Positions 1 to 64,000 of a DNA stretch of 64,000 bases are shown here, in pieces. Below the pieces are notes generated by a model. That model ran no database searches and was not told where the DNA came from. It saw only the letters and a list, made by a program, of their open reading frames with translations. Origin of the DNA: Desulfogranum japonicum DSM 18378 (GTDB lineage: Bacteria > Desulfobacterota > Desulfobulbia > Desulfobulbales > Desulfobulbaceae); assembly GCF_000429945.1 (NCBI RefSeq), contig NZ_AUCV01000003.1:124001-188000 (forward strand), read 5' to 3'. Position numbers and translations under genes: made by a program. Within the stretch, counting starts at the first letter, position 1; each line of letters starts with the position of its first letter.

Positions 1-827
1 ATACAGCATACTGAAGAGCAGTACTCGTTATTGCAGTGGTTTTTATCCCGGCTGCCCACGCACTGCAGGAAGGCGATACTCTTGGGAGATGAATTATCCG
101 ATGGTCTGGCCAATACTCCACCGGTGGGCCCGGTGGGGGCAAGAATGCGTTCAAGCTGCATTGAGGATAGGACATTCGGGAATTTCCCAAACCCCCAGAT
201 GCTTCTTTTTTGTGGGTTGAAGGCCTGAAAACCGGGCGCGAGTATGATAGCGCCTACATGTATTTCGTGATGTTTGGGTGTATCGTGAAAAATGATGGCT
301 TCGGCCGGGCAGATGTCACGGCAGATACCACACTCTTTATCGTTTTTCAGGTGCAGGCAGACCCCGCTGTCAATTTCGTATTTTAATGGTACAGCCTGCG
401 GATATTTTATGAAAATTGCTTTGCGTGGACCAAGGCTGCAATTGAAATCATCCTCGGTTGAAACCGGGCAGATATTGGAACATTGGCCGCAGGCAATACA
501 GCGCTCCTGGTCAATGTAGCGCGGGGATTCTTTGACGTGGGCTGTAAAGTCACCCTCGGTTCCCTGAATCTGTTCAACTTCTGCCAGAGTAATGATCTTA
601 ATATTACGGTGACGGCCACATTCCACCAGTTTGGGCGCAATGATACACATTGAGCAGTCATTGGTTGGATAGGTTTTGTCAAATTGGGGCATGGCTCCAC
701 CTATTGCCCCGCTTTTTTCTATCAGGTACACGAAGAATCCAGCGTCAGCGAGGTCAAGAGCAGCCTGCATACCAGCAATGCCACCTCCGACCACCATGAC
801 TGCACCAATTTTTTTACCCTCTGGCAT
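1..827 (-). CDS. hdrA: HdrA-like FAD/iron-sulfur protein (partial, runs off the left edge)
   Basis: The minus-strand frame opens at ATG 827 and stays open to base 1, so about 275 N-terminal residues are visible. An in-frame TGA 2 bases upstream of the ATG fixes this start. A Rossmann motif near the N-terminus (GGGIAGMQAA) binds FAD. It is followed by the Cys segment DCSMCIIAPKLVECGRH seen in HdrA and QmoA/B proteins, then two ferredoxin-type motifs (CIACGQCSNICP and CGICRDICP). These are hallmarks of heterodisulfide reductase subunit A, which bifurcates or relays electrons in the cytoplasm. It lies downstream of an HdrD-like gene on the same strand, 198 bases away, and both probably form one electron-transfer module. 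Whether it is HdrA proper or a Qmo paralogue cannot be settled without the missing C-terminus. Confidence 0.9.
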   Translation of the reverse strand, partial: MPEGKKIGAVMVVGGGIAGMQAALDLADAGFFVYLIEKSGAIGGAMPQFDKTYPTNDCSMCIIAPKLVECGRHRNIKIITLAEVEQIQGTEGDFTAHVKESPRYIDQERCIACGQCSNICPVSTEDDFNCSLGPRKAIFIKYPQAVPLKYEIDSGVCLHLKNDKECGICRDICPAEAIIFHDTPKHHEIHVGAIILAPGFQAFNPQKRSIWGFGKFPNVLSSMQLERILAPTGPTGGVLARPSDNSSPKSIAFLQCVGSRDKNHCNNEYCSSVCC

Positions 828-1025
828 GAATCAGCAACCTGTGTAGTTTCCCTTGGGGACAAAGCTGTCCCGGCGGTTGGTATTGTCTATTTCTGGGTGC
901 ATACGAGAGTGCCCGGTTTCGCAAATCGCTATGATAAAGGTGAATTATCTGCTGCATCATACTCTGTGCCGGGGTAGCAAAGCCGTGATACGCCTCAGGT
1001 TCTCGGGCGTGAAATACTTTCGATT

Positions 1026-2483
1026 TCAGGAAAGTACCCTGGTCAGTGATTGTGCAACCAGCTCCCATATGTATTTTACTTCGATATCAAGATCAAACTC
1101 ACGATTTAGAGATTTTTCCATTTGATCTTTGCAGTTATGACATGAAGTCACTATCAGCTTTGCCTTTGATTCTTTGATCTGGCGGGCTTTTTTGCTGCCA
1201 TAATATACGCGTTCCACGGTGTAGGGGCTTGCCCAGGCGCCACCGCCAGCGCCGCAGCAATAGGTGTCGTTTCTGTTTGGCAGAAGTTCTGTGTAGTTGG
1301 GGCAACATGCCTGAACAATTGCCCGGCTCTCCTCGTAGAAAGCGTTGCCAAAAGTTTTCAGGGATTTTCTTCCGTAATTACATGAGTCATGGATAGCCGT
1401 CAGCTGGGTGTGGGTGGTGTTATCCAGAGTTATTCTTTTCTCACTGATATACTCCATTAACAGATCGAAAACAGAGTAGACAGTGAATTTTTCCAGAGTT
1501 TCCGGAAACCATCGCTGCAATCCGAGTCTGGTTGCATAGTAGGCATGCCCGCATTCAGGGAGGAGCAAAGCCTGACAGTTTAGCCGCTCCATGTTGTCGA
1601 CAATACGTTCAACAATGGTTTTCATGGCGTTGTCGTCACCTGAGTAGAGCGCCCAGTTTACGCCTTCCCAGTTTTCCGACGAAATAGTCCAGGATTCCTT
1701 GGCTGCGTGGAATATTCGCCACCACCATGTCATGTTTTCCGGTTGGGCAAAAGGTTCCTTGGAATTTATGGTGATAAGGAGTCTGGAGCCACGAACATCT
1801 ATGGGGGTGCTGAAGCCAGGACAGTCGCTGTTGTGTAACTCTTTCCCCAGAGAAGAAAGCAGGTCCATGAAATCAGTCTTTGGAATGCCGAGATTATTCC
1901 CTTTTTCAAGGCAGGTGGTGATCCCCTTTTGTATAGGGCTTGGCACTTTACCACGGGGCCTGCTGGCTCTCAGGGCACGCATGAGTTCAACGATACGAAC
2001 ATTCATCGGGCAGGATTCTTCACAACGCCCACATAGAGTGCATTTCCATGGCCAATCAGAGGCCAGAAGTTCTTCTTCAAAGCCCAAAAAGGCCATGCGA
2101 ACAATTTTTCTTGGATCAAGGCCGTCAACACCTGAAATCGGACAGGAACTGGCACAGCTGCCACATGTATTGCAGGTGTCTGCAAGGGCAGGTTCGCTGT
2201 ACAGGCTGCTGCTTTTGCCGGTAAGAAGGCTTGGTTCCGTGTCAAAATTGTCTATTGGGAGCTCTGTGTCGAGGGGGGGCTGGACAGGGGATTGCGTAAC
2301 ATCAATACGAGGTGTGCGTCCATACTTTTCGCATAATTTACGGTAATCTTCCAGCTGGATAAGGTAACGCCTTCCCGGTCCTTCCTGAGCAGGGAGGGTG
2401 CCGGAGTTGATCCAGTTTCGAATGGTGTTTCTGTGAACCCCGAATTCTTCGGCCAGTTCGTTGACTTTGACTTCGTAAACCAT
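1026..2483 (-). CDS. HdrD-like iron-sulfur protein with N-terminal MerR/excisionase-type HTH
   Basis: The protein has 485 residues from ATG 2483. The reading frame continues upstream to 2624, but that extension is basic and low-quality, while residue 1 here opens directly into a helix-turn-helix. Residues 6-32 (VNELAEEFGVHRNTIRNWIN) plus a following GRRY wing resemble excisionase/MerR DNA-binding domains. After a linker come two [4Fe-4S] motifs, CNTCGSCASSCP (Cys104-114) and CTLCGRCEESCP (Cys148-158). A C-terminal cysteine-rich CCG domain follows, with SCNYGR, CCGAGGG (409-415) and SCHNCKD, as in HdrD/HdrB, where it holds the catalytic non-cubane cluster. Only one complete CCG domain is evident; the first looks degenerate. 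The context is an HdrA-like gene downstream. A redox enzyme fused to a DNA-binding domain could sense its own redox state, which is inference. Confidence 0.85.
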   Translation of the reverse strand: MVYEVKVNELAEEFGVHRNTIRNWINSGTLPAQEGPGRRYLIQLEDYRKLCEKYGRTPRIDVTQSPVQPPLDTELPIDNFDTEPSLLTGKSSSLYSEPALADTCNTCGSCASSCPISGVDGLDPRKIVRMAFLGFEEELLASDWPWKCTLCGRCEESCPMNVRIVELMRALRASRPRGKVPSPIQKGITTCLEKGNNLGIPKTDFMDLLSSLGKELHNSDCPGFSTPIDVRGSRLLITINSKEPFAQPENMTWWWRIFHAAKESWTISSENWEGVNWALYSGDDNAMKTIVERIVDNMERLNCQALLLPECGHAYYATRLGLQRWFPETLEKFTVYSVFDLLMEYISEKRITLDNTTHTQLTAIHDSCNYGRKSLKTFGNAFYEESRAIVQACCPNYTELLPNRNDTYCCGAGGGAWASPYTVERVYYGSKKARQIKESKAKLIVTSCHNCKDQMEKSLNREFDLDIEVKYIWELVAQSLTRVLS

Positions 2484-2609
2484 GCTCGCGATGCATCTGT
2501 AGAGAGAAAAGAATCTACGCCTTGTCCTATGACGATGTATCTGTGGAGAAGAAGCGGACAAGAACAACCGTGGCAGGGAGTGTTTTGTGCCGGGCGGTTT
2601 AGGTCTTGT

Positions 2610-2688
2610 GTGCAAAATCCACAAAGGCGTTGTGCAAGATGTGCAATTTTGACAGTATTCATGTTTTGTGGGGATTTTGCAAGTGCAA
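2610..2688. promoter_or_regulatory. Four direct GTGCAA repeats upstream of the HTH-HdrD gene
   Basis: GTGCAA occurs at 2610, 2632, 2641 and 2683 in the same orientation within 79 bases. This is about 125-205 bases upstream of the HTH-HdrD start. Spacings of 31 and 42 between three of the copies are close to whole helical turns. They are candidate operator half-sites, possibly for the HTH domain of the gene itself. Only the repeats are seen; the function is inferred. Confidence 0.4.
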
Positions 2689-3060
2689 AATAGGTGGGAA
2701 CTGCGAATCGAGGAAAAAAAGCGGGCTTGTTGGAAAATACTCTTCAGGAGGATAGAGACAAAACAGCAGTGTATCCCCTTGACCGACTGCTGAATTTTTA
2801 GACCGTCAGGCTGCGTAATCCTAGCATCGGCACTGTGTTTTCACAAGGGTATTTTTCTTCGGCAAACACGCCTCTTTTCCAGCTGGGGGGCCTGCGGAGG
2901 TCCGTTTGTCTTGCGGTGTTCATGGGTATTCATTCTGGATTTCTTATAAATTTGAAATGAAAACAGACAGATTGCAGGTTAGCATGCCAGCAATCAGCAG
3001 GGAGGAATTCACACCATAAAGAAGACCGGTGGAGAGCGTGTAAAAATATTTTCGGTTATA
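2689..3060. other. Gene-free stretch
   Basis: The space between the divergent HTH-HdrD and response-regulator genes contains no convincing coding sequence. A Shine-Dalgarno-like AGGAGGATAG near 2747 is followed only by a 10-codon frame. I see no clear terminator or RNA fold. Confidence 0.5.
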
Positions 3061-3090
3061 TTGGAATGGTTGCCGGGAGAGTGCTACACT
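3061..3090 (+). promoter_or_regulatory. Sigma-70-like promoter for the GGDEF response regulator
   Basis: TTGGAA at 3061-3066 and TACACT at 3085-3090 are separated by 18 bases. Each box matches the consensus at four of six positions. It lies about 100 bases before the ATG at 3193 and is a pattern match only. Confidence 0.4.
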
Positions 3091-3192
3091 AACAGTATGT
3101 ACGATATTGTATTCATAATCCTTTTCTACCTGGCCAGGTATGAAAATGATGACAGAGACTTTTTAATTGAATTTTAGCTGTTTAGGCAGAAA

Positions 3193-4533
3193 ATGAACCA
3201 AGAGCAGAATCCTCCAACAGTGCTGGTTGTGGATGACAGTGCAACCATGCGAACCATTATACGCCGTGAGCTGAATGCAGAAGGCTATGAAACAATTCTC
3301 TTTCAGGATGGTCTGGAGGCCGTGAGTTCCCTCGCCTGGATGGAGAGCCCGCCAGATTTGATTACACTGGATATTGATATGCCTCGAATGGATGGCTTCA
3401 CATGCTGTGAGTTGTTACGACAGCAGGAAGCCAAGGGACTTTTTGGTAAAGAGGCGTCTCCTGTGCCGGTGCTTTTTGTTTCTGCAAACGATACCATGGA
3501 AAATAGACGCCGGGGATTCCAGCTAGGCAGCCTGGAGTTTATTTCCAAGCCATTTAAAAGAGGTGATATCGCAAAGGCGGTCAATCGGTTGCTCAAGCCA
3601 GAAAAGGAATATGAAGGCATGGGAGTGCTACTTGTTGACGACGATCCTTTGGTCAGGCAACTGGTATCAAATTCGCTGAAGTGCATTGGGGTTACCATTT
3701 TTGAAGCATGTGACGGTCAGGAAGGATATGACCTGTTTCTTGCAAATTATAAGCATATCGATCTGGTGATTTTTGACATATGTATGCCAAGGATGAATGG
3801 CGATGAGTTCTTGTATTTGCTCCGGCAGTTACCCCAGGCAGAAAATTTGCAAACATTGTTTTTCAGTGGAAACGCCAATACTGATATGATTCTCACAATG
3901 TTTCGAATGGGTGTTAGAGATTACCTGGTAAAACCCTTTATTGCTGAAGAGTTGCTTGCGCGAGTAAGGAACCAACTGGATCTGCGCAATTATATTAACC
4001 AGCTTGAAAAGGTAAACCAGAACCTTTACGAACTTGCAGTAAGAGATAGCCTGACAGGGCTCTACAACAAGCGCTATTTCAATGAAAACACCCAGGCAAT
4101 GGTTGCCCGGCACACGCGCAATGGGCAGATACTGAGTTGTCTTTTTTTTGATATCGATTTTTTTAAAAAGGTCAACGATTCCTGTGGCCATGCTTTTGGT
4201 GATTATGTACTGAAAACCATAGGGGAACTCTTGTTGAAAAACACTCGCGCAGGTGATCTGGTAGCACGTTATGGGGGAGAAGAATTTGTCATTGCTTTGC
4301 CTGATACCGATCTGCAATCAGCACACGGGAAAGCAGAGCAACTCCGGAAGCTGGTGGAAAGTACCTCTTTTGCCGACCGTGAGCAAACATGGAAGGTGAC
4401 TATCAGTATCGGTGTTTCCTGTATACCTGTAAACGACGGCAAGGGCGCTAATGTCCAGCTTTTGCTGGAGCAGGCAGACCAGGCCTTGTATCGTGCCAAA
4501 GAGGGCGGTCGGAATCAGGTGGTGAGCTTTTAG
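3193..4533 (+). CDS. Response regulator with two REC domains and a GGDEF diguanylate cyclase domain
   Basis: This 446-residue protein has PleD-like architecture. REC1 (about 10-130) has acidic pocket DD14-15, phospho-acceptor Asp60 in LDIDMPRMDG and the Lys of SKPF. REC2 (about 145-262) has Asp195 in FDICMPRMNG and KPF. The GGDEF domain (about 280-445) has an intact A-site GGEEF at 361-365, preceded by an RxxD product-inhibition site RAGD at 352-355. It should make cyclic di-GMP on phosphorylation and be feedback inhibited. No histidine kinase is adjacent. Two PilZ proteins in the flagellar cluster of this window are plausible readers of its product. The ribosome binding site is weak (AGGCAG). 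A strong terminator follows. Confidence 0.95.
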   Translation: MNQEQNPPTVLVVDDSATMRTIIRRELNAEGYETILFQDGLEAVSSLAWMESPPDLITLDIDMPRMDGFTCCELLRQQEAKGLFGKEASPVPVLFVSANDTMENRRRGFQLGSLEFISKPFKRGDIAKAVNRLLKPEKEYEGMGVLLVDDDPLVRQLVSNSLKCIGVTIFEACDGQEGYDLFLANYKHIDLVIFDICMPRMNGDEFLYLLRQLPQAENLQTLFFSGNANTDMILTMFRMGVRDYLVKPFIAEELLARVRNQLDLRNYINQLEKVNQNLYELAVRDSLTGLYNKRYFNENTQAMVARHTRNGQILSCLFFDIDFFKKVNDSCGHAFGDYVLKTIGELLLKNTRAGDLVARYGGEEFVIALPDTDLQSAHGKAEQLRKLVESTSFADREQTWKVTISIGVSCIPVNDGKGANVQLLLEQADQALYRAKEGGRNQVVSF

Positions 4534-4534
4534 T

Positions 4535-4567
4535 TCCCCAAAGGGTGTCTTGGGGATTCTTTTTTTC
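4535..4567 (+). terminator. Rho-independent terminator after the GGDEF gene
   Basis: A 7-bp stem TCCCCAA/TTGGGGA with an 8-base loop starts 2 bases after the stop codon and is followed by a run rich in T (4557-4567). Confidence 0.85.
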
Positions 4568-4651
4568 TCCAGGACGGTATTGTTTCTGAAAAATAGTGTT
4601 TGCAATATTAAGTGGGCGGAGGTGCATCTTTTACTGAGTAACAACAGCCAG

Positions 4652-5629
4652 TCATCTGCCTGTGGCCTCAAGTATCTTGACCAGTAGCTTCTGGACCTGA
4701 GGTTCTTGGTAAAAATCAAGTCCTTTGAGGTCGGCTACCTTGGTGCGGAATGATTGTATATCCGGATGCTCTTCCACTATCATCCCTTTTTCCTTTAACA
4801 CCTGAAGGCGTTCAGCTTCATCTGCCCGGTTAGCCTGCCGCTGATAGACAGCCGCCTGATACATTGCGTTCTGGACGAGTTGCTGTGTCTGAGCAGATTG
4901 CTTCTTCCACCAGAGCGTGGAGGCAAGGTCAATGTGGGCGGAATATGTATGATTGGTCGTGGTAAGGTATTTCTGCACTTCAAAAAAATTGTAAACTTCC
5001 ATGACCCAGAGCGGATTCTCCTGTCCGTCTATCACCCCTCTTTCAAGATCAGAGTAAATGGGCCAGGGCATTGGAGTCGGCAGGGCTCCCAGGGCTTGCC
5101 ATGTCGCCTTATGTAGCGGAGCGGATGTTACCCTGATTTTCAGGCCTTTTACGTCGTCCGCTGTTTTTACGGGCTGGCGGCTGTTGGACAGGCTGCGAAA
5201 ACCATTTTCAGAAAAAGCCAACCCCTTAAACCCGAGGGGATCGAGGGCGTTGAAGATTTCTTTTCCCAGGGGGCCGTCAAGAATTTCGTCGGCTTGCTGT
5301 GGACTTTCAAACAGAAAAGGATAATTGATGACCCGTACGATGGGGGTAAAACTTTCAAGGGATTTGAGCGTCACAACGGCCAGTTGGATCGTTCCTTTTT
5401 GGAGTTGCTGCAATATTTTGGTCTCATCGCCTATTGAGGCTGAATGCGAGATTTTTACCGTAAGTTGTCCATCGGAGCTATCTTCTAAGATTTTTTTGAA
5501 TCTTTCTGCTGCAATATTTTGGGCTGCCCCAGGTGCTGTTACCACTCCCAAATGTAATTGCCGGGCAGCTCCCTGGGAAGGGGGGGGGACTAGAAAGAAA
5601 CAGAGAAACAACCAGATGAGTTTTTGCAT
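4652..5629 (-). CDS. dctP: TRAP transporter solute-binding protein (DctP family), orphan
   Basis: The 325-residue protein has a Sec signal peptide (hydrophobic residues 4-18, cleavage probably near QGAA) and a mature part typical of DctP/TAXI-type extracytoplasmic binding proteins. Family landmarks are an early LGVVTAPGAAQN strand, the FPFLFESP-like segment NYPFLFESPQQAD, the GLKIRV strand, and PTPMPWPIYSDLERGVIDGQENP, which in the family sets ligand contacts. It should bind an organic acid or similar anion in the periplasm and hand it to a DctQM permease. No DctQ or DctM gene lies beside it here, so its permease must be elsewhere, or it serves a sensor. It is convergent with the GGDEF gene. 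Confidence 0.9.
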   Translation of the reverse strand: MQKLIWLFLCFFLVPPPSQGAARQLHLGVVTAPGAAQNIAAERFKKILEDSSDGQLTVKISHSASIGDETKILQQLQKGTIQLAVVTLKSLESFTPIVRVINYPFLFESPQQADEILDGPLGKEIFNALDPLGFKGLAFSENGFRSLSNSRQPVKTADDVKGLKIRVTSAPLHKATWQALGALPTPMPWPIYSDLERGVIDGQENPLWVMEVYNFFEVQKYLTTTNHTYSAHIDLASTLWWKKQSAQTQQLVQNAMYQAAVYQRQANRADEAERLQVLKEKGMIVEEHPDIQSFRTKVADLKGLDFYQEPQVQKLLVKILEATGR

Positions 5630-5851
5630 AACATAGCCCTGTTTTGGTTACGGTTTTACATGTAAATGATTATATGGGATATGCCCCCAAGATTCTAATA
5701 AGACCTCTGTTTTTCTGCAAATATCAAAAAAAAATTTGTGCCGGGAAAGAGGGGGAAATTGTACTGTCGGGATTGCCGTGCTATGTTTCTTGAGTTCCAA
5801 CTGTTCGCTTGAATACTGGTGGCTGATTGAGAATTGCATGGTTCAACAGGT

Positions 5852-6181
5852 TCAGTGTTCTGTTCCGAGGACTTTGGCAATGATCGTCTGTTTAGTTATT
5901 GCGTCCGGTTCCGGTGTTTTCCAGCTTATAAACTGATGTATGACACGGGCGAAACTGCCGTTATCCTTTTTACAAAGTTCACAGATGGACTGGGCGTTGT
6001 CCTTGTACATGAGTATCTTACTGGCTGGATCGCCGTGTTTATCTACAGCCGCCATCTTTCTGCAGCCACAATTCAGGCGAATTACTGCTACGCCAATGGC
6101 ATCAGGGCTCCCTTCAATGATAGCTTCAATCATAGCCTGTTCGCCCTGTTCCGGGGTTGATCGTTGTTTTTTCTGTTTCAT
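5852..6181 (-). CDS. Conserved-looking small protein with CxC and CxxC pairs
   Basis: About 109 residues from ATG 6181, chosen because an AGG Shine-Dalgarno lies 6 bases before it; the frame also runs upstream to 6268. I do not recognise the family. The visible features are a charged N-terminus, a hydrophobic strand (AIGVAVIRL), then NCGCRKM, and later ICELCKKDNG. The Cys pairs are about 30 residues apart and could form one zinc or iron-sulfur site. The composition looks like a real soluble protein rather than a shadow frame. It is transcribed away from the ferredoxin gene and upstream of the TRAP binding protein on the same strand, about 220 bases apart. Confidence 0.6.
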   Translation of the reverse strand: MKQKKQRSTPEQGEQAMIEAIIEGSPDAIGVAVIRLNCGCRKMAAVDKHGDPASKILMYKDNAQSICELCKKDNGSFARVIHQFISWKTPEPDAITKQTIIAKVLGTEH

Positions 6182-6419
6182 GAAACCTGCCAATTTTCGT
6201 GTCTCGGAAAAAAGAGACCTGTTTAACGTTACATGTATTGTTTTTCCACAGCGCTGTGGATGAATCATGCGTGGATCAGAAGATTAAGTTATTCCTAACT
6301 GGGCAGTTGGGTCAATATAAAAGCGTGTTTTTTTTTCAATGATATAAAAAATATCCATTCCAGATTGTTAACTCCTGCGCTCATTGATTTTTATATGGAT
6401 GCGCTCCGCATATTTTATC

Positions 6420-6448
6420 TTGACAAAGACATCCCGGTCCTGTAGAGG
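6420..6448 (+). promoter_or_regulatory. Possible sigma-70 promoter for the ferredoxin gene
   Basis: A perfect TTGACA at 6420-6425 is followed 17 bases later by a poor -10 box, TAGAGG. It sits about 100 bases before the ferredoxin start codon. The weak -10 box keeps confidence low. Confidence 0.3.
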
Positions 6449-6545
6449 AAAATCAATTTTGCTTGCTCGTTTTACTTTGCGCAAAAGGATTACCTACCCG
6501 CAGAGGTAGTAACATTTTTAATCTATTTTTTTTGGAGGTAGTATC

Positions 6546-6731
6546 ATGTGGGAGATCGTTGTTGATAAAGATAAATGTACTGGTGATGAAGAGTGTGTAG
6601 CAGCTTGCCCAGCTCAGGTTTTCGAAATGGTTGACGGAAAAGCCGAGCCTGTAGAAGCTGATGAGTGTCTGGGATGTGAAACCTGTGTAGAGGTTTGTCC
6701 TGAAGGTGCTATCACCGTTACAGAAGTGTAA
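6546..6731 (+). CDS. 7-Fe type ferredoxin ([3Fe-4S]/[4Fe-4S]) like D. africanus ferredoxin III
   Basis: The acidic 61-residue protein has a strong ribosome binding site (GGAGG, 7 bases before ATG). It has seven cysteines. The C-terminal half has the classical [12 protein letters not shown] motif (Cys41, 44, 47, 51) for a [4Fe-4S] cluster. The N-terminal half reads [12 protein letters not shown], with Asp14 at the place of the second cysteine. The same CxxDxxCxxxCP pattern occurs in D. africanus ferredoxin III and Pyrococcus furiosus ferredoxin, where it gives a [3Fe-4S] cluster that can take up a fourth metal. It is a monocistronic cytoplasmic electron carrier with its own terminator, and probably highly expressed. 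Confidence 0.95.
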
Positions 6732-6732
6732 G

Positions 6733-6755
6733 TTTCGTCGTTTTAGCAGACGAAA
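6733..6755 (+). other. Hairpin directly after the ferredoxin stop codon
   Basis: A perfect 7-bp stem TTTCGTC/GACGAAA with a 9-base loop starts right after the stop codon. It lies ahead of the true terminator and may protect the mRNA 3' end. Confidence 0.5.
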
Positions 6756-6760
6756 TTATA

Positions 6761-6795
6761 TAAGCCCACTCCGCTGGAGTGGGCTTATCGTGTTT
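6761..6795 (+). terminator. Terminator of the ferredoxin gene
   Basis: The palindrome TAAGCCCACTCC/GGAGTGGGCTTA has a 3-base loop and is followed by TCGTGTTTT. The stem is very strong and the T tract short. Confidence 0.8.
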
Positions 6796-6984
6796 TAGGG
6801 ACTTTTTCTGATTTTCTCCAGATCAAGATCCTGTGATCGATTTTTTCATGACAGGGGGCGTGCCACCCTCTGACTGAAATCGCCTGTTGCTATATTTTAC
6901 GCTTTCTTTCTTGCAAGTTCCGGTTGTTCAGTTGTTTCTCAGAAAAGAGTGAGAAAGCCGGGACAGGTATGTTTAGGGATTACC

Positions 6985-7419
6985 ATGTCGTTGAAACCGG
7001 CTGTCAGTAGGTCTGTTCATCTTTTTGCCGCACCGTTTCTCTGGACGGCTGTGGGCTTCATGCTTATATATCGTGGCTGTGGTTGGATACCAGTCCATAG
7101 TCGTTTCTATCTACTCACATTAGCAATGCTTGTCGGCACACTCAAATCTGTGCTGATTCTTGATAAAACTGCCCGAAAGTCCATACAGCGAATTGCGGCG
7201 TTTCAAGACGGAACCTGTCTTGGTGCCGTGTATTCGTGGAAGAGCTGGTTATTGGTCTTTGGCATGATGCTTACGGGAGTGGTGGTACGCAGGATTGGAG
7301 CGGTAGGTTCCTGGACCGGCACCTTATATTGTGCCGTTGGCTGGGCATTGTGTTGTTCAAGTCGTTTGGGTTGGCAAGCCTGGGTGAGGAGTATACGAGG
7401 AAATGGAATCGTTAAATAG
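6985..7419 (+). CDS. Small integral membrane protein upstream of alr
   Basis: About 144 residues from ATG 6985, preceded by AGGG; an in-frame GTG at 6949 is an alternative start. Three or four hydrophobic segments are visible (about residues 15-35, 42-60, 82-100 and 108-125), with little else conserved that I can name. The last 17 bases overlap the start of alr, so the two genes are translationally coupled and co-transcribed. This suggests a link with the cell envelope, but no function can be assigned. Confidence 0.7.
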   Translation: MSLKPAVSRSVHLFAAPFLWTAVGFMLIYRGCGWIPVHSRFYLLTLAMLVGTLKSVLILDKTARKSIQRIAAFQDGTCLGAVYSWKSWLLVFGMMLTGVVVRRIGAVGSWTGTLYCAVGWALCCSSRLGWQAWVRSIRGNGIVK

Positions 7420-8542
7420 AGTTGAAATCAGTGCCGAAGCGTTGAGGCATAATTTCAACATATGCAAGAAAATGGCCGGGGAAGCCGGCGTCATGGCCAT
7501 GGTTAAGGCTGATGCTTACGGTCATGGTATGGTTGATTGTGCCCGGGTACTGGCTGCAGAAGGCGCAGCTGCTTTTGGGGTGGCTGAAGTTGTGGAGGGT
7601 GTCGTCTTGCGGAAGGCAGGTCTGACATTGCCTGTTTTTATCTTGGCGGGTATTATTCCGGATACGGTGGAAACGGCATTGCACCATGATTTAACGCCTG
7701 TGATTGTTGACGACGAAGCTATTCAAGCACTGGATGCGACTGCAGGCCGACTGCAAAAAAGAGTTGGCGTTCATTTGAAAATGGATGCGGGAATGGGGCG
7801 GCAGGGTACTGTACCTGCAGATTTTCGACGTCTTGTTGACAAGGTAAATGCCGCAAAAAATCTTTATCCCGCTGGAATTTTGGCCCATCTGCCCATGGCC
7901 GATGCTGCTGATGGCAGGCATTCAGCTATGGTACTTGATGTTTTTAACCGTTGTATTGCATCTGTACGTGATGACTTACCCGCAACATGTTGTTGTCATA
8001 TAGCTAATTCCGGTGGCTTGTTTACTGTAAAAGATGCGCAGCTGCAAATGGTGCGTCCTGGCATTTCTTTGTATGGGTACTACGCAGATGGCGAATCCGG
8101 CCGGGCAAAATATAGTGATGATGAGCTGTTGCAGCCGGTAATGCGTTTTGTAAGTCGTATCTTGCAGGTTCGCGAAGTTGCGAGTAATTCTGGGCTGGGA
8201 TACGGGCATTTGTTTACCACCACCAGGCCATCCAAAATCGCATTGATACCTGTGGGCTATGAGGACGGATATCTTCGTTGTCTCAGCAATAAGGCGGAGG
8301 TGCTTGTGCGAGGACAAAGGGCACCGGTAGTTGGACGTATTTCAATGAACCTCACGATGGTTGACGTAACAGAGATTAAAGATGTATCTGTTGGGGAAGA
8401 AGTCGTGCTTCTCGGTAAATCAGGTGATGCTGAGGTTAACGCCGACGAGATTGCATCCTGGATGGAGACTATCAGTTATGAAGTACTCTGTCTTTTTGGA
8501 AAGATGAATAATCGATATTTCATCGACGAAAGGCGTCTGTAA
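7403..8542 (+). CDS. alr: Alanine racemase
   Basis: This 379-residue fold-type III PLP enzyme interconverts L- and D-alanine for peptidoglycan. The PLP lysine is Lys35 in the signature VKADAYGHG. The second catalytic tyrosine lies in the GYEDGY segment near residue 288. The substrate-site motif GRISMN follows. The length is normal for the family. The ribosome binding site (GAGG) lies inside the end of the upstream membrane-protein gene. No other cell-wall genes are adjacent. Confidence 0.97.
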   Translation: MESLNRVEISAEALRHNFNICKKMAGEAGVMAMVKADAYGHGMVDCARVLAAEGAAAFGVAEVVEGVVLRKAGLTLPVFILAGIIPDTVETALHHDLTPVIVDDEAIQALDATAGRLQKRVGVHLKMDAGMGRQGTVPADFRRLVDKVNAAKNLYPAGILAHLPMADAADGRHSAMVLDVFNRCIASVRDDLPATCCCHIANSGGLFTVKDAQLQMVRPGISLYGYYADGESGRAKYSDDELLQPVMRFVSRILQVREVASNSGLGYGHLFTTTRPSKIALIPVGYEDGYLRCLSNKAEVLVRGQRAPVVGRISMNLTMVDVTEIKDVSVGEEVVLLGKSGDAEVNADEIASWMETISYEVLCLFGKMNNRYFIDERRL

Positions 8543-8791
8543 TCAATATAAATACAGGGAACTTGCCAAGCTTAGTTACTTTCCCTATGGGGGAGTTACA
8601 ACGAAAAAACGTCATAGCTGTCAGATGACAGAGAGCGCCTGGGGAATTCAATATTCGTGATGTGACATGCAGATTTCCCCAAGTTGTATGCGGGTATTCT
8701 TTGATAATGGAAAATCGTACCTTGGGTTTGTTCGATATTTGCCCGGTGCTATGTTTTTTTATGAACACAACCTGTGAAATAGAAAGAGAAA

Positions 8792-10438
8792 ATGATTAAA
8801 TCAAAAGTTCAAAAGTTTGTTGATGGCTGTGTAGAGGCTGGGATTGCCCAAGGGTTGTGGAGTGAAAAACTTCGAGGAAAATACAGCGTAGAAATTCCAA
8901 AGCATAAAGGACAAGGTGATTTCTCCACAAATTTCGCCATGGTAGCCGCTGGTATAGAAAAGCGTAATCCCAGGGAGCTGGCCACTCAGTTTATTGAATG
9001 TGCCGGTTCAGAAGGCGATCTGGTTGAACGTCTGGAAATAGCTGGTCCAGGTTTTGTAAATGTTTTTTTAAACCCTTCTGTCTGGGCAACAGTCATCGAG
9101 CCAATATGTACTCAGGACACATCGTTTGGTCCGCCTCCTGTGAATGAAAAGAAAAGGGTACTGGTTGAGTTTGTCAGTGCCAATCCTACGGGGCCGCTTT
9201 CCGTAGGCCATGGTCGCAACGCAATACTCGGTGACGCCATTGCTCGTCTGCTTGAAAGCGTTGGGCATGATGTGCACCGGGAGTATTATTTTAATGATGC
9301 CGGGCGTCAAATGCGTGTCTTGGGACAGTCGACCAAAGCCAGATACTGCGAACTTCTGGGAAAACCTGCAGATTTTCCTGAAGACGGTTACCAGGGAGAA
9401 TATATATATGATATTGCCCGCTCCATGGTCGAAGAATCAGGGGATGCTTTGTGTGATGGAGAGTTGGACGTATTCAAGAAGAAAGCACAGGAAGCAATCT
9501 TTGCAGACATTGATGCAACTCTGAAGCGTATAGATATCCGTTTTGACAGTTATTTTAATGAGCATACACTTTACGAGACAGGTCAGATAGAGGATGTGGT
9601 CAAGTGCCTGCGCAGCCAGGGGCTGGTGTATGAAAAAGATGACGCCACCTGGTTCAAGACTTCAGAGTTGGGTCTGGAACAGGACCGGGTAATCATCAAA
9701 AGTAGTGGAGAGCCAACGTATCGTCTGCCGGATATTGCCTATCACCGCGAGAAGTTTCGTAGAGATTTTTCATGGATGATCAACGTATTCGGATCTGATC
9801 ATATTGCCACCGTACCCGATGTGCTTGCCGGTGTTCGTGCCCTGGGGTACGATGATTCTCTGATAACCGTTGTTCTGTACCAGTTTGTAACCCTGCTTCG
9901 CGATGGAAAGCAGGTAAAGATGTCTACACGCAAGGCCACCTTTGTTACAGTGGATGAGCTTGTTGATGAGGTCGGCGGAGATGCTCTTCGCTTTTTCTTC
10001 CTGATGCGCAAACCTGACAGCCAGTTGGAGTTCGACCTTGATTTGGCAAAAAAACAAAATCAGGAGAACCCGGTGTATTATGTGCAATATGCACACGCCA
10101 GGCTGTGCAGTATCGGCAGAGAAGCAATGGAGCAGAAGATCGAGCACAAGGATGCAGACCTCTCTTTGTTAACAGAACCGGAAGAGTATGCACTTTTGAA
10201 AATTATGGCTGACTATCCGCAACTGGTCAGTGGAGCAGCTGAAGACCTTGCTCCCCACAGAATTATTTTTTACCTGATGGAGCTTGCAGGGCAATTCCAT
10301 AGTTTTTACAATAAACACAAAGTGTTGGGTGATGATGCTGAGCTTTGTCGGGCACGTTTGAGTCTTTGCGCTGCCGTGAAGGTGGTAATCAGAAATGGCT
10401 TGAACCTGCTTGGAATCCAGGCACCGGAACGGATGTAG
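8792..10438 (+). CDS. argS: Arginyl-tRNA synthetase
   Basis: 548 residues, class Ia. An N-terminal Add1-type domain is followed by NPTGPLSVGHGR, where VGHG (138-141) is the HIGH motif. KMSTR (about 375) stands for KMSKS. The C-terminal anticodon-binding domain ends in the typical GLNLLGI...M. It charges tRNA-Arg with arginine in the cytoplasm. It begins a short plus-strand group with a small membrane protein 5 bases downstream. The 249 bases upstream, after alr, contain no gene. Confidence 0.97.
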   Translation: MIKSKVQKFVDGCVEAGIAQGLWSEKLRGKYSVEIPKHKGQGDFSTNFAMVAAGIEKRNPRELATQFIECAGSEGDLVERLEIAGPGFVNVFLNPSVWATVIEPICTQDTSFGPPPVNEKKRVLVEFVSANPTGPLSVGHGRNAILGDAIARLLESVGHDVHREYYFNDAGRQMRVLGQSTKARYCELLGKPADFPEDGYQGEYIYDIARSMVEESGDALCDGELDVFKKKAQEAIFADIDATLKRIDIRFDSYFNEHTLYETGQIEDVVKCLRSQGLVYEKDDATWFKTSELGLEQDRVIIKSSGEPTYRLPDIAYHREKFRRDFSWMINVFGSDHIATVPDVLAGVRALGYDDSLITVVLYQFVTLLRDGKQVKMSTRKATFVTVDELVDEVGGDALRFFFLMRKPDSQLEFDLDLAKKQNQENPVYYVQYAHARLCSIGREAMEQKIEHKDADLSLLTEPEEYALLKIMADYPQLVSGAAEDLAPHRIIFYLMELAGQFHSFYNKHKVLGDDAELCRARLSLCAAVKVVIRNGLNLLGIQAPERM

Positions 10439-10443
10439 CCACA

Positions 10444-10737
10444 ATGGCTGCCCGCAAAACACAACCAGCAAAGAAGAAAACCACAAAAAACAGCGGGAAA
10501 CCGTTTTCTTTTCAGCTTGGCTGGTCAGGTCTTGCCGGAGTGGTTGTTGTAACGCTTTGTCTTTTTCTCTGGATGTTTTTTCTCGGTGTCTGGGCGGGGC
10601 AAACCATTTTGTTTCCCTCATCAGGGGTAAAAAAAGTCACTTCTGTACAATCGGTTCGAGACAGTGTTTCATCCACAAATGTTGGTACAGTGAAACCCCG
10701 TGACAGAAAACGTCCTGTAAAGTCGGACCATGAATAA
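10444..10737 (+). CDS. Small single-pass membrane protein after argS
   Basis: 97 residues from ATG 10444, just 5 bases after the argS stop. The same frame continues upstream inside argS, but that part is a shadow. A Lys-rich cytoplasmic N-terminus leads to one strong transmembrane helix (about residues 27-50, LAGVVVVTLCLFLWMFFLGV) and a short Ser/Thr/Lys-rich tail. As I recall, the corresponding place in related genomes often carries an SPOR-domain protein with a very similar FSF-x-LGW anchor. Here no SPOR domain remains, so this may be a shortened version. The function is unknown. Confidence 0.65.
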   Translation: MAARKTQPAKKKTTKNSGKPFSFQLGWSGLAGVVVVTLCLFLWMFFLGVWAGQTILFPSSGVKKVTSVQSVRDSVSSTNVGTVKPRDRKRPVKSDHE

Positions 10738-10821
10738 ATAGGGCGTACGACTGTGGTCGTATTCCATGGAATGAAAGTGTAACTTCGCCAAAGCGGAGTA
10801 GAACCTGATTGTGCTTGCAGA

Positions 10822-11301
10822 ATGAGAGGTCGACAAGGTAGGATTCGTCCCGCTCGCACGAGTGATGTGCGGGAGATTCACTCTTTATTACAAGCCTTTG
10901 CTGTACAAGGCTTGATGTTGTCCCGGTCTGTCAGCTCGTTATATGATAACCTGCGGGATTGTATCGTATGCGTAAAAGATGAACTGATCAAGGGTATCTG
11001 TGCGTTGCACATCTGTTGGGACGATCTTGCAGAAGTTCGTTCCCTGGCTGTAATAGGTGAAAAACAGGGCAGTGGAATCGGCAGAGAGTTGGTTCAGTCG
11101 TGCCTCATTGAGGCAGAAAGCATTGAAATATCATAAGTTTTTGTTTTTACGTATCGGGCTGGATTTTTTAGAAAATTGGGCTTTAATGATATAGACAAAC
11201 AGGAACTTCCCCATAAAATCTGGAGTGATTGCATTCATTGTTCCAAGTTCCCTGACTGTGACGAAGATGCGCTCATTCGAACAATATCATTAAAATCGTA
11301 A
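10822..11301 (+). pseudogene. GNAT N-acetyltransferase (ArgA-like) interrupted by one in-frame TAA
   Basis: From ATG 10822 the frame encodes a GNAT fold start (IRPARTSDVREIHSLL) and the acetyl-CoA loop GSGIGRELV, then meets TAA at 11134-11136 after 104 residues. The same frame continues without another stop to 11301. It encodes the expected rest of the family: an RAGFFRKLGF segment, the HKIWSDC segment and a Cys tail DCIHCSKFPDC. Short ArgA-type N-acetylglutamate synthases have this ending. A single A-to-T change (Lys AAA to TAA) would explain it. It is either a recent pseudogene, a sequencing error or, less likely, a read-through site. The bifunctional ArgJ encoded further on could supply N-acetylglutamate in its place. 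Confidence 0.85.
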
Positions 11302-11448
11302 GATCGTTTTCATCAGAATATATACAGGCTATACCTTTTCAATGCTCAGCCCATGTCCGGGGCCTGGGGCTGCGAAAGTTTTTTCGGCTTTTTCTGTGTG
11401 ATCACGATGATATATTGAGGTACAGGGCTTCATATCTGGAGAGAAAAT

Positions 11449-14001
11449 ATGCTTGGCAAAGCGCTCACAAAGGTGTTTGGCAGTAAAAATGATAGAATTG
11501 TAAAACAGTTGCGTCAAACGGTGCAAAAAATCACCGACCTTGAACCTTCAGTGGAAGGATTGAGTGACGCAGAACTTGCCGCAAAAACGGTTGAGTTTCG
11601 AAATAGGGTTGATAAGGGCGAAAGTCTGGATCAACTGTTGCCCGAAGCTTTTGCAGTGGTACGTGAGGCTGGTAAAAGGGTTCTGGGCGAACGCCATTAC
11701 GATGTTCAGCTGGTAGGCGGGATGGTTCTCCATGGCGGCAACATTGCAGAAATGAAAACAGGTGAGGGGAAAACCCTGACGTCGACAGCTCCTGTTTATC
11801 TCAATGCCCTTAGTGGAAAAGGCGTACATGTCGTAACCGTAAACGACTATCTGGCAAAGCGAGATGTCGAATGGATGGGCCAGTTGTATCGTTTTCTCGG
11901 ATTGACCACGGGATGTATTCTGCACGATATGAACGATGCAGAGCGCAAAGAAGCCTATGATGCCGATGTAACTTATGGAACCAACAATGAGTTCGGCTTT
12001 GATTATCTCAGGGATAACATGAAGTTTGACCTGAAAGATTACTGTCAGCGAAAATTCAATTACGCCATAGTTGACGAGGTCGATTCGATTCTTATTGATG
12101 AAGCCAGAACACCGCTTATCATTTCAGGACCAGCAGAGCAGACAACGGAGTTGTATCAGCATGTCGACTCCATTATGCATAATTTTCAGATAGAAGAGCA
12201 CTACACCAAAGATGAAAAAGCCAGGCAGGTGATGCTTACAGACGAAGGTGTGTTGCTCGGTGAGGAGTTGCTCGGTGTTGAGAATCTGTACGATCCTAGA
12301 AACATTAATCAGCTACATCATGTCAATCAGGCATTGAAAGCGCATTTCCTCTTTCAACGGGATGTTGACTACATCGTTAAAAATGGCAAGGTGGTCATAG
12401 TTGATGAGTTTACCGGCAGAACCATGGAGGGGCGGCGTTATTCTGATGGCCTGCATCAGGCCCTGGAAGCCAAGGAAGGGGTTCAAATCGAAAAGGAAAA
12501 TCAGACACTGGCTTCCATCACCTTTCAAAATTATTTTCGGATGTATGATAAACTCGCCGGTATGACAGGTACCGCCGATACCGAGGCCATGGAGTTCAAG
12601 AAAATCTACGATCTTGACGTCGTGGTGATACCAACCCACAGGCCTATGGTCCGCAAGGATTACGCGGATGTTATCTATAAAAATCATAATGCGAAATATC
12701 GTAATATTGTCAAGGAAATACGGGAACTCCACGAGAAGGGCCAGCCAATCCTTGTGGGAACAATTTCCATTGATGTGTCGGAAAAAATATCTCGGATGCT
12801 TGATAAAGAAAAAATTCCCCACGAAGTGCTGAATGCCAAACATCATGAGCGTGAAGCCGAGATTATTGCCGATGCGGGCCAGCAAGGCAAAGTAACCATT
12901 GCAACCAATATGGCAGGCCGCGGTACTGATATCAAGCTGGGTGAGGGCGTTCGCGAACTTGGGGGCCTGCATATCCTTGGTACCAGCCGGCATGAGAGCA
13001 GGCGTATTGACAATCAGTTGCGCGGACGTTCAGGCCGCCAGGGTGATCCCGGGAGTTCCCGTTTCTTTCTTTCCCTGGAAGATGATCTCCTGCGTATTTT
13101 CGGCTCAGACCGCCTTAGTTCTATCATGGATAAACTTGGGATGGAGGAAGATGAACCCATAGAACATTCCATGGTTTCCAAAGCCATCGAAAATGCCCAG
13201 CGTAAAGTTGAAGGGCATAACTTTGATATTCGAAAGCATCTGCTTGAGTATGATGATGTAATGAACAAACAGCGTGAGGTTATTTATAAACAACGCCGGG
13301 AAGTTCTGGAGCAGGATGATGTTTTCGATATTGTCGATGATATGATCATCGATCTTGTTGAAGGGCTGACCGGACGTTTTGCAGAGGAGAAAACTCCATC
13401 GGAAGAATGGGACTGGCAGGGGCTTGAGAATGCTGTTGAAGAAACTTTCTTCATCAAGCTTGACTGGACAGAAGAGGAACGTAAAGGACTAGATACCGAA
13501 AAATTCCAGGAAAAACTGCGTTCAGATGTGGATACCTGGTATGAACGCCAGAGAGAAACAAATGGTAAGGAGCAGATGCGCCAGCTGGAGCGCATGATTC
13601 TCCTTCAGGTTGTTGATAGTCTGTGGAAAGAGCATCTCCTCCACATGGATCATTTGAAAGAGGGTATCGGTTTGCGCGGATATGGGCAGAAAAATCCTTT
13701 GAATGAATACAAACGAGAAGGGTTTGAGATGTTCATGTCCATGATTGAGTCTGTAAAACAGCAGACCGTGGGCACGCTCATGCGCGTTAAAATCATCCAG
13801 AATGATGAAATTGAACAGATGGAAGAAGAGCGTCGCCGTCAACGTGAGCTGGAACTCCAGCAGGCCAAGCTTGCTGCAGCCAAACCCGTAGAAGACGCAG
13901 GATCACCGCAGAGACGGAACGAGCCCAAGGTTGGAAGAAACGCTCCCTGCCCCTGCGGTTCGGGCAAAAAATACAAGAAATGCTGTGGTACTTTGGCATA
14001 A
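11449..14001 (+). CDS. secA: Preprotein translocase ATPase SecA
   Basis: This 850-residue motor drives proteins through SecYEG. It contains Walker A MKTGEGKT (about 102-109), the [19 protein letters not shown] box, the [18 protein letters not shown] pre-protein cross-linking region, and motif [17 protein letters not shown]-terminal SEC-C zinc motif ([14 protein letters not shown]) ends the protein. The length is close to the family standard of about 840-900. Transcription ends at a strong hairpin shared with the convergent gdh gene. Confidence 0.98.
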
Positions 14002-14009
14002 AGCCCAGT

Positions 14010-14046
14010 ACAGGCGATCATGGGTTTCCATGGTCGCCTGTTTTTC
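14010..14046. terminator. Bidirectional terminator between secA and gdh
   Basis: A long stem starts ACAGGCGA and ends TCGCCTGT, with an inner CATGG/CCATG and GTTT loop, followed by TTTTT on the plus strand. The gdh stop codon lies in its right edge, so it may serve both convergent genes. Confidence 0.85.
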
Positions 14047-17000
14047 ACTTCACATCAAAAACTGCGTGTAAAGCTGCATTCTTATTTTGTTTATATACAC
14101 TTAGAAAAGTATCCCAACTGTTACCATGCATGTAGTAGGCTGTTGAAGCGGCCTTTTTAGTAATGATAGCATTGCGGTACGGCTGGAGATGGTTTTTGTT
14201 CAGCAACTCCATTATGTTCTCCATTCCCAACTTTTTGCGAAGTACGGAAGGAATATAGGCTTCTAGTATAGCCCTTGTAAGAGGTACGTCATTACATATT
14301 TCCTGAATATCTTTCTCCAGAAGATCTTGTAGAGCAAATATTTTTTCACTGCTTAGTTCTGAAAGTTCAGACAAGGGTACTGAGGAATCTGCTTTATGCA
14401 GGTCAAGCAGGAGACTGGTTTCCATGGCTGCATATTTTTTTACCTGAAGCAGCACATTACGGATCAACATCCAGCGCGTGTTTGTATCGTGGAGCAGCTG
14501 GCTTTCATAGGTATCGCCAAGCAGGAAAGCTGGCAACACCTCTGCTATGGAAGAACTGAAAACCCCGCCTTTGTTGGCTGTGGAGTCTTTTATCTGTTTT
14601 ATATCTGTTGCACTGGCAATATAACGTCTTGAAGAGTCATCAAAAAAGACGTTGGCGCCTTCTACGATAAATTGTAATTCTTTGAATACACTCAGGAAAT
14701 TTTTCACGTTTGCATTGTTGATAGTATCTTTCAGACCACCGCAGGGAATAAACGCCCTGATATTTGCCTGTTGAATGTATTTCCTGTTGGTCGGATCGTA
14801 CAGAAATGTCTTGTGAAAAATTGCTCCGTCCTCAACCATCGTGCCATCTGGAAGCGGTATATTCTGCCCGTTTCTCGGGACCAAGAATCCTGCCTCGCTG
14901 AGTTTTTCTCTGGGAAAGGCCAGGGTGTTTGAGCGAGGTGATGAATTGCGCGAGAATGCTATTTTTCTTAATGCTTCTTTATCCAGACCAAGGGGATCAA
15001 AGAGCACCGATCCACCGTCGATAATCAGACAGATGTTACCTTTATAGCACTGTATCTGGTTTGCACCCAGATCACCGTCAGGACCTCCGGTAATCATCAG
15101 GTTGAGGTTCTCCTCCTCTTCACCATGGCTTGCGATCAATGTACGAAACGAGCTCATAATGGAACATGTGGTCATCCCCGACAATTCGATATCGTTACCA
15201 ATCTCCGCATGGATACTTTGCATGTCATTCGTGATGACAATACTTTTGCCGTCTATCTGCAACTCAACCCCTTGCCGTCCTCGGTCAAAAAGACCAAACA
15301 GCCGGCCATCGCTAAGAATACCGTAGGTATCATGGGGGATGCCGAAACTTTTGCCTGTTGTCAGCGTTCGCCAGTGAGGGTAGCCCTTATCACGGGCATG
15401 AAAGGCCACGTCGTCCATAAGGAGTGCAGTGCCTTCATCCGGGCCAAAGAATACCATTTCCTGTTGCCCCAGATAATCAATAACAGCATCATGAGGAATA
15501 ACCAGGTCCATTATACCTTCGGTATAGTCATTGAGTGCTTCCCTGCTTTTTTCTGCATACTGGGGAAGAGGCAGTACCACTCCCTTGGAGCCGCTCTCGC
15601 AGATATCTTTATGTTTCATGCGTTGGGCCATTGGCCCCAATGCGTAATTCAGCAGCAAGGCGTTGTCCAGCTCTTCATCGTAATTGGAATGGGAAACACG
15701 GATCAGACGCAACCCACCTCTGGCGATATCGGCTGCACGAAGATGCGTTCCACTCGCGTAATGACCATTGACATAAAAAACGCCGTGGACAACCTGTCGA
15801 TATACCAGTGGATCCAGAACGCTATTGTCAAACCTGAAGGAAAAAGATCTTTTTTCCAATTTATAAAAGTTGGTTTTCAGGGTGCTGGTTATGATTTTAA
15901 ACATAAAGGCCATGATTTCATAGCCAACGGGATAATTGAGAAATCTGCGAGTTATGAGTTTCTCGTACTCCAGATGTTTTTCCTCCATTGCCTCAGGCAG
16001 TATGTTGTCCTTTTTCAGAGGGGAAAATTTTTGTTCAAAGCAGGAGTAGAGGAATTTTATGAGATCCGGATATCTGCAGAGTGCTTCCCTGATTATCGGT
16101 GTTCCATAGGTACTTCTGTTTGCTCCCTGCACTCTCCGTGCAAAAGCTTCCCGTTGGTCTTTGCTTGTTAAATTGGCGAGTATCTCTTGATCCGTACTAT
16201 TTTCGGTTTCTTTGAAAATAAAAAGATGGGTAAAATCCACACAGTTGCCTGCAAAAAGCATTTCATGGAATGTCACCTTGTCCTGTAGAAAAAGATGTTG
16301 TACAGGATCGACAGAGTAGGAAAGAAAATCACGTAAATCAGCTGTGATTGACATTTTCTGTTCATGGTTCAATTCCCCTTCCACATACAACGTACATATT
16401 GAGGCTGGTACGGTATCCTGTGTTTTTACTGGTTCCCAGTATGCCCTTGTGAGAAGCAGGCCGTGACTTGAAAGAAGTTTTCGCAGTACAGGGAGCTGGG
16501 GAGAAGCAAAGTCCGAATAGAACATGAACCTTGTTTCCTCGCTTTCCTGCAAGGTGTTAATCCCTATGACAGGAATGGTTGATTGGTCTGAATCTAAAAG
16601 AAATTTATGGTACCGTTTTTTCGTAACTTCTGGTATGGGTGAATAGCCTGCTACGGAAAAAAGGAAGGGCGAATCTGTAAAAGCATCATCGGGAAAGTCA
16701 GAAATGCGTTCAGGTTTGATTATATACGTATGGTATTTCCCACTGCTGTAGTATTCCCTTCGGCGGCCACAGAGTAAATCTTCCAGCATCTCCTCCATAT
16801 TTTGCCGGCTTTCTTCGGTGGCTATCCAGATCTGCTGACTTTTTGGCGAGGACTCCTCTTCGAAATGAACCTGGGCAACATTGCCATTAAGCCGCACTTC
16901 ACCCTCAATAACTTTTAACGACGAGGCAATGGCTGTAAGCAGGTTGCTCAAAGTTATCTTACTGATGTTTTCAAAAAAATAGCGGGGAAGCCTTAAATCT

Positions 17001-17173
17001 TCAAGAAGAATTCCTGCAGCCATATTGATGCAGTGAGCTGTGTAAAGTCCTTCCGACGACAAATCTACGACCACGCTGTAGAGTTTCTTGGGGTCAAGGC
17101 CAAGATTTTCTGCATCGGAGATAATGGTACTGCCTTGAGAAATACAATTTTTATACACTGGTACACACTGCAT
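14045..17173 (-). CDS. gdh: Large NAD-specific glutamate dehydrogenase
   Basis: About 1042 residues from ATG 17173. This start has GGGAGG ideally placed, although the frame continues to 17320. The protein belongs to the large (about 115 kDa) NAD-GDH class, related to yeast Gdh2. Visible landmarks are the catalytic-domain segments ARGGLRLIRVS, SGSKGVVLPLP, GPDEGTALLMDDVAFHA, the TTGKSFGIPHDTYG block and the nucleotide-binding GGPDGDLGANQI. It converts glutamate to 2-oxoglutarate plus ammonia with NAD, which is usually catabolic. The N-terminal 400 residues are the poorly conserved regulatory part. The gene is divergent from a sigma-54 activator and preceded by a sigma-54-like promoter, which suggests regulation by nitrogen or amino-acid supply. 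Confidence 0.93.
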   Translation of the reverse strand: MQCVPVYKNCISQGSTIISDAENLGLDPKKLYSVVVDLSSEGLYTAHCINMAAGILLEDLRLPRYFFENISKITLSNLLTAIASSLKVIEGEVRLNGNVAQVHFEEESSPKSQQIWIATEESRQNMEEMLEDLLCGRRREYYSSGKYHTYIIKPERISDFPDDAFTDSPFLFSVAGYSPIPEVTKKRYHKFLLDSDQSTIPVIGINTLQESEETRFMFYSDFASPQLPVLRKLLSSHGLLLTRAYWEPVKTQDTVPASICTLYVEGELNHEQKMSITADLRDFLSYSVDPVQHLFLQDKVTFHEMLFAGNCVDFTHLFIFKETENSTDQEILANLTSKDQREAFARRVQGANRSTYGTPIIREALCRYPDLIKFLYSCFEQKFSPLKKDNILPEAMEEKHLEYEKLITRRFLNYPVGYEIMAFMFKIITSTLKTNFYKLEKRSFSFRFDNSVLDPLVYRQVVHGVFYVNGHYASGTHLRAADIARGGLRLIRVSHSNYDEELDNALLLNYALGPMAQRMKHKDICESGSKGVVLPLPQYAEKSREALNDYTEGIMDLVIPHDAVIDYLGQQEMVFFGPDEGTALLMDDVAFHARDKGYPHWRTLTTGKSFGIPHDTYGILSDGRLFGLFDRGRQGVELQIDGKSIVITNDMQSIHAEIGNDIELSGMTTCSIMSSFRTLIASHGEEEENLNLMITGGPDGDLGANQIQCYKGNICLIIDGGSVLFDPLGLDKEALRKIAFSRNSSPRSNTLAFPREKLSEAGFLVPRNGQNIPLPDGTMVEDGAIFHKTFLYDPTNRKYIQQANIRAFIPCGGLKDTINNANVKNFLSVFKELQFIVEGANVFFDDSSRRYIASATDIKQIKDSTANKGGVFSSSIAEVLPAFLLGDTYESQLLHDTNTRWMLIRNVLLQVKKYAAMETSLLLDLHKADSSVPLSELSELSSEKIFALQDLLEKDIQEICNDVPLTRAILEAYIPSVLRKKLGMENIMELLNKNHLQPYRNAIITKKAASTAYYMHGNSWDTFLSVYKQNKNAALHAVFDVK

Positions 17174-17322
17174 ACTATCCTCCCTGGCATTCGGCTGGAC
17201 AAGCGCTGTCCTTGGTTCTGGTAATATCCATGAAGACAGTCCTCTATCCATTCGTATCATTGTTATGAGGTTGAAAGAGGATAGAATCCCAGGTTCATGG
17301 TTCATTGTGCAGAAAAACAAAA

Positions 17323-17338
17323 TAACATCATGATGTTA
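17323..17338. promoter_or_regulatory. Perfect 16-bp palindrome in the gdh leader
   Basis: TAACATCATGATGTTA is self-complementary. It lies between the sigma-54-like promoter and the gdh start codon. It could be an operator or an RNA hairpin; no regulator is identified. Confidence 0.35.
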
Positions 17339-17399
17339 CTTGTTATGTATGACGTCAGGTTGTTTTGGGCAAATTCAACCGTCTTTCCTTCGCTTAAAA

Positions 17400-17414
17400 G
17401 CAAGAATGATGCCC
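17400..17414 (-). promoter_or_regulatory. Sigma-54 (-24/-12) promoter candidate for gdh
   Basis: The minus strand reads GGGCATCATTCTTGC, followed by TTTTA. The invariant GG and GC are exactly 10 bases apart, and TTGCT matches the -12 element fully. The implied start is near 17388, giving a leader of about 215 bases. The divergent neighbour is a sigma-54 activator, which strengthens the call. Confidence 0.55.
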
Positions 17415-17495
17415 ATTGTCTTTGTTGATAATTTATTGAAAATACACACTTTTTTTGTTTCTGGATGGGGTGAGGAGAATTACTGTAGGTGGAAA

Positions 17496-17513
17496 AATTT
17501 CAATTATGAAAAA
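17496..17513. promoter_or_regulatory. Upstream palindrome 2 (candidate activator site)
   Basis: AATTTCAATTATGAAAAA has half-sites TTTCA and TGAAA. It lies about 80 bases upstream of the -24 element of gdh, the usual distance for a sigma-54 enhancer. It matches the palindrome at 17605 at 15 of 18 positions. Confidence 0.45.
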
Positions 17514-17604
17514 ATCCTAGCCAGCATGTTGAAAAAACGTTACAAATATTTTTTTCAAATTTGAAATGTATTTATTGCGGTTTTTTACTAAGTTTTACTT
17601 CTTA

Positions 17605-17622
17605 TTTTTCATTTATGAAAAA
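17605..17622. promoter_or_regulatory. Upstream palindrome 1 (candidate activator site)
   Basis: TTTTTCATTTATGAAAAA is a perfect inverted repeat around a TT spacer. It lies about 58 bases before the GTG start of the sigma-54 activator gene, so it could mediate both activation of gdh and autoregulation. Confidence 0.45.
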
Positions 17623-17679
17623 CAGTGAAAGCTGAGCGAGAACGAGTCAATCCAAAAAAGACGTTGGAAAGGAGGGCGG

Positions 17680-19455
17680 GTGGAAAACAACGTTTATAAA
17701 GAGATTGTTGAGCATATAAGTAGCGGCATTTTGCTGGTTAACAGACATGGTGTTGTCACTCTAGCCAATAGGAGAGCACTGGAGTTGTTCGGTTCTGCAT
17801 TCGGCAGTCTTGTTGGCACGGAGATTATGCTGCTGTTTCCTGTTTGTGGCGAAGAAATCGTCAATTCTCTTCATCTGGAGCGTTCTGCATTTGGGTTACT
17901 GGAGACCAAAGTAGCCGGGGGTCTTCTTGTTCACGTCAGCCCTGTTAATGTAGGTAATGGGGAAACAGGGAAGAGTATCATACAAATTGAGCAGAGTGGT
18001 CGCGTAGAGCATGCTGCAAAGAAATTACGTTCAATTCAAAATATGTATTCACAGATGCAGGCCATTTTTGATAATGCATCTGACGGGATATGGGTCTGCG
18101 ATGCAGCGGGAAAGATACTTGCGATTAATAAAGAATCGGAAAAGTTGAATAATATCAGGGCAAAGGATTTCATCGGCAAGCATGTATCAATAATAAGAAA
18201 AGACCATATTGTTGATATTAATATAACCCCAGAGGTGATTCGCACCAGAAAGCAGACCAGCATGATGCAGTATGTACGTTCAACGGGCAGATATATTATA
18301 GCTACAGGAAACCCTGTATTTGATGATCAGGGGAACATGGTTCTGGTAGTGGTCAATGAGCGTGATGTGACCAGGATTAACCGGCTGCAGAAAGAGTTGG
18401 AGGAAAGCAGGCGTGAAGCGGAAAAAGCTAAAAAAGCTCTAGCTTCCCAGTATCTCACGGAACTTGAACAGCAGAATATAGTCGCTGAGAATAAAGAAAT
18501 GCGGCAAATTTTTAAGGTAGCCCTGAAACTCTCCAAGATTGATGCTTCCAGCATATTGATTCTTGGTGAATCTGGCACAGGAAAGGGGGTGATGAGCAGG
18601 TTTATCCATAACAACAGTACCAGAGCTGGAAAACCATATATTCATATAAACTGTGCTGCATTGCCTGAAAGCTTGCTCGAAGCTGAATTGTTCGGGTATG
18701 AGCAGGGTGCATTTACCGGAGCAAAAGAACAGGGAAAAGCCGGTCTTTTTGAGCTTGCTCATCAAGGAACCTTGTTCCTGGATGAGATAGGTGAGATGCC
18801 GCTCATGTTGCAGGCAAAGCTGCTTACCTATCTTGATACATTTGAGATTATGCGCCTTGGAGGGACTGCGACCAGAAAAATAGACTGTCAGCTTATTGCT
18901 GCCACTAACCTTGACCTTATGAAACAGGTAGCAGACAGATTATTCAGGCAGGATTTGTTTCACAGGCTGAGTACTTTTACCATCAAAATTCCACCATTAC
19001 GGGAAAGGCCAGAAGATATTTTTGAGCTTACCACCCTGTTCTTGACTGAATATAATCAGAAATACAATACTGATAAGGTTGTGAGAAAAACAGGGATGCA
19101 ACTCCTTCAGGAATATACTTATCCCGGTAATACCAGGGAGTTGCAGAATATTTTAAAGGAAGCTGTGGTTCTTTGTGAGCAAGGGGAAATCGATCAGTAT
19201 CTGGCTTCAAAATTAGCGTCTACAGTACGTTCACAAACAACATCCCTCCAAGTGAAACCGTGTGAATTTCCCATTGATTTTTCGGCTGAAATAGAGCGTT
19301 ATGAAAGAAATATGCTGGAACATTGTACCCAGCGATGCACTACCCTGCGGGAGGCGTCACTGGCCACTGGCTTAAGCCAGGCAACCATATTTCGTAAACT
19401 GAAAAGGTATGGTTTGAGTTTGAAGTTCAAAAAGAGGGGGCCACATGTTTTATAA
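17680..19455 (+). CDS. Sigma-54-dependent activator with two PAS domains
   Basis: 591 residues from a GTG start with AAAGGAGGG before it. The domain order is PAS1 (about 5-100), PAS2 (about 120-235), a short coiled-coil linker (about 235-270), an AAA+ domain and a C-terminal HTH (about 555-585, TLREASLATGLSQATIFRKL). The AAA+ domain has Walker A GESGTGKG (about 295), the sigma-54 contact loop GAFTGA (about 343-348) and Walker B TLFLDEIG. The HTH resembles the TyrR/Fis type. No receiver domain is present, so it probably senses a small molecule or redox state through PAS. Being divergent from gdh, it is the likely regulator of that gene. Confidence 0.95.
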   Translation: MENNVYKEIVEHISSGILLVNRHGVVTLANRRALELFGSAFGSLVGTEIMLLFPVCGEEIVNSLHLERSAFGLLETKVAGGLLVHVSPVNVGNGETGKSIIQIEQSGRVEHAAKKLRSIQNMYSQMQAIFDNASDGIWVCDAAGKILAINKESEKLNNIRAKDFIGKHVSIIRKDHIVDINITPEVIRTRKQTSMMQYVRSTGRYIIATGNPVFDDQGNMVLVVVNERDVTRINRLQKELEESRREAEKAKKALASQYLTELEQQNIVAENKEMRQIFKVALKLSKIDASSILILGESGTGKGVMSRFIHNNSTRAGKPYIHINCAALPESLLEAELFGYEQGAFTGAKEQGKAGLFELAHQGTLFLDEIGEMPLMLQAKLLTYLDTFEIMRLGGTATRKIDCQLIAATNLDLMKQVADRLFRQDLFHRLSTFTIKIPPLRERPEDIFELTTLFLTEYNQKYNTDKVVRKTGMQLLQEYTYPGNTRELQNILKEAVVLCEQGEIDQYLASKLASTVRSQTTSLQVKPCEFPIDFSAEIERYERNMLEHCTQRCTTLREASLATGLSQATIFRKLKRYGLSLKFKKRGPHVL

Positions 19456-19675
19456 AAAGTCTTTCCTGTTTCAGTATATCCGATGGTATCATTGAATAAT
19501 GTATCAAGTTGTAAAAAGGACTATTTCCTGTCAGATATTTGATGGCTTCCCTCTGGGAAGTTACCATGAAAGCCTGGTGACACAAGATGTACCGGGCAGC
19601 TGATTTCAGGACAGGCGATTCCTTACTTGCACTTACTTCATAACTGTAGGCGATGCTGAAAAACATAAAGGGCGT

Positions 19676-19822
19676 GGAAAATAATAATTATCCAAAAATT
19701 GCGAAGGATATCGGCTTATTCTCATGACCGTTTCAATAATTCCATATTGGCCGTATTGATTCGTTGAAAGAGTTATATCAATGAGCTGAGAAACCCGTAA
19801 GATTGGATAATGTATTTTTTCC
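19676..19822. repeat. Copy A of a 147-bp intergenic repeat with terminal inverted repeats
   Basis: The ends are GGAAAATAATAATTATCCAA and the reverse complement of GGAAAAAATACATTATCCAA (16 of 20 match). The middle resembles copies at 34677 and 43587 and a half copy near 21376. There is no coding capacity, so it is like a MITE. The 220 bases before it, after the activator gene, hold nothing I can name. It ends 38 bases before the HhH-protein start. Confidence 0.8.
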
Positions 19823-19859
19823 GTCGTCCTAAATCCCTGGATGAGGAACGGAGGACGAG

Positions 19860-20312
19860 ATGCAGATCACAGAAGTTACTGGTATTGGCCCCCATACAGC
19901 GCAAATACTTGCACAATACGGGTACGACAACGTGGAAACGCTTGCTGCTGCAAGTGTTGAATTGCTCTCTGCCGTTCCTGGATTCGGGGCAGCGAGGGCT
20001 GAACTGATCATAGCTGCTGCACAAAAGCTTCTTTCAGAAAACTCTGATGAAGAACATGTTGCTGGAAAGCAGAAGACTGGTTGTGACAAAAGTCGTCAGG
20101 CTGATGTGGGATATCAGGAACAGGACCTCACTGGTTCTGAGAGTGTGGGGCCCCAAAAAAAGAAGAAACTGAAAAAGAAAACCTCTTCCTCTGAGAAATC
20201 AAAGAAAGAGAAGAAAAGCGAGGGGAAAAAACAAAAGGAGAAAAAAGAGAAGAAGAAAAAATCAGACAGATCCAAAAAAAACAAAAAGAAAAAATCCAAA
20301 GGGAAAAGCTAG
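19860..20312 (+). CDS. HhH-domain protein with a long lysine-rich histone H1-like tail
   Basis: 150 residues with a good ribosome binding site (GGAGG). Residues 1-60 form tandem helix-hairpin-helix-like motifs (TGIGPHTAQILAQYG and VPGFGAARAELIIAAAQKL), as in DNA-binding HhH/RecA-NT or alpha-CTD-like domains. Residues 95-150 are almost only Lys, Ser, Glu and Gly. This resembles eukaryotic H1-like tails of bacterial nucleoid proteins such as AlgP/Hc1. It likely binds DNA non-specifically or compacts it. Its TAG stop lies inside CTAGGAGTCTGTC, a sequence that resembles the end of the palindromic element at 41509. It is convergent with ppk2. Confidence 0.75.
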   Translation: MQITEVTGIGPHTAQILAQYGYDNVETLAAASVELLSAVPGFGAARAELIIAAAQKLLSENSDEEHVAGKQKTGCDKSRQADVGYQEQDLTGSESVGPQKKKKLKKKTSSSEKSKKEKKSEGKKQKEKKEKKKKSDRSKKNKKKKSKGKS

Positions 20313-20399
20313 GAGTCTGTCGGCGAACTGCTATTTCTTCTCAGATTAAGGCATATTCAGGAAATCAAGCACAGTCATGTTTCCCATACCCAGAGAGGG

Positions 20400-21305
20400 T
20401 TATCCCCTTAAACTTTCAGGGTTGAAAAGGTTTTTTTCCATGTGTTTGATTTCATCAATACCTGAGATGACAATTTGCGGATCAGGTTCTAAATCCTGGG
20501 ACGGGATTTTATCCTCGTAATCAAGGGATGAAAGTATGACTTTCATACAGTTGATTCGTGCATTCTTTTTCACATCTGAACGGATGATCGTCCATGGCGT
20601 GAGTGTGCGGTTGGACTCATTGAGCATCTGAAATTTTTTCACTGTATATTCATCCCACAGTTTCTGTGCCAGATTATCCACCGGGGAGAGTTTGTACTGT
20701 TTGAGGATATCTGTTTTTCTTGCATCGAAGCGTTTCGCTTGCTCATCTTTTGAGACGGAAAAATAAAATTTAAAAAGTTTTATACCATCTTTGACGAGCA
20801 TTTCTTCAAAGAGCGGCACATCTTTCAGAAACCTTTTGTGCTGTTCGTCCGTGCAGAATCCCATAACCGGTTCCACCATGGCCCTGTTGTACCAGCTGCG
20901 ATCAAACAGGACCAGTTCCCCGCCTGCTGGCAGTTGTGTGACATAGCGTTGAAAATACCACTGGGTCACTTCCTTGTCACTTGGTGCAGCAAGGGCAACT
21001 ACGCGTGCGTTTCTGGGATTGAGAAAGGCGGTTATGCGTTTAATAGTACCGCCTTTTCCGGCAGCGTCACGGCCTTCAAAAATAACCAGGACCCGCATGG
21101 CTTGATTCTTGATATGCCGCTGCAGCTTCATGAGTTCTACCTGCATTTTCCGCAGTTCTTCTTCGTATGCAAGGTGTGCTTTTTTTATCCAGACCGGCAC
21201 CCGTTTATCACTCTCCTCGGCGTCCATATTTCTGAGGGCTGTACCTTCAGCTAGCTTGATATCGTTTGCCGTGCAGTCATTTTTCTTTTTCTTCTTTTCT
21301 CCCAT
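20400..21305 (-). CDS. ppk2: Polyphosphate kinase 2
   Basis: About 301 residues from ATG 21305, which precedes a Lys-rich stretch (GEKKKKKND). The frame continues upstream only into repeat sequence, so that part is discounted, although no strong ribosome binding site is seen. Walker A is GRDAAGKGG (78-86). The PPK2 signatures LFDRSWYNRA and YFSVSKDEQAKRF follow, then a lid region with DNLAQKLWDEYTVKK. PPK2 enzymes use polyphosphate to phosphorylate nucleoside mono- or diphosphates, or run the reverse reaction. A single PPK2 domain of this length is the class I type, which favours diphosphates. A polyphosphate-binding CHAD protein is encoded 4.6 kb further on. Confidence 0.95.
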   Translation of the reverse strand: MGEKKKKKNDCTANDIKLAEGTALRNMDAEESDKRVPVWIKKAHLAYEEELRKMQVELMKLQRHIKNQAMRVLVIFEGRDAAGKGGTIKRITAFLNPRNARVVALAAPSDKEVTQWYFQRYVTQLPAGGELVLFDRSWYNRAMVEPVMGFCTDEQHKRFLKDVPLFEEMLVKDGIKLFKFYFSVSKDEQAKRFDARKTDILKQYKLSPVDNLAQKLWDEYTVKKFQMLNESNRTLTPWTIIRSDVKKNARINCMKVILSSLDYEDKIPSQDLEPDPQIVISGIDEIKHMEKNLFNPESLRG

Positions 21306-21375
21306 ACCGCGACCATAGGTTAAGTTGCAAAGTGAGGGTGATACTTGCCTGTTTGAGGTTGCATACCGTTTTAGA

Positions 21376-21427
21376 GTCGCGGAAAATGCCAACTATCCAA
21401 AATTGGCGAAAGATATCAGATAATGTG
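21376..21427. repeat. Copy D: left half of the 147-bp repeat
   Basis: TCGCGGAAAATGCC is followed by ACTATCCAAAATTGGCGAA and AGATATCAGATAATG, matching the left ends of copies A and C. It shares with copy C the flank TTTTAG-GTCGCGG. The right half is absent. Confidence 0.6.
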
Positions 21428-21591
21428 CTTCTTCTTCGACCCTGTTTCATTGTACAGGATTTTTTGCCATTAAAACAAGGATGTAGCGATTCTTTTGTGT
21501 TAATCTCGAGATGTTCTGTGAAATGTCTATGAAATCAGTTATATACCTGTGTGAAGAAAATGATATCGTAAATATTGCTGAGGAGAATCAC

Positions 21592-22008
21592 ATGACAACA
21601 GCACAACAGGAGTTGGCAAGCTTTGTGGAAAATTGGGAGGAGAGCGCAGAGGGAAACAAAAAGGCCTTTGAACGCTTGTATACATACATGCAGACCCTGG
21701 AAAAGGCCGCGCTGACATTTTTTCCGAGACCGGGGGTAACCTACTCTTTGCGTGGAGTGCTGGAAAACGACCCAGATAATACCCTGTTTGTAATGGTGGA
21801 CGTCATTGAGGATTCTCCCCGGTGGCTTTCTGTGTGTTTTTATGGTGCCATGATTCATGATGCCGAAGAGAAAGGTGCATTTGTTCCCGGCGGATTACTC
21901 GGCCAAGATGCGGTCTGTTTCGACCTTGAAGAGTATAATGAGAAGGAACTGACCTATGTGGAGCAGCGAATTGCCGAAGCATATGCCGCTCGGTGCAAAG
22001 GGGTATGA
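21592..22008 (+). CDS. Conserved-looking protein of unknown function
   Basis: 138 residues from ATG 21592, chosen for its strong GAGGAG ribosome binding site; the frame opens at 21511. I do not recognise a named domain. A helical N-terminal half contains an FVENWEESAEGNKKAF segment. It is followed by a compact alpha/beta part with FPRPGVTYSLRG, TLFVMVDVIEDSPRWLSVCFYG and FVPGGLLGQDAVCFDLEEY. The regular hydrophobic pattern supports a folded cytoplasmic protein. It ends 3 bases before the convergent phosphoesterase gene. Confidence 0.75.
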   Translation: MTTAQQELASFVENWEESAEGNKKAFERLYTYMQTLEKAALTFFPRPGVTYSLRGVLENDPDNTLFVMVDVIEDSPRWLSVCFYGAMIHDAEEKGAFVPGGLLGQDAVCFDLEEYNEKELTYVEQRIAEAYAARCKGV

Positions 22009-22010
22009 AG

Positions 22011-22739
22011 TCAGTTTAATTTTTTACCCTGTTTAAACATTATTCCATATATTTCAGGAAGTTTCATTCGTGACAGTTCGTTAACCACTTCCTCGGTGTT
22101 GTAATGGCAACGGAAATGCTGCACCTGGATCTTTTGCCTGGCTTGTTCATCAATGGTCAGTACAGCATAGGAAGCTGCCGGGTTGCCGTCAAACATCCTG
22201 CCCACTGAGCCGGGGTTTATGAAATGAATCCCGGAAATAATTTTATGATATGGTGTATGGGAGTGACCGGTAACAATGATATCGTATTTGCAGGTTGAGG
22301 CTATCTCCTGAAATCGTTTTTCCGGGGTATTGTCAAAAAGAAATTCTTCGTGATCTGCAGGACTGCCATGGAACAGGCCCAGGGAATATGATCCCAGCTT
22401 CAGTACCTGCTTTTTTTTAAGGTGCAGCAGATAGGCTGAGTTTTCAGATGTCAGGCTTTCTGCAGTAGAGGTGTACATGATCCTTTTTTCTTTTTTTCCA
22501 GGCTTTTTAAATGTTTGACCTTTGAGTAACCTGATGATTTTATCATCGGTGTTGCCACGAATGGAAATGGCCTGATATGTTCTGAGCCAGTCCAGAGTCT
22601 GATTTGGGTATGGTGCATAGACCGTACAATCACCGGTGTTGCAGATATGGGCGAACTGTTCTGGTGGATGCTGGGTGCAGATAGCTTGAAGAGCAGGGAA
22701 ATTACCGTGAATATCGCTGATGAGAAGAATCGAAGGCAT
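22011..22739 (-). CDS. Metallophosphoesterase (YfcE/MJ0936-like)
   Basis: 242 residues. The calcineurin-like metal motifs are in order: SDIHGN (about 8-13), the NTGDCT loop for GD, IRGNTDD for GNxD, VTGHSHTPYHK for GHSH, and an INPGSVG end motif. These ligands bind two divalent metals. The family hydrolyses phosphodiesters or phosphomonoesters and the substrate is unknown. The gene lies 24 bases downstream of cardiolipin synthase on the same strand, so the two are probably co-transcribed. Confidence 0.9.
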   Translation of the reverse strand: MPSILLISDIHGNFPALQAICTQHPPEQFAHICNTGDCTVYAPYPNQTLDWLRTYQAISIRGNTDDKIIRLLKGQTFKKPGKKEKRIMYTSTAESLTSENSAYLLHLKKKQVLKLGSYSLGLFHGSPADHEEFLFDNTPEKRFQEIASTCKYDIIVTGHSHTPYHKIISGIHFINPGSVGRMFDGNPAASYAVLTIDEQARQKIQVQHFRCHYNTEEVVNELSRMKLPEIYGIMFKQGKKLN

Positions 22740-22763
22740 GGATATGGTTCCTGTCAGGGCGAG

Positions 22764-24224
22764 CTATAGTAGGGGGCTTACAAGGAGAGCTGTATTTTCT
22801 TTCAGGCGCTCGAAAAAAGATCGTCTGGTAAGGTCGTCCGGGCTTATACGTCGTGACTGGGTCAGATAGCAGTGCTGGAGTTTACGTACATGCTGGGTAA
22901 ACTCTTTGTCATATACACAGAGTGTCATTTCAAAGTTCAGCCAGAAGCTGCGCATGTCCAGGTTCACAGATCCGAACAGACAGAAATCCCTGTCCACTGT
23001 AATGGTTTTTGCATGCAGGAGGCCACCTGAAAAAGCCATGATGCGTACCCCTGCCTTTATCAAGATGCCCAGTCTGGCGCGACTGGCGTAATGTACCAGC
23101 TTGGAATCATTACGTTCCGGAATAATGATGGTTACCCTGACCCCTTTCTGTGCCGCAGAACGGAGAGCCGCAAGTATGGCGTTATCTGGCACAAAATAGG
23201 GTGTGGTGAGGAGCAGCTCCGAACGGGCAGCGTAGATGGTTGTCAGTAGCAGGTTGTGCAGGGTATCCTCGGCCAGTCCAGGTCCCGATGGGACCAGTTG
23301 GACCAGGGCGTTCCCCGCTGGTGGATTCGGAGTGATTTCCGAAGAGGAAGATATATCTTCCAGATCTTGCTGACTATCCAGAATCCAGTCGTAGATAAAT
23401 GCGGCTGTGATGATTTCCACCACAGGGCCGCGAATGCGAACCATGGTATCCACCCATTCTCCTATACCATGATCCTGTTTGAAAAATTTAGGGTCAGTCA
23501 GGTTGTGGCTGCCGGTGTAGGCAATTGAACCGTCAATTATGGCTATTTTGCGATGATTACGCAGGTCTATGCGAACAAAGAGGGCACGAAAAAGACCGGC
23601 AGGGAGTGCTTCCACGATTTCTATACCCGCAAGCTGCATGCGTTTTGCCCTCTGGCTGCGGAGAAAATCGCGACTGCCTATGGAATCGAGAAGTAATCTG
23701 CAGGTAACTCCACGCTCCTGTGCCTGTATGAGGGCAATACTCACTTCATCAGCTAATCCGCCTTCCGTGTAAATGTAAAACTCAAGAAAGCAACTTGATT
23801 GTGCTTTATTGATATCCTCAATCAGGGCGCTGAAAAAGAGATCGGAGGTCGAGAAAAGTTCCAGGTCGTTATCTGGCATGGTGGGAATCCCAATGGTGGC
23901 ATTCACCTGACGATCAATAGGAATACATTCCGGGTTGATACCGTTCCAATCGACTTTTACGCGCTGATAGAGGCTTTTGGTCCATTGCTGTACCAATGGC
24001 TTTTGGGCCAGCAGCTTGATTGCCCGGCGCTCGCCTATTCTTGTCTCTCCAAACAGCAGGTAGATAATGGCACCGGCAAATGGGAGAAGAAGCACTATAA
24101 CCAGCCAGGCCAATGATACGCTTGGTGATCGTTTGCGCATTATCACCCGCAGGGACAACCCAATCCGGATGGCTAAATCCATCACAAAGATGGTTGTGGT
24201 AAGAACCCAATAAATTTTTTCCAT
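22764..24224 (-). CDS. cls: Cardiolipin synthase (PLD superfamily)
   Basis: About 486 residues from ATG 24224 (MEKIYWVL); a GTG at 24272 would add 16 residues and neither start has a clear ribosome binding site. Two N-terminal transmembrane helices (about 3-25 and 36-57) are followed by the AWLVIVLLLPFAGAIIYLLFG segment typical of Cls. Two HKD motifs follow: HRKIAIIDGSIAYTGSHN (about 224) and HAKTITVDRDFCLFGSVN (about 404). The enzyme condenses two phosphatidylglycerols to cardiolipin and glycerol at the inner membrane. Confidence 0.95.
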   Translation of the reverse strand: MEKIYWVLTTTIFVMDLAIRIGLSLRVIMRKRSPSVSLAWLVIVLLLPFAGAIIYLLFGETRIGERRAIKLLAQKPLVQQWTKSLYQRVKVDWNGINPECIPIDRQVNATIGIPTMPDNDLELFSTSDLFFSALIEDINKAQSSCFLEFYIYTEGGLADEVSIALIQAQERGVTCRLLLDSIGSRDFLRSQRAKRMQLAGIEIVEALPAGLFRALFVRIDLRNHRKIAIIDGSIAYTGSHNLTDPKFFKQDHGIGEWVDTMVRIRGPVVEIITAAFIYDWILDSQQDLEDISSSSEITPNPPAGNALVQLVPSGPGLAEDTLHNLLLTTIYAARSELLLTTPYFVPDNAILAALRSAAQKGVRVTIIIPERNDSKLVHYASRARLGILIKAGVRIMAFSGGLLHAKTITVDRDFCLFGSVNLDMRSFWLNFEMTLCVYDKEFTQHVRKLQHCYLTQSRRISPDDLTRRSFFERLKENTALLVSPLL

Positions 24225-24702
24225 GAAGTATATATAAACGCCATTGTTGATATGGCTGCTGTTTTTCCTCACCGCTCATTCGCTCTTGTTGAGCTGATAA
24301 CTAGACAGGTATGTTTCAGGGAGAGAAGATGGGGTCAGACTGGCACTGCTCAAACACAGAACACCAAACGTCACAGTCACACATTCATGTAGTATCGGTC
24401 AAGAAAAAATGACCGCGTGAACAGATGGTTATTCTTTTCTTTTGCTCGGTATCTGTTAGATTGGCAGTTTGAATACCTTTGATCAGTTATGGCTCAAAGC
24501 CAGAGGCTGGGGCTATTTGTTGTTTCCGCATATCTCGGAAAGATACAAAGCTCATTTCTGTTACATTGTTCTGTACATGATTGAGGCACAGGACATCTGC
24601 TGTTTTGAACGTATGCATCAAAATATAGCTATTTTGTCTGCGTGTTTTGTTGATGCACACAGGTTCAGGAATACGAATATATGAAGTCCATTGAGGAATA
24701 CT
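24225..24702. other. Gene-free stretch between cls and argJ
   Basis: This divergent intergenic region must hold promoters for both operons, but none stands out. A 27-codon frame at 24329-24412 is preceded by GGGAGAG. It has no recognisable sequence and is not called. Confidence 0.4.
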
Positions 24703-25887
24703 ATGCAGGTAAAAGGGTTTAAGGCATCTGCCGTGAAAGCCGGGGTCCGGTATCCGGACAGATTGGATATTGGCTTGATTTTTTCTGAGGTTCCAGCTGT
24801 TACAGCCGGGGCTTTTACAACCAACAAAGTAAAAGCCGCTCCAGTGCTATTGGATATGGAGCGTCTGCGACTGGGTAAGGCCCAGGCAATTCTTGTCAAC
24901 AGTGGCAACGCAAATGCCTGTAACGGTGAGCAGGGGATGAAAACGGCTGTTGGTTCGGCTGCCCTGGCTGCAGCAGAGCTTGGTGTTGAGGAAGAGCTTG
25001 TTCAGGTTGCATCCACCGGTGTCATTGGTGAACAGATGTCTCTGGAGCCGTTTGAACGGAGTATGAAAGAGCTTGTCGAAGGTCTTGGAGAAGATGGTTT
25101 TGATCTGTTTTCCCGGGCAATTATGACAACTGACCTGGTGACTAAGACTTCATACAGAACCGTTGATATTAACGGTACTACTGTCTCTCTGCTCGGCGTT
25201 GCTAAAGGTTCGGGTATGATCATGCCTGACATGGCCACCATGCTCTGTTTTGTTGTAACCGATGCACAGATAATCTATCCTGTACTACAGGAAATGGTTG
25301 TTGGTGGGGTTGATACGACGTTTAACCGTATTACCGTTGATGGTGATACCTCAACCAATGATATGGTTCTGGTTATGGCCAACGGCACTGCGGGAAACGA
25401 CTGGATCGATGAAGGTAATCCGGAAGGCAGCCGGGCATTTGCTGAGGCGTTGACTGCTGTTTTTCATGACCTGGCGTTGCAGATCGTAGCTGACGGAGAA
25501 GGTGCCACAAAGCTTGTTACTGTGCGTGTCACCGGAGCCAGGGATGCTGACAGTGCCATGAGTGCAGCCCAGACCATTGCCAATTCTGCCCTGGTGAAGA
25601 CGGCTTTTTTTGGAGAAGACGCCAACTGGGGAAGAATTATTGCTGCCCTGGGAAGATCAGAGTGTGTTTTTGATCCGGATAAGGTCACCATGAGTTTTGA
25701 TGATGTTGTACTGGTGGAAAATGGAATGTGCGTTGGAAAGGAAAGGGAAAAACTTGCCTCTCAGGTGCTGAAGAAGAAAGCGTTCACCCTAACCATTGAT
25801 CTGCATGACGGTGGTGCTTCGGCAGAGGTCTATACCTGTGATTTTTCTTATGACTATGTGAAAATTAACGCTGATTACCGCAGTTGA
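24703..25887 (+). CDS. argJ: Glutamate N-acetyltransferase / amino-acid acetyltransferase ArgJ
   Basis: 395 residues from ATG 24703 with a GAGG ribosome binding site; the TTG 12 bases upstream is discounted. ArgJ precursors cut themselves before a Thr in the motif KGSGMIMPDMATML, here Thr179, giving alpha and beta chains. NSGNANACNG and the C-terminal FGEDANWGRI are also typical. It moves the acetyl group from N-acetylornithine to glutamate (arginine cycle), and bifunctional forms also use acetyl-CoA. That may matter because the only ArgA-like gene in this window is interrupted. It heads a long plus-strand operon with the CHAD gene 12 bases downstream. Confidence 0.95.
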   Translation: MQVKGFKASAVKAGVRYPDRLDIGLIFSEVPAVTAGAFTTNKVKAAPVLLDMERLRLGKAQAILVNSGNANACNGEQGMKTAVGSAALAAAELGVEEELVQVASTGVIGEQMSLEPFERSMKELVEGLGEDGFDLFSRAIMTTDLVTKTSYRTVDINGTTVSLLGVAKGSGMIMPDMATMLCFVVTDAQIIYPVLQEMVVGGVDTTFNRITVDGDTSTNDMVLVMANGTAGNDWIDEGNPEGSRAFAEALTAVFHDLALQIVADGEGATKLVTVRVTGARDADSAMSAAQTIANSALVKTAFFGEDANWGRIIAALGRSECVFDPDKVTMSFDDVVLVENGMCVGKEREKLASQVLKKKAFTLTIDLHDGGASAEVYTCDFSYDYVKINADYRS

Positions 25888-25899
25888 ACAGGAGGGGGG

Positions 25900-27438
25900 A
25901 TGCTGGAAAAGGTTACAGAGGTATGGAATCTTACTGAGGAATACTCCCTGGAGGCCCTGGTAGAAAAGATCGAAGGCACTTTTTCGCTGCAACAGGACGA
26001 GGAATATAAAAAGCATGTTACCTGGTATGACACCTATGACTGGCGATTGTATGAACAGGGGTATGTTTGCCTGGCAACCGGCTCTTCCTGGTCACTGTAT
26101 AGCAGGGATAGTGGCGTCCTTGTCAAACAGGTCAAAGGTGTTCCGCAGAAGAAAGCTGTTTTTGCAAGCGCCTTTGTGGGTACAGACCTGACCACTATTT
26201 TTACCAAACTTCTTGAGGTTCGAGCACTTCTCCCCCTGCAGACCGCACAATACACCTTGGTGACCCACAGGGTTTTGAATAAGGATGAAAAAACCGTTGT
26301 CCGCTTTATCGTGGAGCAATACGCTTTTGAGGGAACTGAAGAGGTAAGGCAACTGGCCTATCTTATGCCTGTGCGCGGGTACAGGGATGAGTATCAGGCA
26401 GTACGCCAGGCCCTGGCGCCTTTTCCCAGCCAGTCTAGCTGTCCTCTGCTCATAGGGTTGGAGGCAGCGGCTGCCACCACCGGACGACATCCCGGAGATT
26501 ATAGCTCCAAGTTCAATCTGTCGCTTGATCCGGATCAGGTTGCCAGGAGTGCGGTAACATCCATCTACACGCAGCTAGCAGAAACCATGCGGGTAAACGT
26601 TCCCGGTGTGATTGCTGATCTTGATTCTGAGTTTCTGCATGATTTACGGGTTGCCATACGCCGGACCCGTTCCGGCCTGACTTTGATAAAAAAGGTGCTT
26701 CCGGAAGAGGTGGTGGCCCGGTTTAAAGCTGAATTCAAGAAACTTGGCAGCGTTACCGGACCTGTGCGTGACCTGGACGTCTATCTGCTGAGTGAGGAAA
26801 AGTACAGAAAACGGCTCCCTGCCTGTCTGCAGCCAGGATTAACCACCTTTTTTACCACCTTGCAGCAGGAGAGGCAAAGGCAACAGAAATTGCTGGCAAG
26901 AGAATTGAAGAGCGGCAGGGTGGAAAGCTTACTGGTAACCTGGGAAAAGCATTTGCAGCAGGAAGATAAGGAACCTGCGCAGTATGCGGACAATCCGATT
27001 GTCGATGTTGCCAGGAAGGTTATTTATCGCAGATATAAGCGGGTAATGAAGGACGGTCAGGTTATTACCCCAGGTTGTCCGGATGAAAAGCTGCACGAAT
27101 TGCGCATTGAAGGAAAGAAGCTTCGCTATGCCATGGAATTTTTCAGGTCGCTTTTCCCTAAAGAGGAAATTGAAACTGCAATTAAGCAGCTTAAAACATT
27201 ACAGAATAATCTTGGAGATTTTAACGATCTTTCCGTGCAACGGGAAATGCTTCTCCATACCCTGGAGAAACTCAAGCCAGGCTCCAGAAAGAATCAGGAA
27301 ATGGCTGCAGCATTAGGAGGATTAATGGCCTCACTTGCGCATGAACAGCAAATGGTCCGCACAGGCTTTGAGGAAATATTCAGGGCTTTCAGTCACCCTG
27401 ACAATGTTGGTTTGTATAATCGTCTGTTCAAGGGGTAG
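25900..27438 (+). CDS. CHAD-domain protein with degenerate CYTH N-terminus
   Basis: 512 residues with a strong AGGAGGGG ribosome binding site. The N-terminal part (about 1-185) looks like a CYTH/triphosphate-tunnel domain: HVTWYDTYDWRLYEQGYVCL resembles the YFDT-x-D-x-x-L core. The usual ExExK start is not intact, so catalysis is doubtful. Residues 210-505 form a CHAD domain with its two helical repeats of conserved His and basic residues, FLHDLRVAIRRTR (about 246) and LHELRIEGKKLRYAMEF (about 400). CHAD domains bind polyphosphate and target proteins to polyphosphate granules (known family behaviour). It sits 12 bases after argJ and 12 before a ParA-type ATPase, clearly in one operon. Confidence 0.92.
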   Translation: MLEKVTEVWNLTEEYSLEALVEKIEGTFSLQQDEEYKKHVTWYDTYDWRLYEQGYVCLATGSSWSLYSRDSGVLVKQVKGVPQKKAVFASAFVGTDLTTIFTKLLEVRALLPLQTAQYTLVTHRVLNKDEKTVVRFIVEQYAFEGTEEVRQLAYLMPVRGYRDEYQAVRQALAPFPSQSSCPLLIGLEAAAATTGRHPGDYSSKFNLSLDPDQVARSAVTSIYTQLAETMRVNVPGVIADLDSEFLHDLRVAIRRTRSGLTLIKKVLPEEVVARFKAEFKKLGSVTGPVRDLDVYLLSEEKYRKRLPACLQPGLTTFFTTLQQERQRQQKLLARELKSGRVESLLVTWEKHLQQEDKEPAQYADNPIVDVARKVIYRRYKRVMKDGQVITPGCPDEKLHELRIEGKKLRYAMEFFRSLFPKEEIETAIKQLKTLQNNLGDFNDLSVQREMLLHTLEKLKPGSRKNQEMAAALGGLMASLAHEQQMVRTGFEEIFRAFSHPDNVGLYNRLFKG

Positions 27439-27450
27439 AGGAGGCCTGAT

Positions 27451-28191
27451 ATGAGCATAATAGCTGTGTATAATATCAAGGGTGGCGTGGGAAAGACGGC
27501 AACTTCAGTGAATCTTTCCTATCTTTCAGCCCGGGATGGCGCTAGAACCCTGCTTTGTGATCTTGATCCGCAAGGATCAGCCTCCTACTATTTTCGTATT
27601 CGTTCACCTAAAAAATACAATACCAACAAGTTGTTGAAAGGCGGCAAGCATGTGGAGGACAATATTCGCGGCACCGATTATATAGGGCTGGACCTTCTGC
27701 CCGCCGATTTCAGCTACCGTAACATCGATATTGCCCTGGATGACCTCAAAAAAGCTGAGCAGAGACTGGCAAAGGTGTTGCAGCCGCTGCTAGGAGAGTA
27801 TGATCGTATCTTTCTTGATTGTCCGCCCAACCTGACGCTGCTGGCAGAAAATATCTTTTATGCAGCAGACACCATTCTGGTACCGACCATCCCCACAACA
27901 TTGTCTGTATTATCTTTGAAACAGCTGTATAAATTTTTAGACAAAATCGGCCAGAAAAAGAAAAAAGCACTGGTTTTTTTCTCCATGGTGGAACGTAGAA
28001 AAAAAATGCATTCAGACATCATGGATTCCATGGCCCATAACAAAGGTGTTCTTTCCTCATTCATACCCTATCTGGCTGATGTGGAACGTATGGGGATTTA
28101 TCGCCAACCTGTGACAGCGGCTCTCCCTGCTTCCCCTGCTGCCGCGGCATATGCCGCTTTATGGCAGGATATTCAGAACCAACTGGAATAG
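27451..28191 (+). CDS. ParA/Soj-type partition ATPase
   Basis: 246 residues. The deviant Walker A is KGGVGKTATSVNLSYL (about 10-25) with both lysines. Walker A-prime is DLDPQGSAS and Walker B is RIFLDCPPN. Such ATPases dimerise on the nucleoid and position plasmids, chromosomes or protein cargo. No parB, parS-like repeat or replication gene is beside it, so it is unlikely to be the chromosome-partition ParA. Its cargo adaptor could be the upstream CHAD protein, which would place polyphosphate granules (inference). Lys-rich stretches (KIGQKKKKALV and RRKKMHSD) could contact DNA. The next gene, sixA, starts 2 bases after its stop. Confidence 0.93.
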   Translation: MSIIAVYNIKGGVGKTATSVNLSYLSARDGARTLLCDLDPQGSASYYFRIRSPKKYNTNKLLKGGKHVEDNIRGTDYIGLDLLPADFSYRNIDIALDDLKKAEQRLAKVLQPLLGEYDRIFLDCPPNLTLLAENIFYAADTILVPTIPTTLSVLSLKQLYKFLDKIGQKKKKALVFFSMVERRKKMHSDIMDSMAHNKGVLSSFIPYLADVERMGIYRQPVTAALPASPAAAAYAALWQDIQNQLE

Positions 28192-28193
28192 CT

Positions 28194-28697
28194 ATGAAAA
28201 TTGTTACCCTGTGTCGACATGCCAAATCCAGCTGGAAACATCCAGAACTGAGTGATTTTGACCGTCCTCTTAACAAACGCGGCGAAAGAAATGCCCCTGT
28301 TATGGCAGCAAGATTGAAAGAACACTCGGTGCTGCCAGATGTCGTCATATCCAGCCCAGCTGCACGTGCACGGGCAACGGTTCTTGCAATGGCTGAAGCT
28401 ACAGGGTTTCCCCAAAAGGATATTATCTATGAGCCCAGGGTGTATGCGGCTTCACCTGGAACACTGTTTGCAATCATTCGTGCTCTGGAGGATTCGTATG
28501 CGTCCCTGTTATTGGTCGGCCACAATCCCGAGTTCACGGTATTGGCCAACGCGCTTGGTGGACTGCACCTTGCCAATATACCCACCTGTGGTATCGTAAG
28601 TTTACGCTTCCCCGTACACAAATGGGAAGAGATTCACAGCGGCACCGGCTCGCTGCAGTTTTTTGATTATCCCAAGAACCCGCAGTATTTGACCTGA
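28194..28697 (+). CDS. sixA: SixA-type phosphohistidine phosphatase
   Basis: 167 residues from ATG 28194. The histidine-phosphatase signature is CRHAKSSW with catalytic His9. The second-half features are ISSPAARARATV and VGHNPEF, whose His is the second active-site His. This short RHAKSSW branch (SixA) removes phosphate from phosphohistidine in phosphorelay or PTS proteins. It follows the ParA gene by 2 bases and precedes the ClC gene by 4, so all are translated from one message. SixA and CHAD genes are, as I recall, neighbours in other bacteria too. Confidence 0.93.
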   Translation: MKIVTLCRHAKSSWKHPELSDFDRPLNKRGERNAPVMAARLKEHSVLPDVVISSPAARARATVLAMAEATGFPQKDIIYEPRVYAASPGTLFAIIRALEDSYASLLLVGHNPEFTVLANALGGLHLANIPTCGIVSLRFPVHKWEEIHSGTGSLQFFDYPKNPQYLT

Positions 28698-28701
28698 TTG
28701 T

Positions 28702-30792
28702 ATGATAAAAAAAAGAAATCCTTTCGGGCTTTTTCTTGATCGGCTCTCTCCTCCTCAGGGCCTCTTGCTGTTGCTGTTGTCCATTGCTGTTGGTGTGGTG
28801 ACAGGTCTTGCCGCTGTTTTTTTTATCCATCTGATCAGTCTCATAGAGCGGGGACTCTATGCACTGTTTACCCTGCTTTCTCCCTATATGGGAATATGGA
28901 CCTATCTGGTGATACCTGTTGCCGGGGCTCTCTTAAGTGGACCCCTTATAGCGTTTTTTGCCAGAGAGGCCAAGGGGCACGGTATCCCGGAAGTGATGCA
29001 GGCGCTAGTTCTCAAGGGAGGGCGAATACGCCCCAGGGTTGCCCTTGCAAAAATTGTCGCTTCAGCTCTCTGCATCGGGTCTGGTGGGTCGGCTGGGCGC
29101 GAGGGCCCTATTGTCCAGGTTGGTTCTGCTTTTGGTTCGGTAACCGGTCAGCTCCTGCACCTCAGCGACGAACGCATTAAAAATCTTGTTTCATGTGGCG
29201 CTGCAGCGGGTATTGCGGCAACTTTTAACGCTCCCATTGCCGGTGTTGCTTTTGCCATTGAAGTGTTGATGAGTGAGTTACAGGTGAGGCTGTTCGGCAA
29301 TGTCGTCATTGCAGCCGTTTCCGCCTCCATTGTAAGTCAGGTATTTTTAGGCGATAAACCGGCTTTTTTGGTTCCCGCCTACACCATGTCTTCACCAATG
29401 GAGATTTTACTTTTTCTTTTTTTAGGGCTTGTGGCAGCCTTGGTGGGGATTTTTTTTATTCGGGTTCTTGATCTTTCCGAACGGGTCTTTGATCAGTGGA
29501 AGTTTCCCCTTGCCCTGAAACCTGCAGTAGGTGCCATCTGTCTGGGCCTCCTGGGAATGATGTATGTTTCGTTCAGTGGGACTTCCCTCTCCAGCCTTAT
29601 GGGGTTTGACGCTCAACAGCTGATAGAGCACAAACCGCATATGTACGGGCCCGGATTTGAATTTATAGAAAAAGCATTGCGTGGTGACACGAGTTTCTTT
29701 CTTTTTTTGCTCCTTGTCGTATTGAAACCGCTGGCAACCTCTTTTACATTGGGATCTGGAAATTCAGGTGGTGTTTTTGCCCCTTCGCTTTTTACAGGTG
29801 CCGTATTGGGCGGTGCTCTTGGAACAGCCTTTGAAATAGTTTTACCAGGGGGAACAAGCCCACCAGGTGCATATGCTCTGGTCGGAATGGCTGCGGTGTT
29901 TGCAGCTTGTGCCCATGCGCCGCTTACCGCCATACTCATAGTCTTTGAAATGAGTAATGATTATTCGCTTATCCTGCCGCTTATGGTGGCATCTGTCACG
30001 GCATCCTATGCTTCGCTGTATTTTTATTCCGAGTCCATGTATACAGCCAAGCTGACCCGAAGAGGTATCAGATTTTCCCAGGGAAGAGATCTGGATATCA
30101 TGCAGGGGGTAATGGTACGTGAAGTTATGAACCATGAGCCTGAGGTGGTGAAAAGCAGTGATCCCCTTGCTTTATTGTATAGAAAATTTCAGGAAACTAC
30201 CTACCTGGGGTTTCCCGTTGTTGACGATAAGGGAGAACTCTGGGGGATCGTTACCCTGCAGGATCTGGAACGTGTGCTCAGCAGTGGAGAGCAAACTATA
30301 AGAGAACTGAAGGTTGAAGATGTGGCTGTGGTCAATCCTCTCACCGTGTATGCAGACGAACCCATCTGGACAGCTATTCAAAAAATGGCGCCTCGGGATC
30401 TTGCCAGGCTACCTGTTGTCAGCCGTCGTAACGACCGTGAACTCATTGGTTTGATAAGCAGAAGCAATATATTGCGTGCCTATGATGTTGCCATTGTTCG
30501 CAAACAGAGAGGGCAACTGCTTGGCGACAAGATGACTCTTCGTAAAAAGAGTGGTAATACCTTTTTTGAGGTCCGGTTGCAACCAGGCAATGTTGCTGTG
30601 GGAATGTCTCTTAAAGAATTACAGTTATCAGAAGGTGCGAATGTGGTTGCCGTTGAACGTAATGGGGTTTCCCATATACCCAGAGGAAACCTGGTGTTCA
30701 TGGCAGGAGATATTGTAACTCTTTTTGCAGAGAAAAACGCTATGGATGCAGCAATGCAGCAATTGACCAGTGGCAAACGTGCAGAGAGATGA
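28702..30792 (+). CDS. ClC chloride channel/antiporter with CBS pair and TrkA-C domain
   Basis: 696 residues. The ClC membrane domain (about 20-435) has the selectivity motifs KGHGIPEVMQA, GSGGSAGREGPIVQ with the gating Glu, and GSGNSGGVFAPSLF. In the first motif His replaces the usual Ser of GSGIPE. It is followed by two CBS modules (about 470-580), which bind nucleotides, and a C-terminal RCK_C/TrkA-C domain (about 605-690). The gating Glu suggests a Cl-/H+ antiporter or fluoride/nitrate-type exchanger rather than an open channel. The combination of CBS and TrkA-C points to ligand control. It starts 4 bases after sixA and overlaps the next small gene by 4 bases. Confidence 0.93.
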   Translation: MIKKRNPFGLFLDRLSPPQGLLLLLLSIAVGVVTGLAAVFFIHLISLIERGLYALFTLLSPYMGIWTYLVIPVAGALLSGPLIAFFAREAKGHGIPEVMQALVLKGGRIRPRVALAKIVASALCIGSGGSAGREGPIVQVGSAFGSVTGQLLHLSDERIKNLVSCGAAAGIAATFNAPIAGVAFAIEVLMSELQVRLFGNVVIAAVSASIVSQVFLGDKPAFLVPAYTMSSPMEILLFLFLGLVAALVGIFFIRVLDLSERVFDQWKFPLALKPAVGAICLGLLGMMYVSFSGTSLSSLMGFDAQQLIEHKPHMYGPGFEFIEKALRGDTSFFLFLLLVVLKPLATSFTLGSGNSGGVFAPSLFTGAVLGGALGTAFEIVLPGGTSPPGAYALVGMAAVFAACAHAPLTAILIVFEMSNDYSLILPLMVASVTASYASLYFYSESMYTAKLTRRGIRFSQGRDLDIMQGVMVREVMNHEPEVVKSSDPLALLYRKFQETTYLGFPVVDDKGELWGIVTLQDLERVLSSGEQTIRELKVEDVAVVNPLTVYADEPIWTAIQKMAPRDLARLPVVSRRNDRELIGLISRSNILRAYDVAIVRKQRGQLLGDKMTLRKKSGNTFFEVRLQPGNVAVGMSLKELQLSEGANVVAVERNGVSHIPRGNLVFMAGDIVTLFAEKNAMDAAMQQLTSGKRAER

Positions 30793-30992
30793 ATATGCCG
30801 GGACAGAACTCGTTACCTCCCAACTGCCAGGGGTGTGTTCACTTTTACATCACCTATGAGCCTCTGACACCAAGAGGCTGCAGGGCATATGGTTTTAAAA
30901 GCAGAGAAATGCCCTCCAAAGTGGTATTTGCAAGTTCAGGCGAGCACTGTAAACTGTATCGGGCTCGTGTAAAAAAAGAGAATCGAGGATAA
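30789..30992 (+). CDS. Small four-cysteine protein overlapping the ClC gene
   Basis: 67 residues; its ATG overlaps the ClC stop codon (ATGA). The sequence CQGCVHFYITYEPLTPRGC, followed later by SSGEHCKLY, contains four cysteines and could bind a metal such as zinc. I do not recognise a named family, but the tight coupling and the Cys pattern support a real gene. It ends 57 bases before avtA. Confidence 0.7.
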   Translation: MNMPGQNSLPPNCQGCVHFYITYEPLTPRGCRAYGFKSREMPSKVVFASSGEHCKLYRARVKKENRG

Positions 30993-31049
30993 AGGCGGCA
31001 GCGTGATCCCCGAAGTCGATAGTCTATGTTTTAACGGAGTTGAACAAGT

Positions 31050-32306
31050 ATGAATCTTTCCAATTTTGGGAAAAAATTTTCAGGTGATGCGGGAATACTC
31101 TCGCTGATGGATGATTTGGGGAATGCTCTTGCCCAGGGTGGCATGATTATGATGGGCGGTGGAAACCCCGGGCATATCCCTGAAGTACAGGAGGCTGTGA
31201 AGACACAGCTGCAGGCTATTATAGACGATGAAGACGAGTTGCGTAAACTGGTCGGTATTTATGACCCCCCCAAAGGAAAAGGAGTTTTTCTGGAAGCTTT
31301 GGCAGACCTTCTTCATCAGCAATTCGGCTGGAAGGTGGGACCTGAAAATATCTGTCTGACCAATGGCAGTCAGGCTGCCTTTTTCATCCTTTTTAATATG
31401 TTGGCCGGTCGTTATCCTGATGGGAGCAGCAAAAAGATCCTGTTGCCCATGGCACCTGAATACATAGGATATGCCGATCTGGGGCTGTGCAGTGATTTTT
31501 TTGTTTCAGTCAAACCGCGCATTGAAGAACGCGGCGAACATCGTTTTAAATACCGGGTTGATTTTGACCAGATAGTGGTGGATGATGATATAGGCGCTCT
31601 GTGTGTTTCCAGACCGACCAATCCCACCGGTAATGTACTTACAGATGAAGAAATTCAGGGGCTTGTTGAGCTTGCTGAGAAACATGCCATTCCCTTGATA
31701 ATCGATTCGGCCTATGGCATTCCCTTTCCTGGTATGATTTATACACAAGCCAGCCCTTTCTGGAATGAAAACGTCATTGTTTCCATGAGTCTCTCCAAAT
31801 TTGGTTTACCGGCTGTTCGAACCGGTATAATTATTGCCAACAAAGAGATCGTGGATGTTTTATCAGGAATAAATTCCGTTGCAAACCTTGCTCCCGGAAG
31901 CTTTGGTGCCATGCTCACAGCACCTCTGATGCAATCAGGAGAGATGCTTCGTCTCAGCAATGAGGTTATAAAACCCTATTACCAGGGAAAAATGGAGCGG
32001 GTCCTGGATGTGATTGATCAGGCTTTTGCAGGATGTCCGTACAAGGTGCATGTGCCTGAGGGCGCCATGTTTCTCTGGTTTTGGTTCCCTGGCTTGCCTG
32101 TTTCCAGCCAGGTATTGTATGAACGACTGAAAGCTCGCAAAGTCGTGGTTGTTTCAGGTCATTATTTTTTTCCCGGCCTGGACGCTGATTGGCCACATAT
32201 GCAAGAGTGTATACGGGTGAATTATTCCCAGGAAGAGAGCGATGTACACCGGGGAATTCAAATTATTGCTGATGAAGTGAAGAAAATTTACCAGGAAGGT
32301 CGGTGA
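31050..32306 (+). CDS. avtA: Valine-pyruvate transaminase
   Basis: 418 residues, fold-type I aminotransferase. The PLP lysine lies in SMSLSKFGLPAVRTG. The substrate/PLP residues are MGGGNPGHIPEV near the N-terminus, SRPTNPTGNVLT with the conserved Asn, IDSAYGIPFPG with the PLP-ring Asp/Tyr, and a final RVNYSQ arginine. These blocks are those of AvtA, which makes valine from 2-ketoisovalerate using alanine. GGAG precedes the ATG. The MORN gene starts 1 base after its stop. Confidence 0.9.
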   Translation: MNLSNFGKKFSGDAGILSLMDDLGNALAQGGMIMMGGGNPGHIPEVQEAVKTQLQAIIDDEDELRKLVGIYDPPKGKGVFLEALADLLHQQFGWKVGPENICLTNGSQAAFFILFNMLAGRYPDGSSKKILLPMAPEYIGYADLGLCSDFFVSVKPRIEERGEHRFKYRVDFDQIVVDDDIGALCVSRPTNPTGNVLTDEEIQGLVELAEKHAIPLIIDSAYGIPFPGMIYTQASPFWNENVIVSMSLSKFGLPAVRTGIIIANKEIVDVLSGINSVANLAPGSFGAMLTAPLMQSGEMLRLSNEVIKPYYQGKMERVLDVIDQAFAGCPYKVHVPEGAMFLWFWFPGLPVSSQVLYERLKARKVVVVSGHYFFPGLDADWPHMQECIRVNYSQEESDVHRGIQIIADEVKKIYQEGR

Positions 32307-32307
32307 T

Positions 32308-34071
32308 ATGACATTCAAGTACATGATGACATTGCTTGTATCAGCATTGTGTTTAACGCTGAGTGTTGCTCCTGTGGCTGGTGGGTGCCTTGAAGGGGAT
32401 TGCAGAAATGGTCTGGGAAAGTATCGCAGCCCGGATGGTCGTCTGTACGAAGGTGAATTCAAGCATGGATATCTGTGGGGACAGGGGACATTGCATTTTC
32501 CCGATAACAGCTGGTATAACGGTGAATTTGTCCAGGGGCGTTATCATGGCCAGGGAGAACTGGCATATAGTGACGGACGTCGTTACGTGGGTACTTTCAA
32601 GGACGGTGTCATTAATGGAAGGGGATCTTTGACCGAGCCCAATGGTCAGCAGTATATAGGAGAGTTTTCTCTGGGCAGGTTTAATGGTACAGGTACACTG
32701 TTTTACCCGGATGGACGTGAATTTACTGGGGATTTTCGCAATAATGTCGTTCATGGAACAGGCCGGCTAATGTATGCGGATGGTTCGACCTTTGAAGGCT
32801 GGTTCAAGGATGGAAAACCCAACGGAGAGGGTGTACGACGATACCTGGATGGAAGCCGATATACCGGAAAGTATGTGGATCAGTACCGGCAAGGCAAAGG
32901 CACATTGCAACAGCTTGATGGCACCATTTATGAAGGTGAATTCGACCAAGATCAGTACCATGGTAAGGGAAAACTAACGGCAGTCAATGGGGATATTTAT
33001 ACAGGGGCCTTTGAACATGGTGAGATGACTGGCCAAGGTACGATGCAATGGAAGGACGGAAGAGTGTACACCGGGAGTTTTGTCAAAGGTGTTCCCCAAG
33101 GAAAGGGAATGATGGAATATCCCGATAAAAGCCGCTATGAAGGAGATTGGGTCGCAGGAAAGCGTGACGGAAAAGGCATTTTACTATATGCAGACGGCAG
33201 TCGGTACGAGGGCGAGTTTGCAAAGGGAATACTCCACGGCAAAGGCTTGTTGAAAAAGAAAGATGGAACTTCTTTTTCAGGGCAATTTAAGCACGGAGCA
33301 CCTGTTGTTCCTCCTGAAAAAGAACAGGTGGCTTCAGTAAACAACAAAAAACAGCAGAATGTCCATGAAAAACCAGGTGATGATAAAGGGGAACAGGTCG
33401 GTGGAATATTGATCACCGGCCGTGTTCCAGAGAACAGTAAGACTGAGAAGGGTGAATATCTCATTGGTGATATCCTCTATAAAGATCCCCAGCAGCATGA
33501 ACGTTTTACAGGGAGATCATCAGTAACTTTTCACGATAACTCAACCTATGATGGTGATTTCGTTGATGGCCGAATGGAAGGTCAGGGTGAAATACAGTGG
33601 AGCAATGGAGATCACTATAAAGGAGCTTTTGAAAAAGGCAAACTTCACGGCAAAGGCAAATATGTGTTTGCTGATGGTCGTGTGTATACCGGGGAGTTTC
33701 GGCGAGGGGGGCGTGAAGGGCAGGGGATTTTACAATACCCTGATGGCTCATCGTATAAAGGACATTTTGTAAATAATCAGTTTTCAGGGCATGGAAGCTA
33801 TGTTTTTCCAGACACAAGCCGATATGAAGGAGATTTTTACAAAGGGTATTTTCAGGGAAGCGGTGAACTCCAATATGCCGATGGGAAACAGTATACCGGC
33901 GACTTTGAGAAAGATCTTCCTCACGGGTACGGCACACTTCTTTCTCCTGATGGAAGTGAGTATACAGGAAATTTTAAACATGGTCGTCGCCATGGTTCAG
34001 GGCAAATCGTGTTTGCCGATGGCAGAATGATTAAAGGTAAGTTTAAAGATGATAAGTTTGTGGTGCAATAA
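32308..34071 (+). CDS. Exported MORN-repeat protein
   Basis: 587 residues. A Sec signal peptide (about 1-24) is followed by MORN repeats of 23 residues, consensus YEGEF-x-x-G-x-x-H-GKG-x-L-x-Y-x-DG. I count about 12 full repeats in block 1 (residues 37-330). A charged, Lys/Glu-rich linker of roughly 75 residues follows, then about seven more full repeats in block 2 (about 415-580), plus partial repeats at both ends. The linker begins after HGAPVVPPEKEQ. The fold is an elongated beta-sheet sheath that binds proteins or lipids. With a signal peptide it should act in the periplasm or outside. It is co-transcribed with avtA; why is unclear. Confidence 0.9.
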   Translation: MTFKYMMTLLVSALCLTLSVAPVAGGCLEGDCRNGLGKYRSPDGRLYEGEFKHGYLWGQGTLHFPDNSWYNGEFVQGRYHGQGELAYSDGRRYVGTFKDGVINGRGSLTEPNGQQYIGEFSLGRFNGTGTLFYPDGREFTGDFRNNVVHGTGRLMYADGSTFEGWFKDGKPNGEGVRRYLDGSRYTGKYVDQYRQGKGTLQQLDGTIYEGEFDQDQYHGKGKLTAVNGDIYTGAFEHGEMTGQGTMQWKDGRVYTGSFVKGVPQGKGMMEYPDKSRYEGDWVAGKRDGKGILLYADGSRYEGEFAKGILHGKGLLKKKDGTSFSGQFKHGAPVVPPEKEQVASVNNKKQQNVHEKPGDDKGEQVGGILITGRVPENSKTEKGEYLIGDILYKDPQQHERFTGRSSVTFHDNSTYDGDFVDGRMEGQGEIQWSNGDHYKGAFEKGKLHGKGKYVFADGRVYTGEFRRGGREGQGILQYPDGSSYKGHFVNNQFSGHGSYVFPDTSRYEGDFYKGYFQGSGELQYADGKQYTGDFEKDLPHGYGTLLSPDGSEYTGNFKHGRRHGSGQIVFADGRMIKGKFKDDKFVVQ

Positions 34072-34145
34072 GGGAATGTTATATCGACCTTTCTTTTCGA
34101 TATGTACAAGATATGCTCACTGTGAACGGTAACAGGAGAATGCAA

Positions 34146-34538
34146 ATGGTATGGCAATACAGGACTATTGTTTTCGAGTTCGCCAAAGACGGTTTGCTGG
34201 GCGATCGTTACATTGACGATGAAGAGATGGAAACAACACTCAACGAGCAGGGCAAGTTTGGCTGGGAACTGGTTGATGTGGTCATGGTCCAGGAAGGGGT
34301 GCTTGCCGTCTTGAAGCGACCTCAGGAAACCGGTCTTGAGAGTGCTGCATCAGGGATTGAGGAAACACCTCTGACACAGGCCCCTTTACTGAGTGGAGCT
34401 GGAAGTCAGGAGACTGTGTATTCCATACAGGATCTGCAGCAACAGGAGGCCCAGCATATTCGCGAGTTGGAACAACAGCGAAAACATAGCATGGAACAAC
34501 ATGAAAGAGACATGATCGGAGAAATAAAGATCAGTTAG
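34146..34538 (+). CDS. DUF4177-like small protein with Gln-rich tail
   Basis: About 130 residues from ATG 34146, which has AGGAG 7 bases before it; ATGs at 34113 and 34140 are less well placed. The first 60 residues match the DUF4177 pattern: a WQYRTIVFEF strand, an EETLNE-type helix and GKFGWELVDVV. The rest is a Gln/Glu-rich helical tail (QDLQQQEAQHIRELEQQRKH) that may be a coiled coil. The function is unknown. It ends the avtA-MORN run. Confidence 0.75.
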   Translation: MVWQYRTIVFEFAKDGLLGDRYIDDEEMETTLNEQGKFGWELVDVVMVQEGVLAVLKRPQETGLESAASGIEETPLTQAPLLSGAGSQETVYSIQDLQQQEAQHIRELEQQRKHSMEQHERDMIGEIKIS

Positions 34539-34631
34539 TGTCTTCCATAAAAGGTCTTTTTGAAGTCTGATTTTTCTAGAGTCTGTCCATAACTAATGAT
34601 TTTTGCTCCAGTTTAGGTAAGAGGAAACTCA

Positions 34632-34662
34632 GAGGCATGCGATACATTTTACCGCATGCCTC
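34632..34662. other. Perfect inverted repeat after the DUF4177-like gene
   Basis: GAGGCATGCG and CGCATGCCTC form a 10-bp stem with an 11-base loop. No T tract follows, so a terminator is unproven. It lies just left of repeat copy B. Confidence 0.5.
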
Positions 34663-34676
34663 GGAGTTACGGGTTG

Positions 34677-34801
34677 CGAAAAATAATAATTATCTAAAAT
34701 TGCGCAGGATATCGGTTTGGTAACGTCGTAGCGTCAATGGTTCCATGCCGGCCGTATTGAGCCATTGACGAGACGCCGAAAAGACCATTTATGGAGAGAC
34801 A
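34677..34801. repeat. Copy B of the 147-bp repeat (right end degraded)
   Basis: The left end CGAAAAATAATAATTATCTA and the inner stem CGTCAATGG/CCATTGACG match copies A and C. The right terminal repeat is missing; the match fades after GAGAGACA at 34794. It lies directly upstream of the incomplete yej operon. Confidence 0.7.
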
Positions 34802-34842
34802 TCAGTTAGCCAGAAGTTTATGGAAACGGTGCAAGGAGTTAC

Positions 34843-34893
34843 ATGTCCCATGATCAGTTACCTGAAGCTGGAAGGATGGTGGTAGAGAATTGA
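34843..34893 (+). CDS. 16-codon leader ORF overlapping the yejB start
   Basis: AAGGAG stands 4 bases before an ATG that opens a 16-residue frame (MSHDQLPEAGRMVVEN). Its TGA overlaps the TTG start of yejB as TTGA. This suggests translational coupling of yejB to a leader peptide, or a remnant of a lost upstream gene. The ribosome binding site here is much better than any before the TTG itself. Confidence 0.4.
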   Translation: MSHDQLPEAGRMVVEN

Positions 34894-35936
34894 GTTGGTA
34901 TATTCTGAAACGGTTGTTACTTATGATTCCAACTTTGTTTGGCGTCATGCTGCTGACTTTTATGGTTACTCAATTTGTTCCAGGTGGGCCTGTAGAGCAA
35001 ATGGTAGCTCAGATTGAAGGGCTCAAAAACAGCGGTGAAGCCAGCAGCGGGGGAAGCCTGTATCAGGGGAAAAACGGATTGAACCCAGAGCGCATCAAGG
35101 CTTTGGAGAAACTCTATGGGTTTGACAAACCGCCTGCTGAACGGTTTCTTTCCATGATGAAACGATATCTGGTATTTGATTTTGGAGAGTCCTATTATCA
35201 TCACACAAGTGTTGTTCAACTTGTGATTTCTAAACTGCCCGTGTCCATGTCCCTTGGCCTGTGGACTTTTATCTTGGTCTATTCAATCTGTATCCCTTTG
35301 GGAATACGCAAAGCCGTTCAGGATGGAACAACCTTTGACATCATTTCCAGTACTATTATTCTTGTCGGTTATGCAATCCCGGGCTTTGTCCTTGGTGTGC
35401 TGTTAATCGTGTTGTTCGGCGGAGGAAGCTTTTGGGATATTTTTCCCTTGCGTGGACTCCATTCGGATAATTGGAATGAACTTTCGCTGATCGGAAAAAT
35501 TCTCGACTACCTGTGGCATATGGTTCTTCCGATCATCTCTTCCACTGTCGGCAGTCTTGCAGTGATGACCTTGTTGACGAAAAATTCGTTTCTGGAGGAG
35601 ATTCGTAAGCAATATGTCTTGACTGCTAGAGCCAAGGGGCTGTCGGAGAATCAGGTACTGTATAAGCACGTGTTTCGAAATGCTATTATTCCCATCATTA
35701 CCGGATTCCCTGGTAGTTTTATGACTGCTTTTTTTACCGGCAGCCTGCTCATTGAAACAATTTTCAGCCTGGATGGGATGGGACTGCTTTCCTATAATTC
35801 CGTGATTAGTAGAGACTACCCCGTAGTCTTGGGTACGCTGTACTTTTTTACAATCATCGGGTTGCTCTCCAGGCTGTTGTCTGATTTGAGTTATGTTGTA
35901 GTGGATCCCAGAATCAGTTTTGATAAGGTTCAGTGA
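34890..35936 (+). CDS. yejB: Oligopeptide-type ABC transporter permease YejB
   Basis: 348 residues from TTG 34890. The N-terminal RLLLMIPTLFGVMLLTFMV helix and FVPGGPVEQ are followed by KLYGFDKP. The membrane core contains LPVSMSLGLW, IPLGIRKAV and the EAA loop TARAKGLSENQVLYKHVFRNA for ATPase contact. The end ISRDYPVVLGTLY-x(13)-SDLSYVVVDPRI is very close to E. coli YejB. With YejE and YejF it imports peptides (in E. coli linked to microcin C uptake). Here no yejA binding protein or yejF ATPase gene is adjacent. Confidence 0.92.
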   Translation: MSWYILKRLLLMIPTLFGVMLLTFMVTQFVPGGPVEQMVAQIEGLKNSGEASSGGSLYQGKNGLNPERIKALEKLYGFDKPPAERFLSMMKRYLVFDFGESYYHHTSVVQLVISKLPVSMSLGLWTFILVYSICIPLGIRKAVQDGTTFDIISSTIILVGYAIPGFVLGVLLIVLFGGGSFWDIFPLRGLHSDNWNELSLIGKILDYLWHMVLPIISSTVGSLAVMTLLTKNSFLEEIRKQYVLTARAKGLSENQVLYKHVFRNAIIPIITGFPGSFMTAFFTGSLLIETIFSLDGMGLLSYNSVISRDYPVVLGTLYFFTIIGLLSRLLSDLSYVVVDPRISFDKVQ

Positions 35937-36973
35937 TGGGTAAAAAGGAAAGACAGATCAGTAGCCTCAATCAGAGACGCTGGACACTCTTCAAGCAGAG
36001 CAAGAGAGGGTATTATTCCCTAATTATTTTTCTCATTCTTTTTGGCTTGAGCCTGTTTGCAGAAGTGCTGAGTAACGACAAACCCCTTCTCATTCGATAT
36101 GAGGGAAACTGGTATTTTCCCCTGTGGAATACGTATTCAGAAATTACTTTTGGGGGCGATTTTCAGACCGAGACAGATTATCACGATCCCTATATATTAC
36201 AGCGTCTTAAAACCGGTGAAAACCTGGTAGTTTTCCCCTTGAATCCATTCAGTTACGATACGATCAATCTGGAGCTGAACTGCCCTGTACCGTCACCACC
36301 GACAACAACCAATTTACTTGGGACCGATGATCGGGGACGTGATGTCCTGGCGCGATTGATTTATGGCTTTCGTATCAGTGTACTTTTCGGGTTGGCATTA
36401 ACAACTATTGGTACCATCTTTGGCATTGTTGCCGGTGCCATTCAGGGATATTTTGGCGGGAAAACTGATCTTGTGTTTCAGCGCTTCATAGAGCTCTGGA
36501 GTTCTATGCCTGATCTGTATTTGCTCATTATTTTTGCCTCTATTTTTAAGCCAAGTATTGGTCTGCTCTTGATTCTTCTATCACTGTTCGGTTGGATGGG
36601 ATTGGCTGATTATGTGCGTGCGGAGTTTCTTAAAGGGAGAAACATGGAATATGTACAGGCTGCCAGGGCACTGGGGGTAAAGAATACTACTATCATGCTG
36701 CGTCATCTGTTACCCAATGGTTTAACGCCTGTGATTACTTTCCTCCCTTTTCGTTTGTCAGGCGCAGTGCTTGCGTTAACAAGCCTTGATTTCCTTGGGT
36801 TAGGGGTGCCGCCATCAACACCGAGCCTTGGCGAACTGTTGAATCAGGGGAAAGGTAACATTGATGCCTGGTGGTTATCCATTAGTACCTTTGTAGTACT
36901 TGTGGGTACGCTCGTTCTTCTTATTTTCATTGGCGAGGCGCTCCGTCAGGCATTTGACCCCAGGAAACAATAA
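35936..36973 (+). CDS. yejE: Oligopeptide-type ABC transporter permease YejE
   Basis: 345 residues from ATG 35936, which overlaps the yejB stop (TGATG). Features are an N-terminal SLNQRRWTLFKQSKRGYYSL segment and one TM helix. A long periplasmic part contains NPFSYDTINL. The core has LLGTDDRGRDVLARLIYGFRIS and the EAA loop AARALGVKNTTIMLRHLLPNG. A terminal LTSLDFLGLGVPPSTPSLGELL matches YejE. It is the last gene before a terminator, so a yejF-type ATPase would have to come from elsewhere. Confidence 0.92.
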   Translation: MGKKERQISSLNQRRWTLFKQSKRGYYSLIIFLILFGLSLFAEVLSNDKPLLIRYEGNWYFPLWNTYSEITFGGDFQTETDYHDPYILQRLKTGENLVVFPLNPFSYDTINLELNCPVPSPPTTTNLLGTDDRGRDVLARLIYGFRISVLFGLALTTIGTIFGIVAGAIQGYFGGKTDLVFQRFIELWSSMPDLYLLIIFASIFKPSIGLLLILLSLFGWMGLADYVRAEFLKGRNMEYVQAARALGVKNTTIMLRHLLPNGLTPVITFLPFRLSGAVLALTSLDFLGLGVPPSTPSLGELLNQGKGNIDAWWLSISTFVVLVGTLVLLIFIGEALRQAFDPRKQ

Positions 36974-37120
36974 TATTCTGTAACTGTTCACTAAACCCTA
37001 TTAGTTTACCACATACCAAACATTGTGTTTGATGGTGTGATGTGAACGATTATAAATCCGGTTTCTGTGTAGAGAGAAGGCGTTATCTTGGTTTTCTGCT
37101 GCAGAACTTGACCCTAAAAT

Positions 37121-37157
37121 AAAAAAGGGAAACAGCTTTTGCTGTTTCCCTTTTTTA
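37121..37157. terminator. Bidirectional terminator between yejE and the acidic-protein gene
   Basis: AAAAAAGGGAAACAGC, a TTTT loop and GCTGTTTCCCTTTTTT form a 10-bp GC/AT stem with A and T tracts at its two ends. It suits both convergent genes. Confidence 0.9.
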
Positions 37158-37200
37158 TTTCCGACTCCGTTGGAAGAGCCTGGAGCTGTAAGAAATAGAA

Positions 37201-40143
37201 TTAGTTGGATGTATTTTGCAGTTCAGCGAGTTCTTCCTTAATTAACCGCCTGACCTGGTCTATGTCCAAAGTTGCCGCAACATTTTGTTTTGGGTCCGGT
37301 TTGCTCGCCAGGGGCAATATGGTGGGCTGATCCGGAGCCATGGAGGCGACAAATTCCGATTGCCAGCCCACATATTTTCCTACAATCTCAGGGAGCAGGC
37401 CATTTTCCACTTTATCACCCTCATATGCCTTTTCATACAGGTAGGTAAAGAGAGAGGCTGTCTGCTCTGTGCGCGGTTTATTTCCAAACTGCAGCTGGGT
37501 GAGACCGCTGCTCAGGAGTTGCAGCACAACTTTTTCCACAGGTGTTGTGGTGTGAGCCTGTAGTTCAACCACATGCTTACATGCCTGCTCAACCTTCTCA
37601 AGGGATGGATCCTGGAGTATTCCAGGCAAAAGACTGCCAAGCGCAGCCAGACTCATCATGCGATCCTCAAGCGGTTCTGTGGATTCGGCTTCCTCTTGAG
37701 GTTCCGCTTCCATTTCTACTGCTGCTGCAACTTGAGGAGCCTGTTCTTTGTCTGCAATGGTTCCTTCAATAGCTCTGGTGAGTTCGTCTATATCTTCAGA
37801 AAGAAGTCCATCTTCATCATCCTCTGTAGAGCCAAGAAAAACATCTAAAGATTCTTCATCGATATTCTCAGATGACTCACCCTCCAGCGCAAAGGCAAGC
37901 TCTTCAGTTGTGTGGTCGTCTTCGGACTGTTCCAGAAAGGTACTCAACTCATCGGCGAGACTGCCTTCCTCTTCCTCATCCAGAACACTTTCTATATCTG
38001 ACTCTATATCTGACAGCTCCGCAGTTTCTGTAAGTGAGGCAATTTCTTCCTGTTCATCTTCGAAAACTGGCGCAATTGGTTCCGCGTCCATGCTCACAGG
38101 CAGTTCATCTTCCAGTGATAAGGTCAATTCATCGCTGGTTTCATCTTCGCTGTCAGCGTCAAGGAATGAGTCCAATTCGGTAATCAGACTTTCTTCTTCC
38201 TCTAGCTCGTCAAGCAGCTCCTCCTCTTCAGAAAGTGCAAACACTTCTTCCATGGTGTCATCGGCAGCAGGGGAGATCTCTTCCAGGGCAACCGGTTCTT
38301 CTACCGCTGGTGTGGCTTCTTCTTCAGCTACAGACAGCATGTCTTTGTTTTCTTCTTCGTCGTTGAAAAAGAAATCCAGTTTCTCTTCAATGTCTGGCAG
38401 TGGAGAAGAATCCATGGTAGCCAGGGAGCTTTCTTCTGAAAAACCACCTTCTTCATCACTGTCTGCGAGGGCAGGTGAAAAGGCATCTTCGCTTTCAGGT
38501 TCAGCAGGTGATTCACTTTCGACAGCTTCGAGTTTTTCCTCTTCGTCGCCAAAAAAGAAGTCAAGTTTGTCTTCTATATCTTGGGAAAGCTCGTCTTTTT
38601 CTCCAGCCTCGGCTGGTTGTGCATATTCTTCTTCACTGATATCGACATCTGAGAGGGCTGAAAGGATACCGTCCTCATCTGGAGAGGAGGGCGGGAGTTC
38701 TGCTTCCTTCTGTTCAGCGACTGAGGTTTCTGGTTCAATATCACTTACTGATTCTTCAGTATCATTATCTGCGAAAAGTCTATCCAGTTGCTCTGTTAAA
38801 TCGGTCTGTGTAGGAACATCCAGCGGCTCAAAGTCTTCACTGAACCCATGGCTATCATCAATTGCTTCAGAAAGTGCCGGCGCAAACCCTCGCCGGCCAC
38901 TGACTTCTGCATGTATCAGATTATCAGCAACTGAATCATCGACCGGATGAATAGCATCTGGCGGAAGTATTTCATCCGGGTACTTGGTATCTGATGATTC
39001 CATTCCCGGCATTGCAATTGAAGGGAAGAGATCATCAAGCTCGGATTCAATGGAACCGTCGGATTTGGACGTTGCAGGAGGCGGTTCAAAGAAAGCTGCA
39101 GGGCCTGCAGGAGATTCCTCCTCAGGCTCTTCCTGCTCTACGGGTTCTTCAAAAGAAACTGGACTTGTGATTTCATCAACAACTTCATCCAGCCTGCCAT
39201 CATCTTCAGGCGTGATGGGCCCCTCTGCTATGAGAGCTTTCAAACCGTTGAGCCTGCCGACCCGATCTGCCAGGAGTGCGCGCATCTGTTCCTGATCTCT
39301 TTGTTCAGGGACGACATGCATTACCTGCTCCAAAGCATCTGAGAATGCATGCAGCAGGGTAAAGGACTCCGGATGGGCTCGAGCTCTCTCTTCAATTATG
39401 TAATCACCAAGTGCCCGCAAGCCTTGAACAAGAACAAGTGCTGGTTTGTCATCAGTAAGTTGTTTCTGGAAATGTTCAAGATGGATATTGAACTGTTCCA
39501 GACTTTCATTGGTGACTTCCCAGTCAAGGCTGAGGATACTCGCTTTGAGCATTCTGAGATGATCCTCTTCCTCTGGACTGACCACTGCTTCTTCTTCGGG
39601 AGAAGGCGTCAATATGACGGTTTCTTCTACAGGAAGCGTAGGAACGGTTTGTTCCGTACTTGCGGTTTTGTTGATTTGAAACTGGAGAATTCGAAATTTA
39701 CGAATATCTCCTTTGAGTAACATGGTTATCTCTGTTTCAGTAATCTTTTCTGAAGAGATAATTTTTTCAAAATTGTAAAAAAAGGTCAGCAGTAATTTAA
39801 TGGCATTGGGGTGAGCGTAGGCACCTTTACTTCTCAGGTAGCGACCTATTTTTCCCAATCCCTGGAGATATACCTCAGCTATTTTATCATTCTGCCACAT
39901 TTCCTGCAGGTTATCGACCTCATCGGCAAGTTCCTGCAGAATATCATCGCTGATTTCCCAGTCCAGGGAGAGTATAATGGCTTTGAGACGTGTTAAAACC
40001 GAATCCTCTTCGCTTGTAAATTCAAAGAGGTCTACATCTTCTGTGTTGAATGACTCATCAGCAAAAAGGGTGAGATCCTCATAATCCTCAAATCTTTGTG
40101 GTGCATCCTGGGAATTTTTCATAGCCTGTCCGGTCGTGGTCAT
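37201..40143 (-). CDS. 980-residue acidic protein with repeated LSLDWE helical domains
   Basis: I do not recognise a named family. Two related helical domains are visible at about 55-140 and 200-285; both start ILSLDWE and share a later QGL and AHP. A third, more distant helical domain lies at about 850-950 (LGSLLPGILQDP...). Between them (about 300-840) runs a very acidic, probably disordered region rich in Asp, Glu and Ser with repeated pieces such as LDFFFGDEEEK and ELDSFLDADS. GGAG stands before the ATG. It lies 14 bases downstream of an MglA-like GTPase and a roadblock gene, so it may be the scaffold or effector of that switch. Low-complexity sequence makes its homology uncertain. Confidence 0.85.
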   Translation of the reverse strand: MTTTGQAMKNSQDAPQRFEDYEDLTLFADESFNTEDVDLFEFTSEEDSVLTRLKAIILSLDWEISDDILQELADEVDNLQEMWQNDKIAEVYLQGLGKIGRYLRSKGAYAHPNAIKLLLTFFYNFEKIISSEKITETEITMLLKGDIRKFRILQFQINKTASTEQTVPTLPVEETVILTPSPEEEAVVSPEEEDHLRMLKASILSLDWEVTNESLEQFNIHLEHFQKQLTDDKPALVLVQGLRALGDYIIEERARAHPESFTLLHAFSDALEQVMHVVPEQRDQEQMRALLADRVGRLNGLKALIAEGPITPEDDGRLDEVVDEITSPVSFEEPVEQEEPEEESPAGPAAFFEPPPATSKSDGSIESELDDLFPSIAMPGMESSDTKYPDEILPPDAIHPVDDSVADNLIHAEVSGRRGFAPALSEAIDDSHGFSEDFEPLDVPTQTDLTEQLDRLFADNDTEESVSDIEPETSVAEQKEAELPPSSPDEDGILSALSDVDISEEEYAQPAEAGEKDELSQDIEDKLDFFFGDEEEKLEAVESESPAEPESEDAFSPALADSDEEGGFSEESSLATMDSSPLPDIEEKLDFFFNDEEENKDMLSVAEEEATPAVEEPVALEEISPAADDTMEEVFALSEEEELLDELEEEESLITELDSFLDADSEDETSDELTLSLEDELPVSMDAEPIAPVFEDEQEEIASLTETAELSDIESDIESVLDEEEEGSLADELSTFLEQSEDDHTTEELAFALEGESSENIDEESLDVFLGSTEDDEDGLLSEDIDELTRAIEGTIADKEQAPQVAAAVEMEAEPQEEAESTEPLEDRMMSLAALGSLLPGILQDPSLEKVEQACKHVVELQAHTTTPVEKVVLQLLSSGLTQLQFGNKPRTEQTASLFTYLYEKAYEGDKVENGLLPEIVGKYVGWQSEFVASMAPDQPTILPLASKPDPKQNVAATLDIDQVRRLIKEELAELQNTSN

Positions 40144-40157
40144 TACATCTCCGTTCC

Positions 40158-40763
40158 TTACAGGAGTTTTTTCTGTATGGATATAACTGTTGAAGAAATA
40201 ATTTTCTTCAGTGTTTCTGGCACATTATATCCTGTTAAAGCGCTCCCTTCAAAGGCCGGTACCTTGAGTTTGCTGTTGAGGTCCTTTTCAAGTATTGCAG
40301 TGGGTAAGATGGGAATGCCTTGATTACGCAGATCGACCTTGTTGTATTGCAATACAAGAGGGATACGGAATATTGATTCCTTGTAATCGCGCAGGTTCTC
40401 ATGAAGTTGGTTGAGAGATCGTATATTTTTTTCTCTCATATGCTCCTGAGCATCTGCAACAAATACAATACCGTCAACTCCTTTCAGTACCAGTTTCCTG
40501 GTGGCATTATACTTTACCTGTCCTGGAACCGTATAGAGTTGGATTTTTAAGTCATATCCCTTAATCTGCCCCATGTTGAACGGCAAAAAATCAAAAAAGA
40601 GAGTACGGTCTCCATGGGTTTTAAGACTGACCATTTCAGATTGAATCTGTTTTGAGAATTTTCGATTGATATACTCAAGATTGGTCGTCTTACCACCACG
40701 TCCCGGGCCGTAATATACAATTTTGACCTGAACAATTTTTTCTCTGAGGTTAATGAAACTCAA
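40158..40763 (-). CDS. mglA: MglA-like small GTPase
   Basis: 201 residues from a TTG start with AGGAG 7 bases before it. The P-loop is GPGRGGKTTNLE (19-30). The switch region continues LKTHGDRTLFFDFLP, as in MglA, then the G3-like YTVPGQ, which has Gly-Gln rather than the Asp-rich DxxG. The guanine motif NKVDL and EGSALTGYNV follow. MglA-type GTPases set cell polarity and motility machinery in the cytoplasm, controlled by a roadblock GAP. The roadblock gene is directly upstream and a large acidic protein follows. Confidence 0.92.
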   Translation of the reverse strand: MSFINLREKIVQVKIVYYGPGRGGKTTNLEYINRKFSKQIQSEMVSLKTHGDRTLFFDFLPFNMGQIKGYDLKIQLYTVPGQVKYNATRKLVLKGVDGIVFVADAQEHMREKNIRSLNQLHENLRDYKESIFRIPLVLQYNKVDLRNQGIPILPTAILEKDLNSKLKVPAFEGSALTGYNVPETLKKIISSTVISIQKKLL

Positions 40764-40839
40764 AATGATCTCCTGCAGCCTGATTGTGTTTTATGTATCA
40801 TTAGGCGAGAGGTGACATTGAACGTTCCGAAAACGGGCG

Positions 40840-41241
40840 TCACTGTTCACGGACCCAGAGTCTTTTTATACGCTCTATTGTCTCCACCACGTTTAGGCGC
40901 AGAAAACCCAGCGAGATATCCTTGCCGAACATGGATATAAGCAGCAGTTCATCATCAATCTTTGAAAAATGAATGTTGCAGTCTGTGCCCTTGTGAAAGA
41001 GCAGTGAGAATTCCTGTTCCCCAACCAGCTTTGCCATGGCATCGACTGTAGCAAAGTTTCCTGCAGCTAAGGCGGCAAAGGAGTATACATCATATTTGGA
41101 CGTTCCATTGTCCTTAGCTGTAATGATGTTGCCAGCCATGTCGATAATAATGACACAGTCGACTCCAATTTTTATGAGCTTTTCGGTCAGGAGTTCATCA
41201 ATTTTTTCAAGCTGTTCCTGGCTAACAACTCCATAGTTCAT
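40840..41241 (-). CDS. Roadblock/LC7 protein (MglB-like)
   Basis: 133 residues with a good GAGG ribosome binding site. The roadblock fold shows the strand VDCVIIIDMAGNIITA, a long helix (YSFAALAAGNFATVDAMAKLVGE), and the strands FSLLFHKGTDCNIHFSKI and LLISMFGKDISLGFLRL. Such proteins dimerise and act as GTPase-activating partners of MglA-like GTPases. The gene is 76 bases upstream of the MglA-like gene on the same strand. Confidence 0.9.
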   Translation of the reverse strand: MNYGVVSQEQLEKIDELLTEKLIKIGVDCVIIIDMAGNIITAKDNGTSKYDVYSFAALAAGNFATVDAMAKLVGEQEFSLLFHKGTDCNIHFSKIDDELLLISMFGKDISLGFLRLNVVETIERIKRLWVREQ

Positions 41242-41508
41242 ATGGCTACCTCGTGCACGTCAAACGGTTGTTAAAATGTATGAGTTATTGAATATATTCC
41301 AGATACCATGAGTATACGTCAGAAGATGTATTATATGAAGCGGTTTTTATAGAATTTATTCTTTTTCTCACTCTCGGGGTCGTTTTGTAAGTTCTTTTTG
41401 CTTACTAAAAAAAAAACTTACACAATAAAGAGCATTTATAAAGGTTTATGTTGTCGATAAAACAACGAGAATTGAGATTTGCAACCAACTTTTTCCCGTT
41501 GGTTTCTG

Positions 41509-41657
41509 CCTAGGAGGCTGTCCAAGAATGTTATCTCCGCCCATATCTTCGTTAAACCTGAAAAAATATCCTGGGAATATCATATATATGCCTGAGGTAT
41601 TTTTTCAGGTTTGCCTTGAGCTGAACGAAAATTCCCATTCTCGGACAACCTCCTAGG
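41509..41657. repeat. 149-bp near-palindromic element
   Basis: Left arm 41509-41530 and right arm 41636-41657 are inverted copies with 20 of 22 matches, starting CCTAGGAGG. Inside, AAACCTGAAAAAATA and TATTTTTTCAGGTTT pair again, so the whole element can fold into one hairpin. The right arm supplies the TAG stop of the FlhB-like gene. Partial relatives of the left arm start at 20309 and 34576. The remaining gap (41242-41508) holds nothing I can name. Confidence 0.75.
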
Positions 41658-41940
41658 ATTCCTTTAGCTTGCTCTTAAATTTATCGTTTACAGAATAAAC
41701 AAAAGCGAGAACTTCGGCAATGGTCTGGTAGAGTTCTGCAGGTATTTCTTCTCCCACGGGAACCTTGGCAAGCATTTCCACCAGATCAGGATCTTCTTTA
41801 ATATATATGCCAGCCTCTCTGGCAGATGCAATGATTTTTTCTGCAATCAGTCCTGTGCCACTTGCAACGACCTTGGGAGCCCGTGATGTCTCTTCGTCAT
41901 AACGAAGTGCAACAGCCTTTTCACGTGGTGATATAGCCAT
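41653..41940 (-). CDS. FlhB C-terminal domain-like protein
   Basis: 95 residues with AGGAA before the ATG, 8 bases after fliK. It matches only the cytoplasmic FlhB/YscU C-domain: AVALRYDEETSRAPKVVASGTGLIAEKI, then AGIYIKEDPDLVEMLAKVPVGEEIPAELYQTIAEVLAFVY. The NPTH autocleavage motif lies before this part in full FlhB and is absent. Such stand-alone FlhB-like proteins (FlhX/FhlB type) can modulate export substrate switching together with FliK. Its stop codon comes from the edge of the palindromic element. Confidence 0.9.
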   Translation of the reverse strand: MAISPREKAVALRYDEETSRAPKVVASGTGLIAEKIIASAREAGIYIKEDPDLVEMLAKVPVGEEIPAELYQTIAEVLAFVYSVNDKFKSKLKES

Positions 41941-41948
41941 AATAGTTC

Positions 41949-43481
41949 CTAAATCTGGGTGTTCACTAACCCTGTATCATTTTCAGTGAGATATGAAAGA
42001 AGTATTTTAGCCGGTTCCCTAGCGCCTGTTAAAAAAGATACAGAACCTATTTCAGCTGCAGTTAGCCAATCGTATAATTGTTGTTTGTTTTCTGCAAGGA
42101 ATCTTGTTCGCTGAAGATCTTCAGCTTTAAAAAGAATATCAACTTTTCCCCTGGCAGAAGATAATTGGATATTCAGATTGCCCAGCCCTTCCAGTTTAAG
42201 GTGAAGAGTAAAACGTTTTGTATCGTCAGGCTGTGCTGATTCATCCTCATTTTGTGTCTCCTGGTCCACAAGGAGAAACCCCTGTTCAAGAAAGGGCAGG
42301 GGAAGAGGGAGAAAAAGCAGGGCTTCCGCAGAAAGCTTTCCCTGCAGGAGTTGATAGGTGTCTATGGTCTGCAGAATCTGGGATGCCATTTTCCTTTCAG
42401 GTTCAGAGATTGCCGACTGCTCCATCTCTAGAGCGGCAAATTTTAAGGTATTGGTTGCCTCCCTGGTATTTTCATGAAGCAGCATTTTTTCAAAGTGCAG
42501 TCCCAGTTTCTCTGTAAGTTGTTGCAAATCCTGGCCGTTAACTGCAGGGGGGGCTGTCTGTGGAGATTTCAGGGGCGCAAGAAAAATAAATAAAATGTCT
42601 GCCAGTTGCCTGGTTGGAAAAAGAGTCTGCTGTCCGGTAAACAGAGTTGTGATTTGCTGGATCTGTGTTGCAACTACGCCTTGTGTTTTTGCTGTTTGAC
42701 TGTAAATCTCTTGCAACATCGTCTCTGAAGCTGCTAGCTCTTTGTTTGCGGTAATCAGCGGTATCTTCTGTTCATGTATAAGTTGTACAATTTTTTGAGT
42801 CAGTCTCTGTGTATCGGCAGTCGAGCCTGTTTTTAATATGCTTTCCAGAGCGTGACGCAAAAATTGTTGAATGGGACGGGTTATATCTCTATCATCCGGA
42901 AAATTTGCTATCGGGGCAGGGGATGATGCAGGCCTGTCACCCACGTTTACAGGTATTGTTTGGGTCAGAACAGCAGAGAGCTCCTGAAGTAGCGATACCT
43001 GGGGAGAAGGCACAGTGGATGGGGTTTGTGAAAGCGCCCTGGTTAATCCTGAAGTGAGTTCCTGTACCTGCACCAGTGTTTGGCGACTGTTTTGGCTTAA
43101 TGCTGTGAATGCAGGCCGGTCGGTCTGCAGGGTTGCGAGTTGTTGACTGAGATCCTGTTGTCTGCTGAGCAGGTGGAAGGAACCGGTAATCCGGGACTTG
43201 ATCGTATCGCCGAGCAATTGCAGTTCCACCTGGGGTTGCAACGATGCTACCTGAAAGGTAAATTTCTGACCGACCTGTAAATCCAGAGAACTATTGACAT
43301 TGAAACGAAATCCCTGCATATCCAGAAGAAAACCGCCGTCCTGAGCACGGGAGAGAATGGTGGCAGTACCAATCTGACCAAGATGCAGCGGTAAAGGTAA
43401 AGGCGTTTTAGCAGATAAACCGCTGGGGGCAGGAATAACCTGCGGAGGGATGAGAGGGGGTGAGGCTTTTTTTATGTCCAT
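41949..43481 (-). CDS. fliK: FliK-like flagellar hook-length control protein
   Basis: 510 residues; GGAAGTG precedes the ATG. A Gln/Pro-rich, poorly conserved N-terminal two thirds contains an early beta segment (GTATILSRAQDGGFLLDMQG). A conserved FliK_C-type end (about 410-500) follows: KRFTLHLKLEGLGNLNIQLS, GKVDILFKAEDLQRTRFLAE, then QLYDWLTAAEIGSVSFLTG. FliK measures the hook and triggers export switching through FlhB. Its neighbour is an FlhB C-domain protein, which fits. The assignment rests on the C-terminal part and context. Confidence 0.8.
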   Translation of the reverse strand: MDIKKASPPLIPPQVIPAPSGLSAKTPLPLPLHLGQIGTATILSRAQDGGFLLDMQGFRFNVNSSLDLQVGQKFTFQVASLQPQVELQLLGDTIKSRITGSFHLLSRQQDLSQQLATLQTDRPAFTALSQNSRQTLVQVQELTSGLTRALSQTPSTVPSPQVSLLQELSAVLTQTIPVNVGDRPASSPAPIANFPDDRDITRPIQQFLRHALESILKTGSTADTQRLTQKIVQLIHEQKIPLITANKELAASETMLQEIYSQTAKTQGVVATQIQQITTLFTGQQTLFPTRQLADILFIFLAPLKSPQTAPPAVNGQDLQQLTEKLGLHFEKMLLHENTREATNTLKFAALEMEQSAISEPERKMASQILQTIDTYQLLQGKLSAEALLFLPLPLPFLEQGFLLVDQETQNEDESAQPDDTKRFTLHLKLEGLGNLNIQLSSARGKVDILFKAEDLQRTRFLAENKQQLYDWLTAAEIGSVSFLTGAREPAKILLSYLTENDTGLVNTQI

Positions 43482-43586
43482 ATCACTTCCAATTGTTCTC
43501 TGCGATCGGAGCGTACCTCAAAGCCATTCACCATATAATAGAATTATTTTTTAGTGTGGCTCGATTTATCTGTGTTTTAGGGTCGC

Positions 43587-43732
43587 GGAAAATATTTATA
43601 TCCAAAAATTGTGTAGAATATCGGTTTGGTAATATCGTCGCGTCAATGGTTCCATACTGGCTGTATTGAGCCATTGACACGACGATGTTACCGAGTTGAG
43701 AGACAAGCAAGATTGGATAATTTATTTTTTCC
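43587..43732. repeat. Copy C of the 147-bp repeat (best-preserved stem)
   Basis: The terminal repeats are GGAAAATATTTATATCCAA and the inverse of GGATAATTTATTTTTTCC. An inner stem pairs 43628-43649 with 43671-43692 at 20 of 22 positions. It lies between fliK and the PilZ gene, 7 bases past the PilZ stop. Confidence 0.8.
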
Positions 43733-43739
43733 GTTACCC

Positions 43740-44426
43740 TTATAGCCAGTTATCAGCAGTTTGTATGTTTTCACGTAACTGTTTTCGCTGTTCCTGAAAA
43801 CAGAGGGCAATGAGTGCATCGCGAGTCTTCTGTGCTACCTTTTCAAAATGTATGGCAACCTGGTACCTGTTTTTTCGCATGCGATACGAACGTACCACAT
43901 GGCCATGGGAGTGTATGATCTTGTTGGATTCAGGGTCCGTGATCCTGATGTATAGACGTTTTTTACTGGGCGGTTTTTCGGCAAACAAAGCCAGCACTCC
44001 TGAGGCACTGAGATCAATGGTTGTACCGAGCATTTGCCAGGCATTGGTCCTGACTTCCCTGGCTTCAGGAGTATATCCTATTTCAATACTTGTGTTGATG
44101 CCAACCCGAAAGTATTCACGCAGAGCCTCCGGCCTGATGGGTTCCCTCCCTATCAGGCGCAGGCAACGCTCATTAACCACTTTATCCAGTTCCGCGATAA
44201 TATTGACGTCGTTTCCCCTGTGCTTCACAACCAGCTGGCAGTTAATACCCATTATCAGGTTGGGTATTTTAAGGGAATTGGGTGGAAACAGCAGGTCAAA
44301 AGAAGGAGATTCACCACTTCTGAATGCACACGTCAGCCGGGCAAGATCACCGTTTTGTTCCTGCAGGGTGATGGTAGCTGCCGAGCCACTCTCTAATTTT
44401 TCTATGATTTCCTTGATGTTGGCCAC
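43740..44426 (-). CDS. PilZ-domain protein 2
   Basis: About 228 residues from GTG 44426. That codon follows the upstream gene's stop by 11 bases and aligns with the start of its paralogue; a TTG at 44498 would overlap the neighbour by 61 bases. A YcgR-like N-terminal domain (about 1-115) is followed by a PilZ domain (about 115-220). Its cyclic-di-GMP motif appears as EYFRVGINTS, with the RxxxR element partly changed, and TIDLSASG for DxSxxG. It probably binds cyclic di-GMP and acts on the flagellar motor or export. It is a tandem paralogue of the next gene. Confidence 0.85.
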   Translation of the reverse strand: MANIKEIIEKLESGSAATITLQEQNGDLARLTCAFRSGESPSFDLLFPPNSLKIPNLIMGINCQLVVKHRGNDVNIIAELDKVVNERCLRLIGREPIRPEALREYFRVGINTSIEIGYTPEAREVRTNAWQMLGTTIDLSASGVLALFAEKPPSKKRLYIRITDPESNKIIHSHGHVVRSYRMRKNRYQVAIHFEKVAQKTRDALIALCFQEQRKQLRENIQTADNWL

Positions 44427-44437
44427 GGGTAGTCTGT

Positions 44438-45130
44438 TTATAAAATATTTTGAACCTGCACTTTCATTCTCAGCTGTTTCCTCTGTAGTTCGAGACAACT
44501 GCCTATAATTCTGTCTTGTTCCTCAATGGCGATATTATCAAAATGCAGGGCTATTTGATACTGCGAATCTGAGTTTTTTTTACATCGCACCACATGCCCG
44601 ATGACCTCAAGAACATCCATGGCACCCGTGGGCAGCGTTAACTGGACCCGTACTTTCCGGTCTACTTCAATGGGAGCCTCAAACAGGCAGAGCATTCCAC
44701 TGCCGCTCAGGTCTATGGTTTCCCCAATCAGACGCCAGGATGTATCCGCATCTTCTTGCAGTGCTGCATCCAGTGGCTCAGCCGCAACAGGTGTGGCGGC
44801 ATCTACTCTAAAATAGCTTCGGTTTTGTTCGTGGCTGACAAGCTCACGTGCGGTTGCATGTATTATCTGGTCTGCGTCAATGGAAACGATTTCAGCGACC
44901 AGGGACACTGCCTGTCCTCCAAAATCAACGGTGACAACACATGTACGCTGCTGATCTATGCGTGTTGCAGGAAGGTTACCTGGAGGAAAGACCAGATAAA
45001 AAGATGGTTGACGTTCTGAAACAAACAGGCAGCTGAATCGTTGCTTTTCACCCTTATCGAGAATCGGCAGGGTGACCCGTACAGCCTTTTGATCTGTAAT
45101 TTTTGCAAAAAAGTCTTCTAGGTGTTCCAC
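44438..45130 (-). CDS. PilZ-domain protein 1 (YcgR-like)
   Basis: 230 residues from a GTG start with GGAGAGGG before it. It has the same layout as the paralogue downstream: an N-terminal beta domain (SCLFVSERQPSFYLVFPPGN, VTVDFGGQAVSLVAEIVSI) and a PilZ domain (NRSYFRVDAATPV, TIDLSGSGMLCLF, VIGHVVRCKKNSDSQYQIALHF). Both carry a DLS-x-SG motif. Two PilZ proteins in a flagellar operon suggest two cyclic-di-GMP checkpoints or a heteromer. Confidence 0.88.
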   Translation of the reverse strand: MEHLEDFFAKITDQKAVRVTLPILDKGEKQRFSCLFVSERQPSFYLVFPPGNLPATRIDQQRTCVVTVDFGGQAVSLVAEIVSIDADQIIHATARELVSHEQNRSYFRVDAATPVAAEPLDAALQEDADTSWRLIGETIDLSGSGMLCLFEAPIEVDRKVRVQLTLPTGAMDVLEVIGHVVRCKKNSDSQYQIALHFDNIAIEEQDRIIGSCLELQRKQLRMKVQVQNIL

Positions 45131-45316
45131 GTGTTGGCCCTCTCCGTTATCCGTAATGATTACTTCCAGATTGCCACACGATCAAAGAGAAGAAAAGAAA
45201 AATTTAAATGAATCAGGCAAATGGAAAGTTTCTTAACATCCGGAATCTTGCCGGGGCCGCAATGGCCTTTATTTTTTCAGGGGCGAAAGCAGACATGCAG
45301 ACCATGGGTGACACGC

Positions 45317-45703
45317 TTATCCTGCGCTTTGGAGGAGCCGGCCGCTTTTCGGGGTATGGCTGTGGTATCGTCGCATCATGGATGAGCCTGTTTTCAGTTT
45401 CTGCAATTCATTTTTCTGCACTGCCATGATCGTGCTAACCTGCGGGACAAGACGGCGATTGGTTTGCTGAATCTGTTTCATCATGCTGACCAGTTCCTGG
45501 ATTTTTTCTCCATGTATCTGCCCTCCATGACGTATTGCCGCCATGACATCCTGATCCATGTCCCTGATTTCTTCCTGAACACTTTCCATTTCCCGCACCA
45601 GAAGAACTATTTCTTCAGCCTTTCTGCTGGGAAGGATCTGCTCAATTTCAGCCATGATGGCCGCAACCCGTTGATATGCATCTATTGCTTTATTCAGTAT
45701 CAT
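45317..45703 (-). CDS. FliT-like flagellar chaperone candidate
   Basis: 128 residues with AGGAA before the ATG, directly after fliS (9 bases). It is nearly all helical (VAAIMAEIEQILPSRKAEEIVLLVREMESVQEEIRDMD... and MMKQIQQTNRRLVPQVS) with a Gln/Arg-rich end. Its position after fliS, small size and coiled-coil make it a FliT/FlgN-type export chaperone for FliD or hook proteins. The sequence alone does not prove it. A 186-base gap follows to the PilZ genes, without another gene. Confidence 0.7.
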   Translation of the reverse strand: MILNKAIDAYQRVAAIMAEIEQILPSRKAEEIVLLVREMESVQEEIRDMDQDVMAAIRHGGQIHGEKIQELVSMMKQIQQTNRRLVPQVSTIMAVQKNELQKLKTGSSMMRRYHSHTPKSGRLLQSAG

Positions 45704-45712
45704 GATTGTTTC

Positions 45713-46171
45713 CTACATGGCCGTGGCAATGGATTTATACTGCTGGACTGGTTTTGCATCTGTACCAGGGTATTTAACCTGCTTTTTTGGTGCTGTTTCT
45801 TTTTTTTGAATTTCTATGGCCTCGGCCCAGGTATTTCTCAGATCAGAGAGCATATTCTTCACTTCTTCCAGAGGCTGGGTATCGTTGCGGAGATTACCCT
45901 GCTGCAACCTGTTCAGCATATAGGAGTAGAGTGCATCCAGGCTTTCTGCCACTTCAGCATTCTGGTCATGATCAAGGGTCGCAGCAAACTCGGAGATAAT
46001 GGCTGATGCCTTATTGATGTAATAGGCTCGTTTATCTATCTGGTTGGCTTCTATTGCCTGGATTCCCTGGGTAAGGAATCGAACCGCTCCGTCATACAGC
46101 ATGAGCATCAGCTGTTCAGGTGAGGCCGAATAGATAGTATTGGCAAGGTATTGGTTGGTGTAGCCGTTCAT
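45713..46171 (-). CDS. fliS: Flagellin export chaperone FliS
   Basis: 152 residues. The N-terminal MNGYTNQYLANTIYSASPEQLMLMLYDGAVRFL is the FliS signature, followed by the four-helix bundle (AYYINKASAIISEFAATLDHDQNAEVAESLDALYSYML). It holds unpolymerised flagellin in the cytoplasm. The Ala/Lys-rich tail after residue 130 is longer than usual. It lies between fliD and the FliT-like gene. Confidence 0.95.
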   Translation of the reverse strand: MNGYTNQYLANTIYSASPEQLMLMLYDGAVRFLTQGIQAIEANQIDKRAYYINKASAIISEFAATLDHDQNAEVAESLDALYSYMLNRLQQGNLRNDTQPLEEVKNMLSDLRNTWAEAIEIQKKETAPKKQVKYPGTDAKPVQQYKSIATAM

Positions 46172-46180
46172 CTGTTTTTC

Positions 46181-47557
46181 CTACTTCCTGAGATTCGCGA
46201 TTGATTCCATTTGTTGGGTGAGAAACGATCCCTGGCTGTTCAAACTGCTCACCAGGCTTTCCATGGCACTGAATTGTGCTTCCAGGGTTGATCTTCGCTG
46301 ATCCAATCGCATTTCCATTATTTCTATACGTCCATCAATGCGGTTGATATTGCTGTCGATACTATCTTTTCTGCCTTTCAGCATTCCATCGGTTGAGCTG
46401 GTCATGGACTCCAGGTAGTCTTGAAACTGGGTAGCCAGACCGTTTTCATTATCTCCTGCGAGTAAACTCACAACGCTGTCCAGGTTTTCATCTACGGCTT
46501 TTCCCAGTATTTCATCGTTAACAACCAGGGTTCCGTCCTTTTGCGTTTCAAAGCCCAGCTGAGAGAGGGTTTTGAAAACGCCACTGTTGGAAAAGGGCTG
46601 GGTCAACATGGACTGCAGGTGACGTTTAATGGAGTTGATCCCTGAATCGCCGCTGAGAACGCCACCGCCTTCTTCGTTTATGACTGACTGACCTGTTATG
46701 AAACTTACGACTTCATTATAGCCTTTTGCAAAGTTTTCAATATTCGCTTTGATGGATGCCTTGTCCAGATTAATGGACACATTGGTGGTTTCACCTGCTT
46801 TAGCCTGGAGAAGATCCAGGGTTACACCCGGAATAGCCTCTGTCAGGGTATTTGAGTTTGCATATATATCAAGAGTGTCTACCCGAATATGAGCCTGGGC
46901 GGAAGCCTGAATAGGTGGATTGACTGTACCTGTTTCATCTTCATACGCGCCAAGTGATTCTGTTCCACCAGTTAATCCGCTGTCATCCATGGAGAAAGAC
47001 TGGCCAACGTTGTCACCCACAAGCATTAAACGGTAGGGAGAGGCACTGCCATCGTTGATGATGGCAGCACTGATTCCTATGTCTGCCTCATTAATCGCAT
47101 TCATAATGCCTTCCAGGGAATTATCCTCACTGGTGATGTCGACACTATGGCTGGTACCGTCAACCATGAAAGACAGGGTGCCGGTGCCGAAGTCTGCGCT
47201 ATCTTTACTTGTAAAGCCGCCGGCAGAAACCGACTTCTGGGCCTGTGCCAGGGAAACTACTTCAACCTGATAACTGGTTCCAGTCAGCGCTTCACTGGAA
47301 ACAGAAGCGGTGAGATAGCTTTCCGAGCTTTGCTTTACCGATCTTTTTAGCAGGCTGTCACTGTCACCCAGAGATTTAATGGAGTCAGCAAAAGAGGTCA
47401 GGCGACTGTTCAGTTCTGTGAATGCAGCAAGGCGGTTGTTAAGCCAGGTTTTGTCTGCTTGCAGCCGAGCGATTGGCAATTCTTCAACCGCCATCAGCTG
47501 ATCTATGATGGAACCCGTATCCAGTCCTGTTGCGAGTCCACTGAATTGAATGGCCAT
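46181..47557 (-). CDS. fliD: Filament cap protein FliD
   Basis: 458 residues with GGAGGG before the ATG. The N-terminal FSGLATGLDTGSIIDQLMAVE and LNNRLAAFTELNSRL are typical. FliD_C shows LGFETQKDGTLVVND, a Ser/Thr-rich middle and the terminal coiled coil RIEIMEMRLDQRRSTLEAQFSAMESLVSSLNSQGSFLTQQM. It forms the cap that folds flagellin at the tip. Its length matches the family. Confidence 0.95.
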   Translation of the reverse strand: MAIQFSGLATGLDTGSIIDQLMAVEELPIARLQADKTWLNNRLAAFTELNSRLTSFADSIKSLGDSDSLLKRSVKQSSESYLTASVSSEALTGTSYQVEVVSLAQAQKSVSAGGFTSKDSADFGTGTLSFMVDGTSHSVDITSEDNSLEGIMNAINEADIGISAAIINDGSASPYRLMLVGDNVGQSFSMDDSGLTGGTESLGAYEDETGTVNPPIQASAQAHIRVDTLDIYANSNTLTEAIPGVTLDLLQAKAGETTNVSINLDKASIKANIENFAKGYNEVVSFITGQSVINEEGGGVLSGDSGINSIKRHLQSMLTQPFSNSGVFKTLSQLGFETQKDGTLVVNDEILGKAVDENLDSVVSLLAGDNENGLATQFQDYLESMTSSTDGMLKGRKDSIDSNINRIDGRIEIMEMRLDQRRSTLEAQFSAMESLVSSLNSQGSFLTQQMESIANLRK

Positions 47558-47586
47558 GATGCCCTCCGATACCCTTGATTCGGTCT

Positions 47587-47940
47587 TCAGCTCTCAGTAT
47601 CGACTATATTGCCCCTGAGTCCGAGATCCTGTAACACCTTTGTTAAATTAAGTAATTCCTCTGGTGGAATCTGTCTAATAACTTCATCGGTTTCATTGTC
47701 AACAATCTTTACAACTAACTCTTGAACATTTTCATCCTGTTCAAAGCGCACACTGTAAAGACCGTTTTCTGTAAGTGCTTTAATCTGGTTGAGCAGTTCT
47801 TCAGATTGAACTTTGTTTTGTTTGCTGGAATCAATTTGCGGTTGCTGTTCAGTTTCCTGGCGCTGCCTTTCCACCTGCTGTAGAGGTTCATTTACCCGAG
47901 GTGGGGAAACGGTTGTTGAACCAATGGCTTCGACTAACAT
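47587..47940 (-). CDS. flaG: FlaG-type protein
   Basis: 117 residues from ATG 47940 with GGAGGTG before it; an ATG 15 bases upstream is less well placed. The conserved FlaG core is in the last 60 residues: QIKALTENGLYSVRFEQDENVQELVVKIVDNETDEVIRQIPPEELLNL. The first half is Gln-rich and variable. FlaG influences filament length. It sits between flagellin and fliD. Confidence 0.93.
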   Translation of the reverse strand: MLVEAIGSTTVSPPRVNEPLQQVERQRQETEQQPQIDSSKQNKVQSEELLNQIKALTENGLYSVRFEQDENVQELVVKIVDNETDEVIRQIPPEELLNLTKVLQDLGLRGNIVDTES

Positions 47941-47974
47941 GTTATTCACCTCCATGTGAATAGTATAGCAGGCT

Positions 47975-48001
47975 CAGGAGAACCCTGGAAGGGTTCTCCT
48001 G
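47975..48001. other. Perfect 12-bp hairpin after flagellin gene 1
   Basis: CAGGAGAACCCT, loop GGA, AGGGTTCTCCTG. It lies 12 bases past the flagellin stop and before flaG. No T tract follows on the transcribed strand, so it is more likely an mRNA stability or partial-attenuation element than a full terminator. Confidence 0.6.
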
Positions 48002-48013
48002 AAAACTTACGAA

Positions 48014-49483
48014 TTAGCCGAGCAGACTCAGTGCCAACTGAGGTGCCTGATTTGCCTGCGCCAGGATGGATACACCGGCCTGCTGCAGGATGTTCTGCTT
48101 GGTCATGTTAGAGGTTTCCTGGGCAATATCTGCATCCAGGATTCGTGAGCGGGCTGCAGTAACGTTTTCAGAGATGTTCTGCAGGTTGGCGATTGTGGAC
48201 TCAAAACGGTTCATTACCGCACCGAGATCTGCACGCTGCTCATCGATGTATGCTATGGCACCATCAATAACTTTCAGAGCATCGGCTGCACCGACCTGGT
48301 CACCGATATCGATAGAACCGACATCTTCAAGTGTTGAGGAACTTACAGCATTGGTAAACAGATTGGTAGCTGCAGCGGTATCTGTCTCAACAGAATAGTT
48401 TCCTGAAGAGTGGAAATCCACCACACCTGATACAAATGCTTGATCAGCACCGCCATCGGTTAAGGCAAAAGCACCCGTGCCGGTTTCCTCTGTCACACCA
48501 TCAGAAGCCAGAGCTGTCATATCCAGGGTTCCACTACCTACGGAATGGGTGAAGTTGTCAATCTGGATATCGTATCCTTCATTATTTTTCAGGATAACAG
48601 CGCCTGAATCATCCAGTTTGGCAGTGATGCCGGTGGTTCCGGAATGGTCATTAATGGCAGATACCAGGGAACCGAGGTCACCGCCGGCAATGTTGGCAGA
48701 CACTGTTGCCGCATCGCTGGTGTTCTCACCGTACAGATCAAAGGTGATACTACCATCAGCACTGATGTTATCAAGTTTTGCATAGGTAACAGCTTCGGCA
48801 TCAACACCGGTGGAAACCGTTTTTTGATTAATAGCTGCCGCGATATCCTTGGCAGTATCAGTGGCTCCGATAGCTACTGTATCTGTGCCAAGCTTACCGT
48901 TGATGGTCAGGTTCTGGCTGGTATCGGTATGGGTTGCTGCTGCAGCCAGGGTGTTTGATGTGACAGCGTAATCACCAATCTGGGTGGCTCTGGCGTTACC
49001 AACAGAAACATCAATGGTCTGTCCTGCGTTAGCACCTACCTGGAATGTCTGGGAGGTGAATGAGCCGTCAAGGAGTTTTTTGTTGTTGAATTCAGTGGTC
49101 CCTGCAATTCGGTTCAGCTCCTGCTGAAGCTGGCCAACTTCTTTCTGCAGAGATGCCCTGTCTGAAGAGGTATTGGAGTCGTTTGCTGACTGAACAGCCA
49201 ACTCACGCATACGCTGCAGGATGTTGGTGGATTCCTGCATCGCTCCCTCAGCGGTCTGCGCCAGGGAAATACCGTCGTTGGCATTACGAACAGCCTGATT
49301 AAGGCCGCGAATTTGAGAAGTCATCCGGTCGGAAATGGCCAGACCGGCTGCATCGTCCCTTGCGGAGTTGATCCGAAGACCAGAAGAGAGACGCTCCATG
49401 GACGTGCTGAGGTTATTCTGGGTTGCCCCAAGGTTACGTTGCGCGTTGAGAGAAGCTACGTTTGTGTTAATTGAAAGAGCCAT
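48014..49483 (-). CDS. fliC: Flagellin 1
   Basis: 489 residues. The N-terminal D0/D1 ([41 protein letters not shown]) and C-terminal D1/D0 ([43 protein letters not shown]) are classical. The centre (about 175-400) is variable and rich in Thr, Ser, Asp and Gly. GGAGGA precedes the ATG, which could overlap a CsrA site. A sigma-28-like box lies about 180 bases upstream. Confidence 0.97.
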
Positions 49484-49663
49484 GATATTCCTCCGTGAAT
49501 ATTGTTATAGGCTGTCAAACATTCTGTGGCATCCTTGCCGGTTTATGTTTTGTGTTGTGCTTTTTCTTTCCCGCTGATTAGCGCCTCCGCTTTACTCTTG
49601 TAATTCTTTATATGTGTTTTTTTGATTTGGTTTTTTGGGAAACGTCCTGTTTCCTTATTATGC

Positions 49664-49691
49664 TTATCGAAAAGGGCTAAAGATTTCTTTA
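49664..49691 (-). promoter_or_regulatory. Sigma-28-like promoter for flagellin 1, overlapping a terminator
   Basis: The minus strand has TAAAGAAA, 12 bases and TTCGATAA (consensus TAAAGTTT and GCCGATAA). The -35 half lies inside the terminator hairpin of the preceding small gene. The spacing is one base longer than ideal. Confidence 0.4.
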
Positions 49692-49700
49692 GCCCTTTTT
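49670..49700 (-). terminator. Terminator after the 69-residue ORF
   Basis: AAAAGGGCTAAAGA is followed by TTTCTTTAGCCCTTTT, a near-perfect stem flanked by T and A tracts. It ends the flagellin 2/small-gene message 11 bases after the small gene's stop. Confidence 0.8.
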
Positions 49701-49710
49701 AAAAAAATAA

Positions 49711-49920
49711 TTACTGCCAGGAGCCAAGTATCACGTAATCTCTGTTGCTTATTCTGTCTAAGTGCCTGATGTGGATATCATTTTCAGATCCTGGGAAATC
49801 TGATAATTTTTTTAATTTATTTTGGCTGTAGGGCGTAATATTTCCTGTATCTGTTTCCAGGTCCTTTTGTTCCTGTATGGCGGCATTGAATTGCTGATAT
49901 CGAAAGGTAACTATTTTCAT
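49711..49920 (-). CDS. 69-residue protein between the two flagellin genes
   Basis: From ATG 49920 with GGATACC and a hairpin upstream; the frame could extend 63 bases further but the ATG chosen is better placed. It is charged and hydrophilic (FRYQQFNAAIQEQKDL, NKLKKLSDFPGSEND, YVILGSWQ) and I do not recognise a family. It is followed at once by a strong terminator, so it is the last gene of the flagellin 2 transcript. Confidence 0.5.
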   Translation of the reverse strand: MKIVTFRYQQFNAAIQEQKDLETDTGNITPYSQNKLKKLSDFPGSENDIHIRHLDRISNRDYVILGSWQ

Positions 49921-49943
49921 GGAGGTATCCTCAGAGTCATGCG

Positions 49944-49974
49944 ACCGGTGGAAGGTATACTGTCTTCCACCGGT
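49944..49974. other. Perfect 11-bp hairpin after flagellin gene 2
   Basis: ACCGGTGGAAG and CTTCCACCGGT with a 9-base loop lie 45 bases past the flagellin 2 stop and just before the small gene. No T tract follows. It is placed like the hairpin after flagellin 1. Confidence 0.6.
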
Positions 49975-50018
49975 TATACCCATTATGTATTGTGATTGGT
50001 GACTATTACCTGAGAGGC

Positions 50019-51509
50019 TTATCCCTGCAGCAGCTGCAGTGCCAGCTGTGGAGTCTGGTTGGCCTGGGTCAGGATGGAAACACCAGCCTGCTGCAGGATA
50101 TTGTTTTTAGTCATCTCTGAGGTTTCCTGGGCAATATCCGCATCCCGGATACGGGAACGGGCAGCTGTCAGGTTCTCGGCTACGTTCATCAGGTTGGAGA
50201 TGGTGGACTCGAAGCGATTCTGCAGGGCACCGAGATCTGCACGCTGGGAATCAATTTTATTGAGAGCCGCGTCTACAATCTTCAGGGCATCGTTGGCACC
50301 TTCCACGTTGCCGATGTCAATGGCGGTTACTTCTTCAAAAGTGGAAATGACAGTTGTGTTTGCTGCATCATCAAGGATGCTTCCTGCTGTGTTATCCACG
50401 GTTGAAGAGAGGGTATAGGAATCTTCTGAAGAAAATTCCACCATACCGGTAACTCTCGTGGAATCAGTACCGCCGTCTGTCAGTGTAGTGGGTTGGGTGT
50501 CAGGACCAGTGGCGTCAATGGTTGTGCCCGCAGTGGAGTGGATAAAGTCCTCTATAATTATGTCTTTCCCTTCTGCCTGTACCAGGGTCAGGGTCCCGCC
50601 ATCAACCGTAGCGGTTACGCCGGTGGTACCTGACTGATCGTTTATAACTGTGGCCAACTCGCTGAGATCATTTATGGTTACAGAGGCATTGACAGTAGCA
50701 GTGTTTCCCCCTGAACCAACGGTGAGGGTCACGATGCCGTCAGCACCAAGCCCTGAAAGGGTAGCTTCTGTTCGGGCTGTTGCCGTAACACCTGTTTTCT
50801 CTGCTGAATTGGTGACCTGGTTGGCAATATCCCAGGCTGTAGCCCCTGCGCCAATGGGGATAGTGTCTGATCCCTGGGAACCAGTTACAGTCAGATCCTG
50901 GGCAGCAATGGAGTTGACACCTGGGTCTGCGGCTGCGGCAGCAGTAGTTGAGCCGGTTCCTTGATTGGCGGTGGTGTTGATAGAGTCTACAAAATATCGT
51001 CCCAAATCGTCGGCAGCCATTGACTGGATGGAAACGCCGATGGTTTCATTGGCATTTGGACCAACCTGGAACTGCTGGGAAACAAATGAACCATCAAGTA
51101 TATTCAGCCCGTTAAAGGTCGTTGACTGGGCAATACGATTCATTTCTGACTTGAGCTGGTTAACCTCTGCCTGCAGAGCGGCACGATCAGCAGCTGAGTT
51201 GGTAGCATTGGCTGCCTGGACGGAAAGTTCACGTATCCGCTGCAGGATATTGGTAGATTCCTGCATGGCGCCTTCAGCGGTCTGTGCCAGGGAAATACCG
51301 TCGTTGGCATTTCTGGAAGCCTGGTTCAAACCACGTATCTGGGCGGTCATTCTATCGGAAATGGCCAGACCGGCGGCATCGTCTTTGGCGGAATTAATGC
51401 GGAGTCCTGAAGATAACCTCTGCATGGAGGTTGAAAGGTCTGCCTGGGAACCGGAAAGATTGCGTTGTGCATTCAAAGATGCAACGTTTGTATTGATCGT
51501 TAAAGCCAT
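50019..51509 (-). CDS. fliC: Flagellin 2
   Basis: 496 residues from ATG 51509, which has GGAGG 8 bases upstream and aligns with flagellin 1. The ends are almost the same as flagellin 1 ([38 protein letters not shown]) while the centre, rich in Thr/Gly/Ala repeats, has diverged. It has its own sigma-28-like promoter and, with the 69-residue ORF, forms a separate unit. Confidence 0.97.
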
Positions 51510-51618
51510 GGTATCCTCCATGAGATTTTCATGCCATCGGTCGTCCATTGACTGATCCGTAGGCTAACGATACAAACGTAACTGCTCTCTCAATGCGTTG
51601 TTTTGTCTCTCAAAATAC

Positions 51619-51645
51619 TCATCGGACCTTTTGCGTAAACCCTTA
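51619..51645 (-). promoter_or_regulatory. Sigma-28-like promoter for flagellin 2
   Basis: The minus strand has TAAGGGTT, 11 bases and TCCGATGA, 12 of 16 matches to the FliA consensus with exact spacing. It lies about 110 bases before the ATG. Confidence 0.6.
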
Positions 51646-51665
51646 AGCTTTTTTTCTTTGACAAG

Positions 51666-51704
51666 ATAAAAAAAACCGGCACCACACTCTGTGTGGAACC
51701 GGTT
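51666..51704 (-). terminator. Terminator after fliW
   Basis: AACCGG ... CCGGTT with an inner CCACAC/GTGTGG forms a long stem, followed on the minus strand by TTTTTTTT. It separates csrA-fliW from the flagellin transcript. Confidence 0.9.
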
Positions 51705-51737
51705 ACTGGTGGAGATGTGAGCCCGGAGTTGGGGTTA

Positions 51738-52163
51738 TTATTGAATTTCCGGAAGTGGAGTGCGTGTGCTGTATTTGGAATCTTCCAGTATAACCTGTAT
51801 GGCACGGTTGGTTTCAGGTGCATAGAGGATGGGACCTGACAGGTTCAGGGTAATGGTTTTGTTTTCTCCAATGCTGACTATGGCCAAAACAAAATATTTG
51901 CCGTCCTGGTCGATCTGGAGTTTCTTTTGTTCGTCTGCATCCGGTGCAATGGCATAATCAAGAAAAAAATTGGTCGGGTCTGTGACCACCACGGCAAAGG
52001 TCGGATCATCCACAGATTGAATCCAGAAGAGGGGCCCGTTCTTTTCGTTGGGCATGACAAGAAAATTCTTCAGGTTATCCAGACCGATCAATCCATCGGG
52101 AAAATGGATGATGTTGGCTGGATCATATTCAATTTCGCCGAATCGAGTCTGTATTTTTTTCAT
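51738..52163 (-). CDS. fliW: Flagellar assembly factor FliW
   Basis: 141 residues. The family blocks are TRFGEIEYDPANIIHFPDGLIGL, LFWIQSVDDPTFAVVVTDP and NLSGPILYAPETNRAIQVIL. FliW binds CsrA and is displaced by flagellin, which links flagellin export to translation. Its start overlaps the end of csrA by 4 bases. Confidence 0.95.
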   Translation of the reverse strand: MKKIQTRFGEIEYDPANIIHFPDGLIGLDNLKNFLVMPNEKNGPLFWIQSVDDPTFAVVVTDPTNFFLDYAIAPDADEQKKLQIDQDGKYFVLAIVSIGENKTITLNLSGPILYAPETNRAIQVILEDSKYSTRTPLPEIQ

Positions 52164-52402
52164 TTTTTCACTTTCCTGCTTGAAAGCTGGTCACTGAGGA
52201 TATCAAGGTCTGTCATATCCCAATGTGTTGCCTCAATATTTTCCTGACGGATTCTCTCGTAAACTTCCTGGCGGTATATCTTGGTATCCCTTGGCGCATC
52301 AATACCAATACGAATACCACCACTTTTCATTTCTATTATTTTAATCGTTATATTGTCCCCGATGATAATACCTTCGCCGGGTTTTCTGGTAAGCACCAGC
52401 AT
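52160..52402 (-). CDS. csrA: Carbon storage regulator CsrA
   Basis: 80 residues. The sequence MLVLTRKPGEGIIIGDNI-x(8)-GGIRIGIDAPRDTKIYRQEVY is the standard CsrA core with the RNA-binding N-terminal strand and the GI-x-AP region. The C-terminal extension (about 60-80) is longer than in E. coli, as in FliW-type systems. It represses translation by binding GGA sites; both flagellin leaders have a GGA at the ribosome binding site. Confidence 0.97.
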   Translation of the reverse strand: MLVLTRKPGEGIIIGDNITIKIIEMKSGGIRIGIDAPRDTKIYRQEVYERIRQENIEATHWDMTDLDILSDQLSSRKVKK

Positions 52403-52718
52403 GTAAGCACCTATAGTATGTACAGATTATCCTGTAGACGAGGGAGGTTCAGATACAGCTTCTCACCCTCGCAGATCGAATCAATTCAGGTAAAACCATA
52501 ACTGGCTGTCTCTGTGTGGTTCTAATTGTCTTTGTCCCGGATTTCCGTATATATCTTCAGTAATCAGGAATACCCCTTGTGAGTGGACCTAACTTTCTGG
52601 AATTAATTGGAAAATGTATATCCGGATATGTATTTCTGAAAAGCGGATTACTGTATCCTTAGAAACAGTATTGTGGAAACCGGCCAGAAATGCAAGCATT
52701 TTTAGCCGGTTAAGATGA
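52403..52718. other. csrA upstream region with a hairpin
   Basis: This 316-base gene-free region lies between flgL and csrA. A stem AACCGGC/GCCGGTT at 52678-52711 with an inner AAATGC/GCATTT lies just past the flgL stop. No T tract follows on the minus strand, so the stem may be a stability element. No promoter for csrA is clear. Confidence 0.5.
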
Positions 52719-53717
52719 TCACATGTAATCAAGAATGGAAAGGCTGGATACTTTGGAAGTTATACTCAGGGCAGCCTGGAATGCTGTTTCCTGTTGCACA
52801 ATCTCGTTGAATACCTCAATGGCGTCTGCGTCTTCATACCGGGATAGAATCTGCTGAAGATCCACACTGACACTTTCCTGGTGCCGTATGGCTGTATCCA
52901 CACGTGAAGCGCGGTTACCCAACTGAGAACGAAGCCTTCTGTTCTGTTCCGCTGCACCATCAAGATCTGAAATCTGAGTCTGCATGGCAGCAGCATCGTT
53001 ATTGCGGATGGCTTCCTCTGTCTGGGTCAGTTCCGCAAAAAGATCATACCTGCCTGCCTCTATGGCATTTGGTGCATTACCTGCTGGATCAGGAGGGTTA
53101 TATGGCGGTGGATTCCAGGTAGAGGTGCCCAGGAAAAGGTCGTTTCCCGTCAGGTTCACCTGAAGTTGTTCGCCAGCAGTGATTTCGAGGTAGGTTGCGT
53201 TTTCATCACCATTATAGAGTACGGGCCAGGTTCGATGGTCGTTGGGATCGTATAAGGCTGGGTCGTAACTGGGATTTTCCGTAAATGGCTGTGTGTCTTC
53301 CTGATACCCCGCAAAAATATACTTCCCATCCACATTGCCGTTGGCAGCGTCAATAAGCTCCTGCTTCAGTTCAACGAGTTCATTTGCCAGGGTGGTCCTG
53401 TCATCGTTACTCAAAGAACCATTGACGGCATTGACCAAGATTTCCTTGGCCCTTTGCATGATATTTTCCACATGCTCAAGGTGACCATCGGTAGCCTGCA
53501 TGATATCCGAAGACTTTCCCATGGTCTCCAGGTATCGGTCCACATTGCTTAATTGTTTACGGGTGTTGAGAACAGGCCTGATCGCAGCTGGATCGTCGGA
53601 AGGCACGTTGAGTTTTTTTCCCGTGGCTCCCATATTACGGAGATTTTCCAGTTCCAGGGCCACATCATTGAGGCGAGTGCCCAGCATACGGTAGGTTGTT
53701 CCTTGGGTGGCTTTCAT
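52719..53717 (-). CDS. flgL: Hook-filament junction protein FlgL
   Basis: 332 residues. The N-terminus (TYRMLGTRLNDVALELENLRNMGATGKKLN, PSDDPAAI) and the C-terminus (ETAFQAALSITSKVSSLSILDYM) are typical of flagellin-like FlgL. It connects the filament to FlgK. The gene follows flgK by 3 bases, its ribosome binding site being inside the flgK end. Confidence 0.94.
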   Translation of the reverse strand: MKATQGTTYRMLGTRLNDVALELENLRNMGATGKKLNVPSDDPAAIRPVLNTRKQLSNVDRYLETMGKSSDIMQATDGHLEHVENIMQRAKEILVNAVNGSLSNDDRTTLANELVELKQELIDAANGNVDGKYIFAGYQEDTQPFTENPSYDPALYDPNDHRTWPVLYNGDENATYLEITAGEQLQVNLTGNDLFLGTSTWNPPPYNPPDPAGNAPNAIEAGRYDLFAELTQTEEAIRNNDAAAMQTQISDLDGAAEQNRRLRSQLGNRASRVDTAIRHQESVSVDLQQILSRYEDADAIEVFNEIVQQETAFQAALSITSKVSSLSILDYM

Positions 53718-53720
53718 GGG

Positions 53721-55133
53721 TTACACCTTGAGGTTCAGCAATGCATTCATCATTTCGTCCACAGTGGAAAGAAATTTGGCAGAAGACTCAAATCCGCGTT
53801 GAAACTGTATGAGGTCTATCATTTCTTCCTCCAGAGAAACTCCGGAAAATCCATCCCGCAGATTCTGTAGCTGTACAGTGGCATCTTTAGCTCCATTGAG
53901 GGCCAGATCGTTGCGGTTGGCCTCTATGCCGACGGTGGAAACCATCTTGCTGAAATAGGCATCAAAATTATCACTGGTTGACGCAACGGTATGCGTAGTT
54001 TCCAATGCGGCGATGAGCAGGGCATTTTCATTGTCACCCGGGGATGCTGTGGATTGGCCTGCAGCAGCAACATACCTGCTGTCCGTAAAGGCCACTGCAA
54101 TGGAGCGGCTGGCATGGACATCGGGAGGAAGAGCTGTGAGGTCGTTAAAAAAGAGTTGACCGGTGGCTGGGGTGCCAGTGGCCGGATCTGTATAATAACC
54201 GTTTACGTGCAGATTGTTGACCGCCGATGTGAGATCGATGGCCAACGTATCCAGGTCATCCTGAAGACCGGAAATAAAATCATCCCTGATTTCAACCATG
54301 CCCTTGAATTTCCCCCCTAGCTGAGAATTGCTAAGCTCTCTGGTAATACCGGCAACTTCAAGCTCCAGGGTGACGTCGGTTCCGCTGGTCACGGTGTTGA
54401 TACTCATGGCCACGTTTCCCTGCACAAGTGGCAGTCCTCCAGGGAGATGCACGGCCAGCATCCCTTTATTATCTGTGTAGGTCTGCACCCCTAAAGTCTC
54501 GGAGAGTTTTTGAACGACCAGATCTCTCTGATCCCGGGAAGCATTTGCCGTCTGCCCGTTGGCCTCTATCAGTTGAATGCGATCGTTAAGCTTTGCGATT
54601 TCATCGAGCTGTTCATTAACTGTTTCCACTGCCCCTATGAGCTCAGTGTTGATGTTTTCAACTATGGTGGAAAGGTTGTCGGTCATCTGGGCAAACGCGT
54701 CACCAAGGAGTTGCCCGCGCTGCATTACTATATCTCTTTCCACCTGGCCACTTGGATTGGTTGTCAGTTCCTGCCAGGCATCAAAGAATTTGTCTATTTC
54801 CGAGGCGAGATTTTCATCGGATACGTTAAAAAGGCGTTCCAGTTCGGTAAGTGCGTTGGATTTACCTGACTCTTCGCCATAGGATATAAAGTTTTCCTGT
54901 AATTGACGTGTAATAAAGGAGTTGTAATCCCTGCTGACGTCTGAAACCGTGACACCCTGACCGATAAAGAAATCACCAAAATTGACAGCAGGGACTTGCC
55001 TCAGTTCGGCGTCCTGCCTGGAGTATCCCTCGGTATTGACGTTGGCAACATTGTTGCCTACAATTTCTATGGCCTTTTGATTGGTGCTCAGACTGGTTCG
55101 CCCGGCGTTCAGGGCATCAAAAAGTCCTGCCAT
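53721..55133 (-). CDS. flgK: Hook-associated protein 1, FlgK
   Basis: 470 residues. The N-terminus is LFDALNAGRTSLSTNQKAIEIVGNNVANVNTEGYSRQ, with the rod/hook motif NNVANVNTEGY, and the C-terminus is VSLEEEMIDLIQFQRGFESSAKFLSTVDEMMNALLNLKV. The middle contains the usual domain with VNLHVNGYY. It joins hook and filament. A gap of 381 bases separates it from flgN. Confidence 0.95.
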   Translation of the reverse strand: MAGLFDALNAGRTSLSTNQKAIEIVGNNVANVNTEGYSRQDAELRQVPAVNFGDFFIGQGVTVSDVSRDYNSFITRQLQENFISYGEESGKSNALTELERLFNVSDENLASEIDKFFDAWQELTTNPSGQVERDIVMQRGQLLGDAFAQMTDNLSTIVENINTELIGAVETVNEQLDEIAKLNDRIQLIEANGQTANASRDQRDLVVQKLSETLGVQTYTDNKGMLAVHLPGGLPLVQGNVAMSINTVTSGTDVTLELEVAGITRELSNSQLGGKFKGMVEIRDDFISGLQDDLDTLAIDLTSAVNNLHVNGYYTDPATGTPATGQLFFNDLTALPPDVHASRSIAVAFTDSRYVAAAGQSTASPGDNENALLIAALETTHTVASTSDNFDAYFSKMVSTVGIEANRNDLALNGAKDATVQLQNLRDGFSGVSLEEEMIDLIQFQRGFESSAKFLSTVDEMMNALLNLKV

Positions 55134-55514
55134 AATGTATTCCCGGTCAAAGATAGGTAATAAGTGTCCCGAAAAAATCGGGATGCGGTTACGGTACGAG
55201 TCATTTTTGTCACGCTTGGTAACAACGTGTCTATACTTGTATCGGCACTTTTGCTGTTTGCCTTTAGCCCGGAATTGTTACCAATGAATTTTCAAGAAAA
55301 ATGTATGCCAAGGTGTAAGAGAAGTATGTGCAAGAAAAGAGGGGGGGATAATGGAGATCCGGCAGGGACTTTCACGCGTTAAAATAAAAAAGTAATAGAT
55401 AGGGTGAGGGATCGCATGGAGCGAAAAAAACGCAATGAAGACCGGCAGGAACCGGCTTCGTAAGGTGTGGCGGCGGATGAAATGTGATGGTGAACCAGGC
55501 CCGGCTAAACCGGC
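55134..55514. other. Gene-free stretch between flgN and flgK
   Basis: No coding sequence stands out. GC-rich inverted pieces such as ACCGGCAGGAACCGGC near 55450 and CCGGCTAAACCGG near 55500 may form stems after flgN. A purine-rich GGGGGGGAT lies near 55345. I see no matching flagellar promoter. Confidence 0.4.
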
Positions 55515-55868
55515 TTAAATACGCCCGGACAGCAGACGACCATTGACAGGTGCGCTTGTTGTATGACCGGATTTCCCATAGGTTGTTGGGGCTGTCTTTT
55601 TGCCAAAGAAGACCATGGTCTCCTGGATCCAGTTTAAGGTCGCACGGAAGAGAAAGGCATTGCGTCGATTTTCTTCACGAATCTGTGCCGCTAAACCTCT
55701 GTCTTCAGGATCCAGTTGCGGAATGGCATTCAAGGTGGCCAGTAATGACTCCTTTTTTGCCACATCATCAAGCATTGCCTGTATATTCAACTGTTTGGCA
55801 TGCTCGCGTTCATCCCGAATGGTGTCCAGCAGTTGTTGCAGTAAATCACGTACAGAATCTCGTTTCAT
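55515..55868 (-). CDS. flgN: FlgN-like export chaperone
   Basis: 117 residues, helical. The family has RDLLQQLLDTIRDEREHAKQLN at the N-terminus and then KKESLLATLN. The end has IREENRRNAFLFRATLNWIQETMVFF and a short Gly/Pro-rich tail. It should escort FlgK and FlgL to the export apparatus. The gene follows flgM by 3 bases. Confidence 0.85.
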   Translation of the reverse strand: MKRDSVRDLLQQLLDTIRDEREHAKQLNIQAMLDDVAKKESLLATLNAIPQLDPEDRGLAAQIREENRRNAFLFRATLNWIQETMVFFGKKTAPTTYGKSGHTTSAPVNGRLLSGRI

Positions 55869-55871
55869 AGC

Positions 55872-56159
55872 TTATCCTTCTACCAGAAACTTGAGCAGAC
55901 TGGATGCGACCTTATTCAGATCCGGTTCATAGGAGCCACTGGCAACCTGGGCTTTCAATTCTTCCACTCGAGAAGCTCTTTCGGAGCTGGCCGTACTGCT
56001 GCTGGCCTGCACTTCATTGGCACTCTTCAGGGCTGAAGAAAAGGATGCACCTTCACTGCCTGCGGTTTTATCCGTTTTCTGTGTCTCACCAGTTCGGCTG
56101 GCTTTGTTGAGGCCTCCGATCTGTCCCATTCCTCTTACTCCAAAAAATTCCACAGTCAT
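55872..56159 (-). CDS. flgM: Anti-sigma-28 factor FlgM
   Basis: About 95 residues from ATG 56159, preceded by AGGTG; an ATG 30 bases upstream would lengthen it. The N-terminus has IGGLNKASRTGETQ. The C-terminal half (ASRVEELKAQVASGSYEPDLNKVASSLLKFLVEG) is the sigma-28 binding part. It keeps FliA inactive until the hook is built and FlgM is exported. fliA is encoded 6.6 kb upstream in the same cluster. Confidence 0.93.
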   Translation of the reverse strand: MTVEFFGVRGMGQIGGLNKASRTGETQKTDKTAGSEGASFSSALKSANEVQASSSTASSERASRVEELKAQVASGSYEPDLNKVASSLLKFLVEG

Positions 56160-56181
56160 CACGTTCACCTGTTTACAAAGG

Positions 56182-56751
56182 TTATCCAACCATACCTTCC
56201 GACTCTGCCTGCCAGTTATCCAGTTTTTCCATCACTGCATCGTAGGTCTCGTACGAGATATCAGGTAACCATCCGCCAAAGGCTTCTTTTGCCTCATTAA
56301 ATCCTTTATCGATTCCTTCTATAATGGCATCGAGTCGGGATGGATCGCCACCAGCCACTCCTACAGCAAACTGGAAGATTCTGTCAGATGTCTTTTCTAC
56401 ACCAAAATAACCGTCATCAGAAATGAGTTCTTCTGCATTTTCAGGCGTTATTGTTTCCAGATCTACGGTGGTTTCACCTATCTGAATTTTGGTGTCAATC
56501 CCTTGTTCCTTGAGCAGGTTGGCTACCAGGCTTTGCAGCATACCGTACTGTTCACCGTTGCGGTTCTGCATGGTAAGACCGCTTGTATAGGTGAGAGCAA
56601 GGGTGGATTCACCTTTCAGGGAAACGTTGTCAATCTGGTTGACTTGTGATCCCTGAGTATCGATATTTGAGGTATATGCGGCCTCAACTCGATTTGTCTG
56701 TTGTGCGTAAAGGGCACTGTGAATCTGGTTATGGTTGACGCTGTTAATCAT
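56182..56751 (-). CDS. DUF5610-like protein in the flagellar cluster
   Basis: About 189 residues from ATG 56751 with GGGAGG upstream; the frame runs further but without a better start. A Gln/Asn-rich N-terminus precedes a conserved-looking C-terminal helical part (about 110-185). That part is GYFGVEKTSDRIFQFAVGVAGGDPSRLDAIIEGIDKGFNEAKEAFGGWLPDISYET. This resembles DUF5610 (unverified). The function is unknown. It lies between flgJ and flgM, a common site for small regulatory proteins. Confidence 0.7.
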   Translation of the reverse strand: MINSVNHNQIHSALYAQQTNRVEAAYTSNIDTQGSQVNQIDNVSLKGESTLALTYTSGLTMQNRNGEQYGMLQSLVANLLKEQGIDTKIQIGETTVDLETITPENAEELISDDGYFGVEKTSDRIFQFAVGVAGGDPSRLDAIIEGIDKGFNEAKEAFGGWLPDISYETYDAVMEKLDNWQAESEGMVG

Positions 56752-56905
56752 GGTTCTGCCTCCCTGCAGTGTTTGCGGCTCATCCTGGGCCACTTGGACA
56801 GAATTTTTATCTTCTGTTATTCCTCTTATCGGAGACAGCGGGAAAAAACTTTATCCCCTTTGGTAAATTTTTTTTAAGAAAAAAGAAAAAACAGGGAAAA
56901 GCAAG

Positions 56906-57214
56906 TCATTTTTTAGAGGTTATATTTTTTTGTACCTGTTGGTAGATTTGGTTAGCCAGGCCCATACTCTGTTTTTGAGCTATCTGTTGAGCCATTTCAG
57001 TATCCAGCATTTCTTCGTACATTTTTTCAGCACTGGATTTTGGGAAAAGTTCATTGTCACCGACAGTTTTGCGCATGGCCTTGAACAGGGTATCTATAAA
57101 GATCGCTTCAAAGTCTTCGCATGATTGTTTCAAAGCCTCTTTTTCCCGTGAGGACATTTGTGGTGTCTGCTGGGTCTGTTTGAGTGCAAAAGAGGCATCT
57201 ATGGAGGGTTTCAT
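56906..57214 (-). CDS. flgJ: FlgJ rod-binding domain protein
   Basis: 102 residues from ATG 57214, with AAGGAG before it; the first 14 codons of the longer frame are discounted. It matches only the N-terminal rod-binding half of FlgJ: SCEDFEAIFIDTLFKAMRKTV and MYEEMLDTEMAQQIAQKQSMGLANQIYQQV. The muramidase half is missing, as in many non-enteric bacteria. It helps build the rod in the periplasm. Confidence 0.9.
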   Translation of the reverse strand: MKPSIDASFALKQTQQTPQMSSREKEALKQSCEDFEAIFIDTLFKAMRKTVGDNELFPKSSAEKMYEEMLDTEMAQQIAQKQSMGLANQIYQQVQKNITSKK

Positions 57215-57301
57215 CTGCTTTCTCCTTGGTCTGTAACTACTACAACTAATGGGCAAATAAAAGTTTTCCTGAAATGCTCAGCCTGAGCTTTACCGGCAGG
57301 G

Positions 57302-58420
57302 TTAGAGGATTACCAGCTCTCCCTGCAAGGCACCCGATGCTTTGATGGCCTGGAAAATAGCAATCAGATCACGGGGCGTTGCGCCTATGGCATTTAAAGC
57401 GTTTGCAATTTCTTCTATGCTGACACCCATCTGTAAGACCACCATGTTTCCTTCATCCTCAACCGTTTCGATGGTTGTTTCAGGGGCGACTACTGTTTCT
57501 CCCTCTGCCAGGGGATTGGGTTGGGAGACTTTGATTGATTCGGAGATTATCAGGTTCAGATTACCGTGGGAGACGGCTACCGTTGAGATACGAACATCCT
57601 GGCCCATTACAATGGTACCTGTACGTTCATTGACAACAATTTTTGCCGGTATGTCAGGCTCGACTTCAATGTTTTCAAGATCTGCTATAAAATCGACTAG
57701 ATGATATCCCTCGGGCATGCTGACCAGAACTGTTCCGGAATCCAGAGAGTTGGCTGTATCAGGGCCAAAGAAATAGTTTATGGCTTCGGTCATCCGGGAT
57801 ACGGTGGTGAAATCACTTTCACGCAACTGGTAGGTAAGTTCTCCAGAATCGGGCAGCTTAAAATCTACGGCGCGTTCAACAATGGCGCCTCCGGAGATGC
57901 GTCCGGCTGTGGGGAAGTTTTTCTGTACCTCCGCTGCTTTGCCTCCGAAAGAAAGTCCGCCCACTGCTAAAGGTCCCTGGGCGACAGCATAGGTTTTTCC
58001 ATCAGGCCCTTTGAGTGGGGTCATTAACAGGTTACCACCGGCAAGACTTGAAGCGTCGCCAATAGACGCAACATGGATGTCAATGGTGGATCCCGGTCGG
58101 ACAAACGGCGGCAATTTGGCGGTTACCATGACAGCAGCAACATTCTTGGTTTTCATTTGATCAAACACATCAGAACTGAGCGCCATTCCCATACGTTTGA
58201 TCATGTTGATCATGGCCTGTTTGGTGAAGACAGATTTTTTAATGTCATCACCTGTTCCGTCAAGGCCGATGACCAATCCATACCCCATGAGTTGGTTGTT
58301 GCGAACTCCCTGGATATCTGCCAAATCTTTAAGTCGTGCCGCCTGCAGACTGTATGCATGGAAAAGCAGCAAACAGACAAAGGTGAATGTAATCACGAAT
58401 CTGAAGCGTGATAGAGGCAT
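57302..58420 (-). CDS. flgI: Flagellar P-ring protein FlgI
   Basis: 372 residues from ATG 58420 with AGGAGG upstream. The Sec signal peptide is RFVITFTFVCLLLFHAYSLQA. The mature start ARLKDLADIQGVRNNQLMGYGLVIGLDGTGDD is typical. Conserved blocks follow: TKNVAAVMVTAKLPPF, GGNLLMTPLKGPDG and VGGLSF, ending VSIEEIANALNAIGATPRDLIAIFQAIKASGALQGELVIL. It forms the periplasmic ring around the rod. Confidence 0.95.
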   Translation of the reverse strand: MPLSRFRFVITFTFVCLLLFHAYSLQAARLKDLADIQGVRNNQLMGYGLVIGLDGTGDDIKKSVFTKQAMINMIKRMGMALSSDVFDQMKTKNVAAVMVTAKLPPFVRPGSTIDIHVASIGDASSLAGGNLLMTPLKGPDGKTYAVAQGPLAVGGLSFGGKAAEVQKNFPTAGRISGGAIVERAVDFKLPDSGELTYQLRESDFTTVSRMTEAINYFFGPDTANSLDSGTVLVSMPEGYHLVDFIADLENIEVEPDIPAKIVVNERTGTIVMGQDVRISTVAVSHGNLNLIISESIKVSQPNPLAEGETVVAPETTIETVEDEGNMVVLQMGVSIEEIANALNAIGATPRDLIAIFQAIKASGALQGELVIL

Positions 58421-58630
58421 AATTTTCCTCCTGTTCACAGAAAAGCCTCAGTATGCTTCTTTGAGGCATGTATGACAGCATCCCGGCTCTTGGAAGAAAA
58501 CCGTTGCATGCTTCTAAAAATATATAGTCGTAACATTGGTAAAAAATACTGCATCTATTCTTTCACTTATCGATGGGTTAACGCTGTGTCATGATGCATA
58601 AACGTTGCCATAACAAGCTAAAAAATCAGG

Positions 58631-59353
58631 TTAAAAGGGCCAGGTGTTATCAAGAATCCTCATCAGCCAGCCAGGTTTTTGTTTGTCTGTGATAGAGCCT
58701 TTGCCCGTGTAGGCGATCTGTGCATTGAGGATTTTACTCGAACTCACAGTATTGTCAGCATTGACATCGTGTGACCTGATAATGCCGGTAAGGTAAATAA
58801 TCTGACTTTCGTTGTTTACCATTACCGATTTTCCCCCACGGATCTTCAGGTTCCCGTTGGGATAAACCTCTATTACCTGGGTAGTCAGGGTTGCTGCAAG
58901 GTCTTCTGAACGGGTGGTGCTGCCTGATCCGCTGAATGAGTTGGAAAAGTTGGCATCCACCAGCGCGGACATATTCAGGTTTGGATTTTTCTCACTCAGA
59001 ACTGTTTCATAGCCAAATAGACTTGGAATTCCCGCGGACATGCTGGTATCTCGCCCGGTTGCGGTGGTGGCCCTTTTGGACGCACTGGCTTCTTCCTCAA
59101 TAAGTACGGTTACGATATCTCCAACAGTACGGGCTTTAATGTCGGCAAGCCAGTTCCCTTCATCACCGGTCCATAAGGATCCCGGTGATTGAGGAGATGG
59201 TTCTTTGACAACAGGGGCTTCCAGCGGCTCGGGAACCGGAATGGTATCCTGGTCTTTTGAACTGCACCCGTAAAAAAACAGCATGAAAAGTAACAGGGCG
59301 CAGCTGTAACAGCAGATGTTTGTCCATTTGGAACCAACGGTGTCTGTATTCAT
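58631..59353 (-). CDS. flgH: Flagellar L-ring protein FlgH (lipoprotein)
   Basis: About 240 residues from ATG 59353. A lipoprotein-like signal peptide (LLLFMLFFYGCSSK, Cys at about 30) is followed by GSLWTGDEGNWLADIKARTVGDIVTVLIEEEASASKRATT. Later parts are GNLKIRGGKSVMVNNESQIIYLTGIIRSHDVNADNTVSSSKILNAQIAYTGKG. It forms the outer-membrane ring. It starts 2 bases after flgA ends. The 190 bases after it, before flgI, hold no gene. Confidence 0.95.
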   Translation of the reverse strand: MNTDTVGSKWTNICCYSCALLLFMLFFYGCSSKDQDTIPVPEPLEAPVVKEPSPQSPGSLWTGDEGNWLADIKARTVGDIVTVLIEEEASASKRATTATGRDTSMSAGIPSLFGYETVLSEKNPNLNMSALVDANFSNSFSGSGSTTRSEDLAATLTTQVIEVYPNGNLKIRGGKSVMVNNESQIIYLTGIIRSHDVNADNTVSSSKILNAQIAYTGKGSITDKQKPGWLMRILDNTWPF

Positions 59354-59355
59354 AA

Positions 59356-60477
59356 TCAAAACTCCACAGATACAATGCCTGGTTCTTTCACTTTGGCATA
59401 TATCAGCTTATTGGAGCTGATATTTTTTACCCTGATGATGTCACCGCTTACCCCCGATGACTTGGCTATGCCGTTTGCTGAAATGCGCAACTGGCCTTTT
59501 TGTGCGATGATTTTAACAAATTGTCCCTCTGAAACCACAGGAGGAGCTGTGCAGTCACCTTCTCGTAATGGTCTGCCTGTGGGTAAGGTACGTTTAGCCA
59601 GCTTTCCTATGACATCCTGCATTTGTGTAAAGGGGCGGTCGAGTATGAGAATATTTTTCGGGGTTAATTCCACCTGGTCAGCCTGTATCAGCTCACCCCT
59701 GCGAATTGTCCCGATTGTCGTAACCACATCTGTGATGAGTTCCATTTTTCCTCGCACTGTACAGTTTTGTACCGGCTGTCCATCGATATGAAAATAAATG
59801 GAAAAAATGGAGCTATGTAAAATGTCTGATCTGGATGGTGTGACTTTCCAAGTTACTTCACCGTATGGGAGCACAAGCTGTGATGGTGAATTGAATGCGG
59901 TGAAACGAATTTCACCCTGTGGGAGTTCGTCGGCTTGACTGGCAAGGTAATCGGCAATAATCTGCTGCAACTGGTTTTGATCGATGACTATCCCTTTTCT
60001 GTGCACCGTGACAACAGAACTTCCCAGCCAGTGCACGCCCTTTGCCTGGGGATGATTACGGAGGGCTGCCATGATGGAAGTTGCATGCAGTTGTTTTGAT
60101 TGCCCCGGTGCAGGCGATGATGCAACAATCAGTTGGCGTAACTCTCTTGTGCTTTCATCATCTGGCAGAATTTGCGCGATGTTGGCAAGTGTGACCGTAG
60201 TCTCCATGACCATGGCCTCCTCAACAAAGGTTGCCGTAGTTTCAGCATATGCCCTGGAGGAGGCAAAAAGGAAAATGCAGCAAAACAGTGTGTGGAGCAG
60301 GGCGTGTCCTGAACAAAAAGCGTTGGTCCAGAGTCTGGATCTGCAAATCAGAGCTTTGCAGATATTCAGAGTCAGGTCATATTGATAGGTCGCAGAGGTA
60401 TCCGTACTGCACCTTTCAGGCTGAATTATTTTTTCCGGATGGCTGAAAAACCGGATCTGGCATCTGGAAATTTTCAT
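59356..60477 (-). CDS. flgA: P-ring assembly chaperone FlgA
   Basis: 373 residues. A signal-type hydrophobic stretch lies at about 57-76, so the first 50 residues may be too long; no better ATG is seen. The C-terminal SAF-like domain is IGTIRRGELIQADQVELT, LAKRTLPTGRPLREGD, and FVKIIAQKGQLRISANGIAKSSGVSGDIIRVKNISSNK. It delivers FlgI subunits in the periplasm. Its start is 8 bases after the flgG stop. Confidence 0.9.
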   Translation of the reverse strand: MKISRCQIRFFSHPEKIIQPERCSTDTSATYQYDLTLNICKALICRSRLWTNAFCSGHALLHTLFCCIFLFASSRAYAETTATFVEEAMVMETTVTLANIAQILPDDESTRELRQLIVASSPAPGQSKQLHATSIMAALRNHPQAKGVHWLGSSVVTVHRKGIVIDQNQLQQIIADYLASQADELPQGEIRFTAFNSPSQLVLPYGEVTWKVTPSRSDILHSSIFSIYFHIDGQPVQNCTVRGKMELITDVVTTIGTIRRGELIQADQVELTPKNILILDRPFTQMQDVIGKLAKRTLPTGRPLREGDCTAPPVVSEGQFVKIIAQKGQLRISANGIAKSSGVSGDIIRVKNISSNKLIYAKVKEPGIVSVEF

Positions 60478-60485
60478 AGCCTATG

Positions 60486-61268
60486 TTATGCCAGGTTCAC
60501 CACAGTCTGCATCATTTCATCTGACGTGGAAACCACATTTGAGTTGATTTCAAAGGCCCGCTGAGTGGTAATCATATGTGCCATCTCTTCGACCATATTT
60601 ACATTGGAGTTTTCAATATATCCCTGGAGCAGAGTACCATATCCATCGTTACCGGGAACACCTATGGCCGCTGCACCGGAAGAATCGGTCTCCCGAAACA
60701 TGTTGCGTCCTATGGCAAGTAGGCCTGCTTCGTTGACAAAAATCGCCAGATCTATGTTGCCTATTTCCGTTGATTCGGTATCGTCACCCAACGTGGCACT
60801 GACGACCCCGGTCTCGCTGATGGTAACCAGTACTGCATCTTCAGGTATTACAATCTCAGGTTGCAACGGGTAGCCGTCACTGGTTGTGATCCGGCCGTCA
60901 CCATCGAGTTTGAATGTTCCTGCACGGGTATAGGCGGTGTTGCCATCAGGCAGGGATACCTGAAAAAAACCTGAACCTTCTATGGCCACATCCAACTCGT
61001 TTTCTGTTTGAATAATGTCGCCTTCGGTAAAAATTTTACTGACAGCAGCAGTTTTTACCCCCAGCCCGACCTGAATACCTGTGGGCGATCTGGTGTCATC
61101 GGAAGTAGGGCTGCCGGGGACTTTCATTATCTGGTAAAGGAGATCCTGAAAATCAGCACGGCTGCGCTTAAAACCCGATGTTGAGACGTTAGCCAGATTG
61201 TTGGCTATAACATCCATATTCAAGTTTTGCGCTGACATGCCTGTTGTCGATGTCCAGAGTGATCTCAT
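60486..61268 (-). CDS. flgG: Distal rod protein FlgG
   Basis: 260 residues. MRSLWTSTTGMSAQNLNMDVIANNLANVSTSGFKRSRADFQDLLYQ is the FlgG start with the rod motif ANNLANVSTSGFK. The terminal NSNVNMVEEMAHMITTQRAFEINSNVVSTSDEMMQTVVNL is typical. It builds the distal rod shaft. Its paralogue flgF is 77 bases upstream. Confidence 0.96.
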   Translation of the reverse strand: MRSLWTSTTGMSAQNLNMDVIANNLANVSTSGFKRSRADFQDLLYQIMKVPGSPTSDDTRSPTGIQVGLGVKTAAVSKIFTEGDIIQTENELDVAIEGSGFFQVSLPDGNTAYTRAGTFKLDGDGRITTSDGYPLQPEIVIPEDAVLVTISETGVVSATLGDDTESTEIGNIDLAIFVNEAGLLAIGRNMFRETDSSGAAAIGVPGNDGYGTLLQGYIENSNVNMVEEMAHMITTQRAFEINSNVVSTSDEMMQTVVNLA

Positions 61269-61345
61269 GGTTTATCCTCTTTATATGTTGACCTGATGTA
61301 TCACTGATGATATGGCCGGAAAATCAGGTAATGCAATGGGTGGGG

Positions 61346-62083
61346 CTAACCGACTGAGCCCAGTTCATCCTGTCTCTCTCCAAGAGTCGAGTATCGATCC
61401 AACACTTTGAGGTGAGCTTCGAATTTTCGCTGTATGCTTATCATGTGAGCCATCTCCTCCATCATATTCACATTTGATGTTTCAAGACTGCCCTGTATAA
61501 TTCTGCTGTCAGCAGCAGGCAGGTCGCCACCTCCCTGTTCAAGCTGGAAACGGCTGTTGCCTACCTGTTTGAGCTGTTGAGGATCGGCAACAGTAAATAT
61601 CTGCAGCCCAACGCCTGTGTCCACCCCGTCAACGGAGATACCACCCGCCTCATTGATAATAATGTCCGAGCCCCCGCCCTCCAGAAGCTGCAGGGGTTGA
61701 TTCGCTTGACTTATGACGTTGTAGCCATCAGATGTTTTGATCATTCCGTCTTCATCAATCATAAAGTGGCCGGCCCGGGTATACATAATGTCGTTCCCCT
61801 TGCGAATCTTGAAAAAACCTTCGCCGTCTATGGCCACATCCAGGGGACGATCCGTCTGCTGCATGGCCCCCTGGCTGAAATCTGTTTCAATGGCACGGAT
61901 GCGGGCATAGTTAATACCTTTTGCGTTGGTATTCTGCTGTTCACCCCGCAGGATTGCCTGGAAACTGATTCTATTTTTTTTAAATCCAGTGGTATTCACG
62001 TTTGCCAGATTGGCGGCAATGTTACTCATTGCCTGCTCACGCGATACCGCTCCACTGAGAGCCCCATATTTTCCTGAAACCAT
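61346..62083 (-). CDS. flgF: Proximal rod protein FlgF
   Basis: 245 residues with AAAAAGGT before the ATG. It has the rod motif AANLANVNTTGFKKNR, DVAIDGEGFFKI, and the end ETSNVNMMEEMAHMISIQRKFEAHLKVLDRYSTLGERQ. It is shorter than FlgG and distinct in the middle, as expected for FlgF. Confidence 0.94.
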   Translation of the reverse strand: MVSGKYGALSGAVSREQAMSNIAANLANVNTTGFKKNRISFQAILRGEQQNTNAKGINYARIRAIETDFSQGAMQQTDRPLDVAIDGEGFFKIRKGNDIMYTRAGHFMIDEDGMIKTSDGYNVISQANQPLQLLEGGGSDIIINEAGGISVDGVDTGVGLQIFTVADPQQLKQVGNSRFQLEQGGGDLPAADSRIIQGSLETSNVNMMEEMAHMISIQRKFEAHLKVLDRYSTLGERQDELGSVG

Positions 62084-62215
62084 AGATACCTTTTTCAGTT
62101 CATTATCTAGATGCTTATATTTTTTTCGGATTTTCCGTTGAATTACTTAACCGGTATTTTGATTTAGATGGATAAAGCGCACCGTTAACAACCAAAAAAT
62201 GATGGAAAAATCGGT

Positions 62216-62632
62216 TTATATTTTTCTGCCTTCACTGGCCATATTTTTCAATGTGATCAACTGGGTTACCTCTGCCATGGAAATATCAAGCAGAGAGGCG
62301 ATTTCTTCAGGCTCCATGCCTTGGGAAATGAGTTTTGCCAGAATAGTATATTTTTCAGGAGCCTGTGTATGCGCATGGCACTGTTTACGTATCCTTGGAA
62401 CTTGCAACTCAGTGGTCATGGAGGCTTTTTCCAGGGAACGTTCAAAGCTCTTGTTTGCAGTGTTTACCCTTGGTGCCTCAAGGGCTGTATCTATCTTTTT
62501 TTGAATCCTCTTTAACCGGTTTTCAACCGATGGTGTGTTTTGATTGCGGATTTTCTGGATCAGAATAAACGTAATCAGACTCAGGCAGAAACCCAGCAAT
62601 GTGCTACAGATGACAATGATCAGATCATACAT
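62216..62632 (-). CDS. Membrane-anchored coiled-coil/HTH protein after fliA (SwrB/YlxL-like position)
   Basis: 138 residues from ATG 62632 with AAGGTG upstream. One N-terminal transmembrane helix (YDLIIVICSTLLGFCLSLITF) is followed by a basic, helical linker. The end (KYTILAKLISQGMEPEEIASLLDISMAEVTQLITLKNM) looks like a HTH. This architecture (TM, coiled coil, HTH) and the position immediately downstream of the sigma-28 gene match B. subtilis SwrB (YlxL). The sequence match itself is not proven. It may set flagellar type III export activity. Confidence 0.7.
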   Translation of the reverse strand: MYDLIIVICSTLLGFCLSLITFILIQKIRNQNTPSVENRLKRIQKKIDTALEAPRVNTANKSFERSLEKASMTTELQVPRIRKQCHAHTQAPEKYTILAKLISQGMEPEEIASLLDISMAEVTQLITLKNMASEGRKI

Positions 62633-62758
62633 TTCTGTCACCTTAACGGAGCACCTGTTGCCCATTCTAAAAAATGTTTATTGTCTGGATTGTTCATCCT
62701 ACGCAAGACGCTATCTCCAGATAAATATATGCCTGCGGTAAAAGTAAAATACATGGAA

Positions 62759-63490
62759 CTAATCATACATCTCTGAATTGATGAGTTTTACGCGCAGTTT
62801 CAGCAATGCCTGACTGTGCAGCTGAGAAACCCGGCCCTCTGACACACTGAGAACTTCGGCAATTTCTTTTTGGGTCAATTCTTCATAGTAGTACAAGGCA
62901 ATAACCAGCCGTTCTTTTTCAGACAGTTCTTCAAGTACCTCGGCGATGAGGTATGTCATCTCCTGCTGTTCTATCAGGTCTGTCGGCATCGGTCCCCCGA
63001 CATCCTCCAGTGCATCGAGAAAACTTCTGCCTTCTTCACTGTGATCAAGGGTTTCATGTAAGCTGACGCACCCCAGGTGGGAAACCTCTGCAAGAAGATG
63101 CTGATAATCGGTCAAACTCATATTCATGGCATCTGCCATTTCCTGTTCCTCTGGAGATCGCCCCATCTGGCGTTCCAGACGCAGCATCGTCTGTGTAAGG
63201 TGATTCTGTTTATCCCGCATGGTCCTGGAAAACCAGTCCATTTTGCGCATTTCATCAAGTATCGCTCCTCGCATGCGATATTCAGCAAAAGTTTTGAATT
63301 TCACGCCTTTGGCGCTGTCAAATCTGTTTGCGGCGTCAAGCAGTCCCATCATTGCTGCACTGGTCATATCATCTTTCGTCATGAATGAAGGGACCTGTGA
63401 GACCATTCTCTGCACGACCAGTTCAACCAGTGACAGGTGATCCTGGATAAGTTGAGAGCGATTATCGAATGGTGGTACAGGTGGATACAT
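62759..63490 (-). CDS. fliA: Sigma-28 factor FliA
   Basis: 243 residues. Region 2 has HLSLVELVVQRMVSQVP and VKFKTFAEYRMRGAILDEMRKMDWFSRTMRDK. Region 4 has LSEKERLVIALYYYEELTQKEIAEVLSVSEGRVSQLHSQAL. Together these identify the flagellar sigma factor. It drives flagellin, flgM and chemotaxis promoters. It starts 15 bases after flhG and its partner FlgM is in the same cluster. Confidence 0.97.
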   Translation of the reverse strand: MYPPVPPFDNRSQLIQDHLSLVELVVQRMVSQVPSFMTKDDMTSAAMMGLLDAANRFDSAKGVKFKTFAEYRMRGAILDEMRKMDWFSRTMRDKQNHLTQTMLRLERQMGRSPEEQEMADAMNMSLTDYQHLLAEVSHLGCVSLHETLDHSEEGRSFLDALEDVGGPMPTDLIEQQEMTYLIAEVLEELSEKERLVIALYYYEELTQKEIAEVLSVSEGRVSQLHSQALLKLRVKLINSEMYD

Positions 63491-63505
63491 GATTACAGAT
63501 CTGGT

Positions 63506-64000
63506 TTATTTATTGCCGAAATCAAGAAGTCGTTTCCAGAAAAACTGGATTGAGCCCTTGGGTTCCAGTGATTGTGGTTCTTGGATGAGCGTTCTTGCCA
63601 GAGCCTCAAAAGCCATACTTGTTTTCGATTCCGGATAGAGTTCGACCAAAACCTGTTGCTTACGGATGGCATCTATCATCAGTTTGTCACGGGGAATCGA
63701 TCCTATGTAGTCGATTGATATATCGAGGTAACGGTTGGCAACCATAGTTAATTTACGGTAAACGTCCAGTGCTTCTTCTTCATTGCGGATAAAGTTGACA
63801 ATGAGGTTAAAATGCTTTTCATGATACTGGTTTGAAAGCAGTTTCATGAGTGCGTACGCATCTGTAATGGCAGTTGGCTCAGGGGTCGTGACCACCATGA
63901 TTTCCTGGGCTGCGGTATTGAAATAGGTTACGTTTTCTGAAATTCCAGCCTCGGTGTCGATGAGGACAAAATCGAAATCATTGTGCATTGCGTCCAGTGC
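63506..64000 (-). CDS. flhG: FlhG/YlxH MinD-like ATPase (partial, runs off the right edge)
   Basis: 165 C-terminal residues are visible, with no start because the frame is open to the end of the window. Features are HNDFDFVLIDTEAGISENV (Walker B), VVTTPEPTAITDAYALMKLL, a NLIVNFIRNEEEA strand and DYIGSIPRDKLMIDAIRKQQVLVELYP. These are typical of FlhG (FleN), which limits flagellar number. The N-terminal Walker A lies outside the window. It precedes fliA. Confidence 0.9.
   Translation of the reverse strand, partial: ALDAMHNDFDFVLIDTEAGISENVTYFNTAAQEIMVVTTPEPTAITDAYALMKLLSNQYHEKHFNLIVNFIRNEEEALDVYRKLTMVANRYLDISIDYIGSIPRDKLMIDAIRKQQVLVELYPESKTSMAFEALARTLIQEPQSLEPKGSIQFFWKRLLDFGNK

Follow-up and report, generated by a model that had tools for sequence, protein, structure and literature searches.

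A conserved ParA-CHAD gene pair as a candidate system for positioning polyphosphate granules

Few bacterial storage bodies are as widespread as polyphosphate (polyP) granules, whose placement and inheritance are largely unexplained. In Desulfogranum japonicum DSM 18378, a gene for a ParA-type ATPase lies directly behind one for a CHAD protein, which raises the question of whether the two might act together on such granules. We addressed it within a stretch of 64,000 nucleotides (the window, to which all coordinates refer unless a locus is named) and by comparison with related and more distant genomes.

The gene run and its two central proteins

The gene for the CHAD protein, the proposed polyP-granule adaptor (25900..27438, + strand; 512 amino acids; PF05235, 4.6e-61), begins 12 nt after the end of argJ and is followed in the same direction by genes encoding an orphan ParA ATPase (27451..28191, +; 246 amino acids; AAA_31, 1e-39), an accessory SixA-like putative phosphohistidine phosphatase (28194..28697, +; His_Phos_1, 3.5e-10) and a ClC-type chloride channel/antiporter with CBS and TrkA_C domains (28702..30792, +; Voltage_CLC, 1.2e-103). 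Successive gaps between these five ORFs measure 12, 12, 2 and 4 nt, the last three of which confirm the tight CHAD-ParA-SixA-ClC run of the original prediction. A PPK2-type polyphosphate kinase, expected about 5 kb away, was likewise found: a kinase-like ORF on the other strand (20400..21392, -), 4.5 kb before CHAD, which we named from its own sequence and whose relatives in neighboring genomes match PF03976. A small McdB-like gene between CHAD and ParA was ruled out, since the gaps on either side of ParA (12 and 2 nt) leave no room for one. Further downstream, after a gene for valine-pyruvate transaminase, the window encodes a 587-amino-acid protein consisting largely of MORN repeats (32308-34071; PF02493, 1.1e-91); a similar pair follows ParA in locus L122.

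The structure model of the CHAD protein (mean pLDDT, 95.2) finds its best match in the Chlorobium tepidum CHAD protein (C. tepidum; 6qv7/6qva; Z about 37). Its first 195 residues align with triphosphate tunnel metalloenzymes (TTM) at a Z of about 12 (VIA-align), indicating a triphosphate-tunnel (CYTH/TTM) fold, and the catalytic ExExK motif is absent from this N-terminal domain; of 60 relatives, two have an ExExK-like match, probably by chance. A Pfam search of the protein returned no CYTH match either. The modeled N-terminal domain (residues 1-198; 25900..26493, +) is best described as a pseudo-TTM, a triphosphate-tunnel fold minus its catalytic motif. The same architecture, a pseudo-TTM followed by a long CHAD domain (in the window, residues 201-512; 26500..27435, +), is seen in ParA-linked CHAD proteins generally, which measure about 510 to 530 amino acids.

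Within the CHAD domain, a putative polyP site is formed by H247, R250, R254, R290, R409 and Y410. These are the equivalents of C. tepidum H253, R256, R260, R296, R418 and Y419, mutation of which weakens polyP binding in a protein that was crystallized with polyP as a fragment covering residues 208-522 of a longer chain (PMC6537752). All six contact residues checked were invariant in 60 of 60 relatives, and a Chlorobium relative with ParA next door matches the C. tepidum protein at 1.6e-101. Judged by sequence, then, the CHAD protein of the window belongs to the subfamily that includes the polyP-crystallized C. tepidum protein, and its predicted binding of polyP is strongly supported through that orthologue. 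Localization to polyP granules in vivo is known for other CHAD proteins only. Many partners of ParA proteins act through a disordered basic tail; the CHAD model is folded nearly from end to end and has no such tail.

ParA carries an invariant deviant Walker A motif (KGGVGKT, residues 10-16), and K10 and K15 of this motif, including the signature lysine, as well as D123 of Walker B, are invariant among relatives. Its model (pLDDT, 93.7) has as nearest folds by E-value Soj/ParA and then McdA, with BcsQ and FleN also among the structural neighbors; sequence identity to Soj/ParA proteins of ParABS systems is about 25 to 29%. By its motifs and predicted fold, this is a complete ParA-type ATPase. 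In other ParAs, two arginines are important for binding DNA (PMC7229837); the first corresponds to conserved R183 here and the second position is occupied by D210. Since R183 is conserved and basic residues nearby (K184 and R218) are as well, nucleoid binding appears plausible despite the aspartate at the second position.

Elsewhere in the genome, we found a single PPK1 gene and no second CHAD gene; a conventional parA-parB pair is encoded on a different contig. ParB thus adjoins a different ParA, no cognate partner of that type was found for the CHAD-linked one, and a search of the window for the canonical parS consensus, allowing up to 3 mismatches, gave no match. That no parB or parS would lie near this ParA had been anticipated correctly, and the existence of a separate ParB for the conventional ParA speaks in favor of a positioning role for the CHAD-linked one.

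Conservation of the pair and its companions

Among 57 related genomes, orthologues of the CHAD-linked ParA are 41 to 79% identical and stand well apart from chromosomal ParA (about 30%). Leaving out the window's own locus, CHAD lies immediately upstream in 27 of 29 orthologue loci of the family and order. L038, which is divided between two contigs, has its other half beside CHAD and brings the count to 28/29, with L039 (a ParA orthologue without CHAD) as the sole exception. A wide scan with a ParA profile, from which the best 80 loci were kept, gave a similar picture, with CHAD directly upstream in 72, often overlapping ParA (median gap, -2.5 nt, with many ATGA overlaps). As the profile was built from CHAD-linked genes, 72/80 describes one ParA subfamily rather than ParAs generally. 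The other loci comprise one with inverted order, CHAD being downstream (L107), five whose genomes keep a long CHAD away from ParA, one cut short by the end of its contig (L046) and one for which CHAD was looked for and not found (L114). The conserved neighborhood is therefore borne out at both scales, and the CHAD-ParA core of the proposed operon stands.

The 80 loci come from about 14 phyla, named from record titles and in many cases represented by metagenome-assembled genomes: Desulfobacterota, Pseudomonadota, Chlorobi/Bacteroidota, KSB1, Gemmatimonadota, Latescibacterota, Dadabacteria, Verrucomicrobiota, Acidobacteriota, Chloroflexota, Calditrichota, Binatota, Actinomycetota and Planctomycetota; a contig whose bin was labeled archaeal is also among them. 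Isolates are represented by, among others, Desulfopila aestuarii, Sedimenticola selenatireducens, Desulfobacter latus and Cerasicoccus frondis. No fusion of the two genes was found. Across 94 linked pairs, CHAD and ParA distances are correlated in a mirror-tree comparison (Mantel r, 0.73; 0 of 2000 permutations), to which we attach little weight, as shared ancestry alone could yield such a correlation.

Genes related to polyP and phosphate recur around the pair. Among the best 80 loci, SixA is a neighbor in 19, PPK1 in 12, PPK2 (PF03976) in 9, Ppx and CYTH in 8 each, and PhoU and PstS-like proteins in 3 each, at least one of these being present in 35; on assumed copy numbers, chance would give roughly 0.2 to 0.6 each for SixA, PPK1, PPK2 and Ppx. 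In Paracoccus marcusii, pstA-pstB-phoU-phoB lies ahead of the pair, and CYTH, NUDIX and CYTH genes come after it. The SixA-like gene of the window fits less well with its original billing: it is a His_Phos_1 member, as predicted, and with 49.6 bits against a cutoff of 74.5 for NCBIfam TIGR00249 it falls below the SixA equivalog level, so that SixA-like is the safer label. SixA is common beside ParA-CHAD in the window's own family, and its presence in only 19 of the 80 wider loci led us to reject it as a core part. ClC, kept beside ParA only near that family, was rejected as a part of the system altogether. Both are lineage-level companions.

Where the linkage loosens

Of 148 Desulfobacterota genomes surveyed, 7 have ParA, 15 have CHAD and 6 have the two side by side (Fisher P = 2.5e-6, a value that ignores shared ancestry); the neighbor count called for originally is thus 6 of 7 ParA genomes. 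Of the CHAD proteins, 6 of 7 long ones are accompanied by ParA, as against 0 of 8 short ones. In 150 Pseudomonadota genomes, matches to the ParA profile (46 genomes) and CHAD (81 genomes) coincide in 38 (P = 2.6e-6, again ignoring shared ancestry), and the two are adjacent in only 4 of the 46 genomes with a ParA relative, from which it is clear that the linkage weakens outside the core subfamily. In the ParA tree, whose deep support is modest, unlinked copies from beta- and gammaproteobacteria nest within CHAD-linked clades, which suggests that the linkage was lost repeatedly there. No neighbor is common to all of these unlinked copies. Either gene may also occur alone, with CHAD lacking ParA in G012, G014 and G032 and ParA lacking CHAD in G046, G088 and L114.

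CHADs adjacent to ParA in Pseudomonadota match the pseudo-TTM profile, which none of 17 long CHADs from Pseudomonadota genomes without this ParA clearly does; 14 of those 17 have ExExK, as in YgiF. A further group of long homologues (L191, L192, L194, L195 and similar genomes) combines a pseudo-TTM with a degenerate, CHAD-like domain that has apparently lost the polyP residues, and this form co-occurs with an unlinked ParA relative in 14 of 15 Pseudomonadota genomes.

Some relatives of ParA have other neighbors. One on plasmid pMAQU02 of Marinobacter nauticus VT8 (L141:6001-6747; 40% identical), with no CHAD, adjoins a PHB-type block (phbB, acetyl-CoA hydrolase/transferase and pyruvate kinase) and is possibly a ParA for PHB granules. 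A distant one (L124:5509-6336; 41%) is flanked by two similar short, amphi-Trp-domain-like genes in a cluster that includes an ATP-grasp-like gene. In genome G088, the position immediately ahead of the ParA relative (L120:7391-8098) is taken not by CHAD but by a gene for a coiled-coil protein, which could be an alternative adaptor.

Proposed function and known systems

Deep conservation of the pair, an intact polyP site, a complete ATPase and the recurrence of polyP enzyme genes nearby together make it almost certain that ParA and CHAD form a functional unit of some kind. What this unit does is a separate matter. By analogy with McdAB, in which a cargo adaptor, a nucleoid ATPase and hydrolysis triggered at the cargo are combined, we favor, at a probability of roughly 60%, a role in positioning and partitioning polyP granules, with CHAD marking the granule and stimulating nucleoid-bound ParA. 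CHAD would coat the granule and serve as adaptor, and ATP-bound ParA dimers would sit on the nucleoid. Granule-bound CHAD would then trigger ATP hydrolysis and local release of ParA, probably through the pseudo-TTM domain, given that the adaptor is folded nearly throughout. Granules following the resulting ParA gradient would be kept apart rather than fuse and, like carboxysomes under McdA/McdB, would be split between daughters at division. For SixA, a lineage-specific addition, the phosphohistidine intermediate of PPK1 is a possible target. Of the original idea of a CHAD adaptor with an orphan ParA, the neighborhood and the missing ParB/parS were thus observed, and the positioning itself we infer. 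Against positioning count the lack of a disordered basic tail on CHAD, the conservation of only one of the two DNA-binding arginines, the genomes with CHAD or ParA alone and the scarcity of adjacent pairs in Pseudomonadota.

In the chief rival explanation, ParA would serve as a regulatory switch of the MinD/BcsQ type and, with CHAD, control polyP synthesis or granule assembly while the granules are not moved. BcsQ and FleN, ParA-fold proteins that regulate rather than position, are structural neighbors of this ParA, the pair is found with pst-phoU-phoB, PPK1 and Ppx genes, and the DNA-binding surface is conserved only in part; yet the closest folds by E-value are the nucleoid-bound partition ATPases Soj/ParA, then McdA, and three basic residues, R183, K184 and R218, are conserved. 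We consider such a switch unlikely. Still less probable, in our estimation, is that the pair serves another cargo, polyP being a tuning ligand. The degenerate two-domain CHADs accompanying beta- and gammaproteobacterial ParA relatives would fit such a role, as would the relatives beside coiled-coil, amphi-Trp-like or PHB-type genes, whereas the core subfamily to which the window belongs has an invariant polyP site and polyP enzymes as neighbors.

The remaining two explanations strike us as highly improbable. ParA genes are common, and argJ and ClC share the run without an evident polyP link, as might be expected if ParA and CHAD were adjacent by chance or operon hitchhiking and had no common function; mere coincidence is difficult to reconcile with adjacency in about 14 phyla amid varying flanking genes, with the inverted order in L107 and with retention of both genes after unlinking. 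An orphan remnant of a plasmid-type ParABS system would account for the family membership of ParA and for the plasmid location of some Paracoccus copies, but both Paracoccus plasmid copies examined carry CHAD as well, the window has no canonical parS and the ParB of the genome is paired with a different ParA.

We therefore regard ParA-CHAD as the best candidate so far for a machine that spaces and shares out polyP granules at the expense of ATP. The bolder proposal that it is the first ATP-driven positioner of these granules, ancient and widespread, with descendants that have a degenerate CHAD or other partners re-aimed at other storage bodies, is speculative, and we would hold it only tentatively. 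Either way, the conserved pair can be tested as one and the same gene pair in a wide range of phyla, and through it the well-studied CHAD domain gains a likely partner and a likely role in the cell.

Among known systems, McdA/McdB is the nearest in principle, likewise combining a nucleoid ParA-type ATPase with a cargo adaptor, and the folds nearest to our ParA include McdA structures. McdB is a disordered adaptor, whereas the adaptor proposed here, a pseudo-TTM joined to CHAD, is predicted to be folded and would have the polyP granule as its cargo; no McdB-type protein is encoded beside ParA in the window, its neighbors being CHAD and the SixA-like gene. ParABS (Soj/Spo0J) supplies the closest ParA folds and sequences, from which the ParA of the window differs in having neither ParB nor parS. 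YgiF-type CYTH-CHAD enzymes likewise have a TTM domain followed by CHAD but keep ExExK and occur without a CHAD-linked ParA. CHAD phosins, including the C. tepidum protein (6qva), belong to the same CHAD subfamily with its invariant polyP site, and their ParA partner has so far gone without interpretation in the literature examined. AlgP of Pseudomonas aeruginosa also spaces polyP granules (PMC9239181) but is a histone H1-like tether with no ATPase known in its system; a 2025 review lists it as the sole polyP-positioning factor and treats dependence on ATP or energy as an open question (PMC13052382). A ParA for polyP granules was not described in the literature searched, which excluded bioRxiv and most subscription journals. 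The gene pair itself is familiar from the folD-ppk-parA-CHAD cluster of Acidithiobacillus, where the parA-CHAD-ppk adjacency was noted in 2019 and 2024 and not read as positioning, ParA being named only as a partition protein and copper resistance or cAMP signaling being discussed (PMC6416229, PMC10892726). The original claim that no system of this composition had been described accordingly gives way as regards the adjacency and, within the literature searched, holds for its interpretation, the reading of ParA-CHAD as a candidate system for positioning polyP granules.
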